Source: Aeriscardovia sp.
GTDB taxonomy: Bacteria; Actinomycetota; Actinomycetes; Actinomycetales; Bifidobacteriaceae
Assembly (NCBI GenBank): GCA_017965665.1
Contig: JAGCPN010000003.1
Span: forward strand, 62,001 to 126,000
Length of the DNA stretch: 64,000 nt
Direction of reading: 5' to 3'
The number at the start of each line of letters is the position of its first letter. The stretch's first letter is position 1. A model generated the notes under the pieces. It searched no databases and had not been told where the DNA came from. It was given only the letters and a program-made list of their open reading frames with translations. The position numbers and the translations under genes were made by a program. This document shows, in pieces, positions 1 through 64,000 of the stretch.

Positions 1-91
1 GTTCACAATAATACTCCAGGGAGGCGATGAAATTAAAACCTGAGGGTATATCCTAGAAAAAGAGACAGTACACAGGAGTTTGGATCAGCTT

Positions 92-682
92 ATGGACCCT
101 GCGCAGGAAGAAAACCCTAAAAAAATATTTGAACAACAGGCCTTGCCCGCCGTAGACATGCTTTACAGGCAGGCTATGAAATACACCAATAACCCCTTTG
201 ACGCCGAAGACCTCGTGCAGGACACTTTTGAGAAGGGGTTCAAGGCCTTCAGCTCCTTTAAGCCCGGCACGAATTTGGAGGCGTGGCTGAGCACGATTTT
301 GAAAAACACCTACTTCAACCAGTACCACAAGGCCCAGAGGCGCCCCAAGAAACTCGACGCCTTCAGCGGGGACTACAGCGACAGCAAACTCTACCAGGCG
401 GGCAAGCTGAACCCGGGCTCGGCCAAGAGCAGCGAGCAGGCCTATATGGACGGGCTGATTTCCAAAGACATCCTGGACGCCCTCAGGCGCCTGCCCGAAG
501 AGAGGCGCAAGATCTTCATAGAGACGGCCGTGGACGGAAAGAGCTACAAGCAGGTGGCCGAAGAAAACAACATAAAGATAGGGACCGTCATGAGCAGGCT
601 CAACCGGGCCAGGACCCAGCTCAAAAAAGATCTCGCAGGCTACTGCGCTTCCCAGATCCCGGCCGGGGGTGAATTAGAATAG
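92..682 (+). CDS. sigH: ECF-type sigma factor, SigH/SigR family
   Basis: Group 4 RNA polymerase sigma factor resembling the thiol-stress factors SigH/SigR of actinomycetes. Region 2 is recognisable from the motif NPFDAEDLVQDTFEKGFKAF followed by FKPGTNLEAWL, and region 4 from LRRLPEERRKIF...GTVMSRLNRAR, a helix-turn-helix that would bind the -35 element. The family normally drives thioredoxin and mycothiol genes under disulfide stress; that role is inferred here. An AGGAG at 74-78 lies only 1 base before an in-frame TTG at 80 and 13 bases before the ATG at 92. I chose the ATG because the TTG is too close, so the start is uncertain by 4 codons. It is followed by an RsrA-like gene and bL37, the usual actinobacterial arrangement. 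Confidence 0.9.
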   Translation: MDPAQEENPKKIFEQQALPAVDMLYRQAMKYTNNPFDAEDLVQDTFEKGFKAFSSFKPGTNLEAWLSTILKNTYFNQYHKAQRRPKKLDAFSGDYSDSKLYQAGKLNPGSAKSSEQAYMDGLISKDILDALRRLPEERRKIFIETAVDGKSYKQVAEENNIKIGTVMSRLNRARTQLKKDLAGYCASQIPAGGELE

Positions 683-717
683 AGAGATGAACGGGCAATT
701 TACTAAGAGAGGTGAAT

Positions 718-993
718 ATGCATCCCCAAAAGACAGGGGTGACCCTGGTAGTGGTGGCGCAGGGCTGTACGGAAGTGGCCTGCGTGGAGGATTTTTCCGA
801 CCTCTACCAAGCGGGCCTGGCCCTGGAGCAGCTTGCGGGAAGAGAGAGCAGATTTACGGAAAGCTTCAATCCCGCAAGGGATGCAGACGAGCGGGAGAGG
901 GAAATTTTGGAGCTGGTAAAGCAGGTTTTAAGGCCCGACAAAGCTCCCGACGGCCTGCTGGAAAAATGCTTCGCCTTGATTGAAAGCATGTGA
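718..993 (+). CDS. RsrA/RshA-like anti-sigma factor lacking the zinc-binding motif
   Basis: A 91-residue protein directly after the sigma gene, in the position of the redox-sensing anti-sigma factor RsrA/RshA. The C-terminal half (LVKQVLRPDKAPDGLLEKCFALIES) and an early segment (CVEDFSDLY) line up with RsrA. The H-x3-C-x2-C zinc centre that makes RsrA a redox switch is absent: the matching segment reads FNPARDAD. Three cysteines remain, near residues 16, 21 and 81, but not in the family spacing. The ATG at 718 has the ribosome site GAGAGG five bases upstream; an in-frame GTG lies at 712. It probably still binds the sigma factor, but sensing must differ or be lost. Assignment rests on position plus weak similarity. 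Confidence 0.6.
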   Translation: MHPQKTGVTLVVVAQGCTEVACVEDFSDLYQAGLALEQLAGRESRFTESFNPARDADEREREILELVKQVLRPDKAPDGLLEKCFALIESM

Positions 994-1026
994 TTGCCGA
1001 ACTGCGGAAAACGAAAAGGAGGCAAA

Positions 1027-1101
1027 GTGGCAAAGAAAGGAAGAATGCGCAGGGCCAGGAGGCACGCTGCAGCATGCCACGGCAAGAGGCCCAACGCCTG
1101 A
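1027..1101 (+). CDS. 50S ribosomal protein bL37
   Basis: A 24-codon gene starting at GTG 1027 with a near-perfect ribosome site (AAGGAGG, 1016-1022). The product begins MAKKGRMRRARRH and ends CHGKRPNA. This matches the very basic actinobacterial protein bL37, found in mycobacterial 50S structures, whose C-terminal HGKRPN is diagnostic. In many actinomycetes it sits right behind the sigH/sigR-rsrA pair, as here. It is too short for ordinary gene calling and is followed at once by a strong terminator, so it is the last gene of the sigma operon. Confidence 0.88.
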   Translation: MAKKGRMRRARRHAAACHGKRPNA

Positions 1102-1112
1102 AGCCGGAGCGC

Positions 1113-1146
1113 AAAAAAAACGGCGGGACCGTCCCGCCGTTTTTTT
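1113..1146. terminator. Bidirectional intrinsic terminator between bL37 and gap
   Basis: A GC-rich hairpin, GGCGGGAC/GTCCCGCC with almost no loop (1122-1138), is flanked by eight A residues on the left and seven T residues on the right. It can therefore end transcription of the sigma operon rightwards and of gap leftwards. The gap stop codon lies about 10 bases beyond it. Confidence 0.93.
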
Positions 1147-1156
1147 GTTCAGTCTT

Positions 1157-2206
1157 TCAGAGCTCTGCGAAATAGAGCAGGGTCCTTATCATATTGCAGG
1201 TAAATCCGTATTCGTTGTCATAGAAGGAAACGGTCCTGACCAGCTGCCCCGAGGGGGTGGTCAAAACGTCGGTCTGAGTCGGATCGAAGACGCCGCCGTG
1301 GCTGTCTCCGATGATGTCGCTGGAAACTATCCCGTCCCCGTTGTACCCGAAGTAGTCGGCATGGGAGAACTCTTCCTTAAAGAGGGAGTTTATCTCCTCT
1401 TTTGAAGTCTGGCGTCCCAAAAGGGAAGTTAGCTCGGTTACCGACCCGTCGCACACGGCCACCCTCTGGGCGTGGCCGGTGAGCTTTCCGTCCACGGAGG
1501 GGACGACTTTGCCGATGGCGCTGGCGGCCCCGCTGGAGTGGGCCACGGTGTTGACGCCCGCGCTCCTGTTGCTCCTGGCGTTGGAGAAGCGGGGGCCGTC
1601 TAGGAGCATCTGGGAAGCGGTATAGGCGTGGATGGTGGTCATAAAGCCCGCATTGATCCCAAAGTGCCTGTCGAGCAGCTCGACCATGGGGGCCAGGGAG
1701 TTGGTGGTGCAGGAGCCTGCGGAGACTACGGTGTCTTCCTTCTTCAAAATCTTGTGGTTAACTCCGTACACCACGGTCGGAGTCACTTCGTCCTTGCAGG
1801 GAGCCGACACCAGCACCTTTTTCACCCCGGCCCTTATGTGGGCCTGGCTCTTGTCAAAGGAAGTGTAGAATCCGGTGCACTCCAGGACGTAGTCGACGCC
1901 CTCCTCGGCGACCCAGGGGATCTGGGAGGCGTCCTTTTCCGCGTAGACCCTGTAGGCTTTTCCGTCCACGATGATGTGGGAGTCGTCGCTTTCGACTTCC
2001 ACTTCGCTCCCGTCCAGGTGGCGCAGCCTGCCGTGGGTGCTGTCGTACTTGAGAAGGTAAGCGAGCATGGCCGGAGTGGTGAGGTCGTTTATGGCCACCA
2101 CTTCTATCTGGTTGCCGCTGCCCTGCTGCTGAAGCTGGAAAATGCGGCGGAAAGCCAGCCGCCCTATGCGCCCGAAACCGTTTATGCCTATCTTAATTGC
2201 TGACAT
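1157..2206 (-). CDS. gap: Glyceraldehyde-3-phosphate dehydrogenase, type I
   Basis: Converts glyceraldehyde 3-phosphate, phosphate and NAD+ to 1,3-bisphosphoglycerate in glycolysis; cytoplasmic tetramer in the family. The Rossmann motif INGFGRIGRLAFRR is at residues 8-21, AINDL at 38-42, and the catalytic cysteine is C166 in SAGSCTTN. The later HAYTASQ segment with its histidine is present. At 349 residues it is full length for the family (330-350), with the insertion LQQQGSGNQ before the second beta strand. It is transcribed alone on the minus strand, starting at ATG 2206 and ending at the shared terminator. Confidence 0.97.
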   Translation of the reverse strand: MSAIKIGINGFGRIGRLAFRRIFQLQQQGSGNQIEVVAINDLTTPAMLAYLLKYDSTHGRLRHLDGSEVEVESDDSHIIVDGKAYRVYAEKDASQIPWVAEEGVDYVLECTGFYTSFDKSQAHIRAGVKKVLVSAPCKDEVTPTVVYGVNHKILKKEDTVVSAGSCTTNSLAPMVELLDRHFGINAGFMTTIHAYTASQMLLDGPRFSNARSNRSAGVNTVAHSSGAASAIGKVVPSVDGKLTGHAQRVAVCDGSVTELTSLLGRQTSKEEINSLFKEEFSHADYFGYNGDGIVSSDIIGDSHGGVFDPTQTDVLTTPSGQLVRTVSFYDNEYGFTCNMIRTLLYFAEL

Positions 2207-2300
2207 CTGTCCTCTTTTCCGGTAAATCCGGCTTTATTTGTCCCAAATGCGGATCTATTAGGATCGAGAATAGATAATATCAGACTGAAAAAGTAAAAGT
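2207..2300. promoter_or_regulatory. Divergent promoter region between gap and the exonuclease gene
   Basis: Ninety-four bases separate the two divergent genes. The segment is much more A+T-rich than its surroundings and holds AGATAATATCA near 2273-2283, which offers a -10-like hexamer on each strand (TATTAT on minus, GATAAT on plus). No convincing -35 hexamer was identified for either direction. Confidence 0.35.
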
Positions 2301-3029
2301 GTGACAATGGTAGTTATGGATATTCTGGAAGAACTGGAAAAAGTGCCGCAGCAGCCCGAGGACCTGGCCTCCTGCGATCTGTTGGGCTTCGACACTGAGA
2401 CCACGGGGCTTGGGCCGGGCAGCTCCATCATTTCCGCCTCCCTGGTCCTGAGAGACAGAAAGAGCGGGGAAGACAAAGTCGCAAACTTCCTCCTAAACCC
2501 CCACTCCCCCATAGATCCGGGGGCCGCGGCCGTAAACGGCTTCACGCAGGAATTTGTCGAAAAAAACGGCGGGGACCAGAAGGAAGGGCTGGAAAAGATG
2601 GCGAAGGTCATCATCCTCGCCCAGCTCAAGGGCATACCCCTCGTGGCCTACAACGCCAAGTTCGACGTGTCGATGCTCGAAAGCGACCTTGAAAAGGTGG
2701 GGAGGGGGGACCTGGCCGAAAAGCTTTCCCGCCTCTCCGTCCTCGACCCCCTCGTCTTCGATCGGGCCCTCTCCAGGCGCCCCGGAAAAAGGAAGCTCGA
2801 AAACGCCATGGAGTGGTGGGGGGTGAGCCCGCGCGGCGACTACCACGACGCCCAGGTCGACACCCAGGCCGCGCTGGACCTCATGTGCGCCATAGCCGCC
2901 TGCCACCCCGAAATCCCCCTCCCCGCTATGGAGTGGCAGAGGAAGGAATACGGCAAGTGGGCAGAGAGCTGGAACAGGTGGGCCGAGGAAAAGGGGGCGC
3001 GCAAAGTGGAAGAAGAGTGGGGGCTGTAG
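2301..3029 (+). CDS. DnaQ-family 3'-5' exonuclease (DEDDh)
   Basis: A stand-alone DEDDh exonuclease of the DNA polymerase III epsilon type, which removes 3' nucleotides from DNA or RNA. ExoI motif FDTETTGLG, ExoII around LVAYNAKFDVSML and ExoIII YHDAQVDTQAALDL supply the four acidic metal ligands and the histidine. The 242-residue length fits actinobacterial proteins named exonuclease or DnaQ-like; whether it is the replicative proofreader cannot be told here. Possible starts are GTG 2301, ATG 2307 and ATG 2316, and none has a clear ribosome site. Its TAG stop overlaps the GTG of murE (TAGTG), so the two genes are probably translationally coupled. Confidence 0.85.
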   Translation: MTMVVMDILEELEKVPQQPEDLASCDLLGFDTETTGLGPGSSIISASLVLRDRKSGEDKVANFLLNPHSPIDPGAAAVNGFTQEFVEKNGGDQKEGLEKMAKVIILAQLKGIPLVAYNAKFDVSMLESDLEKVGRGDLAEKLSRLSVLDPLVFDRALSRRPGKRKLENAMEWWGVSPRGDYHDAQVDTQAALDLMCAIAACHPEIPLPAMEWQRKEYGKWAESWNRWAEEKGARKVEEEWGL

Positions 3030-4549
3030 TGGGAAAGAAAGCGAGCTGCAGGCAGGTAGTAGGACTGCTCAAGGAAAAGGGGATGCTCAGGGAAGTCATA
3101 TCCCCCGAGGGGTGGGGGACAGAGCCTGAAGACGCCCCGGAAGTTGAAATAGACGACCTCTCCTACACTTCCAAAAACTGCTCCCCCTCTACCCTCCTCT
3201 TCTGCAAAGGCGCCTTTAAAGAAGAGTACCTGAAGGGGGCGCAGAGCCGCCTGTGCGTCTCTTCTTCTCCCTTCCCCTCGTTTAAAGGGACGCAGATAAT
3301 CGTCGAAGACAGCGCCAAGGCCATGGCGGAGGTGGGCGCCTGGTTCTACTCCTACCCCCAGGAGAAGATATGCCTGGCGGGGATAACCGGCACCAAGGGA
3401 AAGACCACCACGGCCTATTTCGCCCGGGAGATATTGGCCTCCCACTTCGGAAGCTGCGGACTTCTCTCCTCGGCCGAAAACTGCGCGGACGGGAGGAACT
3501 TCACCCCCTCATCCCTGACCACCCCCGAGTCTTTGGACATTTTCCGCTCCCTCTCCCTCGCCCTCTCAAACGGCGTGGGGCACTTTGTGATGGAAGTGTC
3601 CAGCCAGGCCTACAAGGTCTCGAGGACCTTCGGGATCGAGTTCGACGCGGGGGCCTTTTTGAACATCTCCCCGGACCACATCTCCCCCTCCGAGCACCCC
3701 AATTTCGAAGACTACTTCTACTGCAAAAGGCAGCTCATGAAAAACAGCCGCGCGGCCGTGTACAGCGCGGACCTCGGGGAGTTGGAAAGGCCCGTGCAAG
3801 AGGAGGCGAAAAAGAAGAGGCAGAGCCTCTCCTTCTCCCTCTGCGACCCCGCCTCCGACCTCTTCATGAAAAAGAGCGAAAAGGGCCCTGAAATTTTCTT
3901 TGAAGGCAAAAGCCTCGGCGTCTTCCGCCTCTCCATGGAGGGGGACTTCAACCTGGCAAACGCCATGGCCGCCATAGCCCTGGCCATAGAGTGCGGCGTG
4001 CCACCCTCTTCCCCCGCGCTCCGGAGCGTGGAGAAGGTGAAAGTTTCAGGGAGGATGGAGAGGCTGGATCCCGCCCCCGGGATCGCGGTCTATGTTGACT
4101 ACGCCCACAACTACCTCTCCTTGGCCTCCCTGATCCGCCACGCGCAGGCCTCCTTTAAAGACCCGCGCATCACCGTGGTGACGGGGGCTACCGGCACCAA
4201 GGGGCTCAACCGCAGGGAGGGGCTGGGGAAGGCCGCATCCCTGGGGGCCGAGCGGCTCATTTTGACTACCGACGACCGGGATTTCGATTCGCTAGACGAG
4301 ATCGATTCGCAGATCGAAAAAGCCGTCTCCAACCCCGAGACCCAAATCGAAAGGGAGGACGACAGGACCCTCGCGGTGCTCAGCGCTCTGGATGGGGCCA
4401 GGGAGAACTTTGAAAAGACGGGGAGGCAGAACGTCGTGCTCCTCGTGGGGAAGGGAGACGAGGACTGGATAAAGATTGAAGGTAAAAAAGTCCCCCAGGA
4501 GCCCGACGGAAAAATCGTGAAAGACTGGGCCGAAGGCCTCACTTCCTGA
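3029..4549 (+). CDS. murE: UDP-N-acetylmuramyl-tripeptide synthetase (MurE), non-DAP type
   Basis: Mur ligase adding the third stem amino acid to UDP-MurNAc-L-Ala-D-Glu in peptidoglycan synthesis. The ATP loop GTKGKTT is at about residues 121-127, followed by LTTPESLDIFRSL, MEVSSQA and SPDHISPSEHPNFEDYF, and the C-terminal domain has VDYAHN and ATGTKGLNRREGLG. The DNPR motif that selects meso-diaminopimelate is replaced by DDRD, so a Lys- or Orn-adding enzyme is likely (inference). I place the start at GTG 3029, overlapping the upstream stop by one base; the open frame further upstream is shadow of the exonuclease gene. The product is 506 residues. Its 3' end overlaps the convergent FolC-like gene by 11 bases. 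Confidence 0.9.
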   Translation: MGKKASCRQVVGLLKEKGMLREVISPEGWGTEPEDAPEVEIDDLSYTSKNCSPSTLLFCKGAFKEEYLKGAQSRLCVSSSPFPSFKGTQIIVEDSAKAMAEVGAWFYSYPQEKICLAGITGTKGKTTTAYFAREILASHFGSCGLLSSAENCADGRNFTPSSLTTPESLDIFRSLSLALSNGVGHFVMEVSSQAYKVSRTFGIEFDAGAFLNISPDHISPSEHPNFEDYFYCKRQLMKNSRAAVYSADLGELERPVQEEAKKKRQSLSFSLCDPASDLFMKKSEKGPEIFFEGKSLGVFRLSMEGDFNLANAMAAIALAIECGVPPSSPALRSVEKVKVSGRMERLDPAPGIAVYVDYAHNYLSLASLIRHAQASFKDPRITVVTGATGTKGLNRREGLGKAASLGAERLILTTDDRDFDSLDEIDSQIEKAVSNPETQIEREDDRTLAVLSALDGARENFEKTGRQNVVLLVGKGDEDWIKIEGKKVPQEPDGKIVKDWAEGLTS

Positions 4550-5816
4550 AGGCTTTTTCGGCTCCGAAAAACGCGCCTTTCCCGCCCAGGCACATCACGG
4601 AGCCTCCGGGGGAAGAGAGGGCGATCTCCCTCCCCTTTTCCAGGGCCTTTTCGAGGCTCTCTTCCACGATCGCCCGGCCGGGGGTGAAAAAGTCGCGGGC
4701 GAAGTTTAAAAGCTCTTCCGCTCCGGGGCCCTCTTTCGACGGGTCCGGAGCGAAGATGACGAGGTCCGAGGCCCGGGCCAGGAGGGGGAGGGAGGAAGAT
4801 TCGAATCTTTTTCCGGGAGCCACAACTTGCACGAGGGGGGAGGGGTGGAAGTTTTCCTCCGCCGCCTTCAAAACCGTCCCCACCTCAAACTCCGATGCCG
4901 CCGAGGAAGCGAGGGTGAGGGGGTCCTGGGCCACGGGCCTTAGGCTCCCGGGTACCTTCACGGTGGAGAAGGCTTCGGAGACGAGATCTTCTTCCAGCTT
5001 CCCCTCGCCTATCAGGCCTTCGCCTGCGGCGAGGGCGAGGAGGGCCATGTGGGCCTGAAAGTCCCCGAAAAGCTTTATGGGAACCTGGGGGTAGAGCCCG
5101 CGCGGGGTGGAAAGGTCGGCGACCTGACCCCCTACGGCCGGAAGGTCTTCAGACACTTCCAGCCCTTCTCCGTCAAACATCAAAAGCGCCCCCGCATCTT
5201 CCGCCCTCTGCCTCAGGGCGAAAGAGACCTCCTCTTCCTGGAGGGAAGAGAGAGCGAAAGACTTGGATCCTATAAGTCCGGCCAGGAGCGGAGCGGGGGC
5301 GTCTTGGGAGAGAGGAGTGAAGATGCACCCCGCCGCCCCGAGCACGCCGTAGGCTCCGGCCCCATCGCCCGGGGAAACTTCGAACACCGCGGCATCCACG
5401 GGTTCGTCCGAAAACTCCAGCGCAGACAGGCAAAGGAGCGCCTCAAGGGGGCCCATCTTCCCCAGATCCTCTTTTTCGAACCTCTCTTGGGCCAGCGTAA
5501 GGAAGTTTTCCAGCTCCCCGAAGAGGTCCGAAATCCTCTTTTCTTTAATTCTTTCCCCTTTGGCGCTTATGCATCCGGACAGATCTTCTGCCTCTGGGCA
5601 GAAAAACCCGGCCGAAATGCCGTAGGAGCCCAGAAGGGAAGAAAGGAGGCGGGAGGCGGAGGCGCGTCCCTCCCCTAAGACCAGGACCGACCTGAACAGC
5701 TCCTGGGGGCGCCCCAGAAGATCGAGCGCGATTTGCATCCTTTCCGGCGCCATCTCCTCTTTTTCCGGCTTCAAAGACCAAATCCGCTTCCAAATTTCGC
5801 TTTCGCTTTTACCCAT
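4539..5816 (-). CDS. Degenerate folylpolyglutamate/dihydrofolate synthase (FolC-like) protein
   Basis: A 425-residue protein with the FolC layout. AVGGQVADL...LYPQVPIKLFGDFQAHMALLALAAGE and KVPGSLRPVAQDP match the family sequence from strand to strand. Catalytic features are gone: the ATP loop GTNGKTS reads GEGRASA near residues 48-54, the magnesium-binding glutamate/lysine region is altered, and the DxAHN loop is SSAASEF. It therefore cannot bind ATP in the standard way and is probably a pseudoenzyme or a repurposed fold. Reading frame and codon use look normal, so it seems under selection rather than decaying. Start ATG 5816. It converges on murE, another Mur-fold gene, with an 11-base overlap. 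Confidence 0.72.
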   Translation of the reverse strand: MGKSESEIWKRIWSLKPEKEEMAPERMQIALDLLGRPQELFRSVLVLGEGRASASRLLSSLLGSYGISAGFFCPEAEDLSGCISAKGERIKEKRISDLFGELENFLTLAQERFEKEDLGKMGPLEALLCLSALEFSDEPVDAAVFEVSPGDGAGAYGVLGAAGCIFTPLSQDAPAPLLAGLIGSKSFALSSLQEEEVSFALRQRAEDAGALLMFDGEGLEVSEDLPAVGGQVADLSTPRGLYPQVPIKLFGDFQAHMALLALAAGEGLIGEGKLEEDLVSEAFSTVKVPGSLRPVAQDPLTLASSAASEFEVGTVLKAAEENFHPSPLVQVVAPGKRFESSSLPLLARASDLVIFAPDPSKEGPGAEELLNFARDFFTPGRAIVEESLEKALEKGREIALSSPGGSVMCLGGKGAFFGAEKAFRK

Positions 5817-5878
5817 GGCTCCCTCCCTCGGGGCGGCTCTGTTTTTACTGGGATATCATAAACTGAGAAGGTGAGACA

Positions 5879-6652
5879 GTGCGGTACGTAAAGATTTTGA
5901 CGGCCCTCCTCGCAGCGGCCCTCCTCGCTCTCCTGGCCGGATGCGGAAATACCCCGAGCCAGGAGAGCGCCTCTTCGGCCCTTTCCTCCCCCTCCCTGTG
6001 GTACGTCTCGCAGTACCCCGCGGGGACCAAGGTGCAGATAACCCAGATCCTCTACTTTTCCTCAGGATCCGTCACCCCTTACAACGCTTCCCCGGGCTTC
6101 ACTTATTCCCAGATCCTCGGCAAGAGCCGCCAGCAAATCCTAAGCGAGGCGCTCTCCATGGACAAATCCCAGTTCGAAAAAAGCGTGCAGAGCGACGTGG
6201 CTTCCTTTGAGCAGATAATCTCTACGCAAAAGTCCATAGAGGCGGGGGCCGAGACCGCGGCCGGGGCCTCACAGGCGCAGGGCAACGCCCAGGCCAGGGC
6301 GGGGCAGATCTCTTCGGCCCGCTCCGCCATCGCAGCCGCGCAAAAGAGCATAGAGAACGTGAAGGCGGCCGCCTACAGGGCCCCCTCCCCCGTCCCCTAC
6401 ACCCTCTCCGGATCCACCCTCTCCTTCACCGCCCCCGAGGCGTCGGGAGGAGATCTGGCCTCTTCCTGCCAGCAGTCTTTGTCCTGCTCCGCCGTCCTCT
6501 CCTCCCCTTACAAAGACCAGACCTTCTCCTTTGCCCTCTCCTCCGCCCCGGTCATAGAGGCGGGGGGCAAGGCCTTCTCGGGCTTCAGGATCGGAGTGGG
6601 GGCCGACGCCAGCTACATACAAACCGAATCCGGCGACCAGTTCGAGCTGTGA
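5879..6652 (+). CDS. Lipoprotein of unknown function
   Basis: The first 22 residues form a lipoprotein signal: MRYVK, a leucine/alanine-rich core, and the lipobox LLAGC with the acylated cysteine at position 22. The mature part is about 235 residues, rich in Ser, Ala and Gln. It has a probable helical segment (residues 95-165, with repeated AQ/EQ/SA patterns) and a C-terminal part that may be a beta domain. I recognise no enzyme motif. GTG 5879 has the ribosome site GAGAAGG seven bases upstream. It heads a run with the Nudix-RNase HI and rpiA genes, with gaps of 9 and 1 bases, so it is probably co-transcribed with them. Confidence 0.7.
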   Translation: MRYVKILTALLAAALLALLAGCGNTPSQESASSALSSPSLWYVSQYPAGTKVQITQILYFSSGSVTPYNASPGFTYSQILGKSRQQILSEALSMDKSQFEKSVQSDVASFEQIISTQKSIEAGAETAAGASQAQGNAQARAGQISSARSAIAAAQKSIENVKAAAYRAPSPVPYTLSGSTLSFTAPEASGGDLASSCQQSLSCSAVLSSPYKDQTFSFALSSAPVIEAGGKAFSGFRIGVGADASYIQTESGDQFEL

Positions 6653-6661
6653 AAGGAAAAA

Positions 6662-7666
6662 ATGACTCCCGAGTTCATAAAAGAGCTGAGAAAGAAAGTG
6701 GGGCATGAGAGGCTCTGGATCAGCGGAGTGGAAGCTTTCGTAAAGAACGAAAGAGGAGAGGTGCTCCTGGCCAAAAGGAAGGACGACGGGCTGTGGAGCC
6801 TGGTGGCCGGAATTATTGAGCCGGGGGAGCAGCCTGCAGACGCCGCGGCCCGGGAGGTGGAGGAAGAGACCGGGATAAAGTGCGTCCCGGAGAGGATCGC
6901 CAGGGTGGAATCTGTGCAAGATCCCAGGATCTACCCCAACGGGGATGAAATTTTAGCCTTAAACATCCTCTTTTGCTGCTCGGCTGAAGGGGGCAGAGAG
7001 CCTGCCTGCCCGGACGGGGAGAACGAGGAATCGGGCTGGTTCCCCCTTTCCGCCCTCCCCGATCCGCTTTCCCCCAGGACTGCCCGCCTCATCTCTTTTG
7101 TCGGGGAAAACCCGGGGCCGGGGGCGGCCTTCCTTTTTGAGGGCAGGCGGGGCGGGGAGGCCCGAAAGCAGGCGCCTTCCCGGCGCCGGGTCTCCACCGA
7201 CGGATCGGCCCTCTCGAACCCCCGCGGCGCCATGGGCTGGGCGTGGGTGGACCAGGAGAGCGGGGAAAAAGAGGGGGGAGGATGCAGGAAAGGCACTAAC
7301 CAGGTGGGAGAACTCACCGCCGTCCTCATGGCCCTTCGCCGCTTTAAAGAGGGAGATCTCCTTATAGAGACAGATTCCCGCTACGCCATAGGCTGCAGCA
7401 GGGACTGGGTCAAAGCGTGGAAAAAGCGGGGGTGGAAGAAGGCGGACGGATCGCCCATACAGAACCTCCCCCTCATCCGCGCGATAGACGAAGAGATTTC
7501 TAACAGGCGTGGTAGCGTTGAATTTGCGTGGGTCAAAGGGCATGCCGGCAACCCCTTCAACGAGGCGGCCGACGCCCTGGCCTCCGGCTACGCCAGGGGC
7601 GTGGCGGGGGGCGAAGAAAAAGACAAGCTCCCTGCAGAATCTGCAGAGTCTTTGAGAGGAATGTGA
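6662..7666 (+). CDS. Nudix hydrolase fused to ribonuclease HI
   Basis: Two enzymes in one 334-residue chain. Residues 20-150 are a Nudix domain with an intact box at 50-72 (GIIEPGE...REVEEETGI), the signature of pyrophosphohydrolases acting on nucleoside diphosphate derivatives; substrate unknown. After a basic linker (160-176), residues 177-312 are RNase HI with D180, E217, D238, H294 and D304, the full catalytic set that cuts the RNA strand of RNA-DNA hybrids. ATG 6662 follows AAAGGAAAA. It lies one base before rpiA. A sequencing artefact joining two genes is unlikely because the linker reads cleanly and the second domain has no start or ribosome site. Confidence 0.88.
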   Translation: MTPEFIKELRKKVGHERLWISGVEAFVKNERGEVLLAKRKDDGLWSLVAGIIEPGEQPADAAAREVEEETGIKCVPERIARVESVQDPRIYPNGDEILALNILFCCSAEGGREPACPDGENEESGWFPLSALPDPLSPRTARLISFVGENPGPGAAFLFEGRRGGEARKQAPSRRRVSTDGSALSNPRGAMGWAWVDQESGEKEGGGCRKGTNQVGELTAVLMALRRFKEGDLLIETDSRYAIGCSRDWVKAWKKRGWKKADGSPIQNLPLIRAIDEEISNRRGSVEFAWVKGHAGNPFNEAADALASGYARGVAGGEEKDKLPAESAESLRGM

Positions 7667-7667
7667 A

Positions 7668-8351
7668 ATGGATATTTCCCAGCTCAAAAGAGAGGCGGGC
7701 GTTAAGGCCTGCCAAATGGTCGAAGACGGCATGACCCTCGGCGTGGGGACCGGATCCACCGTGGCCTACTTCATAGAGGAACTCGGGCGCAGGCACAGGG
7801 AAGAAGGCCTCTGCGCGCACTGCGTCCCCACTTCCATAAGGTCCGCCGAGGCGCTCAGGAAGGCCGGAATGGAAGTGTGCGACATAGACAAAGTCGGCAG
7901 GATCGACCTCACTGTGGACGGGGCCGACGCGGTGGACCCCGATCTGAACGGCCTGAAGGGCCTGGGCGGGGCACTTCTTTGGGAAAAGATAGTGGCTGAA
8001 AACACCGACCACTACGTGTGGATAGTGGACGAAAGAAAGCTCGTCCCCTCCCTGCGCGGAAAGGTGTGCCTGGAGGTCGTAAAGTTCGGATCCGGCAGGC
8101 TGCTAAAGGAGCTCGAAGAGTGCGGCCTCAACCCCTCTTTCAAGCAGGGCGAAAACGGGCCCGCCCTCACCGACAGCTCCAACTACCTAATAGAGCTGGA
8201 TTTGGGAGAAATCAAAGACCCTGCCTTCCTGGCCACCGACCTTAAGCAGAGGACCGGGGTAATAGAGCACGGGATGTTTTTGGGGATGGTCGACGAAGTG
8301 ATCGTGGCCCGGGAAAACGGAGTTGAAATTATAAAAAAAGCCATCGCTTAA
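7668..8351 (+). CDS. rpiA: Ribose-5-phosphate isomerase A
   Basis: Interconverts ribose 5-phosphate and ribulose 5-phosphate in the pentose phosphate pathway, which feeds nucleotide synthesis and the bifid shunt if this is a bifidobacterium. The phosphate-binding GTGSTV is near residue 27, the catalytic-site motif VDGADAVDPD near 83 (usual form DGADEVD), followed by LKGLGGALLWEKI with the conserved Lys and Glu. At 227 residues it is full length. ATG 7668 is preceded by GAGAGGA and starts one base after the Nudix-RNase HI stop. The stop codon lies inside the hairpin that terminates the opposite bS22 gene. Confidence 0.95.
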   Translation: MDISQLKREAGVKACQMVEDGMTLGVGTGSTVAYFIEELGRRHREEGLCAHCVPTSIRSAEALRKAGMEVCDIDKVGRIDLTVDGADAVDPDLNGLKGLGGALLWEKIVAENTDHYVWIVDERKLVPSLRGKVCLEVVKFGSGRLLKELEECGLNPSFKQGENGPALTDSSNYLIELDLGEIKDPAFLATDLKQRTGVIEHGMFLGMVDEVIVARENGVEIIKKAIA

Positions 8352-8363
8352 AGGGGATGGCTT
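8333..8363 (-). terminator. Intrinsic terminator of the bS22 gene
   Basis: On the minus strand AAGCCATC pairs with GATGGCTT (8338-8345 with 8356-8363), an 8-bp stem with a 10-base loop, followed by a run of T residues. The stem lies across the rpiA stop codon on the other strand, and no T-run follows in the plus direction. Confidence 0.8.
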
Positions 8364-8368
8364 GAAAA

Positions 8369-8458
8369 CTACTTGCGCTGATGCCTGGTCTTCCTCAGCA
8401 TTTTGCGATGCTTCTTTTTGCTCATTCTCTTGCGGCGCTTCTTAATTACAGACCCCAT
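8369..8458 (-). CDS. 30S ribosomal protein bS22 (AURKAIP1/COX24 domain)
   Basis: A 29-codon gene on the minus strand whose product starts MGSVIKKRRKRMSKKK and ends RKTRHQRK. This is the tiny arginine/lysine-rich protein bS22 seen in mycobacterial 30S subunits and annotated in most actinomycetes as an AURKAIP1/COX24-domain protein. The ATG at 8458 has an excellent ribosome site, AAGGAGGG, a few bases upstream, and a T-run terminator follows within 10 bases, so it is a complete single-gene unit. Confidence 0.93.
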   Translation of the reverse strand: MGSVIKKRRKRMSKKKHRKMLRKTRHQRK

Positions 8459-8511
8459 TTTTCCCTCCTTGTAAAGACAATAAACGCTGTAATGCTAATC
8501 CTAGCATAAGA

Positions 8512-9126
8512 CTAGAACGGGAAGTCCCTCCAGAAAGACTGGGCGCTCTTGCCTGGCCCCGTGGCTTCAAAGACGCAGGTGGAGTTCTGCCAGAGGGCGA
8601 CAGACTGGGAGGGCTTGTCCTGCTCTTTTACTTCGTAACTCCCGGTCTGGGTCCCGTTGACGGTGACTTTGCCAGAAGAGAGGGAAGTTCCCTGAAGGGC
8701 GGAAGACAGGGAGGAGTACTCGCCTGCGGCGTTGCCCGCCAGGGGCCACTGCGCCGCAAGGAGGGTGACGTCGTCCTGCCCGTCGTCATAGGTCACCACC
8801 CATTCCTCTATGGGGTAGCCCTTCTGCCAGGCGGTGGCGGGCTTGACGGAGACGCGGGCGTAGCTCCCCACGTAGTCCGGCATGGCCTGTTCTAGCTTGC
8901 TGGCCCCCTGGGGGAGGGGGACGTACTTTACGGTCCTGGCCGGGGCGGCCTGGGAAGTTTGGGAAGTTTGGGCGGAGGCCGCGGGAGCGGCTTCGGGCTT
9001 TTTGTGGGCCCATCCGGGCCATATGAAGGCGGATATGAGCACCAGGATCGCGGCCACCACTATCACGATTACGATTCTGGCGCCCATGTGCTCCCTGGGA
9101 TCGGGCCTGTTTTGACTAGTTTCCAT
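8512..9126 (-). CDS. Single-span membrane-anchored protein of unknown function
   Basis: About 204 residues from the chosen ATG at 9126, which begins METSQNRPDPREHMG; an in-frame start at 9165 adds 13 residues but has no ribosome site. A short basic cytoplasmic end is followed by one hydrophobic span (IVIVIVVAAILVLISAFIW), an Ala/Gln/Ser-rich linker with AQTSQTSQ, and an exported domain of about 140 residues with mixed strands and one cysteine (NSTCVFEATG). The C-terminal region containing SYEVKEQDKPSQSVALWQN looks like a globular extracytoplasmic domain. No family recognised. It sits between bS22 and the divergent radA. Confidence 0.65.
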   Translation of the reverse strand: METSQNRPDPREHMGARIVIVIVVAAILVLISAFIWPGWAHKKPEAAPAASAQTSQTSQAAPARTVKYVPLPQGASKLEQAMPDYVGSYARVSVKPATAWQKGYPIEEWVVTYDDGQDDVTLLAAQWPLAGNAAGEYSSLSSALQGTSLSSGKVTVNGTQTGSYEVKEQDKPSQSVALWQNSTCVFEATGPGKSAQSFWRDFPF

Positions 9127-9260
9127 ATTTTTCTTCCAGAGGGCCCTCCACGCCCGGCTTTGCAAAATCCACGGCGCCCTTTCCAGATCGGCTCTGCCTT
9201 TGGGCTTATAATGACTTTTCCCATTCTAATAAGGGGATTTGAAATCTATCAGGGAGGCAA

Positions 9261-10586
9261 ATGAAAAAGTGGTCCTGCGCCCGATGCGGGTGGGAGAGCT
9301 CGAAGTGGTACGGCAGATGCCCCGAGTGCGGGAACTGGAATCTGGAAGAAAAGGAAGTGTCTGCGGCGCAGGGAAAGGCCCAGGCGCAGCCTTCCTGCCA
9401 GGTCTTGCCCTCCACTTCCCTTCAGGCCCAAAAGGAAGAGAGGATCCCCACGGGGTTCGGAGAGCTCGACAGGGTTCTGGGGGGAGGGATCGTACCGGGT
9501 TCCGCCATACTCCTGGCGGGGGAGCCCGGGATAGGCAAATCCACCATCCTCCTTCAGGCCTCCTCCAGGATTTCCAGGCAGGGGCGCAAAGTCCTCTACG
9601 TCTCCGCCGAAGAATCCTGCTCCCAGGTGGCCGCGAGGATGGAGCGGGTCAAAGCCTTCTCCCCTTCCCTCTTTGTGACTTCCACCAGGGACGTGGACGA
9701 GGCGGTGGCGGCGGCCGAAAAGCTTTCCCCGGACCTGGCAGTCTTCGATTCCATCCAGGCCCTCTCCTTTCCCGGATCCGGGGGGTCGGCCTCACAGATA
9801 AGGGAAGCCAGCTCGAAAATAATCGAGTTTTCCAAAAGGAGCGGCACGGCCTCCCTGATCGTGGGGCACGTCACCAAAGACGGGGCTATAGCGGGGCCCA
9901 GGACCATGGAGCACCTGGTGGACGTAGTTTGCCAGTTTGAGGGAGAGATGCACACGTCCCTCAGGATTGTAAGGTCGGTCAAGAACCGGTTCGGATCCAC
10001 AGATGAAATAGGGTGCTTTGAGATGAAGGGGGAAGGGGTGGAGGAAGTTACCGACCCCTACGGCATCTTTTTGGCCCGGGGCGAGAGCCCGGCCCCCGGA
10101 AAGTGCGTGGCGCTGGCCATGGAGGGAAAGCGGTGCCTGCCCTTGGAGATAGAGGCCCTCTGCGCGCCGAGGCTGCGCGGGGAAAGCAGCCAGAGGGCCG
10201 TAAACGGCCTCGACTACAGCAGGGTGGCCATGATCGCGGCGGCCCTCCAGCAGCACGCCAAGATATACCTGTCGGGAAGAGATCTGTACCTCTCCACAAT
10301 CGCCGGCGCCAAGACGCGGGAGCCCGCATCGGATCTGGCCATAGCCCTCGCCCTCGCCTCCTCCTTCAAAAACTCCCCCCTTCCGGGGGTGGCGGCCATT
10401 GGAGAAGTGTCGCTTACGGGGCGCATAAGGCCTGTGGGCATGATGGAGCAGAGGCTGGAGACGGCAGAGAGGATGGGGTTTAAGGCGGCAGTCGTGCCTG
10501 CGGCGCAGAAGGATCTGAAAGAGAGGGGGGAAATTTCCCTCTTCAGAGTCGATAATTTAAACGATATCCTTCAGCTTCTAAGGTAG
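9261..10586 (+). CDS. radA: DNA repair protein RadA (Sms)
   Basis: RecA-like branch-migration ATPase that processes recombination intermediates. The N-terminal zinc finger has C6, C9, C20 and C23. Walker A GEPGIGKST is at residues 87-95, the RadA-specific KNRFG at 241-245, and a C-terminal Lon-protease-like domain follows (from ESPAPGKCVALAMEGKR). The 441-residue length is typical. ATG 9261 is preceded by GGGAGG. It heads a three-gene run with trmL (7-base gap) and a small gene overlapping trmL. Confidence 0.96.
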   Translation: MKKWSCARCGWESSKWYGRCPECGNWNLEEKEVSAAQGKAQAQPSCQVLPSTSLQAQKEERIPTGFGELDRVLGGGIVPGSAILLAGEPGIGKSTILLQASSRISRQGRKVLYVSAEESCSQVAARMERVKAFSPSLFVTSTRDVDEAVAAAEKLSPDLAVFDSIQALSFPGSGGSASQIREASSKIIEFSKRSGTASLIVGHVTKDGAIAGPRTMEHLVDVVCQFEGEMHTSLRIVRSVKNRFGSTDEIGCFEMKGEGVEEVTDPYGIFLARGESPAPGKCVALAMEGKRCLPLEIEALCAPRLRGESSQRAVNGLDYSRVAMIAAALQQHAKIYLSGRDLYLSTIAGAKTREPASDLAIALALASSFKNSPLPGVAAIGEVSLTGRIRPVGMMEQRLETAERMGFKAAVVPAAQKDLKERGEISLFRVDNLNDILQLLR

Positions 10587-10593
10587 TGAAAAG

Positions 10594-11208
10594 ATGGAAG
10601 AAAAGCCTGAAACTTTCGAATACGGCTACAGGAGGAAGGACTACGGCCCCGACGAGCTCGTGACCGACGAGCACGGAAACCCCATAAGCCTCGCCCAAGC
10701 CCTTCCGACCGAAGAGGAGATAAGGTCCTACAAAACCCTCATCCCCCAGATATGCTTTTACTCCCCCCGGATTCCGGGCAACACCGGATCGGCGATAAGG
10801 CTGTGCGCGGTGACGGGGACCCTCCTGCATCTTATAGAGCCCCTGGGGTTCGATTTAAAGGATACAAAGCTGCGCCGGGCCGGGCTCGACTACCACGACA
10901 TGACTCACGTCATAATCCACCCCTCTTTTGAAGAGATGGCTTCTTTCTGCAAGGGAAGGATCATAGCCTTTACGGCCTCGGCCACAAAGTTCTACACCGA
11001 GGTCTCCTACCGCCCCACCGACATCCTCCTGTTCGGCCCGGAGCCGGGCGACATACCCGACCCCATGGAAATAATGGATTCGGAGAGGGTCTGCGAAAAA
11101 GTGAAGATCCCCATGCTCCCCTCCAGGCGGAGCCTCAACCTCGCTTCCTGCGCAGCCCTGGCCGTCTATGAAGCCTGGAGGCAGAAGGGGTTTGAAGGGG
11201 GAAGATGA
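10594..11208 (+). CDS. trmL: tRNA (cytidine(34)-2'-O)-methyltransferase TrmL
   Basis: SPOUT methyltransferase that 2'-O-methylates the wobble base of tRNA-Leu isoacceptors, using S-adenosylmethionine through the C-terminal knot. Family motifs are clear: CFYSPRIPGNTGSAIRLCA, LIEPLGFDLKDTKLRRAGLDYH, LLFGPEPGDIP and IPMLPSRRSLNLASCAALAVYEAWRQ. It carries about 50 extra N-terminal residues (acidic, with YRRKDYGPDELVTDEHG) not found in short TrmL proteins. ATG 10594 follows radA by 7 bases. The stop overlaps the next gene by four bases (ATGA). Confidence 0.9.
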   Translation: MEEKPETFEYGYRRKDYGPDELVTDEHGNPISLAQALPTEEEIRSYKTLIPQICFYSPRIPGNTGSAIRLCAVTGTLLHLIEPLGFDLKDTKLRRAGLDYHDMTHVIIHPSFEEMASFCKGRIIAFTASATKFYTEVSYRPTDILLFGPEPGDIPDPMEIMDSERVCEKVKIPMLPSRRSLNLASCAALAVYEAWRQKGFEGGR

Positions 11209-11474
11209 GCGAAAAAGACGACCCGCTCTCCCTGGCCAAATCCCTGGCTGAGTCGGGAAGCGAAGTCATAATGGAGATTTTAAGCCTGGGACTGCAGGCG
11301 AAAAGGGCCAGGGACGGCGGAGTGAAAAAAGGATCCAAAATCCACCCCGTCTCCCTTCCCGACCCCCTCTGGGCCTTTATACAAAAAGAAGCCAGGAGCC
11401 GGGGGATAACTCCCTCAGACTGGCTTGCCGACGCGGCCTATTCCTATATTTTCAAATCATCCGAAGATCAGTAG
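11205..11474 (+). CDS. Small protein, possible ribbon-helix-helix fold
   Basis: An 89-residue protein translationally coupled to trmL through an ATGA overlap. The C-terminal half (HPVSLPDPLWAFIQKEARSRGITPSDWLADAAYSYI) has the pattern strand, helix, turn, helix of ribbon-helix-helix DNA-binding proteins, with VSLP as the strand. The N-terminal half is probably helical, with no motif. The ribbon-helix-helix call is a pattern judgement only. Its stop overlaps the convergent permease gene by 7 bases. Confidence 0.6.
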   Translation: MSEKDDPLSLAKSLAESGSEVIMEILSLGLQAKRARDGGVKKGSKIHPVSLPDPLWAFIQKEARSRGITPSDWLADAAYSYIFKSSEDQ

Positions 11475-13081
11475 CCCGAATCCCTGTACTGGTCCGAGCG
11501 CGTGACTACGTGCTCCTCGCCGTTGTCGTCTTTCACGTACTGCACCAGGCGCCCGTTTACGTCGCGCACTCCTTCCCTCGCCCTGGCGGCATCCACCGCC
11601 TGCTGCATGATGGAGGGCACCCTTCGCCACATCAGCCTGAAGTGCATGACCTTGATCGAAGTGGGGTCGGCCCCCCTAAGGTAGCGGCGCCTGAAGGAGG
11701 GAACTATGACCGCCACCAGCATTATCAGCAGGAACGAGTAAGTGAGGATCAAAACGAAGCTCGTCCCCTGAGAAGGCGGAAGGGCGGTGGTGGGGATAAA
11801 GGAGACGACGAAGGCGAAGATCGAGCAGATGAACCCGCATGCCCCCACTATGGTCTTTCCCACTATTCCGCCCGGGACGTTGTAGGTCCTGGGCAGATCC
11901 TTGTACTTGAATATGAGCTTGAAGTAGGAAAGGTACATCAAGAAGTAGCACACCAGGTACACGAGCGAAGTGAGGGTGGTGGCTATCAGGAAGGACATAT
12001 TCCCGCTGCTGGCGTCGAAAGTGAGGACGGCGGCCCAAAGGAGGGTGCAGATGAACTGCACCAAGAGCATGTGGGTGGCGACGCCGTAGCGGTTCTCGTG
12101 GTTTATCCACTTGGGCATGAGGCCGTACTGGGCGCTGTCTTCCAGGCCCTTGCTGGGGCCTACGACCCAAGAGCCGATCTCAGCTACGATTCCCAGGGCC
12201 ATCAGCACGCTGAACACCCCCGCTATCCAGGTGAGGTGGGGGTTGAAGTGGCCGATGAGGGCGTAGAGGGCCTGATACATCCCGGCGTCCATGGAGAGGA
12301 CCTTGGGGGAGACCGCCACGGCCACGCTCATTCCGCCCAGAGAATCCATCACGATCGCTATCACAAACATCATGAACATCGTGAGGGGGTAGTTCCTGCT
12401 GGGGTTTTCCACTTCGTCTATATGGGTGCCGCTGGCTTCAATGCCGGCATACATCAGTATGAAGGTGGCAAAAATCGTCAGGGTGCCCAGCTGGCGGAAG
12501 TCTGGGAAGAAGGTGTGGGGGGAGACGTCGATATAGAGGTGGTTTCCCTGGCCCATGTAGATGAGGGCCAGGATGAATAGAAGGAAGCCCGGAATGAACA
12601 CGCCGAGGAAGAAGCCGATTTTGGCAATTCTGGCAGTCTGCTTGGTGCCGTGGAGCTGGAGGATGTTGACCAGCGCAAAGAGCCCTATGACGCAGAAGAA
12701 CTTGCAGGTCGGGTTGTTGTTGATGACCCCCCAGCCGAAAGTGTCTGCGAACATGCCGATGACGAAGTAGCACATTGTCACGTACCCTATCGTCACTTCA
12801 AACCATTGGCAGAAGAGCGCGATGTATCCGAGGCGCTCGGAGTGGAGGGCGTTTCCCACCCATCCGAAGACACCGCCTTCGCTCCAGCCCTGCACGGAGG
12901 CCATCTCGGCGGAAATAAGGGCGGTGGGAAGGAACCAGAAAACGCCGCCTATGATAGAGAAGAATACACAAGCAAATCCAGCCGTAGCCAAGCTTGGGAA
13001 CTCATAGACGGTCATAACCATGGAAGCCGTCATGGAGAAGAAACCAAAAAGCGTCAGCTTTTTCTTCAGTTGAGCATTCAT
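11468..13081 (-). CDS. APC-superfamily amino acid antiporter (GadC-like)
   Basis: A 537-residue integral membrane protein with about 12 spans, of the amino acid-polyamine-organocation superfamily. The overall look is nearest the glutamate:GABA antiporter group. TM1 has SMTASMVMTVYEFPSLATAG, TM6 region FATFILMYAGIEASGTHIDEVENPSRNYP contains the conserved GIEASG(x)HxxEV signature, and a charged C-terminal tail of about 60 residues follows the last span. The substrate cannot be told from sequence; glutamate/GABA exchange for acid resistance is one possibility. ATG 13081 has AAAGGA 11 bases upstream. It is a single gene converging on the radA operon. Confidence 0.8.
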   Translation of the reverse strand: MNAQLKKKLTLFGFFSMTASMVMTVYEFPSLATAGFACVFFSIIGGVFWFLPTALISAEMASVQGWSEGGVFGWVGNALHSERLGYIALFCQWFEVTIGYVTMCYFVIGMFADTFGWGVINNNPTCKFFCVIGLFALVNILQLHGTKQTARIAKIGFFLGVFIPGFLLFILALIYMGQGNHLYIDVSPHTFFPDFRQLGTLTIFATFILMYAGIEASGTHIDEVENPSRNYPLTMFMMFVIAIVMDSLGGMSVAVAVSPKVLSMDAGMYQALYALIGHFNPHLTWIAGVFSVLMALGIVAEIGSWVVGPSKGLEDSAQYGLMPKWINHENRYGVATHMLLVQFICTLLWAAVLTFDASSGNMSFLIATTLTSLVYLVCYFLMYLSYFKLIFKYKDLPRTYNVPGGIVGKTIVGACGFICSIFAFVVSFIPTTALPPSQGTSFVLILTYSFLLIMLVAVIVPSFRRRYLRGADPTSIKVMHFRLMWRRVPSIMQQAVDAARAREGVRDVNGRLVQYVKDDNGEEHVVTRSDQYRDSGY

Positions 13082-13261
13082 TAACTAAAATTTCCTTTAA
13101 TCGTTAAACTGAGTACCCGGCGCTGAGAGCCGCCTTCTACCTTGCAAAAGGTAACAAATCTCTCATAATATGCATTTTTCAATTTTTTTCAATACTCTGT
13201 TTTTGCATGAGAACCTTACAAATATGAGAGCTGTTAGGGGTGTGAACGTAAAATAAAGCGT
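13082..13261. promoter_or_regulatory. Divergent intergenic region between permease and PBP genes
   Basis: One hundred and eighty bases, A+T-rich. On the permease side it holds a stem-like ACCTTGCAAAAGGT (inverted repeat) and GGCGCTGAGAGCC near 13120-13150. Near the PBP start there is a T-rich tract and CATGAGAACCTTACAAATATGAGAGC, with the repeat ATGAGA. I recognise no known riboswitch class, and no promoter could be fixed with confidence. The PBP start has no obvious ribosome site. Confidence 0.35.
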
Positions 13262-15499
13262 ATGAGAGACAATCGCCCTCAAGACCCGACCGCGAAGCCT
13301 GCCAGGAGGGTCGTAGCCCTTTTAATCGCCTATTTCGTGCTGTGCATAGCGGGCGGAGTGACGATGACGGGCTTCTTTGCGCCCGCTTTGGTGGACATAA
13401 GCAAAACTGTGAGCAAGTCCTCCTTCTCGCTGCAGGGGGAAAACGTCAGCCTGAACCTGACAGAGCTCCCTCAGCAGTCCAGGATGTATTCTTCCGACGG
13501 ACAGCTCATAGCCCAGTTCTATACGCAAAACCGCATAGTTGTCGCGCTTAAAAACATTTCCCCTTGGATGCAGAAGGCCATGGTCGCTAGGGAGGACCAC
13601 AATTTCCTGACCGAGACCGGCATAGATCCCAAGGGTATAGCCAGGGCGTTTGTGGAGACCTTCATTAAAAGGGGCCCCAGGGAGGGCGGATCCACCCTCA
13701 CCCAGCAATACGTCAAAAACGCCCTTATAGACGAAGCAATGAAGGAGAACGATCCGATAGCGGCATATCACGCCCGGGCCGACACCATCACAAGGAAGCT
13801 AAGGGAAATGCTCATAGCCCAGGAGCTAAACGAGCATTACAACAAGGCCGAAATCCTGCAGGGCTACCTCAACATCGCCCAGTACGGGGTAAACATCTAC
13901 GGCGTGGAAGTGGCAGCTGAGTCGTACTTCGGAATACACGCAAACCAGTTAGATCTCAGCCAGTCGGCCCTTATAGCCTCCATCACGAAGGATCCTGCGG
14001 CCTACGATCCCCTCTACCACCCCGAAGTGGCCCAGCAGCAGAGGAATATAGTCCTCCAGCAGATGGTGCAGTACGGATTTGCGACCAAGGCGGAGGCGGA
14101 TGCGGCGGAAGCGATACCGGTCAAGAGCATGCTCCATCCCAAAACTTACCCCATAGGATGCAATGACATCGGCGTCATGGGGTACGCATGCGACTACACC
14201 GTCCGTGACATCCTCATGGACACCCAGCTGGGATCGACCGTGGAAGACAGAAGGCAGCTGCTCTATGAAGGCGGCCTCAAGATCTACACCACCTTCAGCG
14301 AGACGGCCGAGCAGGCCGCCTACAACGCCGAGACCAAGTACATCTCCCCGAAAAATCCCCAGGGAATGATAATTGCCATGGCTTCAGTTCAGCCGGGGAC
14401 CGGCAAGATCATCGAGATACAGCAAAATAAGACCTACAACGTGGACGGCAACGCCGGACCGCAGTACACGGCCCTGGACTACTCCGTAGACCAGGCAGAG
14501 GGCGGAGGCACGGGATTTGGAATAGGCTCGTCCTTCAAGCCCATAAATATGGTGGCCTGGCTCCAGGCGGGGCATAAGATTACCCAGGAGCTCGACACCT
14601 ATACGGTATACCCCGTAAATTCCATTCCCTGCGCCCAGAAGACCGGCGCCATGTGGAACCTGACCAACGCTGAGGGCGGCACCCTGACGCCCGAATCGCC
14701 CCTTCACGCACTCATCTGGTCCCACAACACACCGCAGGCCTCCATGGCCCAAATCATCGGGCTGTGTGCAATAGCTAACGCCGCAACGGAGTTGGGATAC
14801 CATAACGCGGCCACGGCCACGAGCAACATCCACGACACCATCACCCCGACTATGATCATCGGCGTCCTCGGGGTCTCCCCGCTTACCATGGCCAACGTCT
14901 ACGCCACGATCGCCGCCAACGGGGTGGAGTGCACGCCCATCGCAATCGACAAGATCATCAACTCTGACGGACAGAGCCTTCCGGTGCCTCCCGCTTACTG
15001 CCACCAGGCTATAAGCAAGGAAGTGGCTAATACAGTGGCGTATGCCATGAACCTCGACATCACCAAGGGAATAGCCGACCTGGAACAGATACCCGGAAGA
15101 AAGACCTTCGGAAAGTCCGGGACGAACCAGGACGGCTCTCTGGCCGACGGGGCCTTCGTGCCGCAAATGGCTACATTCACCATTTCGGCCCAGCCTCAGC
15201 ACCCCAGCCAGCTTCCCGAGTGCATAACCGGAAACTCCCTGGTCTGGTCTGCCACCAGCGGCCCCGGAACATATTGCGAAAGCCAATGGTACGGAGAGAT
15301 GTACTTAATCCGTTCGCTGGAAGACTATATGTCGACATACCTGAGCGAAGCCAAGATACCGGTGGACAACAACTATGGAACTCCGGATCCGAATATGGTA
15401 GATCTCCCGCTGGCCTCCAACCAGTGGGAGGACCAGGGCGAGAACCTGTTCGGAACTCACGTGGCGCCTATGACTCCTGTAGATCCATGGGGACAGTGA
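13262..15499 (+). CDS. Class A penicillin-binding protein (bifunctional glycosyltransferase/transpeptidase)
   Basis: Polymerises lipid II and cross-links peptidoglycan outside the membrane. One N-terminal membrane span (residues 17-38) precedes the GT51 domain with catalytic E111 in AREDHNF and the motif EGGSTLTQQYVKN at 141-153. The transpeptidase domain has SSFKP with nucleophile S423 and K426, SHNTP as the second motif, and GKSGTNQD as the KTG-type box near 618. The C-terminal 130 residues are Pro/Asn-rich with LPECITGNSLVW and four cysteines, and end without PASTA repeats. At 745 residues it is normal for actinobacterial PonA-like proteins. Monocistronic, with its own terminator. Confidence 0.94.
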   Translation: MRDNRPQDPTAKPARRVVALLIAYFVLCIAGGVTMTGFFAPALVDISKTVSKSSFSLQGENVSLNLTELPQQSRMYSSDGQLIAQFYTQNRIVVALKNISPWMQKAMVAREDHNFLTETGIDPKGIARAFVETFIKRGPREGGSTLTQQYVKNALIDEAMKENDPIAAYHARADTITRKLREMLIAQELNEHYNKAEILQGYLNIAQYGVNIYGVEVAAESYFGIHANQLDLSQSALIASITKDPAAYDPLYHPEVAQQQRNIVLQQMVQYGFATKAEADAAEAIPVKSMLHPKTYPIGCNDIGVMGYACDYTVRDILMDTQLGSTVEDRRQLLYEGGLKIYTTFSETAEQAAYNAETKYISPKNPQGMIIAMASVQPGTGKIIEIQQNKTYNVDGNAGPQYTALDYSVDQAEGGGTGFGIGSSFKPINMVAWLQAGHKITQELDTYTVYPVNSIPCAQKTGAMWNLTNAEGGTLTPESPLHALIWSHNTPQASMAQIIGLCAIANAATELGYHNAATATSNIHDTITPTMIIGVLGVSPLTMANVYATIAANGVECTPIAIDKIINSDGQSLPVPPAYCHQAISKEVANTVAYAMNLDITKGIADLEQIPGRKTFGKSGTNQDGSLADGAFVPQMATFTISAQPQHPSQLPECITGNSLVWSATSGPGTYCESQWYGEMYLIRSLEDYMSTYLSEAKIPVDNNYGTPDPNMVDLPLASNQWEDQGENLFGTHVAPMTPVDPWGQ

Positions 15500-15514
15500 T
15501 CTTCTGCTTCCTCT

Positions 15515-15548
15515 AGACCGCTGCGGAAATTTCCGCAGCGGTCTTTTT
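15515..15548 (+). terminator. Intrinsic terminator of the PBP gene
   Basis: Perfect inverted repeat AGACCGCTGCGGAAA/TTTCCGCAGCGGTCT (15515-15544) followed by TTTT. The core CGGAAATTTCCG is also found in the terminator at 37362, so it may be a favoured terminator core in this genome. Confidence 0.94.
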
Positions 15549-15912
15549 ATTCAAAGTGCAATATCCCTCAGGCCTTATTGCCTCAGAAGCGTCAGTAATG
15601 AAAGCTTTATTCATGTCTAACGCAAAGCGCCATGAAGAGCCAGATTCTGCAAATTCATAGTTTATGATCGCAATCACTGATAAAAATGCGCTGCATTATT
15701 AATTCAATATTTTAACTTACACAAATTTGCACAAGACTATTTAAATCAAAAAATTTGGACCATAAGAAACGTATTAGGAAATCTTTATTAAATTGCCTTC
15801 ATGGCTGAAAACCAGTTCCATGACAACAAAAATATCTCTACCGCAATATGAGGATCTTTGTCTGTATCCCAGTTATTACAGAAACTCTTCACATACAGAC
15901 CGCAAAAGCAAC
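15549..15912. other. A+T-rich intergenic region
   Basis: About 360 bases between the PBP terminator and the stop of trmB, much richer in A+T than its flanks. I find no ribosome site with an open frame of note, no tRNA and no strong hairpin. The direct trinucleotide patterns and runs such as AAAAAATTTGG look like decayed DNA. It marks the junction of two convergent units. Confidence 0.5.
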
Positions 15913-16716
15913 TTAAATCTTTTTATAGTCAAAATCATAAATTTTGCTGCCCGCTTCAATCCCCTTCTTTTCAAAACTGGTGAGGGTTCTGTCTTCAAAC
16001 CTTTCAGCCTGAAAGAACTTCCCTTGAGGAGCCGAAGCCTGAAGATCCCGGTTGCCCTTTCCAAAGTGCGTGAGAGGGAGCTCTACAGCAACACTCCCCA
16101 TATTTTCAAGCCCCGGAAAGGCATCCAGGACTTCGTGGATCTGGAGGGCGTAGTCGCTGTCGTCGGTGGCGATCCTCCAGTGCCCTCCGGGAACCAATGC
16201 AGAGGCGACCCGAGGGGCGAAATCTTCGGATATGAGCCTGCGCCTGTGGTGCTTCATCTTGGGCCAGGGATCCGGAAAGAAACTCCACACCTCGAATACC
16301 GAATTAGGAATGAGGTTGGAAGAGAAGAAGCGGAAGGCGTCCGCCTGAAGAATCCTGGCGTTTTCAATGCCGCGCGCCTTGAGCCGCCTGACGGTGTGGG
16401 CTATTCCCTGGGGAAAGACTTCCAGGGCCAGAAAATTCAGATTCTTAAAGCGTGAAGCCGCCCATTCGACCTGCTCGCCCTGCCCGCTGCCAATCTCTAT
16501 CACGAGCGGATTCAGATTCCCCCAGATTTCCCTCCTCCTGAAGGCATCCAGTTTGAAGGAGGGGTCAGGGGCGAACTTTTCTTTTGCGGGAGGAGAAAGA
16601 AGAATCTTCCCCGCATTACGGAGAATTTTTTCCTCCCTTTCGCCCGGCTTTGAAGACCTTAAAACAAAGGAAGGCCTTTTCTGGAAAACTCCCCATCCAG
16701 CCCTTTTATCTTCCAC
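15913..16716 (-). CDS. trmB: tRNA (guanine-N7-)-methyltransferase TrmB
   Basis: Methylates N7 of guanosine 46 in tRNA with S-adenosylmethionine. The SAM-binding motif PLVIEIGSGQGEQVEWAA and the family hallmark FFPDPWPKMKHHRRRLI are both present, and the C-terminal motif LTSFEKKGIEAGSKIYDF is typical. The longest open frame runs to 16800, but that would put 141 bases inside rnhB. GTG 16716 (residues VEDKRAGWG...) gives a 58-base overlap and keeps the conserved N-terminal RPSFVLRSS, so I chose it; no good ribosome site supports either. It is the last gene of the rplS operon. Confidence 0.9.
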   Translation of the reverse strand: MEDKRAGWGVFQKRPSFVLRSSKPGEREEKILRNAGKILLSPPAKEKFAPDPSFKLDAFRRREIWGNLNPLVIEIGSGQGEQVEWAASRFKNLNFLALEVFPQGIAHTVRRLKARGIENARILQADAFRFFSSNLIPNSVFEVWSFFPDPWPKMKHHRRRLISEDFAPRVASALVPGGHWRIATDDSDYALQIHEVLDAFPGLENMGSVAVELPLTHFGKGNRDLQASAPQGKFFQAERFEDRTLTSFEKKGIEAGSKIYDFDYKKI

Positions 16717-17348
16717 GTCTTTCTGTGCAAAGGGCTGAGCCCCAGTTTCTTTATAGCCTCTATATGCTCCCGGGTGGGGTACCCCTTGTTCTTTTTCCAT
16801 TTGTAGCCTTTGTAATTGTCGAGCTTTGAAAGGTTGTCCATGAGCTCATCTCTGTCGAGCTTGGCGAGGATGGAGGCCGAGGCGCACAGGGCGCTTTTCA
16901 TGTCCCCTTTGACTACGCACTTGACTTCCACCCTCGGCCTCTGGGAGAGATGGAGGCTCTTTCTTGCCAGGGAAAGGTAGTCGAAATTGCCGTCCAAAAT
17001 CAGAAGTCCGCGGCCGGGGATGTCCCCCAGGGCTGAAAGTGCCCTCTCCAGGGCGAGGCCCAATGCGAGGGTAATTCCGAGGCTGTCTATCTCCTCATTG
17101 GAACAGGCCCCCACGGCCTTCATATCCGCCCAGGTCTCTATGGCCGAACGGGCGAGCCTGCGCTGCCTGGGGGTGAGGAGCTTGGAATCTTTGACGCCCT
17201 CAGGAAAAGAGGGAGGGAGATTCTTAAGCCCGCACACCCCTACGTAAGCCGGTCCGGCGGCACACCCCCTCCCCACTTCGTCGGCTCCGAGCACGAAGTC
17301 AAAGTCCTCGAAAGCGCTTCTCTCAATATCCAGGGAGGGGTCATTCAT
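16659..17348 (-). CDS. rnhB: Ribonuclease HII
   Basis: Cuts the RNA part of RNA-DNA hybrids and single ribonucleotides in DNA. The GRG motif region GADEVGRGCAAGPAYVGVCGL starts at residue 21 with the acidic pair D23/E24. LILDGNFDYL carries the third acidic residue and SALCASASILAKLDRDELM the fourth, and the C-terminal YPTREHIEAIKKLG is typical. Length 229 is normal. It overlaps lepB by 8 bases upstream and trmB downstream. With RNase HI in the Nudix fusion at 6.7-7.7 kb, the window holds both RNase H types. Confidence 0.95.
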   Translation of the reverse strand: MNDPSLDIERSAFEDFDFVLGADEVGRGCAAGPAYVGVCGLKNLPPSFPEGVKDSKLLTPRQRRLARSAIETWADMKAVGACSNEEIDSLGITLALGLALERALSALGDIPGRGLLILDGNFDYLSLARKSLHLSQRPRVEVKCVVKGDMKSALCASASILAKLDRDELMDNLSKLDNYKGYKWKKNKGYPTREHIEAIKKLGLSPLHRKTWKIKGLDGEFSRKGLPLF

Positions 17349-18078
17349 ACGCGCCGCTCACTCCCCCCACGTTCCTGTAGACGGAGCTGGGATCTCCGAT
17401 GTAGCGCCACCTGTCTATTGGCCACCACACGAGCTTTACCACCCCCACCACGTCCGAAATCGGCACGAGACCGTCGTCCTCGTTCAGGTGATACCTTGAA
17501 TCGGCCGAGATATTCCTGTGATCTCCCATGACGAAGATGTGGCCCGGAGTCACTTTGACGTCGAACTTTATCAGGCTTGGAGGGTTTCCGGGGTACAGAT
17601 AGCTCTCTTCATTGATTGGGACGCCGTTTATGGTTACAAGCCCCTGGGAAGTGCAGCAGGCGACGGTGTCTCCGGGGAGCCCTATCAGCCTTTTCACCAA
17701 AAATCCCCCGCCCATGACGTCGTCTTGGGCGGCAGTGAGCCAATGGCCGGGATCTTTAAAAACTATTACGTCCCCCCTGCGGAGAGGAGTCCACTTTCCG
17801 TCGAGCTTTAAAGTGAGGATGTGATCTCCGATGAGGAGGGTGTTTTGCATGGAGCCCGAGGGCACTACATAGACTCCGAAGACAAAAATGCGCAGGAGAA
17901 GGATCACGATAATCGGGATCCCTATAGACAGAGCCCAGCTCAGCCAGCTGTATTTTTTCCGGTGAAACCTGCGGTTGTGCATGGGAGAATTGTTTGCCTT
18001 TTGCTTGAGATGTGCTCCTCGCCGGTGCAGGGCAGGCCCCTGAGGCGGCTTCTTAAAAAGAGCCTTCGAACCTTCCAT
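17341..18078 (-). CDS. lepB: Signal peptidase I
   Basis: Membrane serine protease removing signal peptides from exported proteins. A basic cytoplasmic tail (residues 1-45) and one membrane span (46-70) precede the catalytic S76 in VVPSGSMQNTLLIGD. The general base is K129 in GGFLVKRLIGLPGD, and box E is GDHRNISADSRYH. At 245 residues it is within the family range. A start at ATG M33 (MHNRRFHRKK) is also possible since neither start has a clear ribosome site. It lies 15 bases after rplS and overlaps rnhB by 8 bases, the common actinobacterial order. Confidence 0.94.
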   Translation of the reverse strand: MEGSKALFKKPPQGPALHRRGAHLKQKANNSPMHNRRFHRKKYSWLSWALSIGIPIIVILLLRIFVFGVYVVPSGSMQNTLLIGDHILTLKLDGKWTPLRRGDVIVFKDPGHWLTAAQDDVMGGGFLVKRLIGLPGDTVACCTSQGLVTINGVPINEESYLYPGNPPSLIKFDVKVTPGHIFVMGDHRNISADSRYHLNEDDGLVPISDVVGVVKLVWWPIDRWRYIGDPSSVYRNVGGVSGAYE

Positions 18079-18093
18079 GCACGCAACTCAGAC

Positions 18094-18462
18094 TTATTTC
18101 TTGGCCCCCCTGGGCTCTCTCCTCTCAGGAATCCTGGCGGCTTTGCCCTTGAGATTTCTGAGGTAGTAGAGCTTGGCGCGCCTGACCTTCCCGTAGGAGA
18201 CGACTTCTATGGAGTCCACCAGCGGGGAGTTGAGGGGGAAGCGGCGCTCTACACCGCACCCGAAGCTTATCTTGCGTACGAGGATGTTTTCGCTGATTCC
18301 GTGGCCCACGCGGCCGATGACTACTCCCTGGAAGGCCTGGATCCTGGTGTGGTCGCCTTCGACGATCTTGGCGTTCACCCTGACGGTGTCTCCGGGGCGG
18401 AAGTCCGGAATGCTGCTTCCCTTCTTCTCGTGGTCTTTTCCGAACTGTTCTACTAAGTTCAT
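18094..18462 (-). CDS. rplS: 50S ribosomal protein L19 (bL19)
   Basis: Ribosomal protein at the 30S-50S interface. The segments [51 protein letters not shown] and [13 protein letters not shown] are diagnostic. I chose ATG 18462 ([10 protein letters not shown]), which has GGAGG four bases upstream; open frame continues eight codons further but would place the ribosome site inside the gene. The product is 122 residues. It is the first gene of rplS-lepB-rnhB-trmB on the minus strand. Confidence 0.97.
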
Positions 18463-18619
18463 CATTCCTCCATTGCTGCCGCGCAACAGCAGCTAGATTC
18501 TTTTTTGCGCCGGGATCCGCTCAAGGCTGGACTTTGCATCCCCCTCTGCGCGGCAAGCGGGGATGCGGGCCGGCGCGTGAGATTCGGTTTTGAATCCGAA
18601 TATATCTTAACAGAGCCCC
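18463..18619 (-). promoter_or_regulatory. Leader region upstream of rplS with two hairpins
   Basis: Between the FAD oxidoreductase stop and the L19 start lie two inverted repeats: ATTCGG/CCGAAT (18582-18587 with 18596-18601) and GCATCCCC/GGGGATGC (18536-18543 with 18559-18566), the latter with an 8-bp stem and 15-base loop. Ribosomal-protein leaders often fold as autoregulatory RNAs; whether this one binds L19 is unknown. The first hairpin could instead end transcription from the upstream oxidoreductase, though no T-run follows it. Confidence 0.4.
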
Positions 18620-20203
18620 CTACTTGGACTCGTGATAGGACTTCTCGGTATTCACGTTCCACACGTTCACTTTGGAAGTCTTGCCGGTCTTTATGTTGTT
18701 TACGGCCTCCATCGCGCATGCCATGGAGTGGTCCTGGTTGTTGTAGTGATGCTGTCCGTTTCTGCCGATGCAGTAGAGGTTGCCGAAGTGGTCGAGCCAC
18801 TCTTTGAGCTCGTCCATGCGCTCGTAAGTGTCGAAATAGGCCGGATAGGCCTTGGGCACCCTCTCCCTATGGAAATCGATGACGTCGTCAGCCCTGTAGA
18901 GGACCTGCATCCTTATCATTTCCTTTATGGCGAAGTTCTTGGCCTGCTGGTCGGTGAGATTCCAGAAGTCGTCTCCCTCCTGGGTGAAGTATTCAAGACC
19001 TATCCACACGGTGTCGTCGGGCTTGGATACGAGGTAAGGGCTCCAGTTGTTGAAGACCTGGATTCTGCCCACTTTGTATCCGGGATCCTGAACATAGATC
19101 CAGTTGTCGGGAACTATGGGGGGCTCGCCTAGGGTCCTTATGGTGGTGGTATTTTTGAGCTTCAGCCTCTTGCACAGGAGCCCCACCGTCACAAAGTCCC
19201 TGTAGGGAAGGCCGTAGGCGATTTCGGTGATGTCTTCGGGCGCCTTTTCTTCCGAATTATTGAAGGCCTGCAGGAGGTTTTTAAGGGGCATGGAGCTCAG
19301 GAACTGATCGGCTTTCAGCTCCACTTCCTGCCCGTCTTCGGCGATATAGGAAAGGGAATCTACCTTCCCGTTCTTTTGGGTAAGGCGGTTCACTTTGGCG
19401 TTCATTATGATTTTCCCGCCCATATCCGTCACTTTTTGCGCCACCGTCTCCCAAAGTTCGCCGGGCCCGAGCTTGGGGTACCAGAACTTCTCAATGAGGG
19501 AGGTTTCCACGTGCCTGTTTTTCTGGGAAGGCATGAGCTTTTCCACGGCGTTCTTCAAAACGGCGGTGATGCTGAGGCCCTTCACCCTCTGCGCGCCCCA
19601 GTCTGCCGAGATCTCCGAGGGATGCCTTCCCCAGAGCTTTTCGGTATAGCCTTCGAAGAACAGGGAATAGAGGACGCGGCCGAAACGGTTGATGTAGAAG
19701 TTTTCGAGATTGGTTTCGGGGAGCTTGTGGACGGTGGATTCAAGGTAGCTCAGGCCTGCTTTGAGGGTGAGGGCCGGACCCATGGCCTTGACGGTATCCC
19801 CGGAAAGGGTGATGGGATAGTCGAAGAAGTGCTGATGCCAGAAAACGCGGCTGAGGCGGTGGCGGATGAGCATCACTTCATCCGTCTTTTCGGGATCGGG
19901 CCCTCCCGGCTCCAATTCGCAGGGTCTGTGCAGCTTCTTGTCATCGTAAGACGGGGCGCCCTGAAGGGGAAGGATATTTTGCCACCAGTCCATAATCCTC
20001 TCATCTTTGGAGAAGAAGCGGTGGCCGCCTATATCCATCCTCTGGCCGTTGTACTTGACGGTCCTTGAAATCCCCCCGAACTGGTCGCTGGCTTCCAGGA
20101 GAGTGACGTCGTACTTCTCGTCCCCTCCCTCTTTAAGCAACTCGTATGCGGCCGTGAGCCCCGCCGGGCCTCCGCCTATTACAGCAACACGAGTTTTAGC
20201 CAT
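18620..20203 (-). CDS. FAD-dependent oxidoreductase, UGM/protoporphyrinogen-oxidase-like
   Basis: A 527-residue flavoprotein. The N-terminal dinucleotide-binding motif [19 protein letters not shown] is followed by an acidic LLEAS strand end and the GG-box [54 protein letters not shown] closes the FAD site. This layout is shared by UDP-galactopyranose mutase and COG1232-like proteins often found in sugar-polymer loci; the substrate is not known. ATG 20203 has AGGAG six bases upstream. It separates rplS-lepB-rnhB from DUF2469, which are usually adjacent in actinomycetes. It may act on a nucleotide or lipid sugar (inference). Confidence 0.8.
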
Positions 20204-20283
20204 GCTGTACTCCTATCTTTAGTATCTGGAAAACTTGGTCAACTGAAATATTCTAATTCCGGAGACTAACTGCTTCGGGAAGT

Positions 20284-20601
20284 TCAAAAGCGTTCGAGAA
20301 TGTCCAGATCGGCGTCGGTGTGGGTGAGCTCCTCCACGTTCACGTCTTTGAAGCTCATTATGCGCACCGACTTTACAAATCTCGAGGGCCTGTAGATATC
20401 CCACACCCAGGCGTCGGTGAGCTGCACGTCAAAATAGACGTCCCCGCCGCTGTTGCAGGTCCGAAACTCCACGCTGTTGGCCAAGTAGAAGCGCCTCTCG
20501 GTTTCAACCACGTACCTGAAGAGCTTTATAACGTCCCTGTACTCCTTGTAGAGCACCAGCTCCGCTTCGGTCTCATAGTTGTCTAAATCTTCTGCGCTCA
20601 T
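20284..20601 (-). CDS. DUF2469 family protein
   Basis: A 105-residue conserved actinobacterial protein of unknown function. The family signature is unmistakable: MSAEDL(x)NYETEAEL(x)LYKEYRDV, then FRYVVETERRFYLANSVEF, DAWVWDIYRPSRFVKSVRIMSFKDVNVEEL. In mycobacteria it lies beside rnhB, lepB and rplS; here it follows gatB at 60 bases and the FAD oxidoreductase gene stands between it and that operon. ATG 20601 is preceded by GAGGA. Confidence 0.92.
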   Translation of the reverse strand: MSAEDLDNYETEAELVLYKEYRDVIKLFRYVVETERRFYLANSVEFRTCNSGGDVYFDVQLTDAWVWDIYRPSRFVKSVRIMSFKDVNVEELTHTDADLDILERF

Positions 20602-20618
20602 CTAAATCCTCTGCATTG

Positions 20619-20656
20619 GAAAAGGATGCGGGCTCCGGCTTGCCTCAGGCACCCGC
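20619..20656 (-). terminator. Possible weak terminator after gatB
   Basis: On the minus strand GCGGGT pairs with GCCCGC across a loop that itself contains GCCTGAGGC; CCTTTTCC follows. The T-run is short, so readthrough into DUF2469 is likely. Confidence 0.35.
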
Positions 20657-20661
20657 AAAAC

Positions 20662-22161
20662 CTACTTGGACACTTCCTTGAGCACAAGGTCTTTGACGCT
20701 CTTGGCATCAGCCTGCCCGCGCGTCTCTTTCATTACCAGGCCGATTATAACCCCCATAGGCTTCATATTGCCTTGGCGCAGTTTTTCGGCGACATCGGGG
20801 TTGTCTTTGAGGGCCTTCCTGACGGCGTCGAGAAGCTGGGAAGAGTCGGAGACGACTTTGAGCCCCTTCTTCTCCACGATTTCTTCAGGGCTTCCCTCGC
20901 CCTTCACCACGGCTTCCACGACCTGCTTTGCCATCTTGTCGGTGAGCTTTCCCGAAGACAGCATCTCCTCTATCTTCGCCACGTCCTTGGGGGAGATTGC
21001 AAGAGCCTGGAGAGGGAGCTGCATCTCGTTTGCCAGGCGCAGGATTTCTCCAAGCCACCACTTGCGTGACCCCTGGGGGGAGGCGCCCGCTTTTACGCTC
21101 TCTTCAACCAGGTCCACCGCCTCGGCGTTCAAAAGGTCCCTCATCTCGGTGTCGGAAAGTCCCCACTCGTCCTTGAGCCTGCGCCTCTTGGCGAAGGGAA
21201 GCTCGGGAAGCGAGGCCCGTATCTCTTCCACTTCGCTCTCGGTGACGCGGAGCATCAAAAGGTCGGGATCGGGGAAGTAGCGGTAGTCGTTGGCGTCGCT
21301 TTTAAGCCTGGCTCCCGCCGTGCACTGGGCGTTTTCGTCCCAGTGGCGCGTCTCCTGGAGGACCTGACCTCCGTGGGAAAGGATGTAGGCCTGGCGGCGG
21401 ATTTCGTACGCCACGGTCTTTTCCATGGCCCTGAAAGAGTTGACGTTCTTGGTTTCGGACCTCGTGCCCAAAGGATCTGAGGGGCTGCGCCTGAGCGAAA
21501 CGTTCACGTCCGCCCTCAGGTTGCCCTGCTCCATTTTCCCTTCAGACACCCCGCAGGCCACGGCGATGTCCCTGACGGCCCTGGCGTAAGCCCCGGCGAC
21601 CTGGGGTGCGAGGGCTTTGGCGCCGCATATGGGCTTTGTCACAATCTCCACCAGGGGTACTCCGGCCCTGTTGTAGTCGACGAGAGAGTGGTCCGCCCCC
21701 TCAAGCCTGCCGTTGGCGCCCCCGATGTGGTTGATCTTCCCCGCGTCGTCTTCAATGTGCGCCCTCTCTATGGGGACCCTGAAGATCGTCCCGTCTTCCA
21801 GCTCCACGTCCAGCCAGCCGTTCCCGTTGGTGGGCTTGTCGAACTGGGAGATCTGGTAGTCGCGGGGCATGTCGGGGTAGAAATAGTTCTTCCTGGCAAA
21901 CTGGCTCCACTCGTTTACGTGGCAGTTCAGGGCGAGGCCGAGCTTTACGGCCTTCCTCACAGCTTCCCTGTTTACGACTGGCAGCGCTCCGGGCAGTCCG
22001 AAGGAGACGGGGGTGAGCTCGGTGTTGGGTTCGGATCCGAACTCGTAGTGGGCCCAGTCGAAGAGCTTGGTTTTGGTGTTCAACTCCACGTGGATCTCTA
22101 GCCCTATCACGGGGTCGAACTGAGACACCGCCTCTTCGAAGCTCATAAGTTTTTCAGTCAT
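20662..22161 (-). CDS. gatB: Asp-tRNA(Asn)/Glu-tRNA(Gln) amidotransferase subunit B
   Basis: The tRNA-binding and kinase subunit of GatCAB, which phosphorylates and then amidates misacylated Glu-tRNA(Gln) or Asp-tRNA(Asn). Recognisable segments are [67 protein letters not shown] and the C-terminal tail domain ending [22 protein letters not shown] chose ATG 22161 (GGAAGAG eight bases upstream), which overlaps the gatA stop; two GTG codons at 22170 and 22167 are alternatives. About 499 residues, full length. Confidence 0.96.
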
Positions 22162-23686
22162 TTTCACCACTCTTCCAAAGGCGGGGGACCTTGTTCCAAA
22201 TGGGCCCTTCGTTTTCTTTGCTCACAGCTTCCTGAAGCGCGGAAGCCACCTTGAATACAAGCTCGTCTTTTTGCCTGTTGGCCATGATTTGGAAGCCTAT
22301 CGGAAGGCCCAGGCTGTCTAAGCCGGCCGGGACGCTGATGGCGGGAAGCCCCGCAAGGTTGGCAGGGATAGTTGCTATGTCGTTTTTGTACATGGTCACC
22401 GGGTCCACCACTTCCCCCGCCTTGAAGGCCGTGGTGGGGCTTGTGGGGCAGACGAGCACGTCAAAAGACTCAAACGCCTTTTCAAAATCGTTTATGATGA
22501 CGGTCCTGACCTTCTGAGCCGCCACATACATCTTCTCGTACTGTCCGGAGCTGAGGACGTAAGTTCCCAGCATTATCCTCCTCTTGACTTCGGATCCAAA
22601 TCCCTGCTCTCGGGTGGCGGCCATCATGGATGCAGCCGTGGCATCGGGAGGCATGATCCTGAGCCCGTAGCGCATCCCGTCGTAGCGCGACATGTTGCTC
22701 GACACCTCTGCCGGCATGAGGATGTAGTAGATCTGGATGCCGTGCAGGAAGTGCGGGAAGCTCTGCTCTTCGATTTGGGCTCCCATAGAGGAGAGAAGGT
22801 TTACCCCCCTCAAAAACCCGTCCATGACGTCCTTAGAGAACCCTTCGCCTCCGGCCTCTGATATGATTCCCACACGGATTCCGGACAGGTCCCCGTTTTT
22901 TCCTTCCTTTGCAGCCTTAAGCGCCGAAGAGGGGAAGTCGGGGATGGAGGTGGAATCTTTGGGGTCGTAGCCAGCTATGGCGTCAAAGAGCATGGCCGCA
23001 TCTTCCACCGTCCTGGCGCAGGGACCGATCTGGTCGAGGGAAGAAGCCATGGAAATGGCGCCGTAGCGGGAGACCCTCCCGTAGGTGGGCTTCATCCCGA
23101 CAGAACCCGTAAAGGAGGCGGGCTGTCTTATTGAGCCTCCGGTGTCGGTTCCCAGGGCCAGAGGCGACTCAAAGGAGGATACGGCCGCGGCGGAGCCGCC
23201 GCCGCTCCCGCCGGGCACCCTCTCCAGGTCCCACGGATTGAAGGTGGGATGGAAGGCGGAATTTTCGGTGCTGGACCCCTGAGCGAACTCGTCCAGGTTG
23301 GTTTTGCCCAGCATCGGCATCCCGTTTTCCTTGAGCTTTTCCACGCAGGTGGCATCGTAAGGAGGAACCCAGCCCTTGAGGATCTTGGATGCCACGGTGG
23401 TTTCCACTCCCTTGGTGACTATCATGTCCTTCACCGCTATGGGGACTCCGGCAAGGTCCGGAAGATCCTGTCCCAGGGCCCTGGCCTGATCTACGGCGTC
23501 GGCCACCATGAAGGCCGAGTTAAAGCAGGTGGCGAGGTAGGACTGGGTCTTGGGGTCCACGGCCTTGGTGACCTCGAGTTCGGCTTCGACTATCTCCCTG
23601 CTCGACAGTTCCCCCTTCTTCATGGCCTCGGCCATCTGGGAAGCTGTAAGGGTTACAATTTCTTCTTTATCGGCTCCGTTCATCAT
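22154..23686 (-). CDS. gatA: Asp-tRNA(Asn)/Glu-tRNA(Gln) amidotransferase subunit A
   Basis: Glutaminase subunit of GatCAB that supplies ammonia for transamidation. The amidase-signature triad is intact: K86 in IAVKDMIV, S161 in the [14 protein letters not shown] stretch and the nucleophile S185 in [11 protein letters not shown]. Length 510 is normal. ATG 23686 overlaps the gatC stop (ATGA), and the 3' end overlaps the start of gatB, giving tight coupling of the three subunits. Confidence 0.97.
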
Positions 23687-23979
23687 TCATCTCCCAAAAT
23701 CCTAGGCGTGACAAACATCCCGTCTTCGCACTCCGGAGCCTGCTCCAAAAGCACGTCCCTCTCCAAAGTTTCCCCGGGGACGTCTTCCCTGAGGTGCTGG
23801 GGCAGCACGAGGGGATTTGTAGTGGGCTCAACTCCTGAGATGTCGATGTCGCTTATCAGGGCCACGCTTTTGACGATACCCTGCAGATCTTTTTTCAGAT
23901 CCTCTATCTCTTCATCGCTCAGCGCGATGCAGGCGAGCTTGGCCAAATGCTGCACCTGTTCATATGAAAAATCCGACAT
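23683..23979 (-). CDS. gatC: Asp-tRNA(Asn)/Glu-tRNA(Gln) amidotransferase subunit C
   Basis: Small belt subunit that stabilises GatA on GatB. The 98-residue sequence has the family N-terminus [32 protein letters not shown] and the later [20 protein letters not shown] and [13 protein letters not shown] 23979 has GGAAGT just upstream. It is the first gene of gatCAB. Confidence 0.95.
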
Positions 23980-24212
23980 ACTTCCATGCTAATGTACGCG
24001 CCTGCTAACTGACAGATATCGGCAATGCGGGCAAGAAGATGAGGCCGCTTTCGCCCTCTCCGTGCCTTTCGGGCCTCAGGAATGCCGCAGGCCCACAGGT
24101 GAGCACTTCCAAAGTGATGCATCAGTCCGCTTTTTCAAAATTCTCATGATTTAAAATTCAGGAGCAAATTGTACAGGTTCCCTTCCGCCTCTGTGCAACT
24201 TTCATTCTTTCC
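23980..24212 (-). other. Intergenic region upstream of gatC
   Basis: About 230 bases between the AbiEi stop and gatC. The left 60 bases are A+T-rich (TTTTCAAAATTCTCATGATTTAAAATTC), and the rest is G+C-rich with GGCCCGAAAGGC-like pairing. It should hold the gatCAB promoter, but I could not fix one. An open frame of 67 codons here has no family resemblance and no ribosome site. Confidence 0.4.
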
Positions 24213-24776
24213 CTAGTATTGAAGCTCTATATAGCGTTCCACTTTGCTTTGCACTCCGAGCTTCTCGGCATACTCCACAAGTTTTTGCAGGTTCTTTTTC
24301 CGACTTCTCAAATACTCTCTCACCGCGTACTTCACGTACTCGTAGTCTTCCCTCTCCCTGGAGCGTATGACGTCGCATATGCTGCGCTCCACGTCATAGG
24401 CATTCACATAGTTGCCGAAATTGGTGCGGACTTTTGTCAGGCCAAGCCCATAGGCCTCCGGAGAAACGTAGAAAACGGTGTAGGGCTTTTTCAGTCTGAA
24501 GCTGTGGTAGCTTCTGGGGACAGTCACATCCCATTCGTCATCGGGAGCCTTGATTGACAGATCGCAGAAGTACAGGGCCGTCATATGCGAAAAGACGACT
24601 TTGGGAAGCTCTAGGTTGAGGGCGTAGTAGGGGTCGGGCCACTTGTCGGGGGTGACATACACCCCGTGCCCCATCCTCTCTATTTCCCCTTCCCTTTCCA
24701 AGATCCTCAGCCACTCCCTGTAAAGGGAGAGCCTGTCGACCTCTCTCGAAGTGATGTAGCCATTGTTCTGCCGCAT
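24213..24776 (-). CDS. AbiEi-family (type IV antitoxin) domain protein, orphan
   Basis: A 187-residue protein of the AbiEi/Rv2827c group, the antitoxin and repressor of type IV toxin-antitoxin systems. The N-terminal winged helix is clear (NNGYITSREVDRL...REGEIERMGHGVYVTPDKW), followed by the C-terminal domain with VFSHMTALYFCDLS and YDVERSICDVIRSR. No AbiEii nucleotidyltransferase toxin gene lies on either side. Reading frame remains open 29 codons upstream of ATG 24776 without a standard start, so the N-terminus may once have been longer. An operator-like palindrome lies upstream. The product may regulate only itself or act against a toxin elsewhere. Confidence 0.82.
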   Translation of the reverse strand: MRQNNGYITSREVDRLSLYREWLRILEREGEIERMGHGVYVTPDKWPDPYYALNLELPKVVFSHMTALYFCDLSIKAPDDEWDVTVPRSYHSFRLKKPYTVFYVSPEAYGLGLTKVRTNFGNYVNAYDVERSICDVIRSREREDYEYVKYAVREYLRSRKKNLQKLVEYAEKLGVQSKVERYIELQY

Positions 24777-24869
24777 GTACTCCAGTATTTTTGTTCTGGA
24801 TTGCCTTTTTACATACTCTTTTGATAGGGTTCGGACTGCTATTTTCTCACCTTTCTTATTTTTTTAAGT

Positions 24870-24906
24870 GTACTGAAAATCAATTAAAAATCAGTACAGT
24901 TGTCAA
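24870..24906 (-). promoter_or_regulatory. Palindromic operator and -35 element upstream of AbiEi
   Basis: Perfect 7-bp arms GTACTGA/TCAGTAC (24870-24876 and 24891-24897) spaced by 14 A+T-rich bases, immediately followed on the far side by TTGACA on the minus strand (24906-24901). AbiEi proteins repress their own promoters through such inverted repeats, so autoregulation is a reasonable inference. No perfect -10 could be assigned, perhaps because it lies within the palindrome spacer. Confidence 0.55.
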
Positions 24907-24951
24907 AATAAAAAAGGCGCCCGGTTCCCAGTTGACTTGTACCAAGGCAGG

Positions 24952-25596
24952 TTATGCTTCTTTCTCTACGCAGACGCTGTATGCGTACATGGCTATGGCA
25001 GCGGCGGCGGCGGCATTTATCGATCTGACCGATCCCCTCTGCTGGATGTAGACTGTGGCCTCTGCGGCGCGGAGGGCCTCCTGGCTGAGGCCCGTCCCTT
25101 CGGAGCCAAAGATGAGGATGGAGGCGGGAGGAAACTTGAAACTCTCTATGGGCACGCTCCCCTCCACGTTGTCTACGGCTATAAGGTGAGGCTTTAGGGG
25201 GCTGGCCTTGGCGTAGGCGGCCAGGTGCGCGATGGTGGGCTCTTCATACACCCTCTCGTACACTTCCGTCATGAGGGACCCCTTCCTGTTCCACTTGTGG
25301 GGGCCCACTATGTGCACGGCCCTGGCGCCGAAGGCGTTGGCGCTTCTGACCATGGAGCCGATGTTGAAGTCGTGGGTCCAGTTCTCGCAGGCGATTTCAA
25401 GGTCCAAGTGCCCCCGCCTGTCCAGATCCTTCCTTATGGCTTCAACGCTCCAGTAGCGGTACCTGTCCTGTACGTTGCGCCTGTCCCCCTCTTTTAAAAG
25501 CTCCGGATCGAAGCGGGGATCTTCCGGACGCGTTCCGGGAAATTCCTCTTCCCATGGCCCGAGGCCGATTTTGCGAAAACTCGGCTCCCCTTCCAC
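24952..25596 (-). CDS. SpoU/TrmH-family RNA 2'-O-methyltransferase
   Basis: SPOUT enzyme transferring methyl to ribose of tRNA or rRNA. Motif 1 is DFNIGSMVRSANAFGARAVHIVG, motif 2 ILIFGSEGTGLSQEAL and motif 3 YIQQRGSVRSINAAAAAAIAMYAY; together these build the trefoil knot. The N-terminal 75 residues (with DRRNVQDRYRYWSVEAIRKDLDRR) match actinobacterial homologues. The target nucleotide is not predictable. GTG 25596 has GGAGGAG six bases upstream, overlapping the end of the PyrE-like gene region. Last gene of the App1-rmuC-PyrE-like operon. Confidence 0.9.
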   Translation of the reverse strand: MEGEPSFRKIGLGPWEEEFPGTRPEDPRFDPELLKEGDRRNVQDRYRYWSVEAIRKDLDRRGHLDLEIACENWTHDFNIGSMVRSANAFGARAVHIVGPHKWNRKGSLMTEVYERVYEEPTIAHLAAYAKASPLKPHLIAVDNVEGSVPIESFKFPPASILIFGSEGTGLSQEALRAAEATVYIQQRGSVRSINAAAAAAIAMYAYSVCVEKEA

Positions 25597-25598
25597 GC

Positions 25599-26183
25599 CT
25601 ACTCCTCCAGGTCCTTTTTGGAAAAGGCGTAGGCGAATGGCACAAACCCCGCCCCTCCGGTGTTTACGTCTTTAAGCTCGAGCTCTGAAGGGAGATCTTC
25701 TTCCCCGCTCCCCGCCACGAGGGACGCCACGGCCAGAATGTGCGCTCCGGCCTCCCTAATTATGCTCCAGTCGAGTTCCAGCTCCTGCCTCTCGGTGAGG
25801 GTGACAAGCGAGGAAGTCTGGATATAGCCCAGGTCGCTTATCCACGCGTCCACCAGGACCACGTCCCTTCCGTCCACCCGGGGGCCTTTGAGCGAGGGGT
25901 AGACGAAGTCCATTGAGAAGGCGTCCATTGAAAGCCCCCTCTCCCTGGCCGCCGCCATGGCGCACATGGCTAAAGGCACTCCCGAGGGGCTCAGCGCCCC
26001 CACGGCCCCGACTTTGGCCAGATCGATCCCGCTCCTTTCAAGGGCGGAAAGGACCGCCTTCCCGCAAAGATCGCACCCTTTGGCGCTCATGGTGACCCCG
26101 AAAAGATCTGAGAAGGGATTGGAGCCCACCGCCTCTTTGAGCATGAATCTGAGTTTTTCCCTTCCTTCGTCTTCGCCCGTCAT
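25599..26183 (-). CDS. PyrE-like phosphoribosyltransferase-fold protein with degenerate active site
   Basis: A 194-residue type I phosphoribosyltransferase fold closest to orotate phosphoribosyltransferase. VGAVGALSPSGVPLAMCAMAAARERGLSMDAF corresponds to the VGGLTLGADPxA...xxDAF region of PyrE. The flexible loop KxHG is missing, and the PRPP loop, normally VxxVDDVxTTG, reads VVLVDAWISDLG: one of the two acidic residues and the TTG are lost. It is therefore probably not an active transferase. ATG 26183 has AAGGAG upstream. It lies 13 bases after rmuC. It could be a regulator or binding protein; not pyrE in function unless shown. Confidence 0.65.
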   Translation of the reverse strand: MTGEDEGREKLRFMLKEAVGSNPFSDLFGVTMSAKGCDLCGKAVLSALERSGIDLAKVGAVGALSPSGVPLAMCAMAAARERGLSMDAFSMDFVYPSLKGPRVDGRDVVLVDAWISDLGYIQTSSLVTLTERQELELDWSIIREAGAHILAVASLVAGSGEEDLPSELELKDVNTGGAGFVPFAYAFSKKDLEE

Positions 26184-26196
26184 TTTCTTCTCCTTC

Positions 26197-27591
26197 CTAA
26201 ATGAATTTGGACGCTTTGACTTCCCCCTCTACGGGGTCGATGTCCTTAAATCCCTTTCCTTTGAGCCCGACTTTGTCCTGCAGCTTCCTGGCCCTGGGCA
26301 GCACCCTCGAATCTATATTGCCCACAAGGGAGTTGTAACTCTTAAGGGTCTTTTGCAGGCCCGAACCGAGGTCTGAGGCGTATTCGGAGAACTTTTCCAC
26401 GCTCTCAAGCAATTCCGATCCGAGCTTTTTTACTTCCTCCGCGTCTTCTTCGAGGGCCCAGTTCTTCCAAGACACTTTCACGGACTGCAGGAGCGCCCAA
26501 AAGCTCGCAGAAGAGCAGAGGACGACTTCCCTGGAAAAGGCGTATTCCAGAAGGTTGGGATCCCCCGCAATCGCCTCCTGGAGCCAGGAGGCCACGGGGA
26601 TGTAGGCCACGGTAAAGCTCGTAGGCTCGAATCCGTTTTTCAAAAGCAGCTCCGGGTAGTCCCTCTTTGAGAGGGCGTCCACATGGCTCTTCACGACTTT
26701 GGCATAGGCAGAGCCGTCCTTGCCCCCTTCTTCGGCCTCTTCAAAGTCTTCCAGGGGGGCTTTGGAATCGACGGGCATGGCTATGCGTTCAGGGAACATC
26801 ACTACAAGGTCCGGGCGCCCCTTCTTGTCCTCCCCCGGAAGGGTGAGCTGGGTGTCAAAGTCCACATGCTCCTGCATCCCGCACTTTTCCACGAGATTTT
26901 CGAGCTGCACTTCGCCCCAGCGGCCGCGGAGCTGGTTGTTGTTTAAAAGGCTGGAAAAGTTCTTATTCTCTTCCGAAATCGTCTGCTCTACGCGCCTTAA
27001 GTCCTCTATGCTCTCCCTAAGCTCTCCGACTTCGCCCTGCCTCCCCTCTTCAATGTCTCCCAGCTTTTCGCGCAGGGCGGCGATGTCCCCCTTGAGAGGT
27101 TCCAAATTCTTCAGGATTTCGATTTGCCTGTCTGCGCGGGATTTGTTCTCTCCCGCCTGGCGGCTCTCGGCATCCTTCTGGGCCTGGCGGCTCTTTTCAA
27201 ACTCCTCCTCTATTGAGGAGCGGAGGCGCTCCTCTGCGGCCTCCCTCTCCTCCTTCTGACTCTTCAGATGCTCTTTAAAGTCGGCCTCGGACTTGGCAAT
27301 GTCGTCTTTAAGATCCGCGACCCTTTCCTCAAGGGCGCTGCACTTTTCAGACAGGGCCGCGTTTTCCCGGGCCAGGCCCTCTTTTTCGCTCCTCAGATCT
27401 TCCAGGGAGCTTTTCAGGGCCGCGGCCTCTTCCTCCTTTTTTTCAAGATCGCTTTCGAGCTGTCCGGATTCTTTTTCAGGCGTAGAGCCGGAGCCTTCGG
27501 CAGCTTTCTTTTGCGGCTTTAAAAAGAACCCGATCAAAAAGCCTGCGACCAGGCAGCAGGCTCCCGCGATTACTATGTAGAGGGCTGTCAA
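26197..27591 (-). CDS. rmuC: DNA recombination protein RmuC
   Basis: Membrane-anchored nuclease-like protein that limits DNA inversions at short repeats. One N-terminal span (YIVIAGACCLVAGFLIGFF), a coiled coil of roughly 150 residues rich in Glu/Lys/Leu, then the RmuC domain with NNQLRGRWGEVQLENLVEKCGMQEHVDF, GRPDLVVMFPERIAMPVDSKAPLEDF and VASWLQEA. I chose TTG 27591, which overlaps the upstream TGA stop as TTGA and has GGAGGGAG about eight bases upstream; GTG 27612 is the longer alternative. Second gene of the App1 operon. Confidence 0.9.
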   Translation of the reverse strand: MTALYIVIAGACCLVAGFLIGFFLKPQKKAAEGSGSTPEKESGQLESDLEKKEEEAAALKSSLEDLRSEKEGLARENAALSEKCSALEERVADLKDDIAKSEADFKEHLKSQKEEREAAEERLRSSIEEEFEKSRQAQKDAESRQAGENKSRADRQIEILKNLEPLKGDIAALREKLGDIEEGRQGEVGELRESIEDLRRVEQTISEENKNFSSLLNNNQLRGRWGEVQLENLVEKCGMQEHVDFDTQLTLPGEDKKGRPDLVVMFPERIAMPVDSKAPLEDFEEAEEGGKDGSAYAKVVKSHVDALSKRDYPELLLKNGFEPTSFTVAYIPVASWLQEAIAGDPNLLEYAFSREVVLCSSASFWALLQSVKVSWKNWALEEDAEEVKKLGSELLESVEKFSEYASDLGSGLQKTLKSYNSLVGNIDSRVLPRARKLQDKVGLKGKGFKDIDPVEGEVKASKFI

Positions 27592-28889
27592 CTCTTTCTT
27601 CTCCCTCCCCACTTCTGGGTCTTCATGTACACCCTGAGGTATGGGATCATGGTCCTTATAAGGTTTCCTCCCCCGTGCCCGTAAAAGACCGGGACCGGGA
27701 CGTCCGGCATAGCGTGCAGGGAATGGCGGAGCACCCCTTCCTTGGGCTGGAGCTGGCGAATGCCGATGGCTATAATCCTGTCAAGATTCTCTCGCGCAAT
27801 CCTGGCGTAGGTGAAGGGGTCCTTTTGCCCGTTGTCGCCTATAAGGATGAAGCGCATGTGAGGGAAGTCGTCCATAATCTGCCTGCAGAACTCGAGCTTG
27901 TGCTCCACTCCGTTGGGGATGAAAGTCTTGGGCCTGGGATCGAAGTCGCGCAGGAGCAGAGGGCCCGGGGGAAACTCGTTGTTGGTCAGAAAGTACCTGA
28001 GCATGGGCTCCACATTCCAGGGGGAAGTGGAAAGGTAGAAGAACGGGGCCCTACCCCCGAGTTCCTGGGAAAGGGCCTTATAGAACTGGGACATTTCCGT
28101 TACGGCCCGCCTCTTGGAGGGATCCAAAAACAGCATGTTGTAAACGGCCTGCAAAGGATCCGGGACGTCGGTGACGAGGATGGTGTCGTCTATGTCGGAA
28201 ATGACTCCTATCTTTTCCCTCCTGCCCACAGTGTAGAGGGGAGCTGCCACGGGCTTTCTCCCGCGCACTTTGTAGACAACTTTGTGTATTCCGGGAGATA
28301 CCTTTCCCTCGGTGACGAGGTCCAGGTACCCGTGGCTGTCGGAGACGGCCTGGCTGGCGTCCTGGTTCTTTTTGTGATCCACTTCGTCCCTCTTGTAAGA
28401 GGTTCCTATCTGGACTGACTCTAGGGGGATGCGGTCAATGTTGATTTTAACCGGGACGTGCGCGGCGGGGACCATCAGGGCCGCCTTTATCCCCTTCATG
28501 CCCATCTTTACCGGAACGTATCCCCTGGGGGATCTGACCAGGCGGCATATCAGCCTTGAATATTTTTCGGTGCCGTATCCGATGTAGGGCACCACCCTCG
28601 GCGTCCAGTGGAGGCTGTCGGTGATGTCGGCGGAAAGGTCTACCCAAATTTGGAAGGCCGTAGTGACGGCGAGTCTGGCCGCCCTGACTGGGAGGCTCTT
28701 TTTATAAGGTATTTCATCCGGGGAGGGGGCGTCTACAAAGCTCTTGGAATGCCTGAAAAGCCTCCTGTGCGGGCTGTAGGTGCTTCGGGCTTGCCCGTAA
28801 GCCGCCTCTTCGCTCGACATGTATGGGTTAAATGAAGCGGCGCCCGCTCCCTCTGTCGGGGTATATTCAAAATCTTCTAAAGTGCTCAT
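27588..28889 (-). CDS. App1-family (DUF2183) phosphatase-like protein
   Basis: A 433-residue protein whose C-terminal half is the DUF2183/App1 domain, a HAD-like phosphatidate phosphatase fold. The DxDxT motif is GVISDIDDTILVTDV around residue 230, followed by FFYLSTSPWNVEPMLRYFL and PHMRFILIGDNGQKDPFTYARIA with the conserved GDNGQKD. The N-terminal 200 residues include DSLHWTPRVVPYIGYGT, usual in the bacterial family. Substrate in bacteria is not known; lipid phosphate is inferred from yeast App1. First gene of a four-gene operon, start ATG 28889. Confidence 0.88.
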   Translation of the reverse strand: MSTLEDFEYTPTEGAGAASFNPYMSSEEAAYGQARSTYSPHRRLFRHSKSFVDAPSPDEIPYKKSLPVRAARLAVTTAFQIWVDLSADITDSLHWTPRVVPYIGYGTEKYSRLICRLVRSPRGYVPVKMGMKGIKAALMVPAAHVPVKINIDRIPLESVQIGTSYKRDEVDHKKNQDASQAVSDSHGYLDLVTEGKVSPGIHKVVYKVRGRKPVAAPLYTVGRREKIGVISDIDDTILVTDVPDPLQAVYNMLFLDPSKRRAVTEMSQFYKALSQELGGRAPFFYLSTSPWNVEPMLRYFLTNNEFPPGPLLLRDFDPRPKTFIPNGVEHKLEFCRQIMDDFPHMRFILIGDNGQKDPFTYARIARENLDRIIAIGIRQLQPKEGVLRHSLHAMPDVPVPVFYGHGGGNLIRTMIPYLRVYMKTQKWGGRRKS

Positions 28890-29493
28890 CCTTTATTTCT
28901 GTCAAAAAGCCGAAGGCGGGATATTTCGTCCCGGCCGCTCAGGATATAGGGGAGGTTTCGTTTTGCTCCCCGATTTATACACTTGTCAAGTTTACCTTTT
29001 GAAGCGGGTAGGTTCGCGATCCTGCCTAGAATAACAACGTATACCGGGAAAACAGGCTGCACGTTATGGGATGGGCGCAAATAAAGAAATTTCAATCCGG
29101 AAGCAAACCTGCCAACTGCCTGGGTATTTACATCTCCGGACGTGACAGACAGAGCGCTAAACATTTTTCCTCGGAATTTTCAAATCATGATGCCATTATT
29201 TTAGACCCCCGCTGCGAGGCAGTTATCTTTAAGCAGAATGGCAGAGAGATTCCTGAAGGAACTGAAAAGGATCGGCTTTGATTGCCGGAGATTCTGGAGA
29301 AAAAGAAGGATTTGGATGTGGAAAGCTACCCCTTTATAGGATAGTTGCAAGTTTTCTCAGAGCCAATCAGCAATATGATCTCAGATCATTTGTTACCACC
29401 TTAAAAAGGTACTAAAATTTACATTTTGTAAAATACACTTTACACATTTTGTAAAATATATGTCCAGTATGTCGAAAGAGAAAGGGTCCCATT
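28890..29493. other. A+T-richer intergenic region, possible remnant DNA
   Basis: Six hundred bases between App1 and the divergent ATPase gene. The left 150 bases carry the App1 promoter area (TTGACA on the minus strand near 28985). From 29050 to 29340 there are short open stretches in two frames with coding flavour (for example DAIILDPRCEAVIFKQNGREIPEGTEKD, then LPEILEKKKDLDVES in another frame) but no start or ribosome site, which resembles a decayed gene. The right end holds the direct repeats described separately. No RNA gene recognised. Confidence 0.45.
29421..29458 (+). promoter_or_regulatory. Tandem operator-like repeats upstream of the DUF4143 ATPase
   Basis: Two exact copies of the 15-mer ACATTTTGTAAAATA (29421-29435 and 29444-29458), 23 bases apart from start to start, about two helical turns. 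Each contains the near-palindrome ATTTTGTAAAAT. They lie 36 bases before the ATPase start, so they could be repressor or activator sites. The second copy runs into AAAATATATGT, a possible -10. Confidence 0.55.
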
Positions 29494-30768
29494 GTGGGAG
29501 ATAATGTCTATAAACCTAGAATAGTCGAGACGGTTTTAAAAAGTGCGCTAAATCGAGAAGGGGCCGTATTAGTAGAGGGGACGAAAGCCTGCGGCAAAAC
29601 CACTACATGTGCAAAATATTCTCAAAGTGGCGTTACGTTAGATGATGCCTATGTATTTAATATTGCTGAAAACAACCCTGAAGCATTGCTTACCGGACCT
29701 TTTCCACGCATGATAGACGAATGGCAATTAGTGCCCCAGATTTGGGACGTTGTGCGCCACAATGTTGATAATAATCCTGAACTGGGAAGATTTATTTTGA
29801 CAGGATCTGCCGTCCCCCCAGACAGATCTGAAATACACCATACAGGAGCAGGTCGCTTTGCTTGGATAAGAATGCGCCCCATGACCCTCTGGGAATCGGG
29901 TGACTCTTCCGGACAGATTAGTTTGTCCGAACTCTTTTCCGGAAATGTAGAAGAGAAAATTTTTATACAAAATAACCTCACTTTAGAAGACATTGCCTAC
30001 TTAACTTGCCGGGGAGGTTGGCCGCGAATCCTTTTGCTGGACAAAAATGAGGCACTGGCCTACGCAAAAGATTATTTAGACACAATCATTAAGTTTGATG
30101 CCAGCCGGGCAAATCGAAAAGCAAAAAACTCTGTCCGCATTCAAACCTTGTTGTGCTCACTTGCAAGGCATCAAGGTACTTCTGTATCAAATCTAGCCAT
30201 TATCCAGGATTTGGAGACCAATTATGGAATGCAAATAAGTCGGCCGACATTTCTGGCGTATCTTAATGCGCTGGAAGAAATATTCATTATTGAAGACAGC
30301 GATGCGTGGAATCCAAAACTGCGATCCAAAACAGCAATCCGCCAGGCCGATACACACTACTTTGTAGATCCCTCCATCGGCGCAGCAGCACTTGAAGCAG
30401 GTCCACAAGATCTCATACACGATTTAAATACATTTGGATTTCTGTTTGAAACCCTGTGCATACGGGATTTAAGGGTATATGCGCAACCATTGCGGGGCAC
30501 CGTTCATCACTTCCGCACTCAGTCGGGACTGGAATGCGATGCGGTCGTACATCTGGGGGACGGAAGGTATGGCCTTGTTGAAATAAAACTCGGCGGCGAA
30601 GAGGCGATAGAAAAAGGGGCATCAACCCTAATTAAGATTGCCGGAAAAATCGACACGGACCATATGAATCCCCCTTCTTTCCTTATGGTCCTTACAGGCA
30701 CTCAGCCATATGCCTTTAGAAGAAGCGACGGGGTGTATGTAGTACCTATAGGAGTATTGAGGGATTAA
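29494..30768 (+). CDS. ATPase with AAA_14 and DUF4143 domains
   Basis: A 424-residue P-loop ATPase of the type common in genomic islands. Walker A is GTKACGKTT at residues 29-37, Walker B PRMIDEWQ near 75, a sensor-like LGRFILTGSAVP with the arginine-rich RFAWIRMRPMTLWESG, then the C-terminal DUF4143 domain that resembles a restriction endonuclease fold (GLECDAVVHLGDGRYGLVEIKLGG has a D...E-x-K pattern). Function of the family is unclear. Codon use is A+T-rich compared with neighbours, suggesting horizontal acquisition. Start GTG 29494; no partner genes. Confidence 0.88.
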   Translation: MGDNVYKPRIVETVLKSALNREGAVLVEGTKACGKTTTCAKYSQSGVTLDDAYVFNIAENNPEALLTGPFPRMIDEWQLVPQIWDVVRHNVDNNPELGRFILTGSAVPPDRSEIHHTGAGRFAWIRMRPMTLWESGDSSGQISLSELFSGNVEEKIFIQNNLTLEDIAYLTCRGGWPRILLLDKNEALAYAKDYLDTIIKFDASRANRKAKNSVRIQTLLCSLARHQGTSVSNLAIIQDLETNYGMQISRPTFLAYLNALEEIFIIEDSDAWNPKLRSKTAIRQADTHYFVDPSIGAAALEAGPQDLIHDLNTFGFLFETLCIRDLRVYAQPLRGTVHHFRTQSGLECDAVVHLGDGRYGLVEIKLGGEEAIEKGASTLIKIAGKIDTDHMNPPSFLMVLTGTQPYAFRRSDGVYVVPIGVLRD

Positions 30769-31094
30769 ACAGACACGATCCATCCTGTAGACATGCTGTT
30801 AGAAAAAATCCATAATTGCCTGTCCCAAGTGTTCCTTTTGCTTACTGAAACTCCGCATTTTAAAAACTCCTGCCGTTCATCTTTTCTTTACTTCTGTTCT
30901 ACTCGCAAAAGACGCAGTTTAGAAATTTGAGCACCCTATTATGCATGCCTGAAAAGCCCTCAAAACCGCCTGCAATTTAAAAATCCAGAGGCTTCACACC
31001 TGTTCAAGCAATTATTTGTGGCCTTCGGACTTTCCTTCCCGCCCCCTCCCGCGCTTCATGGCATAATGCTCCATCGGCGAACGATTAGGGCAGC
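30769..31094. other. Intergenic region between ATPase and methyltransferase fragment
   Basis: About 325 bases of mixed composition with no gene, tRNA or strong terminator that I can see. A stretch rich in C (CCCGCCCCCTCCCGCG, near 31040) interrupts the A+T-rich background, which may mark a join between DNA of different origin. Confidence 0.4.
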
Positions 31095-31838
31095 TTAGAC
31101 ACCGTAAAACGCATCTAGGAAGCCTTCTACCAGGATTTGTTTTCTATCTACATTAGTTAAAAACTGGGAAAGAGGAGCAGGGACAAATAATCCATCTACA
31201 AGTTTGTTAAGCTCACCTTGAGCCCATGGCCATTTTCCTAATTTCTGTCCAGCAATTATTATTGCGCTCTTTTGAGATTCAGTTAGTTTTGGCAAGGGGA
31301 AGGTGTTCCACATTCCTATTGTGAAGTGATGACTATGTCCCTTGCTATTTACAGTCAGTTCACACCACGCCCTAAACATGGAGCTTTTGAGGATGGCATA
31401 GACGAAATCCTCATATTGGTCGTCAATGAGCCAGAAGCCATATCCAAGGTCAATGTCGTTGTTTATTGAGAAAGAAAGTTCTATGTGGTTTATGTTGTCT
31501 AAAGTACTTTTGACTTTACTATGGCGTTGTACAGCTAAACCCTTAAATGTTTTCTTGCTCGTTGGAACTAAGGGAACTGATATCTTCTTCCATATATCTG
31601 GAGGGCACTGGGGATTTTTATTCCATTTGAGCCATTCTGGGGCAAGAGTGGGATGGTATTGGACAGAGGAAGAGAATGGATCGTAGTTAATTCCTGCGTG
31701 TTCAGCCAGCCTTTTTGCTATGAAATTCCTTGCATAGATATCCCCCTTTCCGCGGGCCTCTTTCATACCATCAAAATCAAGATTATAAGTAGCATGATTA
31801 TATCGATCGAACCACTTTCCTTTAGACATTTTTGGCAT
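31095..31838 (-). pseudogene. C-terminal fragment of an MmeI-like (type IIG/IIL) DNA methyltransferase
   Basis: The 247-residue frame resembles only the last part of MmeI-type restriction-modification enzymes. YEDFVYAILKSSMFRAWCELTV and HHFTIGMWNTFPLPKLTESQKSAIIIAGQKL match the target-recognition end, where the family reads SxxHMAWxRxxxGRL...YNNFPxP...QKxxI. The chain closes with FLDAFYGV like DKAYG in MmeI. The SAM-binding GxGxFL and NPPY motifs and the nuclease domain are missing. It has a good ribosome site (AAGGGAG, six bases before ATG 31838), so a short protein may be made. A+T-rich composition fits transfer. No complete restriction system is nearby. Confidence 0.6.
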
Positions 31839-31960
31839 TTCTACTCCCTTTAAGCTCCAAATAACATCCGGCGGCTATCTCATTATGATTTTCATCGCGA
31901 ACCAAGAGAAGTTCTAAGTATGAAAAAGTCCGGCTTTTAGGAGCGAGACGGAAGTAATAA

Positions 31961-31992
31961 AAAAGGGGCGGAACCGACGCTCCGCCCCTTTT
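31961..31992. terminator. Bidirectional terminator after the amino acid antiporter
   Basis: AAAAGGGGCGGA (31961-31972) pairs with TCCGCCCCTTTT (31981-31992), a 12-bp stem with an 8-base loop, flanked by A and T runs on both sides. It lies 12 bases beyond the antiporter stop and serves it on the minus strand. Confidence 0.94.
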
Positions 31993-32003
31993 TTCAAAGC
32001 AAA

Positions 32004-33458
32004 TCAGATGGCGATAATTCCGACGCAGGTCAGGATTATGGATATGATGCCGGCGCACCATACCAAAGCCATCACGATCCACTCCCACGGCCCTATGCGG
32101 TGCCCGGCCTTGCGGGCGGCGGGGACGTAGAAGAAGAAGCCTATGGCTATGCCTATGCACAGGAGCAAAAGATCCTGCCAGCCGGCGACGAAGACTGCAA
32201 ACACCTCAAAAGCGGTGCAGATTATGCCCACTATGAACTGCCAGGCTTCCTTGCGCTGGACCGAGAGGACCATCTGGTAAATTCCGGCGAACATGTAGGT
32301 TATGAGCACTGCCACCGTGCACATCTGCGAAGCGAAGGTGTAGGCCTCGGAGAGGAAGGGCAGGCAGAGGATGAAGATGGTCTGCAGGATGGTGGCGATA
32401 AGGAGGGAAGTGACGTAAGAGTCCTTCTTCTTCTTTCCGGGCTTGCCCCAGAAGGGGGCGATGGTCTTCTCGGAGTTGGCCATGAGGGCGGTGGTCTCGG
32501 CGGGGAGAATGGTCCAGGAAAGCCAGCAGGCCAGGATGGAGATGATGATGCCGATGGTCAGCACCCAGTAGCCCCAGGCGCCCACGGTGTTGCTCATCAC
32601 TGCGGAGAGCACGGTGCCGTCGGTGCCGTTGGCGGACCAGTTGGCGATCACGCCCTGGGGGAAGACGGCGTAGGGGAGGATGGAGCACCACACGTAGACG
32701 ATGGCCAAAATCAGAAGGCCCCAGAGGGTGGCGTTGCCGGCGGCCCTGTTGGACTTGGCCCTCTTGGAGAGGACGGAAGCGCCCTCAATGCCCACGAACA
32801 CGAACATGATGTTGACTATGGAGCCCTGCATCTGCGTCCACACGCTGCTGGGGGCTACGCCGTGGGAGATGTTGGCGGCAAGGTTGCCCCAGAAGTCCTG
32901 GGTGAAGCATCCGGCCTTGACGCTGGCGGCCAAAACGATCATGGCGATCACGATCGGGATGAGCTTGCAGATGGTGCCGATGGTGTTGATGAGGGTGGCG
33001 CCCTTCATGCCGGCCATGACGATGAAGGTCAGGCACCACAGGACGCAGGCCGCGACTATGACGCTGGGCCAGTTGGAGCCGTCTCCGAACACCGGCCAGA
33101 AGGAGCCAACGATGGCCATGAGGAGGGTGGCGAAGGCCACGTTGCCGATCCAGGAGCTGAGCCAGTAGCCCCACCCGGAGATGAAGCCGCCCAGCCAGCC
33201 GCAGCCGGCCTTGCCGTAGCTGAAGATGCCGGCGTCAAGATCCGGCCTCTTCCTGAGGAGGTTGTTCAAAGTGAGGACCAGGGCGGTTACGCCCACCAGG
33301 CATATGACCCATCCCCAGATGGTGGGGCCCGCCGAAGAGACGGCGGCCAGCTGGCCGGGGAGGTTGAAGATGCCGGCTCCCACGCAGGCGCTGACTACCA
33401 GGCCGATTAGGGCCAGGACTCCCAGCTTCTTTTCTGTAGAACCTTGTTGATCTTCCAT
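32004..33458 (-). CDS. APC-family basic amino acid/polyamine antiporter (ArcD-like)
   Basis: About 484 residues, 12 to 13 membrane spans. TM1 carries GLVVSACVGAGIFNLPGQLA, the APC substrate-binding glycine motif, and TM6 has NIMFVFVGIEGASVLSKRAK with the GIEGA signature. The sequence is of the arginine:ornithine/lysine antiporter type, which in fermenters feeds the arginine deiminase pathway; no arc genes are in this window. ATG 33458 (MEDQQGSTEKK) has GGGAAAG eight bases upstream and is preferred over 33485. A 120-base leader with a duplicated element precedes it and a strong terminator follows. Confidence 0.84.
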   Translation of the reverse strand: MEDQQGSTEKKLGVLALIGLVVSACVGAGIFNLPGQLAAVSSAGPTIWGWVICLVGVTALVLTLNNLLRKRPDLDAGIFSYGKAGCGWLGGFISGWGYWLSSWIGNVAFATLLMAIVGSFWPVFGDGSNWPSVIVAACVLWCLTFIVMAGMKGATLINTIGTICKLIPIVIAMIVLAASVKAGCFTQDFWGNLAANISHGVAPSSVWTQMQGSIVNIMFVFVGIEGASVLSKRAKSNRAAGNATLWGLLILAIVYVWCSILPYAVFPQGVIANWSANGTDGTVLSAVMSNTVGAWGYWVLTIGIIISILACWLSWTILPAETTALMANSEKTIAPFWGKPGKKKKDSYVTSLLIATILQTIFILCLPFLSEAYTFASQMCTVAVLITYMFAGIYQMVLSVQRKEAWQFIVGIICTAFEVFAVFVAGWQDLLLLCIGIAIGFFFYVPAARKAGHRIGPWEWIVMALVWCAGIISIILTCVGIIAI

Positions 33459-33474
33459 GATCGCAGCTTTCCCG

Positions 33475-33540
33475 GAGACAACCATCCCAAGCTAAAACAA
33501 AAAAACCCTCGAGACAATCATCTCAGGCTAAAAACAAATA
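33475..33540 (-). promoter_or_regulatory. Duplicated leader element with attenuator-like hairpin
   Basis: Two imperfect copies of a sequence of about 27 bases lie 36 bases apart upstream of the antiporter: GAGACAACCATCCCAAGC (from 33475) and GAGACAATCATCTCAGGC (from 33511), each followed by TAAAACAAA-like bases. Read on the minus strand, the distal copy forms CCTGAGA/TCTCGAGG with a short loop and is followed by TTTTTTT, which looks like an intrinsic terminator inside the leader. Attenuation or duplicated operator sites are both possible. Confidence 0.5.
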
Positions 33541-33616
33541 CAGGCAACAATGCCATACAATGACATGGAAATTTTAGATCAAAAATCAACAAACTTAAAA
33601 TTTTCTAAAAATTTTT

Positions 33617-35842
33617 TCAGTCCAGAAACAGGAACCAGTTCTTGACGTGGAAGTACAGCCTGGGCACCTGGTTGAAAATGTCGCCCGAGCCGGCGTTCAC
33701 AAAACAGGCGAAGAAGTGGAAGAGGAGGGAGTAAAGGAGGGCCGAAAACAGAAAGAGCCTCAAAAGGTAGCCCCACTGCACATATCCGGGGTGGGAGAAG
33801 GACAGTGAGAGGAGGGCGAGGGCGCCGCCGGCAAAGATCAGCGCGAGCGGCACTCCGAAGTCTGAGACGTAGTGCTGCATGAGGCCGGCAAGGTAGGAAT
33901 CTGCCAGGACCGCCAAAATGGCCCAAAAGAGGGTGAAGCCCATGAAGGACACTATCCCTCTGCGGACGGAATACACTCCGTACCCTTTGTCTTTCAGTAC
34001 GGAGACGGTGTCGGCCTTTCTGCGGCGCGAGAACGCCCACGGGGTCAGGAATGCGATAAAGAAGGCGGGAGTGAGGGCTGAAAAGAGGCCTCCGATCCAC
34101 GGCCCCTCCCACTGCCAGACCTGCAGATCCGGGAGCGGCTCCATGACGAAGGGGAAAGCCGCCTGGAGGCTCGCCGGCTCGAAGAGGTAGTAGTAGACGA
34201 TGGAAAGCGTCCCTATCTTGGGCCATTTTTCGTGCCTCACGTCGTACACCGTCAGCTGGTAATCGTTTCCGAAGTTCAGAGGGCTGCCGAACCTGGCGTG
34301 GTTGTAGGCCATAAGAAGCGGAAAAACGATGAAGTAGGGCAGGCAGATGAAGATCGAGGGCAGAATCGACCTTTTGCTGAAAAGCGACCTGTCTTTAAAT
34401 ACGCTCCTCCAAAACACGGCTATGGCGAGAACGGAAGCTATCTCGAACTGCGGCCTGGAGCCCAGGTTGGCGGCCATAAACAGCGATCCGAAAAAGGCCC
34501 ACCAGGAATTTATATGGGGCAGGCCCCTCTTCGTCCTTTTCGACATCTCCCAGCACCACAGCCCGAAGAAGGTGAAAAAGATCGAGCAGGTGATGGGGAC
34601 GGCATAGGTGTTGGCCTGAAAGTCTTCAAAAAAGAGCCCGCAGCCTATAGCCGCAATCCACTCCACCAGAAGGCAGGCTGCGGGGCTGCAGTTTTTCAAG
34701 TAGGAAGAAGCGGCCTTGAAAATCAGGAGGGTGAGCGAGAGCACGTCCAGCATCACAAAGACCAGCACCGCATCCGGAGTGGGGAGGCTCCTTCCCCCGG
34801 TGAGAAGGGAGAAGGGGACAAAGAAGAGGAGCGCCGGAATTACCCCGAAGTAGCAGTAGTACTTCCCCTTGAAGAAGGCTATATCCCAAAATATGGTCCC
34901 CCCTCCCGTAATTTTGTTCCTCGCCGCCTCGTCATAAGGATTTTTGAGGGCGGCGAGCTGGGGATTTACGGGGAGATTTAGCCAGGCGTGGCCGTGCAGG
35001 AGGGCGCGGGCGAGCTGGTCATAGAGCTCGAAAGGCGCCCCGCCCGCGTCCCCCACGTATATCCGCCGCGCCTCAAAGATGTACCAAATGCCGACGTAAA
35101 AGGCCATCAATAGGAGGGTCGAAAGGGTGATGAGGGAAATTTGGAAGGCAGATCTCAGGCTGAGGTCCGTTTTGTAGAGGGGGGAGGCGGGGCCGAGGAA
35201 TACGGCCAGGATCACGATAAGGAGCATGAGCAGGATTCGGAGGGGGCTGGCGTCAAAGGGCACTTTGGGGTTCACCACGGCCCCGTAAAACGCGAACGGC
35301 TTGCCCGCATCCGTCCTGACCTGCACCATGATGCGCTTGTATCCGGAAGCGTTTATGTAGAGGGAGGAAGGGCAGGAGGGGTTTAAAAGCTGCCAGTAGT
35401 TGGAGGGGTGGGGATCGTCCGATCCGGGAAGGAAGCTCTCCACCCTAAACTGCATCCCCGCTTTATCTTTCGCCCCCGGAGCCCCTATGAGCTGCACGTA
35501 TCGTATGGGCGACTGGGATGAAAACTCGATTGTAACTACCGGCCCGGATGCATTCCATCCGGCCGTTCCGGCATTCTTTTCAGAATCCATCACCAGTCCC
35601 TGGGTGTTGTAGGAGGAGAGGATCTCAAAGGAAGGGGAGGAGGAAAGGGTCTGCCAGAAAGGAAGGTTGAAGATGAAGACTTCCAGAAGCGCGGCGAGGG
35701 CGAGGCAGAACAGGAGGAATTTCCACCTCCGCTTTGCAAACGCCCACCACCCTCCGAGCGCGTCCCGCTCCATGCGGGGAGGCCTGTGAAAAGATGGCGC
35801 GCCCTTGCCCTTCTTCGCCTTTAGAGTTGCAATCGAAGCCAT
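33617..35842 (-). CDS. Large polytopic membrane protein, GT-C glycosyltransferase-like
   Basis: Some 741 residues with about 12 predicted spans and an early extracytoplasmic domain (residues 60-200) containing VVTIEFSSQSPIRYVQLIGA, which suggests a beta-sandwich. The loop YNHARFGSPLNFGNDYQLT resembles the conserved loop of lipid-linked-sugar transferases of the GT-C superfamily. No DXD-type catalytic motif was confirmed, so the transferase role is inference. ATG 35842 (MASIATLKAKK) follows GAGGG four bases upstream; a longer frame to 35911 lacks a ribosome site. A role in envelope polysaccharide assembly would fit the glf genes elsewhere in the window. Confidence 0.65.
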   Translation of the reverse strand: MASIATLKAKKGKGAPSFHRPPRMERDALGGWWAFAKRRWKFLLFCLALAALLEVFIFNLPFWQTLSSSPSFEILSSYNTQGLVMDSEKNAGTAGWNASGPVVTIEFSSQSPIRYVQLIGAPGAKDKAGMQFRVESFLPGSDDPHPSNYWQLLNPSCPSSLYINASGYKRIMVQVRTDAGKPFAFYGAVVNPKVPFDASPLRILLMLLIVILAVFLGPASPLYKTDLSLRSAFQISLITLSTLLLMAFYVGIWYIFEARRIYVGDAGGAPFELYDQLARALLHGHAWLNLPVNPQLAALKNPYDEAARNKITGGGTIFWDIAFFKGKYYCYFGVIPALLFFVPFSLLTGGRSLPTPDAVLVFVMLDVLSLTLLIFKAASSYLKNCSPAACLLVEWIAAIGCGLFFEDFQANTYAVPITCSIFFTFFGLWCWEMSKRTKRGLPHINSWWAFFGSLFMAANLGSRPQFEIASVLAIAVFWRSVFKDRSLFSKRSILPSIFICLPYFIVFPLLMAYNHARFGSPLNFGNDYQLTVYDVRHEKWPKIGTLSIVYYYLFEPASLQAAFPFVMEPLPDLQVWQWEGPWIGGLFSALTPAFFIAFLTPWAFSRRRKADTVSVLKDKGYGVYSVRRGIVSFMGFTLFWAILAVLADSYLAGLMQHYVSDFGVPLALIFAGGALALLSLSFSHPGYVQWGYLLRLFLFSALLYSLLFHFFACFVNAGSGDIFNQVPRLYFHVKNWFLFLD

Positions 35843-35983
35843 ACGACCCTCGTGGAAAACCGTCGAACTACATTCTACAAGCTTACAGATCCCCCCTCTT
35901 TCTTCAGCCATAAGGGTGGTGGTCTAGAATATATATAACAAAACCGCGCCCTAAAAAGGCGGATGAATTTGAAGGGAAGACAA

Positions 35984-36301
35984 ATGGCTACGTGCGTTTT
36001 TGACAAAGCCTCATTTGAAAAAGCCATATCCGAAAACAAGCTGGTCCTGGTGGACTTCTGGGCCACCTGGTGCCCGCCCTGCCGCGCTTTCGGGCCCATC
36101 TACGAAAAGGCTTCCGAAGAGCACTCCGACATAGTCTTCGGCAAAGTGGACGTGGACAAGAACCAGGACCTGGCCGGCCAGTTCTCCATCCAGGCCATTC
36201 CGACCCTCATGATCGTAAAGGACGGCAAGGTCGTCTACCAGAAGGCCGGAGCGCTCAACGCCGAACAGCTCGAAGACAAGATAGCGGAAGCTCTCAAGTA
36301 A
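35984..36301 (+). CDS. trxA: Thioredoxin
   Basis: A 105-residue thioredoxin that reduces protein disulfides in the cytoplasm. The active site is WCPPC (C30 and C33) within LVDFWATWCPPCRAF, and the cis-proline loop is IQAIPTLMIVKDG. Proline replaces the usual glycine between the cysteines, which in other thioredoxins alters redox potential. ATG 35984 has AAGGGAAG upstream; an in-frame start at 35963 is less likely. It is a plausible SigH target, although I saw no matching promoter. Confidence 0.93.
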   Translation: MATCVFDKASFEKAISENKLVLVDFWATWCPPCRAFGPIYEKASEEHSDIVFGKVDVDKNQDLAGQFSIQAIPTLMIVKDGKVVYQKAGALNAEQLEDKIAEALK

Positions 36302-36325
36302 TCTGCAGGATCTGAAGGGAGGACG

Positions 36326-37342
36326 ATGGCGCGTCACCGCGGGGGTAAGGGATTATTCTTGAGCCCAAAGGCGATCGCCGTCGTCCTTTCCGTATTGGCG
36401 GCCGTGTGCCTTTTGGTGTGGGGAGGCCTGGCCATGGACGGGCTCTACTCAAAAAACAAGGCGGCCGCATCCTCCCTCATTCCCGCCCCTGCGCAGGCCG
36501 AGGAGGATTCCTATATTTCCGAAGGGGCGTACGGGGCCGAACCGGGTACAACCTATATAAAGGTCGTCATCAACGGCCAGTCCAGGTTTGTTTTCGGGAT
36601 GCACTTTACCGACGTAAAGTCGGTACTCCAGGAGGGAAACATCACCCTCCAGGCCGATGACACCGTCACCCCGTCGCTGCAGACTCCGGTGAACGAAAAC
36701 ACCGTCATCACCATAGACAACCCCAATTCCCAGGTCGTCACCCAGGACAGCCCCATAGCCTACAACGTCATAACCAAAAACGATCCTTCTATGCAAGTGG
36801 GGACCGAAAAGGTGCAGACGGAGGGCAAGAACGGCGTCATGCAGACCACCAAGCTCGTCAGGCGCACGGGATCCAAAGTCGCCTTTTCAAATACCATAGT
36901 CTCCTTTGTCAAAACCGCCCCCACAAATGAAGTGATCCTTGTAGGCACGCAGCCGGTCGCGCAAGCCTCTGCCGGAAGCTCTTCGTCATCATCTTCATCG
37001 GCCCAGACCCAGCAGTCATCCGGCGCCTCCTCCATCGGTACGACGCAGGCTGTAGGAAATCCGCAAAAAATTGCAGAACAGATGCTTGAAGAGCACGGCT
37101 GGGGAGGAGAGCAGTTCACATGCCTGGTGGAGCTGTGGCAAAAAGAATCGGGTTGGAGCGTAACGGCCGAAAACCCCTCCGGAGCATACGGCATCCCGCA
37201 GGCGCTTCCCGGATCCAAAATGGGGCCCGGCTGGCAGACCAGCGCCACAGTGCAGATTTCCTGGGGGCTTGAATACATCGCCACCCGCTACGGAACCCCG
37301 TGCGGGGCCTGGGCGCACGAAGTGGCGGACAACTGGTACTGA
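36326..37342 (+). CDS. Exported G5/DUF348-type cell-wall protein with lysozyme-like C-terminus
   Basis: 338 residues. An N-terminal span (IAVVLSVLAAVCLLVWGGLAM) anchors or exports it. TTYIKVVINGQSRFVFGMHFTDVKSVLQEG is a DUF348 ubiquitin-like repeat. SMQVGTEKVQTEGKNGVMQTTKLVRR and the rest form a G5 domain. After a serine-rich linker (SSSSSSSS), the C-terminal 90 residues (LVELWQKESGWSVTAENPSGAYGIPQALPGSKM) are a lysozyme-like goose/transglycosylase-type fold with the catalytic-like Glu in KESGW. It probably cleaves or binds peptidoglycan and resembles resuscitation-promoting factors in layout. ATG 36326 has GGGAGGACG upstream. Confidence 0.85.
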   Translation: MARHRGGKGLFLSPKAIAVVLSVLAAVCLLVWGGLAMDGLYSKNKAAASSLIPAPAQAEEDSYISEGAYGAEPGTTYIKVVINGQSRFVFGMHFTDVKSVLQEGNITLQADDTVTPSLQTPVNENTVITIDNPNSQVVTQDSPIAYNVITKNDPSMQVGTEKVQTEGKNGVMQTTKLVRRTGSKVAFSNTIVSFVKTAPTNEVILVGTQPVAQASAGSSSSSSSSAQTQQSSGASSIGTTQAVGNPQKIAEQMLEEHGWGGEQFTCLVELWQKESGWSVTAENPSGAYGIPQALPGSKMGPGWQTSATVQISWGLEYIATRYGTPCGAWAHEVADNWY

Positions 37343-37361
37343 AAAAGGGCAAATCCGGACT

Positions 37362-37386
37362 GCGCGGAAATTTCCGCGCTTTTTTA
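37362..37386 (+). terminator. Intrinsic terminator after the G5 protein gene
   Basis: GCGCGGAAA/TTTCCGCGC, an uninterrupted palindrome (37362-37379), followed by six T residues, 20 bases after the stop codon. Confidence 0.92.
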
Positions 37387-37583
37387 TTGCCTTGGCGGGA
37401 AGGAAGGTCAAAACCCCAAAACGGCTTGCGCGTCCCTTTGCGGGCATTGGATTCAAAAAGGCAGCTTAAAAGAGAGCCTCTCCGTGAAAATGCATCGGCC
37501 TTCCGGCCCCCTGCAACCGAATATGCGATTGCGGGGCGCCTTCCGCCATCTTTTAAAAGGCTAAACAAAAGGCCCGGGCATGC

Positions 37584-37604
37584 GCGCAATTTTGCGCTTT
37601 TTTT
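37584..37604 (+). terminator. Second rightward terminator near the 3' end of the FIVAR-like gene
   Basis: GCGCAA/TTGCGC (37584-37589 and 37592-37597) followed by seven T residues in the plus direction. The opposite FIVAR-like gene ends at 37603 and gains no T-run from it. It could end a short rightward RNA from the preceding 200 bases. Confidence 0.65.
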
Positions 37605-39066
37605 ACTGCTTTTTGGCCGAAACCTGGTTTGACTGGGAGGAAGAGGGAGCCGAGGAAGAGCCGGCTAAAGAAGATCCGGAGTTAGATCCTTCGAGGTTGC
37701 CCTTGTTCGGCCCTGCCATGGTCTGATTGTAAGAATCCGCCCCGCTGCCGGCATCAGGGGTAGAAGCGTGGGAAGTGGATTGGGAAGAAGACGAAGAAGC
37801 AGACTTAGGGGCCTGCGCCGGAGAACTTGCCGACTCCGACTGCTGGGCCTGCGCTTTTAGCTTCTGGAGCTTTTGCTGCTCGTACTGCTGGGCGCTGGCC
37901 GTGACTTTCTCAATCGCTTCCTGAAGGGAAGTCTGCGCCGAAGCCATCTGGGAGGCTGTAGACGAAGTGTCCTGTTCCACGCTCTCAGCCTGGGAGAGCG
38001 CCTTTTGCAGCGCCGTTATGACAGCGGGATCGGCCACTTGCCCGTTGTTTTGGGCCAGAGCCTGTTTGCCTGAGGCGATAGCCTGGGAGAGGGATGACTT
38101 GGCCTTGTTGAGCGCCGCCTCGGCCTGGGAGCTCTTGAGGGCCTGGATGTCGGTATTGGTCTTGGAAATCAGGGTGTTTATCTGGTTGACGGCCTGGTTC
38201 ATAGCCTGCGCGTTGGAGGAGAGAAGGGCCGCGGAAGCCGAAGCCGGGCAGGACACTGCCACGGGGAGAGTTGTATCCACGTCTGACTGAAGGGCTGAGA
38301 CGAGGTTTCCGGCAGACTGGGAGTAGACCATGGAATCCAGTTCAGCCCGGGCGGTGGCTATCACCTGCTTGGCATTGCTCGAAGCGTTGTTTAGCTGGGT
38401 TTGGATCTGCTGGCAGGTCTCAAGCGCCCTCTGCCTCCTGTTGGTGCTCCACCACCACCATCCGCCAAATCCCAGGCAGATGAGGACGGCCAAAACTATT
38501 ATGAGGGCTATCCAGCCCCCTTTGCCCTTCTTTCCCTTCTTCTTTTTCTTTTTCGGGGCTTCATAGGCGTCCTGGCCATAGATCTGGCTGGAGGGGACGG
38601 AAGGAGGGGGAGTGAAGGGCGCCTGGGCGGTGGCAGGGAAGGCCTCGGAAAAGTCATAGGTGCCCGTTCCTGCGTCATCGTCTCCGTCATAGTCCACGTA
38701 TCCGAAGTCTTCAGGGGTGGCCCGGGTTTCAGACTTGCCGTACCCCTCGCCTTCTTCGCCTACGGGGCTCAAGTACATGGTGGTTTCGGCGGGGCTTTCC
38801 GGATCCGCAACAGATTCGGGGGAAATTACCCGGGTCTCCTCCAAATCCTGACCGCGTCCCACCGGCTTCATGCTGAGCCTTGTCGGGGCGCTGTCGTCCG
38901 GGATCTGACCCGAAGGCATGGTGCGCGTCTCTTCGACGGGGGAGATTACCTGGGTTTCTTCTTCGTTTCTAGGGGGAAGGGGAATTTTGCCCTTGCCGCC
39001 TTGGCCGGATTCGGGGGGCGAGGGAGGAATGATTTGCGTCTCTTCGTCGTCGCCGCTGCTTTTCAT
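37603..39066 (-). CDS. Membrane protein with repeated EET motifs and FIVAR-like extracytoplasmic region
   Basis: A 487-residue single-span protein. The cytoplasmic part (1-184) is acidic and proline-rich and repeats a short motif: EETQII (T10), EETQVI (T38), EETRTM (T47), EETRVI (T78) and AETTMYL (T95/96). A basic stop-transfer stretch (KKKKKKGKKGKGG) and a tryptophan-ended span (185-206) follow. The outside part is long, helical and rich in Ala, Gln and Ser, with a FIVAR-like unit (LNKAKSSLSQAIASGKQAL...AVITALQKALSQAES) and a low-complexity tail. FHA domains bind phosphothreonine with Ile or Val at +3, so the repeats may be kinase and FHA targets (inference). No homologue recognised. Confidence 0.7.
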   Translation of the reverse strand: MKSSGDDEETQIIPPSPPESGQGGKGKIPLPPRNEEETQVISPVEETRTMPSGQIPDDSAPTRLSMKPVGRGQDLEETRVISPESVADPESPAETTMYLSPVGEEGEGYGKSETRATPEDFGYVDYDGDDDAGTGTYDFSEAFPATAQAPFTPPPSVPSSQIYGQDAYEAPKKKKKKGKKGKGGWIALIIVLAVLICLGFGGWWWWSTNRRQRALETCQQIQTQLNNASSNAKQVIATARAELDSMVYSQSAGNLVSALQSDVDTTLPVAVSCPASASAALLSSNAQAMNQAVNQINTLISKTNTDIQALKSSQAEAALNKAKSSLSQAIASGKQALAQNNGQVADPAVITALQKALSQAESVEQDTSSTASQMASAQTSLQEAIEKVTASAQQYEQQKLQKLKAQAQQSESASSPAQAPKSASSSSSQSTSHASTPDAGSGADSYNQTMAGPNKGNLEGSNSGSSLAGSSSAPSSSQSNQVSAKKQ

Positions 39067-39121
39067 AAACCGGAATCCTCCAAAATTGCTCTATCGGATT
39101 GCAACTCAATCAATATGCAAA

Positions 39122-39150
39122 ATAATAGAAAAAAATGACAATTTTGACAA
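39122..39150 (-). promoter_or_regulatory. Sigma-70-type promoter of the EET/FIVAR protein gene
   Basis: On the minus strand TTGTCA (39150-39145) and TATTAT (39127-39122) are separated by exactly 17 bases. The start codon lies 55 bases downstream, with GGAGG ten bases before it. The promoter stands just after the tRNA-Lys gene. Confidence 0.78.
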
Positions 39151-39166
39151 AACCCCATAAAAAAAG

Positions 39167-39240
39167 TGCCCCCGCAGGGACTCGAACCCTGGACACGCGG
39201 ATTAAGAGTCCGCTGCTCTAGCCAACTGAGCTACGAAGGC
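39167..39240 (-). tRNA. tRNA-Lys (anticodon CTT)
   Basis: Folds as a complete cloverleaf on the minus strand: 7-bp acceptor stem beginning GCCTTCG and ending with discriminator A, D-arm AGCTCAGTTGGCTAGAGC, anticodon loop CTCTTAA giving CTT, and T-arm with GGTTCGAGTCC. The acceptor stem uses two G-T pairs. Length 74 bases without encoded CCA. Confidence 0.97.
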
Positions 39241-39272
39241 GACGCTTAAGATTGTAGCACAACCTTTTTGCC

Positions 39273-40670
39273 CTACACAACTCTGGGAAGAAACGCCGTA
39301 GGGGCTGAAGTGACGCGCACATTCGCCACTTTGGATCCGGTGTTTAAGGAGATCTTCCTCACCGTCACCGTGCGCTTTGAGAACTTCTCGAAGTCATTGT
39401 CTGTAAGACTGGAAGGGGACTTTACCATATTGAGGGTGAAGTCCTCCAGGTCGAGCCCTTCGGCTTTGGCTTGGGCGCAACTGGCGAGATACGAGGATTT
39501 AAAGCCCTTTGTAAACCGCACCCTTCCGGGAGAAACGCCGTAGAAGGACGAGCAGACGTAAGAAATCCTTGAGAGGAGGGGGAGGGAGCCCTTGTAGGGT
39601 TTTTTGGCCGCAGGCTGGGCCCGCTCCAGGCGGGAGAGGAGGGAAAACCCCAGATCCTCCAGCTCTTTTTCCCCGTCTTTGGCGGGGTTGAGGACCAAAG
39701 AACCCGGGAGCGGGGGCCTGCGGCTCTCCCCTTCGAACGCATTCAGGACAGGTATGGGGAAGATGCCCATGCGCCTTATGCACCTCAGTCCCGCAAGGTA
39801 CCTCCACCCCAGTTGTCCCTCTATGCTCCCCCTCCTGGCCACGGCCAAAGCGGCGCAGGGGAGAGGGGACTGGCGCTTGAAGGCGGCGTCCATATATTTT
39901 TGCATGCCCATGTCAAACCCGTATCCCGCCTCCATGAGGACAAAGTCGTACTCGCAGAGGGCGAGGTCCAGTGCCGAGAGGCCCGGTATCCCCAAAGAGA
40001 CGTTGGCAAAGGGGCCGCAGTACATCAGGACGGGGGAGCCGCGGAGGGTCGAAAGGAACGAGATCCTGCAGGCGCTCTCCAGCACCGGCCAGGCGGAGCA
40101 GAGCGGAAAGTCTTTGCCCCTTATAAACTTCCCGCCTTTTTTTGCGGCCGTAACCTCCCCAATCGAAGCCTCCAGTTCGCTTTGGCTTTTGGAAAGCACC
40201 CTTATCTGCTCCATCTCCCCCGTGGGGGTGAGCACATAGGATTCCTCCACTCCTCCGGCCCTGACTTTCCTGAGGTACTTTGTGGGGACGTCGGAGGCCC
40301 TGGGAAGAAGGATTTCCCCCTCCCCTTCAATCTCCTTTTCGGCAAAGCTCACCAGGAGATTCTGATAGGCCCCTACCCGGAGCATCTCTCCGTGGAGGCC
40401 GAAATCGGCCTCCACGGCCTCCCTGAGGGAGGAAGCTCCGACTCCGCTGGCTCCCCCCTTCGCCCCTGCCGCGCTGATGCCCATGCTGGGCTGCCTGAGG
40501 AGGGCGCAGGCGGAAGCGCCTGCGAGCCTCAGGGCGTCCAGCAGGGCCAGGGTGCAACTCGTCTTTCCTTCGCCCCTGGAGGCGGCGGAGGGCGGGGCTG
40601 CGGTGACGAGGAGGAGGCGCCCCTTTCTTTTTGCGTGCGCGGCGAATGCGCTTTGGGTCGAAACGGCCAA
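39273..40670 (-). CDS. Divergent formate-tetrahydrofolate ligase (Fhs)-like protein
   Basis: 465 residues, shorter than usual Fhs (about 500-560). Landmarks align along the chain: GEGKTSCTLALLDAL (P-loop kept), LRQPSMGISAAGAKGGASG for the LREPSLGP...KGGAAGGG loop, FLSTLRGSPVLMYCGPFANVSLG for the [20 protein letters not shown] loop, and VLMEAGYGFDMGMQKYMD for VTEAGFGADLGAEKF. Lost or changed are the INLHFTGD(x)HA segment and the DIKCR cysteine/lysine region. It may retain ATP binding but lose formate/folate chemistry. TTG 40670 has AAGGGAA five bases upstream. Fhs normally makes 10-formyl-THF from formate. Confidence 0.75.
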   Translation of the reverse strand: MAVSTQSAFAAHAKRKGRLLLVTAAPPSAASRGEGKTSCTLALLDALRLAGASACALLRQPSMGISAAGAKGGASGVGASSLREAVEADFGLHGEMLRVGAYQNLLVSFAEKEIEGEGEILLPRASDVPTKYLRKVRAGGVEESYVLTPTGEMEQIRVLSKSQSELEASIGEVTAAKKGGKFIRGKDFPLCSAWPVLESACRISFLSTLRGSPVLMYCGPFANVSLGIPGLSALDLALCEYDFVLMEAGYGFDMGMQKYMDAAFKRQSPLPCAALAVARRGSIEGQLGWRYLAGLRCIRRMGIFPIPVLNAFEGESRRPPLPGSLVLNPAKDGEKELEDLGFSLLSRLERAQPAAKKPYKGSLPLLSRISYVCSSFYGVSPGRVRFTKGFKSSYLASCAQAKAEGLDLEDFTLNMVKSPSSLTDNDFEKFSKRTVTVRKISLNTGSKVANVRVTSAPTAFLPRVV

Positions 40671-40688
40671 AACGGTTCCCTTTCAGTT

Positions 40689-40725
40689 AAAAAAACTGCA
40701 CCGGACGGAGGCCGCGGTGCAGTTT
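40689..40725 (-). terminator. Intrinsic terminator of the C69 dipeptidase gene
   Basis: On the minus strand AAACTGCACCG pairs with CGGTGCAGTTT (40693-40703 and 40715-40725), 11 bp, followed by seven T residues. Confidence 0.93.
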
Positions 40726-40746
40726 CAGCCTTTTTTCAGGCGCAGT

Positions 40747-42276
40747 TTAGTTGTCGGAAAGGTAGAAGGAGTTGTTCATCTGCATGCTGGCCGAGTAAAT
40801 GACCTTCTCCAGCAGATCGTCGGTGGCCTCCTTGATCTGGGCGCAAAGCTTTTCGTTGGCGTCCTCCAGGATTTCGTGGACTTCCTTGTCGTCCATTCCG
40901 GCCCCTTCGAGGCCCTTCTCCTTTATCAGGGCGTCGGTGTGCATGACGTCGTTGTGCCCAATGGCGAGGGTGTCGAGCTGGTAGTTGCTCAGATCCATCT
41001 CCATGGAGCTGAAGTGAGCGTCGGCCATGCAGGCGATGAGCCTGTCTTGCCAGTAGAGGTAGTTGGTGTCCACCTTGGCCCTGGCGCCTTCGATGTAGTC
41101 CACGCTCTTGTCGACGTTGGTGTAGATGGGCAGAAGGGTGGCGTAGGGGATGGAGCCGTAGGCGACCCACTGGATCGCCCTGTAGCTCTCTCCCGCATAG
41201 GGCCTTATCTGCAGCACAGACAGCTCGCTTGTGCGGTTAATCCCGATCGGCCTGTAGAGCTTGCGGGACACTTTGTCGCCCTTGGGCCCATAGGGGTCAT
41301 AGACGGTGGACTGGTAGTGGCCGGCCATGCAGTAGTGCACGTCCTCTATGGAAATCTTCCTCTCGGGGCTCCTGGACCAGGGGATGTCGTCGGATTCGGG
41401 GGTGTGGAGGGCCTGGGGGTTGTCCCAGTCCTCGTCGTAGGGGTTGAGGTAGCGCTGCATGAACCACGCCCTGGGGGTGTTGTAGACGTGGTCGAGGTCG
41501 GAGCGGGATCCGAACACGTCCCTGGGGTTGAAGTGGTCCTGGTCGCCGTCGATGTTGGTGTTGAGGTGGTTGTCCTTTATAAACTGGCGAAGGTCGGAAG
41601 AGCACATGTAGTTCTTCCTGTCCCCTTCGGCGTCGATGAGGTCGAACTCGTCTATCCCGAGCTGGTTGGGCATGGTCACGTAGCAGTCGTCGGGGACCCT
41701 CTTGGCGATCCAGTGGTGGCCTCCCACGGTTTCGAGCCACCAGATCTCGTCCCCGTCGCAGAAGCCTATGGCGTTGGGCTCATAGGTGCCATACTTCTCC
41801 AAAAGCGAGCCCAGCCTGAGCGCGCCTTCGCGGGCAGTCTTCACGTAGGGAAGGACTATGGTCACAAGGTCCTCTTCCCCGATTCCTCCGGGAACTTCGG
41901 GGACGTACCCGGGCTCCCCGGGCTTGCCCTTGGCGGGCTGGAGGGCCACATAGGGGTCCGCTCCCAGCACCCTGGCGTTGGTGGTGATGGTCTCGGTAGC
42001 GGTCATGGCCACGTTGGCCGCGTTGATTCCGGCCTCGCCCCACACGCCGTCCTGCCTGACCGAATCCGGCACGCAGGTGTAGCGGATGGGATCGTCGGGG
42101 AGCTCGAGCTCGATGTGGCTGCATACGGACTTGTAGTGCCTGGGCTGGTCTGCAGGCTGAACGACGACAAATTTCTTGACGTTGAACATCCCGTTGGGGG
42201 TGTCCTCGTTCCTGGCCATAATCGTGGAACCGTCGTAGCTGGCGTTTTTACCCACGAGGAGTGTAGTGCATGGCAT
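40747..42276 (-). CDS. pepD: C69-family dipeptidase
   Basis: N-terminal-nucleophile dipeptidase of broad specificity that recycles dipeptides in the cytoplasm, common in lactobacilli and bifidobacteria. The chain begins MPCTTLLVGKNASYDGSTIMARNED, where C3 becomes the N-terminal nucleophile after removal of the first residues. GMFNVKKFVVVQP, VWGEAGINAANVAMTATETI and the later GFCDGDEIWWLETVGGHHW are typical. ATG 42276 has GAGGA seven bases upstream; nine more codons to 42303 are an alternative. About 509 residues. Monocistronic with its own terminator. Confidence 0.93.
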   Translation of the reverse strand: MPCTTLLVGKNASYDGSTIMARNEDTPNGMFNVKKFVVVQPADQPRHYKSVCSHIELELPDDPIRYTCVPDSVRQDGVWGEAGINAANVAMTATETITTNARVLGADPYVALQPAKGKPGEPGYVPEVPGGIGEEDLVTIVLPYVKTAREGALRLGSLLEKYGTYEPNAIGFCDGDEIWWLETVGGHHWIAKRVPDDCYVTMPNQLGIDEFDLIDAEGDRKNYMCSSDLRQFIKDNHLNTNIDGDQDHFNPRDVFGSRSDLDHVYNTPRAWFMQRYLNPYDEDWDNPQALHTPESDDIPWSRSPERKISIEDVHYCMAGHYQSTVYDPYGPKGDKVSRKLYRPIGINRTSELSVLQIRPYAGESYRAIQWVAYGSIPYATLLPIYTNVDKSVDYIEGARAKVDTNYLYWQDRLIACMADAHFSSMEMDLSNYQLDTLAIGHNDVMHTDALIKEKGLEGAGMDDKEVHEILEDANEKLCAQIKEATDDLLEKVIYSASMQMNNSFYLSDN

Positions 42277-42316
42277 ATTTTTGTCCTCTTTTCTAGAACT
42301 CATAAACCATTATCAA

Positions 42317-42330
42317 CTCTTTTAAAAGAG
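42317..42330. promoter_or_regulatory. Perfect 14-bp palindrome upstream of pepD
   Basis: CTCTTTTAAAAGAG is identical to its own reverse complement. It sits between the acetolactate decarboxylase stop (42339) and the dipeptidase start (42276), and TTGATA follows on the minus strand. A dimeric regulator site is possible; as a hairpin it would be short and A+T-rich. Confidence 0.4.
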
Positions 42331-42338
42331 AATAACAG

Positions 42339-43058
42339 TTATCTGTGTGTTTTTTCTGCGTAAGCGATCTGGGACGAAAGGTCCTCAGGACAGAGCTCCA
42401 AAGAGACGAAGAGGGGGCTTTGGGGGAGGGAGAAAGTGATCTCGGGGCAGAACGCGATTTCGACTTTCGCCTCCTTAGGGCATACAGACAGAATATGGCC
42501 CCCGCAGGAGCGGTCCCGGCTTATAAAGTGGAGGTGGAATCCGGCCACGCAGGGACCCTCAAAGGCCTTCGGGGTCCAAAATCCCACTACGTCCCCCGCT
42601 ATCTTTTCAAATTCGCACACTTTCTGCTCGTCTACGGCCTCTTTCATGGGGCCCCACGGCTTTTCCCGCTTCGAGACCGTGCGGGTCACAACTTTTGCAA
42701 ATACCCCTTTCGCGTGCACGGCGCAGGGGTAGTTGCGGCCGGGCAGGGCGGAGAGGATCTTTTTTTCGGCATCCTCCCCCTCTTTGAGATCCAGAAAGAG
42801 GGAGGGGGTAAAGCCGGTCACGGCCGCAAACGGGGACATCTCCTGCAGATCCGCCTCCCTGGCCGCCCCGTCGCTGGTCATCTTGTAGGCCCTGCCGTCA
42901 AGGATGGCCATCTCCCCGTCCAGCCCTTCGAAGGTCCCCAGGCCCAGGTCCCCCTTTTCAAGGAGCTCTTCTACGCTCATCTTCCCTTCAAAGTCCCCCG
43001 CCAGAAGCGCGCTCATAAGGGAGTTTTGAAACAGCGGGCAGGAAACCAGTCCTTCCAT
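42339..43058 (-). CDS. Alpha-acetolactate decarboxylase
   Basis: Zinc enzyme converting 2-acetolactate to acetoin and CO2. The N-terminal FQNSLMSALLAGDFEG, GDLGLGTFEGLDGEMAILDGRAY and the zinc ligands H175, H177 (GFHLHFISRDR) and H188 (GGH) are present. The 239-residue length is normal. ATG 43058 has AGGAGG six bases upstream and starts 10 bases after acetolactate synthase. Together they turn two pyruvate molecules into acetoin, relieving acid stress. Confidence 0.95.
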   Translation of the reverse strand: MEGLVSCPLFQNSLMSALLAGDFEGKMSVEELLEKGDLGLGTFEGLDGEMAILDGRAYKMTSDGAAREADLQEMSPFAAVTGFTPSLFLDLKEGEDAEKKILSALPGRNYPCAVHAKGVFAKVVTRTVSKREKPWGPMKEAVDEQKVCEFEKIAGDVVGFWTPKAFEGPCVAGFHLHFISRDRSCGGHILSVCPKEAKVEIAFCPEITFSLPQSPLFVSLELCPEDLSSQIAYAEKTHR

Positions 43059-43068
43059 CTTCCGCCTC

Positions 43069-44685
43069 CTACTTTGCCAGATCAGCTATGTTGGAGCTGT
43101 AATTTACGGGGACGTCTATGACTACGGGCCTGTCTGAATCCAGCGATCCCGCCACCAGGCTCTTTAACTCTTCGGGGCTCCCGGCCACGTATCCCAAAGC
43201 CCCGAAGGACTTTGCAAATTCGGGGATGTCTACGGCGCCGAGGTTTACCCCGCTGCGCCTTTGGTACTTCATTTCTTCCTGGAAGCCCACCATGTCGTAA
43301 CTGCCGTCGTCAAAGACCACGTGCACAAAGCGCGCCCCTATGCGCACGGCCGTCTCGAGCTCGCAGGCCGAAAACAGGAAGCCCCCGTCTCCCGACACCG
43401 ACACCACCGGCTTTCTTCCCGCCACGCTCGCCGCGATCGCCCAGGGGAGGGCCACTCCCAGGGTCTGCTGGCCGTTGGAGAAGAAGAGGTGCCCGGGCAG
43501 GTAGGACCTAAAGTGCCTGGCCATGTATATGTACACGCTCCCCACGTCCGATATCACGGTGCCGCTGTCGGGTACGGCCTCCCTTATGGCCTTTACGGCC
43601 GCAACGGGGTCGACCCTTCCCGCCTGCCCGGGGCGGGGCCTGTCTTTGAGCTCCCCTGCGACCTTTTTTGCCTCAGAGATCGCGGCGGGGCGGGGCCTGT
43701 AGCCCGAGAGCATGGGGGCCAGCGCGAGCAGGCTCTTTTCTATATCCCCTATGGCCTCGAGGTTGGGGGAGTAGTCCCTGTCGACCTGGCAGGGGAGTTC
43801 GTCTATGTGCACAAGATCCCTCTCCCCTTCGCCGCAGTTCCAGAGCTTGGCGTCGTATTCGACCGGGTCGTAGCCTATGGTGACGACGCAGTCCGACTGC
43901 CTGAGTATCTCGTCGCCCGGCTGGTTTCCGAAGATCCCCACCCTGCCCATGTAGAGGGATTCTAGGTCGTGGCTCACCGCCCCGGACCCCTGGAAGGTCT
44001 CCACCACGGGTATGGGAGCTTCGCGCAAGATGACGTGCAGAGCTTCGACGGCCCCTTTGCAAGATCCCCTGCGGCCCACAAAGAATACGGGCAGCTTGGC
44101 GCGCCTGATCTTTTCAGCCGTCTCGTGGAGGGCCTCCTCGGGTGCGGCCGATCTCAGGGGAGGCAGGAGGAGGGGCATTCCGCCTTCGGCCTCCTGGGAC
44201 AACACGTCCTGGCAGAAGACCAGAGACTCTGCCCCCCGGGGGAAGATCAGAGACTGCCTGACGGCATTGAAGAGGGCCTCCTGGATCTGGGCCGGATCGA
44301 TCACCTTTTGCGCCCCTTTGGAGACGGATTTGAGCATGGCAAGAGAATCGAAGGCCTGATGGGTGTGCTTCATCTGCATGTCGCGGGGCACGTCTCCGCA
44401 CAGGGCGATCACGGGATCCCCCTCGGTGTTGGCAGTCAGAAGGCCCGTGGCGAGGTTGGAAGTCCCGGGCCCGGAAGTGGCGACGGCTACCCCGGGCGTC
44501 CCGGTCATCCTGCCTATGGCCTGGGCCATGAAGGCGGCATTCTGCTCGTGGCGGCACACTACCGTCTCTATGGAAGAATCGGCCAGAGCGTCGAAGAGGG
44601 CGTCGATTTTGGCCCCGGGGATGCCGAAGACCCACTTGACCCCCGCCTTCTCGAGGCTCCTTACTACCAGTCCGCTTCCCTTCAT
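43069..44685 (-). CDS. Acetolactate synthase, catabolic (AlsS-like)
   Basis: Thiamine-diphosphate enzyme condensing two pyruvates to 2-acetolactate. The catalytic glutamate is E47 in CRHEQNAAFMA; the TPP/magnesium motif is SGDGGFLFSACELETAVRIGARFVHVVFDD. At 538 residues from ATG 44685 it lacks the long N-terminal part of the open frame, which is only shadow of the upstream PEBP gene. Its ATG overlaps that stop by one base (TGATG). Followed by the decarboxylase at 10 bases, which argues for the acetoin pathway rather than branched-chain amino acid synthesis; no ilvN is adjacent. Confidence 0.93.
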   Translation of the reverse strand: MKGSGLVVRSLEKAGVKWVFGIPGAKIDALFDALADSSIETVVCRHEQNAAFMAQAIGRMTGTPGVAVATSGPGTSNLATGLLTANTEGDPVIALCGDVPRDMQMKHTHQAFDSLAMLKSVSKGAQKVIDPAQIQEALFNAVRQSLIFPRGAESLVFCQDVLSQEAEGGMPLLLPPLRSAAPEEALHETAEKIRRAKLPVFFVGRRGSCKGAVEALHVILREAPIPVVETFQGSGAVSHDLESLYMGRVGIFGNQPGDEILRQSDCVVTIGYDPVEYDAKLWNCGEGERDLVHIDELPCQVDRDYSPNLEAIGDIEKSLLALAPMLSGYRPRPAAISEAKKVAGELKDRPRPGQAGRVDPVAAVKAIREAVPDSGTVISDVGSVYIYMARHFRSYLPGHLFFSNGQQTLGVALPWAIAASVAGRKPVVSVSGDGGFLFSACELETAVRIGARFVHVVFDDGSYDMVGFQEEMKYQRRSGVNLGAVDIPEFAKSFGALGYVAGSPEELKSLVAGSLDSDRPVVIDVPVNYSSNIADLAK

Positions 44686-45239
44686 CACGCCCTGCCCTTC
44701 AACAGGGTGCAGGCCTGCGGCACCTGGGGGGTATTTGAGGCGTCGGGGGCGCTTCCGGTCTCCCTCAGGCGATGCAAAAGATCCGAAAGCCAGAACCCCT
44801 CGGGAAGATCGAGGCGATCTCGGGTGGCCCAGACCCTGAGAAGGTAGAAATGAGCCCTGTCGGGAGGGGTGGGGCCGATGTAGAGGGAAGAGGCGGGGGA
44901 AGAAGACTGGCCCACGAACCTGGAGGCCAAAGAGTTTTTGCCCCGGACCGCTCCCGGGGCCAGGGAGGGCATATTCCTGCTGAAGTCCTCGGGAATCGGG
45001 ATGCTCTCCGCGCCTTCGGGGAGGGGGATGTTTGAAGCGCACCAGTGGATCCAGGCAAAGCCAGCCACGGGGATGGAGTCCGGATCGGTGAATGCGACGT
45101 GAAGGTAGCGCGATCCCGGCTTAATCCCTTCAACCTTGAAGGGGAAGGAGACCACGGCGTGCCCGTCTATCTTATTTTGTTCGGGGGCGTACTTGGAAAA
45201 GGCGTCCGGGATCACTTCAAAATCGGTGACAATACGCAT
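44685..45239 (-). CDS. YbhB/YbcL-type phosphatidylethanolamine-binding (PEBP) protein
   Basis: 184 residues resembling bacterial Raf-kinase-inhibitor-like proteins. HVAFTDPDSIPVAGFAWIHWCASNIP corresponds to the DPDAP...GFWHWVVYNIP ligand pocket, and YIGPTPPDRAHFYLLRVWAT to the GP(x)PP(x)xHRYxF motif. Biochemical role unknown. It is translationally coupled to acetolactate synthase (one-base overlap), so it belongs to the acetoin operon and may sense or bind a small ligand. Start ATG 45239. Confidence 0.88.
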   Translation of the reverse strand: MRIVTDFEVIPDAFSKYAPEQNKIDGHAVVSFPFKVEGIKPGSRYLHVAFTDPDSIPVAGFAWIHWCASNIPLPEGAESIPIPEDFSRNMPSLAPGAVRGKNSLASRFVGQSSSPASSLYIGPTPPDRAHFYLLRVWATRDRLDLPEGFWLSDLLHRLRETGSAPDASNTPQVPQACTLLKGRA

Positions 45240-45262
45240 ATTCTCAGTATCTGTTTATTTTT

Positions 45263-46063
45263 CTAGAAACGCCACCGGACGAGGAAAGAGGAAAAGAGGG
45301 ATTCAAAGACCAGCTGGGGGGAGACGTTGGAAGAGATTTTGTCGAAAGATTCTTTTACGTCTTCCGCAAAGCCCATGAGGGCGGAGCGGGAAAAAGAAGA
45401 GGCCAGGCGGGAGGCGCCCCCGCCGGCCGCCCTCCCCCCGTCCTTTTCTTCCAGGGCCCTGGAGCAGAAAAGCAGGAGGGAAGAGAAGAGGGAAAAGCAG
45501 AAGGCTTTTTTGTCTTCCGCCTCTTTGGCCTGAGATCCCTTTTCCATCGCGAGCTTTACAGCCGCCGACATGGACAAAAGGGAAAAGAGGCGGGAGAGGA
45601 TCTCTTCTCCCGCAGCCGCCTCTTCACTTTTCCCCCCGAAGGCCGGGGAGACAAAGTAGCAGTGGCATCTCGACTTTATCGCCGGGGGGACCCCCAGAAA
45701 CGAGGGGGCAAACAGGATCCAGGAGCTCCTCTTGGCCGGCTCTTCCAAATCCTTTAAGAGCGCGTCCTGAGCCGCCTCGGAGAGGGAGGAGACGTTTTCC
45801 ACCACTCCCGCCCTGAGCGGAAGGAAGGCCGGGGCCTTGCGCATGAGCCTCACGGCCTCCCGAACCTCCGCCACCCCGGGTGCCGGATTCTCTTCCATAA
45901 GGAGGACGTCGGGGGAAGTGAGGGGGGCGGGGGCTCCCTCCAGGAGGGCGAGGAGGGCTTCGGCGCACTCTTTTCTGGCGACCTTCCCTCCTCCCGCCAC
46001 CAGCACGGGGCAGGAAAAGTCCGGCAGGCTCCCCAGCATCTCTTTTAGCTTTTCAGATTCCAC
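45263..46063 (-). CDS. holB: DNA polymerase III delta' subunit-like protein
   Basis: 266-residue clamp-loader-type protein. VVENVSSLSEAAQDALLKDLEEP and SWILFAPSFLGVPPAIKSRCHCYFV match the core with the SRC motif of delta'. There is no Walker A or zinc module, and it is shorter than typical actinobacterial HolB (about 380). It follows tmk with a 19-base overlap, as is usual (tmk-holB). GTG 46063. The helical C-terminal third is rich in Lys/Glu/Ser. Confidence 0.85.
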   Translation of the reverse strand: MESEKLKEMLGSLPDFSCPVLVAGGGKVARKECAEALLALLEGAPAPLTSPDVLLMEENPAPGVAEVREAVRLMRKAPAFLPLRAGVVENVSSLSEAAQDALLKDLEEPAKRSSWILFAPSFLGVPPAIKSRCHCYFVSPAFGGKSEEAAAGEEILSRLFSLLSMSAAVKLAMEKGSQAKEAEDKKAFCFSLFSSLLLFCSRALEEKDGGRAAGGGASRLASSFSRSALMGFAEDVKESFDKISSNVSPQLVFESLFSSFLVRWRF

Positions 46064-46686
46064 TTCCTCTTCACTTCCTCCCTTATCCTGCTTTCAACCT
46101 GTCTTTCGGTTCCCGAGGCGTCGACGAGCTTTCTCTCCCCTCCCCTCAGGGCCAGGAGGCGGTAGAGGCAGGAGACGCGCTTTTGCAGGGCCAAATCGAG
46201 GTCGAACCCGCTCTCCTGCCCCCTGCGGCGCATCCTGGCGGCCGCCAGCGGCGCGGGGCATGACAGGATCAGGGTGAGATCGGGGGCGAGCCGGGTGGCG
46301 AAGGCGTTCACTTCTTCCACCTGCCTAAGATCCATCCCCCACCCCCCGGCCTGGTAGGCCAGAGAGGAGTCGGTGAAGCGGTCGCAGACGACCCACGCCC
46401 CTGCCCGCAGGAGTTCTTCCACCTTTTCCGAGTGCGAGGCCCTGTCGGCTGCAAACAGGAGGCAGGCCTCCTTTTTCGACCGGCACCCCGAAAGGGCCTT
46501 CAAAATCAGGGGGCTGTCGGGCTCGCGGGTGGTTTGCACAAAAATCCCCAGGCCCTCGAGGAAGGAGGCCAGGAGGCGGGCCTGGGTGCTTTTGCCCGTC
46601 CCGTCTCCCCCTTCCAGGGCTATGAACTTACCCTTCGTCTTTCTTCTTGCCCTCCCTCTTTCTTTCCAGCAGCCTGTAGGCGGCAA
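46045..46686 (-). CDS. tmk: Thymidylate kinase
   Basis: Phosphorylates dTMP to dTDP. The P-loop is GGDGTGKSTQ, followed by TTREPDSPL, CDRFTDSSLAYQAGG with the DR(x) motif, and the lid RRRGQESGFDLD. The only in-frame start upstream of the P-loop is TTG 46686, so it must begin 59 bases inside topA; the first 19 residues are basic and non-conserved (MPPTGCWKERGRARRKT). The preceding GGACGAG may serve as ribosome site. It overlaps holB by 19 bases. Confidence 0.92.
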   Translation of the reverse strand: MPPTGCWKERGRARRKTKGKFIALEGGDGTGKSTQARLLASFLEGLGIFVQTTREPDSPLILKALSGCRSKKEACLLFAADRASHSEKVEELLRAGAWVVCDRFTDSSLAYQAGGWGMDLRQVEEVNAFATRLAPDLTLILSCPAPLAAARMRRRGQESGFDLDLALQKRVSCLYRLLALRGGERKLVDASGTERQVESRIREEVKRKWNLKS

Positions 46687-49177
46687 ACTCGTCCACCCGG
46701 CCGGGGGCCTCGCCCTTGGGCAGGGAGGCGTTGGTGATGCCGTCGGTCACGTAGGGCCCGAAAGGTCCGTTTTTCAAAAGGACCTCCCTGCCGGAGACGG
46801 GGTCGGGCGGAAAAGTCTTGAAGGCCATGCTGGAGAGGGGGGCGGAGGAAGAGAGGAGCTCGCGGGCCCGCTCCAGCCCTATCGTGAAGACTTCGCCGTC
46901 CGGTATGTGGACGCGCTTTAGGACCCTTGTGGCCCCCGCCTTTCCCTTTTTGCACAGAGACACGTACGCCCCGTACCTGCCGATGTTGGAAAAGACCTCG
47001 CTTCGGGACCCCTTTTCATCTTCAAATCCGCCCACGAGCCTGGGAAGGGAGAGGAGCTTTTGCGCCCCTTCGAGCGTGAGGGTCATGGGGTCTTCGCCCT
47101 CGGGGACGGAAGCCGTCTTCGCTTCTCCCTCGGGGCCCCGGGAGGAGACGTAATAGCCGAATCTCCCGTTGCACACTTCCACTTTCCTCCCGCCTTCCTC
47201 CCCGAGGAGCCTGGGGAACATCTGCGCCTTTAAGATGAGGCCGCGCGCGATCTGGGCCGTCAGCTCGTCTGGGGAGAGGTCGGGGGGTATGGGGGCCGTG
47301 GCCTTCCTCTCTCCCCCCTCCCTCTCTTCGACGTAGGCGCCGAAGTGGTTCACCCTGACGCTCAGATCCGGCCCCAGCTCGACTCTGGAAGAGACCTTCG
47401 GATCGATCTCTTCCGCCAGGCGGGCGAGATCTTCCAGCCCCTTCCTCCCGTCGGATCCGAAGTAGAAGTCGGAGAGCCACTTTCTCTCTTCCTCTTCCCC
47501 TTTGGCTATCTGGTCGAGGCCCTCCTCCATGCGGGCGGTAAAGCCGTAGTCCACGAGGCTGGCAAAGTAGTTCTCCATGATGGTCGTAACTATCACCCCG
47601 AGCCAGGAGGGCACGAGCGCCCTCCCCCTCTCCGTGGCGTATCCGCGGTCGAGGATGGTGGAGATGATGGCGGCGTAGGTGGAAGGGCGGCCTATCTCCT
47701 TGGTTTCCAGGGCCTTCACCAGCGAGGCCTCGGTGTAGCGGGCCGGGGGCTGGGTGGTGTGCACGCCCTCTTCGATGGAGGAAATCTGAAACTTCTGTCC
47801 GGCTTTGAGGTCCGGAAGGGCCGCGCCCTTCTCCCTCTCTTCCAGAGCCAGAAACCCAAGATCCTCTATCTGCTGGGCCCCCGTCTCAAAAAGCGCCTCT
47901 CCCAGCGGCGTCTTAGCCCTCAAAACCGCCGTAAAGGACCTGCCCTCGGCGTCCTTCATCTGGGACTGCAGCGTCCTTTCGTAGATGAGGCGGTAGATCT
48001 TGTAGTCCACGAGGCTGAGAGATTCTTTCAGGGAGTTTGGATCCCGGAAGACCGATCCGGCCGGCCTTATGGCTTCATGGGCCTCCTGGGCGCCCGGGGA
48101 GCGCGTCTCGTACTTTTTCGATCGCGCGGGAAGGGATTGGGGAAAGAGCCGCCCTATTTCGCTTCTGGCCGCCTTGAGCGCCTCCTGGCTCAGATCCGTG
48201 GAGTCGGTCCTCATGTAGGTGATAAAGCCGTTTTCGTAGAGACTCTGGGCAGAGCGCATTATGGTCCTGCTGGAGAGCCCCAGGCGGTTGCCGGCCGCCT
48301 GCTGGAGGGTGGAAGTGGTAAACGGGGCCGGAGAGGACCTTTTGAAGGGCTTTTGCCTGACTTCGACCACTTCGATTTGGGAGCCTTCCAGGGCCTTGAG
48401 CGCTAAAGCGTCCTCCTTGGAGAGGATCTTAAGATCGGATCTGTCGGCCTCGCCCTCGCAGTTGAAGTCCTTGCCCTGGGCGACGGGGGCGCCCCCCAGG
48501 GAGGCGAGGCGCGCCTGAAGGCCGCAAAAGCCCGCTTTTACGTCCCTCCACTCCCTCTCTTTGAAGGCCGCCCTCTCCCTCTCCCGTTCCACTATCATCC
48601 TGGTGGCGACCGACTGCACCCTTCCGGCGCTGGTCCTGGAGGCCACCTTCCTCCACAGGAGCGGGGAGAGCTCGTAGCCGTAGAGGCGGTCCAGGATGCG
48701 GCGGGTCTCCTGGGCTTCGACCATATCCAGATCTATGTCCCTGGTGTTTTTGATGCTCTTTTCTATCGCGCTTTTGGTTATCTCCTGGAAGACCATGCGC
48801 TTTACGGGGATCTTGGGCTTTAAGACCTGGACGAGGTGCCAGGCTATGGCCTCTCCCTCCCTGTCTTCGTCGGTGGCCAGGTACAGTTCGTCGGCCTCTT
48901 TGAGCATGGACTTTAAAGAGGCCACGGTCCCCTTCTTTTCGGGATCGGTGATGTAGTAGGGCTTAAAACCGTCTTCCACGTCCACGCCGAACTTGCCGTA
49001 CTTTTTTTTGTCGGAAGCCGGAACCTGGGAGGAGCGGGCCAGGATGCGCACGTGCCCTACGCTGGCCGCCACCCTGTAGCCGTCCCCGAGGTAGTTTTGG
49101 ATTTTTTTGGCCTTTGCGGGCGACTCCACTATGACGAGCTTCGAGCCGCCGCGCCCTGTTTCCGTCTTTTTATCCAA
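46628..49177 (-). CDS. topA: DNA topoisomerase I
   Basis: Type IA enzyme relaxing negative supercoils. The Toprim domain begins KLVIVESPAKAKKIQNYLG with ATDEDREGEA at 101-110, and the catalytic tyrosine is Y321 in GFITYMRTDSTDLS. After the core, three or four C-terminal repeats occur (for example LPRLVGGFEDEKGS...VFSNIGRYGAYVSL and VLLKNGPFGPYVTDGITNASLPKGE). 849 residues, slightly short for actinobacterial TopA. The start is TTG 49177, six bases after AAGGA, overlapping the PAP2 gene stop by 8 bases. Confidence 0.96.
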   Translation of the reverse strand: MDKKTETGRGGSKLVIVESPAKAKKIQNYLGDGYRVAASVGHVRILARSSQVPASDKKKYGKFGVDVEDGFKPYYITDPEKKGTVASLKSMLKEADELYLATDEDREGEAIAWHLVQVLKPKIPVKRMVFQEITKSAIEKSIKNTRDIDLDMVEAQETRRILDRLYGYELSPLLWRKVASRTSAGRVQSVATRMIVERERERAAFKEREWRDVKAGFCGLQARLASLGGAPVAQGKDFNCEGEADRSDLKILSKEDALALKALEGSQIEVVEVRQKPFKRSSPAPFTTSTLQQAAGNRLGLSSRTIMRSAQSLYENGFITYMRTDSTDLSQEALKAARSEIGRLFPQSLPARSKKYETRSPGAQEAHEAIRPAGSVFRDPNSLKESLSLVDYKIYRLIYERTLQSQMKDAEGRSFTAVLRAKTPLGEALFETGAQQIEDLGFLALEEREKGAALPDLKAGQKFQISSIEEGVHTTQPPARYTEASLVKALETKEIGRPSTYAAIISTILDRGYATERGRALVPSWLGVIVTTIMENYFASLVDYGFTARMEEGLDQIAKGEEEERKWLSDFYFGSDGRKGLEDLARLAEEIDPKVSSRVELGPDLSVRVNHFGAYVEEREGGERKATAPIPPDLSPDELTAQIARGLILKAQMFPRLLGEEGGRKVEVCNGRFGYYVSSRGPEGEAKTASVPEGEDPMTLTLEGAQKLLSLPRLVGGFEDEKGSRSEVFSNIGRYGAYVSLCKKGKAGATRVLKRVHIPDGEVFTIGLERARELLSSSAPLSSMAFKTFPPDPVSGREVLLKNGPFGPYVTDGITNASLPKGEAPGRVDEFAAYRLLERKREGKKKDEG

Positions 49178-50219
49178 TTTTCATCCTTTGCTTCCGCTTT
49201 TCTTCTTCCCTTCTGCGCCTTCTCGTGCTCTGGGGCCGGGGCGGTGGGCCTATAAGGCCCACCGCGCTGAGCGGGGCGGAAGTGAGCTGGTGCATCATGC
49301 CGAAGAGGGATATGCCCAGCATCGCAGAGGAGCTGATGAGGATCGAAGAGGCCGCGCACGCCGGGCCCTGTATCCACAGGGCGTCGAACCCCACCCCGGG
49401 GGCGAGCTGGAAAATGAGGTAAAAGCCGTAGGCGATCCCGAATACGGAGACGATGATCATCAGCGTGCACAGCACCTGCAGCCAGGGGCGGGACCTCCTC
49501 TTTCCCGGATTGTCCATGCAGGACTTCCTGGTGAACGCCATGCTGTACAGGCCCACGGCCGACACGAAGAAGAAGGCCGTCACGACGTCCGACGGCCTGT
49601 GCCACCTCTCTATCACAAGGGAGATCCCCAGGACGGAGGCCAGGATCCAGTCGCCTGCGACCACCCACGCCCTGGCGGCAGGACCCGCCCCCATGAGCAG
49701 GAGCAGGCACGCTATCAGCATGGCCGTGGAGTGGCCCGAAGGCGAAGTGTTTACGACGGGGGCCTTCGAAATGAGGTCGGGCCTTCGGGTCAGATGCTTC
49801 CACAAAGTCGAGGCCAGGGCGGAGGCGAAGGCGAAAACCGCCATCTGCACCAGCAGCCCTACCTTCCTTCTCAGCGCCGCGCACACAAACCCCGCCAGGC
49901 CTACGGCGCAGATGAGTGAGATTATGAATCCCTCGGTTGTGAAGAGGTTTGGAAGGAACATCAGGTAGGGGGCGCGCCTGGAAAAGATGGAGTAGAACCC
50001 GTTCCACACCACCTGGTCGAACTCCTGGCCGAAAAGGGTGCGCACGGAAAGGAAATACACCGCCAGGGAGCAGGCCAGCATCAGGGTCCCCAGAGCTGCG
50101 CACAGGGCCACAGAAGAGCGCCTGGGCCTGGAGAGGAGGGGATCTAGTCCGCCGCGCTCCGGAAGGGCCTTGTGGCCCCCCTCAGCCTCGCCGTCCATTC
50201 TCGCTTCTCCCCCCGGCAT
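49170..50219 (-). CDS. PAP2-superfamily phosphatase, membrane-bound
   Basis: Membrane lipid-phosphate phosphatase of about 349 residues and eight spans. The three phosphatase motifs are KHLTRRPDL, SPSGHST and SLVIERWHRPSDV (with the catalytic histidines). Such proteins dephosphorylate undecaprenyl pyrophosphate or other lipids; substrate not known. ATG 50219 has AGGAGG six bases upstream; starts at 50234 and 50198 are alternatives. The C-terminal tail is strongly basic. It is upstream of topA with an 8-base overlap. Confidence 0.88.
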   Translation of the reverse strand: MPGGEARMDGEAEGGHKALPERGGLDPLLSRPRRSSVALCAALGTLMLACSLAVYFLSVRTLFGQEFDQVVWNGFYSIFSRRAPYLMFLPNLFTTEGFIISLICAVGLAGFVCAALRRKVGLLVQMAVFAFASALASTLWKHLTRRPDLISKAPVVNTSPSGHSTAMLIACLLLLMGAGPAARAWVVAGDWILASVLGISLVIERWHRPSDVVTAFFFVSAVGLYSMAFTRKSCMDNPGKRRSRPWLQVLCTLMIIVSVFGIAYGFYLIFQLAPGVGFDALWIQGPACAASSILISSSAMLGISLFGMMHQLTSAPLSAVGLIGPPPRPQSTRRRRREEEKRKQRMKIG

Positions 50220-50298
50220 CCCGCTCCTCCTCATGGCGGGAAGTGCCCGACCATAAAACTTGAACCACTCGATAATATATCAGATCAGGCGAAAGAGT

Positions 50299-50721
50299 TT
50301 AGGAGGAGCGCTTGGCCCCCCGGCCGAACGGGTAGAGGCAGATGGCGTTCCACTCGCTGTTGAGGCTGACGGGGGTGGAGGCGTTGAGCCCCTCCTTGGA
50401 CGCGGCCGAAGCCACGAAGCCCGGCGCGGCGGCGCCGTCAAAACCGGGCTTGGGGGTCAAAACACAGATCTTCTGCCCGGGTCCCAGATCTGCGGAGGCG
50501 TCCAAAAGACAGTCGCTGAGGGACTCTTCGTCGTTTCCGTCCCTCCACCAGATGCAGGACATGTCCGCTCCCGCGCCTTCCCCCTCTTCCAGGAGGTCGG
50601 AGCCTATGCACTCGCAAATGGCATCCCTCAAATCGCCCTCTACGTCTTCTCCCCACATGTATTCTCTGACTGAGATTCCGGGCACAAACCCCAGCTTGTT
50701 CAAAATTGAATGGTTATCCAT
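50299..50721 (-). CDS. DUF3052 family protein
   Basis: A 140-residue protein of the actinobacterial DUF3052 family. LGFVPGISVREYMWGEDVEGDLRDAI, ADMSCIWWRDGNDEESLSDCLLDASADLGPGQKICVLTPKPG and the ending LNSEWNAICLYPFGRG follow the family closely. Function unknown. Start ATG 50721. It lies alone between PAP2 and the YlbL-type protease on the same strand. Confidence 0.9.
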   Translation of the reverse strand: MDNHSILNKLGFVPGISVREYMWGEDVEGDLRDAICECIGSDLLEEGEGAGADMSCIWWRDGNDEESLSDCLLDASADLGPGQKICVLTPKPGFDGAAAPGFVASAASKEGLNASTPVSLNSEWNAICLYPFGRGAKRSS

Positions 50722-50777
50722 TCTTACAAAGATACCTTGCCGCCCTCAATTTGCCTTCGGATTTTGCATATGGCGAA

Positions 50778-51653
50778 TCAGGCGCTGCAGGCGGGAAGTG
50801 ACTTTGTGCGCCCCGAAGAGATATCCCCGAGAGCCTGCAGGGCTCCCGAAAGGGTCTTTACGGCCACGACCCTGAGACCCCCGGGGACGCGGGAAGAGAG
50901 GACCTGGGAACAGTTGGCGCGGGGAGCCAGAAAGAAGGACGCCCCGTCCCTTCTGGCGGCGATCATCTTGGAGGATATGCCCCCTATGGCCCCGACCTGC
51001 CCGGAAGAGGAGAGGGTCCCCGTGCCGGCCACCTTAGCCCCGCCCGTCAGATCCTTTCCCTCCGCCTTTTCTATGAGGCCGAGGGCGAAGATGAGCCCCG
51101 CAGAGGGGCCCCCTATGGGACCGGAGTTGATTTTGGCCTCAGAGAGGGCGGAAGGAGGGAAGCCCTGGGATCTTAGGTAGCTCCCCGCCGCCTCCTTTGC
51201 CGAAGACTTGGCCCCTTCCATGAGGCCTGCCTGCTGCGCCTCGTCTTTTGAGAGGGAGGATCCTATGGGAAACACCACCTCCCTGGGCAAAATCCTGGAA
51301 TCGGCTTCAAAGTAGCCGGCTATGGCCATGAAGGCCGGAACGGTGCTGGAGGGGGATCCCAGGACGTTTACCGTGACGACGTCCAAAGATCCGGAGGGGG
51401 AAAACGACGCCTTTCCCACTCCGCTTATGGCCTCCCCTCCCAGGTCCGCCTTTTTCGTCCCGTAGTCGAGCACCGCGGGCCCCAGGACGTTCAGCGTGGG
51501 GCCGGGCTTCTCGATTACGTAGTTTGTGGGGCAAAAAAGCAGGGCGGCCATTATCGCCGCCACGGCCCAGTAAGCGTGCCCGGCGATTTTGGAGACATAT
51601 CTCCTGAAAAAGCCGCGGCCGCCGGATCCCCGTCCCAAATCCATGATCTTCAT
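50778..51653 (-). CDS. YlbL-type (S16) membrane protease without PDZ domain
   Basis: 291 residues. An N-terminal span (HAYWAVAAIMAALLFCPTNYVIEKPGPTLNVLG) carries the YlbL hallmark PGP. The C-terminal Lon-like catalytic domain has the nucleophile S184 (INSGPIGGPSAGLIFALG) and K229 (GGISSKMIAARRDGA). The family normally carries a PDZ domain between these parts; here residues 135-175 are only a short linker (DEAQQAGLMEGAKSSAKEAAGSYL). It presumably still cleaves membrane or exported proteins. ATG 51653; divergent from the DUF2342 gene. Confidence 0.85.
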   Translation of the reverse strand: MKIMDLGRGSGGRGFFRRYVSKIAGHAYWAVAAIMAALLFCPTNYVIEKPGPTLNVLGPAVLDYGTKKADLGGEAISGVGKASFSPSGSLDVVTVNVLGSPSSTVPAFMAIAGYFEADSRILPREVVFPIGSSLSKDEAQQAGLMEGAKSSAKEAAGSYLRSQGFPPSALSEAKINSGPIGGPSAGLIFALGLIEKAEGKDLTGGAKVAGTGTLSSSGQVGAIGGISSKMIAARRDGASFFLAPRANCSQVLSSRVPGGLRVVAVKTLSGALQALGDISSGRTKSLPACSA

Positions 51654-51752
51654 TAAAGTATGATCTCCCTACAAACGAAAGCCTGCCCCATTTCCTATGA
51701 TTTTGAGATAATACAGAAAATAAACGGAATGGATCAAAAAAGAGGGAAAGCC

Positions 51753-53099
51753 ATGGATTCTGACGAACTTCACAAATGGCTCATCCAGTCTTTCGGGCAG
51801 GAAGGCGGAGAAATGGCGTGGAAGCAGTTCTCTTCTCTCCCCGACTCCATAAAGGACGAGCTGCTCTCGGGCTCCCAGCCGCTTCCGGACCCCGGAGAGA
51901 TGAGAAAGGTATTTTCGGCGTTCAAAGCCGCCGGAGAGAGCGGAGGAAAGGGCGAGGGCGGGCCCGTCAACCGGCCGCTTGCCGGGGAAATGGCGCTGAG
52001 GACGGCAGACGAGAAGCACTTTACAAACTCCATCTCCGCCCTCCAGTTCGACAGGCTCTCCCAGGCCCTGAGCTCTGCCAACCTCTGGCTGGACTCCGCC
52101 ACTTCCACCCTCCCCCTGCCGGACAAGACCAGGATTTTAACCCCCCGCCAGTGGACAGAAGGGGCCGTAGGGGCCTGGTGCTCCCTCGTCTCACCTTTGG
52201 CCAAGAAGACCACCGACACCATCTCCTCCTTCTTCAGGGAGCAGGGGGGGCTTGAGGGGCTGGCCGGAGTATTTGCAGGCCCCATCCCCATACCGCTTCC
52301 GGCCGGAGTGACCCCGGACCCCCAGGCCCTGCTCGAAAACGCGGTGAAGACGAACTTTGCCGTGCAGCTTGGGGAGGCCATAGGGCAGATGAGCCCGCTG
52401 ACTTTGTCCAGCTTCGACTACGGGATAAGGACGGCAGGCGGGAAGGCCGGAGCCCTCATCCCCGAAAACCTTGACACCTTCGCCAAAGACGCCCAGCTCC
52501 CGGAGGAGGAAGTCTACTCCTTCTACGCCTTAAGGGAGATGGCCTACGCCAGGCTCTACAATTCCGCCCCCTGGATAGAGGGCCAGATCGCGGCCCTGGT
52601 CTACGCCTATTCGCGCGGCTTCGAGTTGGACACTTCCGAGACCGAAGAGGATCTGAGGGAGGCAGACTTCATGAACCCCGACGGCATGGCGCACCTCATC
52701 AGCTTTTCCTCTCTCAAAGCCAAAGATTCTGAGGCGCAGAGGAAGGCCAGGGAGGACCTGCAGAGGCTTTTGACCCTGGCCGAGAGCTGGGTGGACTGCG
52801 TGACGTGGAGGGCAGGGAGCGCCTTCATCTCCAAAATTTCGCAGCTTCGGGAAATGATGAGGAGGAGAAGGGCGGAAGGGGAGATGACCGGAAAGCCCCT
52901 CGCCCGCCTCATGGGCCTGGGGCTGGAGCCCAAAGACATAAGGGAGACCTCCTCCAAGTGGGACAGGCTCAGCGGCAACGTGGAAGAGAGGGACCGGCTC
53001 TGGTCCCACCCAAGGCTCCTGTCCAAAGTCGACGGCAAAGGGGAAGAAGAGGGCGGAAACGACTGGGACGGGGACCTCAGCAGCTTTTTGGAGGATTAA
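51753..53099 (+). CDS. DUF2342 (Zincin_2) family protein with a lost zinc-ligand motif
   Basis: 448 residues, matching the actinobacterial zinc-dependent metalloprotease-like family (TIGR03624). QLGEAIGQMSPLTLSSFDYGI, FALREMAYARLYNSAPWIEGQIAALVYAYSRG and CVTWRAG...SQLREMMRRRRAE follow the family path. Where the family reads LREAAH(x)RL, this protein has LREMAYARL, so the histidine is tyrosine and zinc binding is doubtful. I chose ATG 51753 (AGAGGG upstream); frame is open to 51660. It is convergent with the UvrD2-like gene with a 23-base overlap, a neighbourhood shared with mycobacteria. Confidence 0.8.
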   Translation: MDSDELHKWLIQSFGQEGGEMAWKQFSSLPDSIKDELLSGSQPLPDPGEMRKVFSAFKAAGESGGKGEGGPVNRPLAGEMALRTADEKHFTNSISALQFDRLSQALSSANLWLDSATSTLPLPDKTRILTPRQWTEGAVGAWCSLVSPLAKKTTDTISSFFREQGGLEGLAGVFAGPIPIPLPAGVTPDPQALLENAVKTNFAVQLGEAIGQMSPLTLSSFDYGIRTAGGKAGALIPENLDTFAKDAQLPEEEVYSFYALREMAYARLYNSAPWIEGQIAALVYAYSRGFELDTSETEEDLREADFMNPDGMAHLISFSSLKAKDSEAQRKAREDLQRLLTLAESWVDCVTWRAGSAFISKISQLREMMRRRRAEGEMTGKPLARLMGLGLEPKDIRETSSKWDRLSGNVEERDRLWSHPRLLSKVDGKGEEEGGNDWDGDLSSFLED

Positions 53100-54414
53100 A
53101 GGGTAAAAACCGGCTGAGGTTGGAGGGCGAAGAGAGAAAGAGGATGAACAGCTTCTCTCTTGCCCTCGTCGCCCCCACGTACAGCACCCTCCTCTCCTCT
53201 TCCTCCTCCCCTCCCCTCTCGGTGCCCAAAATCAGGACGACTTCGTCCCACTCCAGGCCTTTGGCGGCGTGGAGGGTGGAAAGGACGACTTTCCCCTCCG
53301 CCTCGGGCCCCGGGGGGCCGAAGGGGACGGCCTCACTCGAAAGCCGGGAAGCCACTTCGGCCAGATCCTTTCGGGTCCTGGCCAGAATGGCGAAACTTTT
53401 GGAGGGGTCCCTCGCCTTGGCAAGGCTGCAGGCGAAGAGGGCGAGGGAGGGAAAATCCTTAAAGCGCCTCTTTTCCACCCTTCCCCTCGCCTTCGTGGCC
53501 GCCCGAAGAAGGGAGTACTTTTCGGGGGAAAGCGCCAAAATCCCGTTGGCGCACCTTATGACCTCCCTGCCGGAGCGGTAGTTGCAAGAGAGGCAGATCT
53601 CCCTGTAGGGCCCGGGAAAGTCCCCCTCGGCGTGGGAGAGGAACCATCCGGAAGACCCCGTGAAAGAGTAGATGGTCTGGGCGCAGTCGCCCACCACGCA
53701 GACGCTGTCGGCCTGCCGGGTCCAGAACTTCAAAACGGCGTGCTGGGCGGGGGAGACGTCCTGGTACTCGTCCACCGTGACCGACCGGAAGGCCCCCGAA
53801 ACCATCCTCCCGGCCTCCGAAGATTCTTCCAGGATTCGCAAAAGCAGGATGAAGATGTCTCCGAAGTCTATCGCCCCTGCGGCCCTTTTAGCCCTTTCGT
53901 AAGCCTCCCACGCCTCTTTAAACCCCGGGGGGAGGCGGAAAGAGGACCGGGCCGCGGCGGCCTCGAGCTCCGAAGGCCCCACAAGGGAGCTTTTGGCCCA
54001 CTTGAGGGCTGAAAAGAACGCCCCAGCCTCCCCCGGAAAGATCCTGCGAAAAAGCGAAACGGATCCCGACTCGTCCAAAAGCGAGGGGAAAGGGGAGAGG
54101 GCGAGAAGGGACCAGAGGCGGTGAAGCTGCGCCAGGGCCAGGGAGTGGAAGGTCGTGGCTTTGACAGTTTCCGGCGCCCCTAAGGCGGAAAGGCGCTCTT
54201 TGAGGGCCTCGGCGGCGCGGGTGGAAAAGGCTATGGCCAGGGTCCTTGACGGATCCCACACACCCTTTGCCAGGCCCAGGGCGATTCTGGCCGAGACCGT
54301 GGAAGTCTTGCCGCTCCCCGCGCCCGCCTGAAGGCACAGGGTCCCCTCCAGGCACTTTGCCGCCTCCCTCTGGCTGGGGTCCAGCCCGCAAAGAAGGGCG
54401 CTTTCAGATTCCAT
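53077..54414 (-). CDS. Short UvrD2-like SF1 helicase
   Basis: 445 residues with all core SF1A motifs: Walker A QAGAGSGKTST (30-39), Ia TTFHSLALAQLHR, II VDEYQDVSPAQ, III GDCAQTIYSFTGS, IV SCNYRSGREV, V STLHAAKGLEWDEVVLI and VI RRVLYVGATRAREKL. Mycobacterial UvrD2 is about 700 residues with a large 2B insertion, an HRDC domain and a cysteine-rich end; these are missing here. A helicase without 2B regulation may be constitutively active (inference). ATG 54414. It lies between the DUF2342 protein and the pseudokinase, as expected for UvrD2. Confidence 0.85.
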   Translation of the reverse strand: MESESALLCGLDPSQREAAKCLEGTLCLQAGAGSGKTSTVSARIALGLAKGVWDPSRTLAIAFSTRAAEALKERLSALGAPETVKATTFHSLALAQLHRLWSLLALSPFPSLLDESGSVSLFRRIFPGEAGAFFSALKWAKSSLVGPSELEAAAARSSFRLPPGFKEAWEAYERAKRAAGAIDFGDIFILLLRILEESSEAGRMVSGAFRSVTVDEYQDVSPAQHAVLKFWTRQADSVCVVGDCAQTIYSFTGSSGWFLSHAEGDFPGPYREICLSCNYRSGREVIRCANGILALSPEKYSLLRAATKARGRVEKRRFKDFPSLALFACSLAKARDPSKSFAILARTRKDLAEVASRLSSEAVPFGPPGPEAEGKVVLSTLHAAKGLEWDEVVLILGTERGGEEEEERRVLYVGATRAREKLFILFLSSPSNLSRFLPFNPPKSC

Positions 54415-54467
54415 CTCTTCCCCCCCTTCCCGCCCGGGGCGTTCTTAATCATTGCAACACCAGATTG

Positions 54468-54481
54468 TATTATTTTTTCTG
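54468..54481 (+). promoter_or_regulatory. Likely leaderless promoter of the pseudokinase gene
   Basis: TATTAT at 54468-54473 ends seven bases before the GTG start at 54481, so transcription would start at or next to the start codon. No ribosome site exists before the GTG. This is the usual layout of leaderless actinobacterial mRNAs. No good -35 at 17 bases was found. Confidence 0.6.
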
Positions 54482-56013
54482 TGACGTATATCGACTTTTT
54501 CAAGGCCTGCGCCCTCACTTCGGCCGCGGCCCCCAAGCTAAGTATTGCGGAGGCGGGGACGAGGACGGGGGAAGGGGATGAAAAAATCGGTGTGAACGGC
54601 CTGGAGATAAGGACGGCTTCCAACCGCAGGTGCATGTCGTACCTGTCGGGGACCAAGCCCGGCATAGACACCCTGAAAGAGAGGGAGAGGGCAGAGGGGA
54701 TCTTGGAAGGGGGGCTGGATCTGTCCCGGGAGGGCGTGAAAGTCGAAAGGCCCCTTTTGGGCCGCGCACAGGAGGGCCTGGAAGGGGAGGAGTACTTCAT
54801 CCTGATCTGCTCTTTTTCCCCCGGCTTCCCCTCGCCTTTGAGGGGGCTTAGCGAGGAAGAGTGCCTGTCTTTCGGGAAGGCGGTGGGGGCGGTGCACTCC
54901 AAAGGATCCGGCCCCTTCCAGGCTTTCAGGGCCTTTTCGGCCCCTTCTATACGCTTTGAGCTGGGAGAGTGGATCGAAAGGCTGAGAAACAGGGGATCGG
55001 CGCCGGATGAAGTTCTGGACGCCTGGAGCGACCTGGCTGCGACAGACGCCCTCTGGGACTTTTCCCCCTGCCTCGTGCACGGAGGATGGAAGGGGGGAGA
55101 AGTGCAGTTTTCGGGCGGAGCCGTCAGCGCCCTCCTCAAGTGGGAGAGGGCGGAAGTGAGCGATCCTGCGCGCGATCTCGAGTGGATGTTCGAATCATCC
55201 CTCGACCAGAGGCAGATCGACGCCTTCATGCAGGGCTACGGCATGGCCATGGGAGAGGCCATGGATCCCTTCATCCTCCCCCGGGCGAAGCTGTGGAGGC
55301 AGATGGAGATGGGCGCCTCCCTTCTGGAGGCAAAGAAGGAGGGGGAGAAGGAGAAGGCGCAGGAGGTGGCCAGAAAACTCCTGCGCCTGAGCGCGGATCT
55401 GAGGACTGTTGCCCCCAAAAAGCCGGAAGGGCGGCTCCCCGAAGAGATCCAGCCCGAAGAGATCCAGCTGCCCCGGGCCCCCGAGCCCCCTGCCTCTTTG
55501 GAAGTTTCAGATGTCCGCACCCGGGTGCAGCCCGCCCCCGCCGGCGCCTCCGGGCCCCGAAAAGAGGACGAGCAGGAGGCCAAAGAGCAGGAGGCCAAAG
55601 AGCAGGAGGCCAAAGAGCAGGAGGCCAAAGAGGAATCGGAGGAGAGCGCCGAGAGGCGCGCCCTCCTCTGGCAGGTGACCCTGAGGGCCGCCATGGCCCG
55701 GAGGGAAGGGCGGGATCTGGAGGCGGAAGTGGAGGCCCAGAAAGCCCGGGCCGAGGCCGAAAAGGATCCCGAGGAGAAGTCGACTTCGTTTTTCAGGGCC
55801 TTCCAATTCGCCTCCGACAAAGACGCACCCTCCCTGGGCGCCCCGGTGCGGGTGAAAGAGGGCGGGAGTGCGAAAGAGGGGGGAGCGGCTGCGACGAAGC
55901 CGGTCCAGAGTCCTCCGACGTTTATGCCGGCGCCGGCCCCTCCCCGGGACGCCCTCCAGGGCGGAAGCGCCACCACGGTTATAGAAAGAATTGACGGGAA
56001 CGAAGATGAGTGA
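54481..56013 (+). CDS. APH-like pseudokinase with acidic repeat-containing C-terminus
   Basis: 510 residues. The first 300 follow the aminoglycoside/choline kinase fold, but the catalytic loop HGDLxxxN is HGGWKGGEV (H200; aspartate and asparagine lost), and the magnesium-binding D of IDWED is gone (LLKWERAEVSDPARDLEW). It therefore cannot transfer phosphate in the usual way. The remaining 200 residues are charged and disordered, with four EQEAK repeats (15-bp DNA repeats), a coiled-coil-like stretch and an Ala/Pro/Gly-rich end. GTG 54481 is leaderless. The gene is in the place of the phosphotransferase often found beside uvrD2 in actinomycetes. It overlaps DUF3107 (GATGAGTGA). Confidence 0.75.
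   Translation: MTYIDFFKACALTSAAAPKLSIAEAGTRTGEGDEKIGVNGLEIRTASNRRCMSYLSGTKPGIDTLKERERAEGILEGGLDLSREGVKVERPLLGRAQEGLEGEEYFILICSFSPGFPSPLRGLSEEECLSFGKAVGAVHSKGSGPFQAFRAFSAPSIRFELGEWIERLRNRGSAPDEVLDAWSDLAATDALWDFSPCLVHGGWKGGEVQFSGGAVSALLKWERAEVSDPARDLEWMFESSLDQRQIDAFMQGYGMAMGEAMDPFILPRAKLWRQMEMGASLLEAKKEGEKEKAQEVARKLLRLSADLRTVAPKKPEGRLPEEIQPEEIQLPRAPEPPASLEVSDVRTRVQPAPAGASGPRKEDEQEAKEQEAKEQEAKEQEAKEESEESAERRALLWQVTLRAAMARREGRDLEAEVEAQKARAEAEKDPEEKSTSFFRAFQFASDKDAPSLGAPVRVKEGGSAKEGGAAATKPVQSPPTFMPAPAPPRDALQGGSATTVIERIDGNEDE
55571..55630 (+). repeat. Tandem 15-bp repeat, four exact copies
   Basis: AGCAGGAGGCCAAAG repeated four times without mismatch, in frame, coding for EQEAK units. Exact identity suggests recent expansion and possible length variation between strains. 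Confidence 0.96.
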
Positions 56014-56251
56014 AAAAAAGGAAATAATGGTCACAGTCGGCCTCAAAGACATCCAAGGGACGGTGGCGATCGCCACCCAGGAGGACGCCAAAGAGGTCAT
56101 GGAAAAGATTGAAAAGGCCGTAAGCGAAGGCGGCCACTGCATCATAGAGGGGCCCGACGGCCAAAAGCTTTTGATTTCCGGGCCCTCCGTGGGCTTTGCG
56201 AGGGTGGAGCCGGTGATCCGCCCCATGATGGGCTATATGCGCAATTCCTGA
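56006..56251 (+). CDS. DUF3107 family protein
   Basis: 81 residues; a small actinobacterial protein of unknown function. MVTVGLKDIQGTVAIATQEDAKEVMEKIEKAV and the later LLISGPSVGFARVEP match the compact alpha/beta family with EVxI(x)xxx...V(x)V. ATG 56006 lies inside the end of the previous gene (GATGAGTGA), and its own stop overlaps the next gene (TGATG), so three genes are translationally linked. Confidence 0.85.
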   Translation: MSEKKEIMVTVGLKDIQGTVAIATQEDAKEVMEKIEKAVSEGGHCIIEGPDGQKLLISGPSVGFARVEPVIRPMMGYMRNS

Positions 56252-56868
56252 TGGACTGGAAAGGCAGGTGGAGGCAGGGGGCGACGTGGCTGTACTCGGT
56301 CATGCTCGCCTCCTCGATCCTGGCCGAAGTCGTCTCCTTCGCCCTCTCCTCCGACACCCTCAGGATCGCCGCCAATCCGGGGGTGGATCTGGGATGCGAC
56401 ATAAACGCCGTCGTGTCCTGCTCGACCGTGGCAAAGAGCTGGCAGGCTGACTTTCTGAACTTCGGCAGCTTCCGCCTCCCCAACTGCTTTCTGGGGATCT
56501 GCTTTGAAGCGGTGTTCGTCACGGTGGCGGTTTTGGGGCTCTCCAGGGCAAAACTTCCCAGGTGGTTTTCTTTTTGCTCATGGCTGGGAAACCTCGCAGC
56601 CCTTGTTTTTTCTTACTGGCTCTTTTCCCAGGAGCTCTACGCCATTGACGCCGTGTGCCCGTGGTGCCTGACTTTAATGTTTTCGACTACGATCCAGTTC
56701 ATGGCCCAGAGCCATGCGGCGGTGACGGTGCAGGACCTTCCCAAAGGGAGGCTCAAAAAGGCCCTCGAGGCCTACTTTCGCCCCTCTTTGGACCTCTTTG
56801 CGGATGCGGCGTGGATCCTCGTCCTCCTGCTTTTGATCTTCATAAGGGACGGATCTCGGATCTTTTAA
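56251..56868 (+). CDS. Vitamin K epoxide reductase (VKOR) family protein
   Basis: 205-residue membrane oxidoreductase that reoxidises DsbA-like proteins using quinone, driving disulfide formation outside the cell. Four to five spans. The redox pair C136 and C139 (CPWCL) and the loop pair C49 and C57 (GCDINAVVSC) are all present. No DsbA homologue lies in the window. The C-terminal tail is basic and ends with a further span. Its ATG overlaps the DUF3107 stop by one base. Confidence 0.93.
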   Translation: MDWKGRWRQGATWLYSVMLASSILAEVVSFALSSDTLRIAANPGVDLGCDINAVVSCSTVAKSWQADFLNFGSFRLPNCFLGICFEAVFVTVAVLGLSRAKLPRWFSFCSWLGNLAALVFSYWLFSQELYAIDAVCPWCLTLMFSTTIQFMAQSHAAVTVQDLPKGRLKKALEAYFRPSLDLFADAAWILVLLLLIFIRDGSRIF

Positions 56869-56874
56869 AACCCT

Positions 56875-57642
56875 CTACTTGTGGTGCAAAAGCCCCCTGG
56901 AGGACCCTTCCTTCTTTTTCTTGGCGACCCTCCTGGGGGAGTGGAGGGAGAGAGGCTGGCTGCGCTTCACGGCGCCCGGCATGGTCCAGTCCAGCTTTAC
57001 CGACAGGAGCCTGAGGGTGACCGTTATGACCACTATGAGGATGTCCAAAATGACTTCGGAAGTGAAGTTTATCCAGTTGTAGATATAGGCCTTGCACACA
57101 AAGACCGTGAGGATGGAGGCCACGATCGCGGGGACCAGGTAGAGGTGCTTGTCTCTGATTATCACGGGGACCTCGTTTAAGATGACGTCCCTGCACACTC
57201 CTCCCCCCACTCCCGTGACTACGCCCACAAAGATCGCGGTTATGGCCGGCATGTGGTAGGCCAGGCCTTTGGTGGTGCCGTCTATGGCGAAGAGCGCGAG
57301 GGCCAGGGCGTCGAAGATGGTGTTGGTCCAGTAGAGTTTTTCAACCTCCGGGTGCAGAAATATCACGCACAGCCCCGCCAGGATCGCTATCCCCAGGTAC
57401 CAGTAGTTGGTGAGGTTGGTGGGGGGGATGCAGCCTATCAAAACGTCCCTTATCGTGCCCCCGCCCAGGGCGGTGAACCAGGCCGCGATCATGATGGAGA
57501 AGGAATCGAACTCCCTCCTGCAGGCGGCCATCCCTCCTATCATTCCGCAAAAGAAGGTGGCCAGGTACTCCACCATGAGGAAGAACCAGTTGCTCTCCAG
57601 CGGCATGGGGGTGGCAATGGTTATCTGCGCGGCCAAAAGCAT
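56875..57642 (-). CDS. TRIC/UPF0126 (YicG-like) membrane protein
   Basis: 255 residues, seven spans in two homologous halves, as in trimeric intracellular cation channels. Each half has the GGGxxRDV motif: LGGGTIRDVLIG and GVGGGVCRDVILNEVP. The C-terminal tail is basic (RVAKKKKEG). Possibly a potassium or other cation channel; glycine uptake has also been reported for YicG. GGAGG seven bases before ATG 57642, 21 bases after the ileS stop, so it is probably in the ileS operon. Confidence 0.9.
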   Translation of the reverse strand: MLLAAQITIATPMPLESNWFFLMVEYLATFFCGMIGGMAACRREFDSFSIMIAAWFTALGGGTIRDVLIGCIPPTNLTNYWYLGIAILAGLCVIFLHPEVEKLYWTNTIFDALALALFAIDGTTKGLAYHMPAITAIFVGVVTGVGGGVCRDVILNEVPVIIRDKHLYLVPAIVASILTVFVCKAYIYNWINFTSEVILDILIVVITVTLRLLSVKLDWTMPGAVKRSQPLSLHSPRRVAKKKKEGSSRGLLHHK

Positions 57643-57663
57643 CTTCGAGCCTCCAAAAAGGCG

Positions 57664-60600
57664 TTACGCCAGTTCCAGGCTTATTTCGGTCTTTTCCCCC
57701 GATTCGAGCGTTTCTTCTACCGCCAAAGTCTCGCGGGCGATTTCTTCCCTGAACTTTTCAAGGGCCCCGAGGACGCCTTCGGGGGCCTTGGCAGAGAGGC
57801 GGATGCGGTCGGTAATCTTAAAGCCGGCCTTCTTCCTCTCTTCCTGCACCTGCCGGATGAAGTCCCGGGCGATCCCCTCCTCTTCGAGATCCTCGTCTAT
57901 CGCGCAGTCCAGGATCGCAAACCCCCCGTCGGAAAGCGGTTTGGCGAAGGAGGATTTGGGCAAAGAGAGGGTGGAAGAGAGGGAGTACTCGCCCTTAAGG
58001 AGCTCCACCTTCTCTCCTGCGAGGCACACTTCGACTTTGCCCCCCTCTTCCTTCCAGTCTCCGGCCTTTGCGGCCCTTATGACGTTTTGCACTTTCCCGC
58101 CGAGCCTGGGGCCCAGGGCCCTGGGGTTCAAAGCGAGCTTTTTTTCCACTTCAAACCCTTCCTCTTTTGCCTCGGAGAAGCTCAGAAATTCGACTTCCTT
58201 TACGTCCATCTCCCTTTTGATTATCTTTTCGAACCTTTGAAGGCCCTCTTTGCCGCTGACCACTGAGAGCTTACTTAGGGGCTGGCGGACGCGGATGTTC
58301 TGCTCCTTCCTTATCGAAAGAGCGAGGGAGACGATCTCGCGGGCCGAGTTCATCTCGCCTTCGAGGGCGGGGTTCTTCCAGGTGTCTAAAGATGAAGAGT
58401 CGGGCCAGTCTTCCAGGTGCACGGAGTCTTTTCCGGTAAGGGACCTGAAGATCGCCTCGCACTCGAAGGGGAGAAGCGGGGCTGCGGCCTTGGAGAAGGT
58501 CTCGAGCACGGTGTAGAGGGTGTCGAAAGCGGCCTTGTCCTCCCTCCAGAACCTCTGGCGGCTGTTTCTTATGTACCAGTTGGTAAGGCAGTCTATAAAG
58601 TCGCCTGCAACCCTGCAGGCCTCTGCGATCGAAAAGGCGTCCAGGGCGCTTTTAATGCCGGATACCGCGGAGGCGAGGGAAGAGAGGATGAAGCGGTCCA
58701 GCTCGGTCAGATCCTCCCCCTCCTTCGCTTCATGGGCCCTGTATCCCTTCTGGCCGTCGCAGGCGTTGGCGTAGAGGGCGAAGAAGGAGTAGGCGTTCCA
58801 GAAGGGGATGAGCACCTTGCGGGCGGCGTCCTTTATGCCCTGGGAAGTGACTATGAGGTTTCCGCCGCGAAGGATGGGGGAGCTCATGAGGAACCACCTG
58901 AGGGCGTCGGATCCGGATTCATCGAAAACTTCAGAGACGTCGGGGTAGTTTCTGAGGTGCTTGCTCATCTTGTTGCCGTCGGAGCCCAAAACTATGCCGT
59001 GGCAGACCACGTTTTTGAAGGGGACGTCGTCAAAGAGGGCCTCGGTCATGACGTTTTGCACGTAGAACCAGCCCCTGGTCTGCCCGATGTACTCGACCAC
59101 GAAGTCTGCGGGGAAGCGGGAGAGGAACTCCTCTTTGTGCTCGAAGGGGTAGTGCTTTTGGGCAAAGGAGATGCAGGCCGAATCGAACCAGACATCCAAA
59201 ACGTCTTTGACCCTGCGCATTTCGCTTTTACCCGTGGGGTCGTCGGGATTGGGGCGCACCAGTTCGTCTACCCAGGGCCTGTGAAGGTCGACCTCGCCCG
59301 CCTCGTTTACGGGAAGGCGGCCGAAGTCCTTTTCAATTTCCTCCAAAGAGCCGTAGACGTCGATTCTGGGATAGGCGGGATCGGTTGAGACCCAGATGGG
59401 TATGGGCGTCCCCCAGTAGCGGTTGCGCGTGACCGACCAGTCCCTCGCCCCCTCCAGCCATTTCCCGAACTGCCCGTTTTTTACGTTTTCCGGAATCCAG
59501 TTGATCTTCTGGTTGCCTTTGAGCAGCTTGTCCTTTATGGCCGTCACTTTTACAAACCAGCTAGACACCGGCTTGTAAATGAGCGGGGATCCGCACCTCC
59601 AGCAGTGCGGGTAGGAGTGGACGAAGTCCTTGTCTTCCACCAGGACCGGGCGCCTGTCTTCGGGGATCCTGGCAAACGGGCCCGCGCTGTCCTTAAAGTC
59701 CCGGATGATCTTTCCGGAGGCCTCGAAGACCCCGAGGCCCAGGTAGTCTCTGACGGGCTCCCTGAACCTGGCGGAGGAATCGGTTAGGTCGAAGGGAAAG
59801 ATGGCGTGGGAGTGGATGGTCTCCATGTCGTCTTCGCCGTAGGGGGCCTGGTGGACTATCCCGGTCCCGTCATCCTGGGTGACGAAAGGCGCCGTGTACA
59901 CTTTCCACGCGTTCGGCCCGGGAAAGTAGGGCGCATCGGGGTCCTGGAGAAAGTCGGTGGGGGGCCAGTACTCCCAGCCCTCCATGTCTTTGCCCTTTAT
60001 GACCTTTTCGATTTTTACGTCCCCCAGGGCCTTTTTGTAGGCCGGGATCCTGTTTTTGGCTATCCACACGCTCTTTCCGGCCAGAGGCCCTTTTTCGCAC
60101 TCCACCCTGGCGTAGTCGATTTCGGGCCCCACGGCCATAGCGAGGTTGGAGGGGACGGTCCAGGGGGTAGTGGTCCAAAAGAGGAGGTAGTCTTCGGAGT
60201 TTTTGAGCCTCACGGCCACGGTCACCGTCCTGTCCTGGCGGGGGCGGTAGACGTCCGAATCCATGTGTAGCTCGTGGTTGGAAAGGGGGGTCTCGTCTAC
60301 GGGGCAGTAGGGCAGCACCCTCTCGCTTTCGTAAATCAGGCCCTTTTTGTAGAGCTCTTTAAAGGCCCAGATGACAGACTCCATATAGGAGAGGTCCATC
60401 GTCTTTATCCCGCTTTCAAAGCTCACCCACCGGCCCTGGCGGTTTATGTACCTCTCCCACTCGGAAGAGTACTTCAAGACGCTCTCCCTGCACTTTCGGT
60501 TGAAGGAAGCGACACCCATCTTGTCTATGTCGGCTTTCGAGGTAAGGCCCATCTCCCGCTCGGCTTCGAGCTCTGCCGGAAGGCCGTGGGTGTCCCAGTT

Positions 60601-60879
60601 AAAGACCCTCTCCACCCTCTTGCCCCGCATGGTCTGGTAGCGGGGGATGACGTCTTTGGCGTACCCGGTCAGAAGGTGGCCGTAGTGAGGGAGGCCGTTG
60701 GCGAAGGGAGGGCCGTCGAAGAAGACGAAGTCCCGGGCGCCTTCCCTCTCTTTCAGGCTTCTTTCAAAGATCTTCCCCTCACGCCAGTAGGCGAGGATCT
60801 CTTCTTCCATAGAGGGGAAATCCGGAGTCTTCGGGAGGCCTTCGAATGCCAAAGGGTAGAGCGGGCGCGTATTTTCCAA
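57664..60879 (-). CDS. ileS: Isoleucyl-tRNA synthetase
   Basis: Class I synthetase charging tRNA-Ile with editing. The HIGH motif is PHYGHLLTG (residues about 64-72 of the chosen chain), the editing domain has TTTPWTVPSNLAMAVG, and the second signature is KMSKHLRNYPDV around 640. The C-terminal anticodon domain lacks a zinc ribbon typical of E. coli type. I chose TTG 60879 (MENTRPLYP), with AAGGAG six bases upstream; the open frame to 60903 has no ribosome site. 1071 residues. Confidence 0.96.
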   Translation of the reverse strand: MENTRPLYPLAFEGLPKTPDFPSMEEEILAYWREGKIFERSLKEREGARDFVFFDGPPFANGLPHYGHLLTGYAKDVIPRYQTMRGKRVERVFNWDTHGLPAELEAEREMGLTSKADIDKMGVASFNRKCRESVLKYSSEWERYINRQGRWVSFESGIKTMDLSYMESVIWAFKELYKKGLIYESERVLPYCPVDETPLSNHELHMDSDVYRPRQDRTVTVAVRLKNSEDYLLFWTTTPWTVPSNLAMAVGPEIDYARVECEKGPLAGKSVWIAKNRIPAYKKALGDVKIEKVIKGKDMEGWEYWPPTDFLQDPDAPYFPGPNAWKVYTAPFVTQDDGTGIVHQAPYGEDDMETIHSHAIFPFDLTDSSARFREPVRDYLGLGVFEASGKIIRDFKDSAGPFARIPEDRRPVLVEDKDFVHSYPHCWRCGSPLIYKPVSSWFVKVTAIKDKLLKGNQKINWIPENVKNGQFGKWLEGARDWSVTRNRYWGTPIPIWVSTDPAYPRIDVYGSLEEIEKDFGRLPVNEAGEVDLHRPWVDELVRPNPDDPTGKSEMRRVKDVLDVWFDSACISFAQKHYPFEHKEEFLSRFPADFVVEYIGQTRGWFYVQNVMTEALFDDVPFKNVVCHGIVLGSDGNKMSKHLRNYPDVSEVFDESGSDALRWFLMSSPILRGGNLIVTSQGIKDAARKVLIPFWNAYSFFALYANACDGQKGYRAHEAKEGEDLTELDRFILSSLASAVSGIKSALDAFSIAEACRVAGDFIDCLTNWYIRNSRQRFWREDKAAFDTLYTVLETFSKAAAPLLPFECEAIFRSLTGKDSVHLEDWPDSSSLDTWKNPALEGEMNSAREIVSLALSIRKEQNIRVRQPLSKLSVVSGKEGLQRFEKIIKREMDVKEVEFLSFSEAKEEGFEVEKKLALNPRALGPRLGGKVQNVIRAAKAGDWKEEGGKVEVCLAGEKVELLKGEYSLSSTLSLPKSSFAKPLSDGGFAILDCAIDEDLEEEGIARDFIRQVQEERKKAGFKITDRIRLSAKAPEGVLGALEKFREEIARETLAVEETLESGEKTEISLELA

Positions 60880-60954
60880 TTCCTTCTCCTTAAAAAGGGC
60901 CAAAAAGCGGGTGATTACTATATAAGACTATATGAAAAAAGGGGAAGGGATTAT

Positions 60955-61044
60955 AAAAAAACCTCCGCGCACCTGCCATGAGCCGCCTGCCCTTGCTGCA
61001 TTTCTGCCCTGGGGGGGTTCGGCGGGATGGCACCGCACGGAGGC
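60955..61044 (-). ncRNA. ffs: Signal recognition particle RNA (4.5S)
   Basis: On the minus strand a 90-base RNA folds as one long hairpin: CCTCCG/CGGAGG, TGCCAT/ATGGCA and CCGCC/GGCGG helices lead to the SRP domain IV signature, CAGG-GCA-GAAA-TGC-AGCA (symmetric loop of CAGG and AGCA around a GNRA tetraloop hairpin). The RNA ends in a T-run and has its own promoter. A T-box leader for ileS was considered and rejected. Confidence 0.92.
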
Positions 61045-61050
61045 GCTTTC

Positions 61051-61079
61051 AGTATACCAGGTATGCCCATGTCTTACAA
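61051..61079 (-). promoter_or_regulatory. Promoter of the SRP RNA gene
   Basis: TTGTAA (61079-61074) and TATACT (61056-61051) with 17 bases between on the minus strand, and TGG just before the -10 as an extended element. The predicted start is G at about 61044. It lies within the upstream region of glf. Confidence 0.85.
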
Positions 61080-61104
61080 TTTTGGTGTAAAGAAAGGGGA
61101 AAAA

Positions 61105-62253
61105 GTGAAAAAATACGACTTGCTCATAGTGGGTGCCGGGCTCTTCGGTCTGACCGTGGCGCAGAGGGCGGCTGAAGAGGGATACAGCCCCCTGGTCATA
61201 GACAAGCGCCCCCACATCGGAGGCAACGCCTACTCCTACTTCGACAAGGACACCGGGATCGAGATTCACAAGTACGGGGCGCACCTGTTCCACACTAAAA
61301 ACGAGAAAGTGTGGGAGTACGTGAACCGCTTCTCCTCCTTCACCAACTACCGCCACCACGTCTTCACACTCCACGAGGGCAGGATATACCCCATGCCCAT
61401 AAACCTGGGCACGATAAACCAGTACTACTCGTCTGCCATGAGCCCTCAAGAGGCCGAGAGGCTCGTAGAATCCAAGGCCGAGGGGGCGGCGAAGGACGCG
61501 AGGAACCTGGAGGAGCGCGCGGTGGCGCTCATAGGCCGAGACCTCTATGAGGCCTTCATAAGGGACTACACCTACAAGCAGTGGCAGACCGACCCGAGGC
61601 AGCTCCCCGCCTCCATCTTCACCCGCCTCCCCATCCGCTTCAACTACGACAGCTCTTACTTCTCCGACCCCTACCAGGGCCAGCCCAAGGAGGGGTTCTG
61701 CGCCCTCTTCGGGGAGATGATCAAGGACCCCAAGATAGAAGTCAGGCTGGAGTGCGACTACTTTGAAAGCGAAGGCCTTCCCAAAGATCTCCCCACCGTC
61801 TACACCGGCCCCGTCGACAGGTACTTCGGCTACCGCTTCGGGGTCCTGGGATGGAGGACTATAGACTTCAAAGAGAAGAGGTACGAGCTTAAAAGCTTCC
61901 AGGGATGCCCGGTTTTAAACAAGTCCGATCTCTCCGACCCCTCTACGCGCTCTATCGAGTTCAAAGCCTTCAATCCCGAGAGGAAGGAAGTTTTCGATAG
62001 CCGCAAGACAGTGGTGTGGGACGAGTACTCGAGGTTTGCAGGCAGGGGGGACGAGCCCTACTATCCCATAGGAACCCCGGAAGACAAGGAAATTTTGGCA
62101 AAGTACGAAGATGCCAAAAAGGGCGAAAAGAACGTGATCTTCGGAGGAAGGCTCGGAGAGTACGCCTACTACAACATGGACCAGACCATAGCTTCAGCTC
62201 TTGAGACCTTTGAAAAGAAGGTGCTCCCCCTGCTCAGAGGCGGGAGAAAATAG
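61105..62253 (+). CDS. glf: UDP-galactopyranose mutase
   Basis: Flavoenzyme converting UDP-galactopyranose to UDP-galactofuranose. FAD motif YDLLIVGAGLFGLTVA, RPHIGGNAYSYF, the catalytic-site HLFHTKNEKVWEYVNRF, TYKQWQTDPRQLP and TVYTGPVDRYFGYRFGVLGWRT are all clear. 382 residues from GTG 61105, which has AAGGGG five bases upstream; ATG 61069 is possible but lacks one. Converges on the galactofuranosyltransferase gene with a 20-base overlap. Confidence 0.95.
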   Translation: MKKYDLLIVGAGLFGLTVAQRAAEEGYSPLVIDKRPHIGGNAYSYFDKDTGIEIHKYGAHLFHTKNEKVWEYVNRFSSFTNYRHHVFTLHEGRIYPMPINLGTINQYYSSAMSPQEAERLVESKAEGAAKDARNLEERAVALIGRDLYEAFIRDYTYKQWQTDPRQLPASIFTRLPIRFNYDSSYFSDPYQGQPKEGFCALFGEMIKDPKIEVRLECDYFESEGLPKDLPTVYTGPVDRYFGYRFGVLGWRTIDFKEKRYELKSFQGCPVLNKSDLSDPSTRSIEFKAFNPERKEVFDSRKTVVWDEYSRFAGRGDEPYYPIGTPEDKEILAKYEDAKKGEKNVIFGGRLGEYAYYNMDQTIASALETFEKKVLPLLRGGRK

Positions 62254-64000
62254 AGTCCCAGATCTTTACCGATCCCAGATCCGCCTCCCTGTAGGATTTG
62301 GAAAGGGAGGGCCAGTTTTTCACGAGCTCGGCCGTCAGGCGGATGTTTTCAAGGTAAAGCCTCCTGAAGAGGGGGGCGTTTTTCTTCAACAGCCTCGCCT
62401 TCCCCTTCCCGTCGTAGACCTCTGCAGCCGAGCACCCGGCCAGGGAGATCCAGGAATCTGTGGAGCTAATTTCCCTGAGCGGCCCGGCCCCGCAGGAGAG
62501 GGCGGCGTTCAAAAGCCCGAGGGCGGCCTTTTTGGCCCGACAGATTCTCGGGACGCCGCAAGGATCGGGGGCCTGGAGGGAGGGCAAGGGGAGAGCGGAA
62601 GGGGGAAGGGCCGGGGGATCCAGGGAGCGCCTCACTTCTTCCGCCTCCCTGCGCTTTAATCCCTGGCCGTCCAGGATCGCTTCCGGCCCCGAGAGAAGAT
62701 CCCTCAGCGCCATGTTCCGCAGCGCCATCGAGGCGTACTCCATCCGAATCCCGAGGTTGCTCTGATCTCTGAGCGAGGCTTCAAAAATTCCGGAGGGCCG
62801 GTCTTTATAGAGCAGGGCCGTGAGGAAGCGGTTGCGCTCGGCAAAGTACTCCACCCATCCCCGCGTCTGATCTTTCAAGTGCCAGGCCGGATGCCAAACT
62901 GCCGCCCCGGGGAGGGAGATCGAAGGTATTCCGGCCTTTTTCGCCCGAAGGCCATACTCGATGTCGTCAAACTTTATGAAAACAGGCAGGGGGAGCCCTA
63001 TCTTTTCTGTAACCCTGCGGGGAACCGAGCAGAGCCACCAGCCGTTGTAGTCCTCCGTGCAGAGCCTGTGGAGGCGGGGGCTCTCCCTCAGGGGGAGGGC
63101 TGAAAAGTCATGGTTGTACCCCAAATCCAAGGAGGGGGCGTACCAGATTTTTTCCCAGTTTATGACTTCTCCGAAAGTAAAAAGGGAAGAGGGGGAATCT
63201 GAGTGCAGCATCCCTGCCCCGACTATGACGGGAGAGGAGCAATGCTTTTGAAACTCATCAATCCTCTCCAGCGTCTCCCCCTCCGGGAACGCATCGTCAT
63301 CCATAAGGACGAAGTACTCGTCCTCCCCCTTCATGGCCTCCCGCATGCCCCGGGCAAAGCCCCCGGCTCCTCCCAGATTTTTCTGCCTTATATACTTCAA
63401 GCCCGGAAGCGCCCGGGCAGCAGAGGCAAAAGCCGGATCTCTCATGGCCGCAGAAGAACCCTGGTCGATGCAGAAAACCTTTTTGACGCTTCCGGCCCTT
63501 CCCGCCGCTCCAATCGCCCTGGCAGCCGAGCGGGGGGAATTGAACGTGGTTATGCATGCGTCCTGCCGGGCCTTTGCAAAGGAGGCCGGAACCTGCCAGG
63601 AAGCTCCGTCAAGAATCGAAGCTTCTTCGGCATGGATGTCCAACCAGAGGTATCCCCCTTCCGCCATGCCTCCGATACCGAAAGCCAGAGAAAAGGAGGC
63701 ATCTCCCTCAAAGGGCTCCCTCCAGAGCCTGGAATCCCTCCCGGCTGCGTCGCTTTTCCAGACTTCGACCACGCCCTTCCCGGAGACTGCAAAGGAGAGG
63801 CGTACGGACTTTGCATCCGTGAACCTCGCCCAGTAGCCGGCTGGAAAGGCGTTGAAGAAGGTGCAGAGGCTTACGGCCCGGCCGGGATTGACGCCTATCA
63901 TGCGGCGGCTTCCGACCCAAAATCCGTTAAAAGTAGGAAGGGGGACGGCCTGAAAAGCCCTGCGCCCCTGCAGGGATGGGAGGTTCAGCGGCCGCGCCGC
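62234..64000 (-). CDS. GlfT2-like galactofuranosyltransferase (5' end outside window)
   Basis: Partial gene: the frame is open to the right window edge, and conserved sequence (PLPTFNGFWVGSRRMIGVNPG) lies upstream of the first ATG at 63901, so the start is beyond 64000. The N-terminal beta domain has TFFNAFPAGYW, the GT2 domain KYIRQKNLGGAGGFARGM and the DDD motif YFVLMDDDAFPEGETL, then the GlfT2 hallmarks FIKFDDIEYGLRAKKAG and WHPAWHLKDQTRGW. It uses UDP-galactofuranose from Glf to build a galactan in the envelope. At least 588 residues present. Confidence 0.9.
   Translation of the reverse strand, partial: AARPLNLPSLQGRRAFQAVPLPTFNGFWVGSRRMIGVNPGRAVSLCTFFNAFPAGYWARFTDAKSVRLSFAVSGKGVVEVWKSDAAGRDSRLWREPFEGDASFSLAFGIGGMAEGGYLWLDIHAEEASILDGASWQVPASFAKARQDACITTFNSPRSAARAIGAAGRAGSVKKVFCIDQGSSAAMRDPAFASAARALPGLKYIRQKNLGGAGGFARGMREAMKGEDEYFVLMDDDAFPEGETLERIDEFQKHCSSPVIVGAGMLHSDSPSSLFTFGEVINWEKIWYAPSLDLGYNHDFSALPLRESPRLHRLCTEDYNGWWLCSVPRRVTEKIGLPLPVFIKFDDIEYGLRAKKAGIPSISLPGAAVWHPAWHLKDQTRGWVEYFAERNRFLTALLYKDRPSGIFEASLRDQSNLGIRMEYASMALRNMALRDLLSGPEAILDGQGLKRREAEEVRRSLDPPALPPSALPLPSLQAPDPCGVPRICRAKKAALGLLNAALSCGAGPLREISSTDSWISLAGCSAAEVYDGKGKARLLKKNAPLFRRLYLENIRLTAELVKNWPSLSKSYREADLGSVKIWDSIFSRL

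Follow-up and report, generated by a model that had tools for sequence, protein, structure and literature searches.

A membrane protein of Aeriscardovia with a threonine-motif tail resembling PASTA-kinase juxtamembrane segments

The locus and its product

The window analysed here is a stretch of 64,000 nucleotides from an Aeriscardovia genome of 785 kb (99.9% complete), which was examined beyond the window via pattern searches and one 11-kb stretch. An open reading frame of 487 codons with an ATG start, occupying the same interval as in an earlier sequence-only reading, encodes a receptor-shaped protein with the following anatomy.

36326..37342, plus strand: convergent neighbouring gene for a lytic-transglycosylase-like secreted protein with G5 domain and AggPromo_Cterm (Pfam, NCBIfam, synteny)
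37603..39066, minus strand: gene for the single-pass membrane protein of 487 aa, its N-terminus placed inside according to the positive-inside rule (ORF, orthologues, AlphaFold2 model)
37606..37818, minus strand: Ser-rich disordered extracellular C-terminus (pLDDT <50 for residues 417-487; sequence)
37828..38448, minus strand: extracellular helical domain, residues 207-413, with conserved C218 and C273 and a FIVAR-like second half at about 317-397 (AlphaFold2, VIA-align, Pfam below cut-off, alignment)
38449..38514, minus strand: transmembrane helix WIALIIVLAVLICLGFGGWWWW, residues 185-206 (hydropathy and helix of the AlphaFold2 model)
38515..38553, minus strand: polybasic stretch KKKKKKGKKGKGG preceding the transmembrane helix (sequence; basic in all congeners)

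The tail was oriented by the positive-inside rule: since the polybasic stretch lies directly before the transmembrane helix, the tail should be cytoplasmic. AlphaFold2, run with the family alignment, placed helices at residues 184-413 and gave nearly all of residues 1-180 and 417-487 a pLDDT below 50, so that the cytoplasmic tail (1-180) is predicted to be disordered. Pfam found neither a kinase domain nor PASTA repeats in the protein, which sets it apart from PknB-type kinases, and no sortase motif was seen in the Ser-rich C-terminus. NCBIfam matches to RodZ, TrlF, GltJ and GspL were rejected, as their scores lie far under the cut-offs.

The G5/AggPromo_Cterm gene adjoins the gene in near and distant Aeriscardovia; in the short loci from other genera it did not appear. 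On the other side, an ORF on the minus strand (39273-40670) resembles formate-tetrahydrofolate ligase, with only positions 48-329 of the 556 of the model aligned. It is kept in the congeners and may therefore encode a divergent or repurposed ligase-like enzyme.

A helical ectodomain that recalls FIVAR modules

The sequence-only reading had placed a FIVAR-like helical domain outside the membrane. Modelled alone, the ectodomain is all-helical, with five helices and a mean pLDDT of 92, and its two cysteines, C218 and C273, are invariant in 12/12 family members. By sequence, FIVAR membership was rejected: PF07554 matches with E 0.0017 and 19.4 bits, under the Pfam gathering cut-off of 29.2, and we therefore call the domain FIVAR-like rather than FIVAR. 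Five of the 12 relatives match the same model at E <= 0.01, with a best E of 5.8e-5.

At the structural level, VIA-align matched the final helices of the model (residues 112-192) to the FIVAR region of NagH (2ozn_B) with 1.5 A over 73 residues and Z 10.6. The same helices also superpose on EngBF and Embp, the range for FIVAR regions being about 1.5-2.8 A; DnaK lid helices score like FIVAR modules, and such Z values are common for helical bundles. A Foldseek search of the PDB with the ectodomain model returned no match at E <= 0.001, and a PDB profile search returned weak helical matches only. The resemblance to FIVAR is weak by sequence and plausible by fold.

Five threonine motifs and their conservation

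All five motifs listed in the sequence-only reading (EETQII, EETQVI, EETRTM, EETRVI and AETTMYL) are present in the tail, at T10, T38, T47, T78 and T95/T96. An additional site of a second type had escaped it.

39022..39045, minus strand: motif 1, EETQIIPP, T10/I13; T10 invariant in 12/12, +3 always I/L/M
38938..38961, minus strand: motif 2, EETQVISP, T38/I41; E-E-T-Q-V-I-x-P genus-invariant, rank 1 of 828 Thr with the kinase juxtamembrane profile
38914..38934, minus strand: motif 3, EETRTMP, T47/M50; T47, M50 and P51 invariant
38863..38889, minus strand: second-type site, APTRLSMKP, T62; T62 genus-invariant
38818..38841, minus strand: motif 4, EETRVISP, T78/I81; E-E-T-x-V-I genus-invariant
38764..38790, minus strand: motif 5, AETTMYLSP, T96/L99; AETTMYL genus-invariant

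The residue at +3 had been described as mostly hydrophobic; it is so at all five motifs (I13, I41, M50, I81 and L99, the last counted from T96). The pattern [DE]T..[ILMVF] occurs four times in the tail against a shuffle mean of 0.42 (p 0.0005), and with Pro at +5 it occurs three times against 0.05 in shuffles. In genome-wide DNA pattern scans, no second cluster of such sites turned up in the 785 kb. The idea of a multi-copy EET family across the genome was rejected: the remaining EETxx[ILMVF] matches occur one at a time, many of them lie in enzymes or in the wrong frame, and the DNA pattern shows no enrichment relative to a reversed control. The proposed search for the pattern, PknB included, thus gave no second multi-copy protein and, in PknB, one related but different site. 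Separately, a one-transmembrane protein (L061, 1174-1842, plus strand; G000 contig C8 near 40.8 kb) has a single EEETQEISS in a disordered-looking N-terminal part and, judged by its sequence, is a possible second substrate.

Orthologues were found in six of six genomes of the genus, all of them MAGs from ruminant abomasum that carry the label Aeriscardovia sp. (family Bifidobacteriaceae), at 69-82% identity and at a fixed position in the gene order. One of them (G001) has an in-frame stop after the ectodomain and another (G006) runs off the contig end. In the G006 orthologue (L012/L073) the tail segment TRLMPPSRASGDEAPTRVGMIPTKHGADAEETQVIS is present twice, adding motif copies. This suggests that the motif number can grow by duplication, with an assembly artefact being possible at the contig edge.

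Alignment of six congeneric proteins, the window's and five others, showed all five motif threonines and all five +3 residues to be invariant. Conservation is specific for threonine, with 10/14 tail Thr invariant versus 2/17 tail Ser, and it is concentrated in the motifs: 27/40 positions of the motif windows (-2 to +5) are invariant versus 11/64 elsewhere in residues 1-104 (Fisher p 3e-7). Motif 3 lost its acidic residues in two congeners (TQTHIM). Motif 5 is retained as AETMYL (L014) or AETMYF (L013) in more distant Aeriscardovia. Poor conservation of the repeats, which the sequence-only reading had named as an outcome that would speak against it, was looked for; the repeats turned out to be well conserved.

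Further relatives came from a contig search seeded with the closer alignment set A2. The family spans Bifidobacteriaceae with many paralogues, some of which (L019, L033, L020) lack the motif tail, and tails outside the genus align poorly. The first motif can still be followed through the 12-member alignment, down to 25% identity. Motif-like sites, consisting of an acidic residue, T, hydrophobic +3 and Pro +5, are enriched in the Bifidobacteriaceae relatives. In non-congeneric relatives, Thr after D/E has a hydrophobic +3 residue in 23/49 cases versus a background of 16.6% (p 8e-7). Pro is likewise over-represented at +5, with p 0.02, or p 0.0006 for D/E at -1 or -2; these values, like all our shuffle and binomial tests, treat the sequences as independent although they are related. 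Threonines that lack an acidic residue at positions -1 to -3 are not significantly enriched in either feature (+3 hydrophobic p 0.07, +5 Pro p 0.84).

It could be argued that a low-complexity acidic, Pro-rich tail produces such repeats as a by-product of its composition or of internal duplication, with no binding role. The tail is indeed rich in E, P, S and T, and the duplicated segment in G006 points the same way, but the shuffle tests, the Thr-specific invariance and the recurrence in diverged relatives and kinases all speak against this explanation, which we regard as very improbable and as largely refuted by the sequence conservation in family and genus. The observation of a repeated threonine motif is confirmed, and it is stronger than first stated.

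A link to PASTA-kinase juxtamembrane segments

The match of the tail motif to the juxtamembrane motif of PASTA kinases is a new link at the sequence level, absent from the earlier reading. Juxtamembrane segments of PASTA kinases contain 29 matches to T[QRKEM][VILAMT][ILMF], distributed over 20/26 segments, where shuffles yield a mean of about 1.7-1.8 and a maximum of 7. Sites from related actinomycetes include TQVMSP, TQVLSP, TQAFNP, TQVLDP and SETRVMST, among others. A profile was built from all threonines of the juxtamembrane segments, without preselecting motif matches and excluding kinases of the window's genus. Among the 828 Thr in the gene-like ORFs of the window, the five tail sites rank 1, 2, 7, 10 and 18 with this profile. 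They share the features of the kinase sites: T-[QREM]-[VAILT]-[ILMF], a frequent P at +5, and a position close to a transmembrane helix. The second-type site T62 scores low; by eye only, its APTRLSMKP resembles a GarA-like N-terminus (ERTVIGLPP) and the juxtamembrane site of PknB in this genus (EKTMVAMPP).

In that PknB site (EKTMVAMPP, EKTQVALPP) the +3 position is taken by Ala, which does not fit the type-1 motif, and the exact type-1 site is therefore absent from the host's own kinase. In 30 actinomycete genomes (PASTA kinase loci L101-L130), a T-Q-[VA]-[MLFI]-x-P site is shared by juxtamembrane segments across the order, sometimes with two to three sites per kinase; from these sequences it is possibly a general FHA-docking code.

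Published motifs can be compared with the tail as well. For M. tuberculosis STPKs, the motif is given as an acidic run, T, X, (X/V), a large hydrophobic residue at +3, (P/R) at +4 and I at +5 (PMC6888350); in the logo from pknA depletion, acidic residues lie upstream and +3 is Leu/Val (PMC7164672). DDEETQIIPP, NEEETQVISP and LEETRVISP agree with the STPK motif, with Pro at +4 and/or +5, and the tail sites do not match the Ile that it gives at +5 (PMC6888350). FHA domains read pTxx[ILV] and strictly require pThr (PMC8786283). By sequence, the +3 residue of the tail sites is I in three cases and L in one, as in FHA ligands, M50 of motif 3 falls outside the strict [ILV] rule, and conservation of Thr and not of Ser in the tail agrees with the preference of these readers. 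Bacterial FHA self-peptides of GarA, OdhI and DgcB have Glu at -2 and hydrophobic residues at +2/+3 (PMC6733907).

Because a hydrophobic +3 residue belongs to the kinase motif and the FHA motif alike, the sequence does not reveal whether selection acts on FHA docking. In this context, the tail could be a kinase substrate without any FHA docking, in which multisite phosphorylation does no more than shift the charge or membrane association of the tail (a bulk electrostatic switch) and the hydrophobic +3 residue simply mirrors what the kinase prefers. Such a switch would suit a tail that abuts a polybasic stretch, and the published STPK motif itself contains the large hydrophobic +3 residue (PMC6888350). 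Nevertheless, we consider it unlikely: conservation restricted to Thr agrees with FHA readers (although Thr is also favoured by STPKs), the genome encodes five FHA proteins, and the similar site in the PknB juxtamembrane segment sits in the FhaA-binding stretch (PMC12077195).

Kinases, phosphatase and FHA proteins of the genome

The genome encodes three kinases and five FHA proteins, the latter with intact GR, S-x-x-H and NG residues, and the fhaA-fhaB-pstP-rodA-pbpA-pknA-pknB cluster is intact. In the PstP ORF (L131; G000:C6:60522-61940, minus strand), the cytoplasmic linker contains PPADTAEIPVIG, a similarly shaped site with Ile at +3 and Pro at +4.

One of the FHA proteins is GarA-like (L001; G000:C3:33577-33999), with an N-terminal ERTVIGLPP that reads GETTSIGLPAI in relatives (loci L078-L100), and such a protein is present in all congeners and most family members searched. 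The known GarA target classes are 2-oxoglutarate dehydrogenase, glutamate dehydrogenase and glutamate synthase. Searches of the genome confined to three of these families, namely glutamate synthase, ELFV glutamate dehydrogenase (as distinct from other families such as PF05088-type NAD-GDH) and the C-terminal domain of 2-oxoglutarate dehydrogenase E1, gave no match. The GarA-like proteins here may have another partner, for which the motif tail is a candidate and no more.

Proposed role

Taken together, the 487-aa protein is probably a multisite substrate of PknA/PknB that displays FHA-docking phosphothreonines at the membrane. PknA/PknB would phosphorylate the tail threonines of this receptor-like protein, the tail amounting to four to five copies of a T-[QR]-x-hydrophobic-x-P site as in the PASTA-kinase juxtamembrane segments of other actinomycetes. 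FHA proteins (FhaA, FhaB and/or GarA-like) could then read several phosphothreonines at once, and PstP would reverse the phosphorylation. Docking would gather the FHA proteins on the inner face of the membrane, opposite the helical ectodomain, which would contact the cell wall and position or sense there.

The interpretation as kinase substrate and FHA ligand, put forward in the sequence-only reading, is well supported as a prediction from sequence. Thr-specific conservation, the fit to the STPK motif and to FHA self-peptides, the recurrence in relatives and the match to the kinase juxtamembrane segments uphold it. Points against it are the Ala at +3 of the genus PknB site, the poor alignment of tails beyond the genus, the loss of acidic residues from motif 3 in two congeners and the paralogues without the motif tail. 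As a more specific and tentative version, the protein could be a bacterial equivalent of multivalent adaptors in signalling, a non-catalytic receptor whose several kinase-juxtamembrane-type pThr sites gather FhaA/FhaB/GarA at the membrane; an orphan GarA-like protein, its usual metabolic targets apparently gone, would thereby gain a membrane partner.

A different role would be that of a division or envelope anchor of the LamA/MmpS3 type, in which the ectodomain and transmembrane helix matter and the motifs dock a non-FHA divisome protein, phosphorylated or not. There are precedents, as MmpS3/LamA, a single-pass phosphoprotein with many phosphosites, belongs to the divisome, and juxtamembrane phosphosites of pneumococcal StkP recruit division proteins in streptococci, which are without FHA (PMC12077195). 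With a tail motif that fits FHA ligand rules, and with Pfam giving no hit of the MmpS type at E <= 0.01, this role appears improbable for the Aeriscardovia protein.

In actinobacteria, peptidoglycan synthesis is under the control of FHA proteins and PASTA kinases, and what is known of the docking sites shared by the two comes mostly from a handful of mycobacterial proteins. If one short motif occurs both in the juxtamembrane segments of kinases and in a separate family of receptors, it would allow substrates to be predicted throughout Actinomycetota. For bifidobacteria, which form a major group in the gut, we found little published work on FHA/PASTA-kinase signalling in the literature searched. 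That literature also yielded no earlier account of this protein family, which is not proof of absence. The protein may act as a docking board for cell-envelope signalling, and it raises the question of the job of GarA in a bacterium where none of the three searched target enzymes was found.

Comparison with known systems

Several known systems share parts of this architecture. MmpS3/LamA has one transmembrane helix and a cytoplasmic N-terminus. The likeness to this protein (Rv2198c) and similar mycobacterial proteins consists of a membrane protein with many phosphosites in an envelope or divisome context. In contrast, no sequence relation was found, the ectodomain is unrelated, and the printed MmpS3 phosphopeptides that were examined are without the tail motif. 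The FIVAR surface proteins NagH, EngBF and Embp resemble the second half of the ectodomain in having a helical module. The 487-aa protein differs from them in scoring below the Pfam cut-off, in having no enzyme and no visible sortase anchor, and in its cytoplasmic motif tail.

For the tail, the N-terminal ETTS switch of GarA/OdhI offers a parallel, as AETTMYL resembles GarA-type GETTSIGLP and ERTVIGLPP, with Glu at -2 and hydrophobic residues at +2/+3. The site in GarA binds GarA's own FHA domain, whereas the 487-aa protein has no FHA domain, and any FHA binding would therefore be in trans. The juxtamembrane segment of M. tuberculosis PknB binds and recruits FhaA when phosphorylated (PMC12077195; PMC6180346), and the printed peptide for the FhaA-binding CwlM site pT382 shows Phe at +3 (PMC6180346). 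As in the juxtamembrane segments of actinobacterial PASTA kinases, T-Q-x-hydrophobic-x-P sites lie in a disordered region beside the transmembrane helix; unlike PknB, the 487-aa protein combines four to five copies with a different, helical ectodomain and has neither kinase domain nor PASTA repeats.
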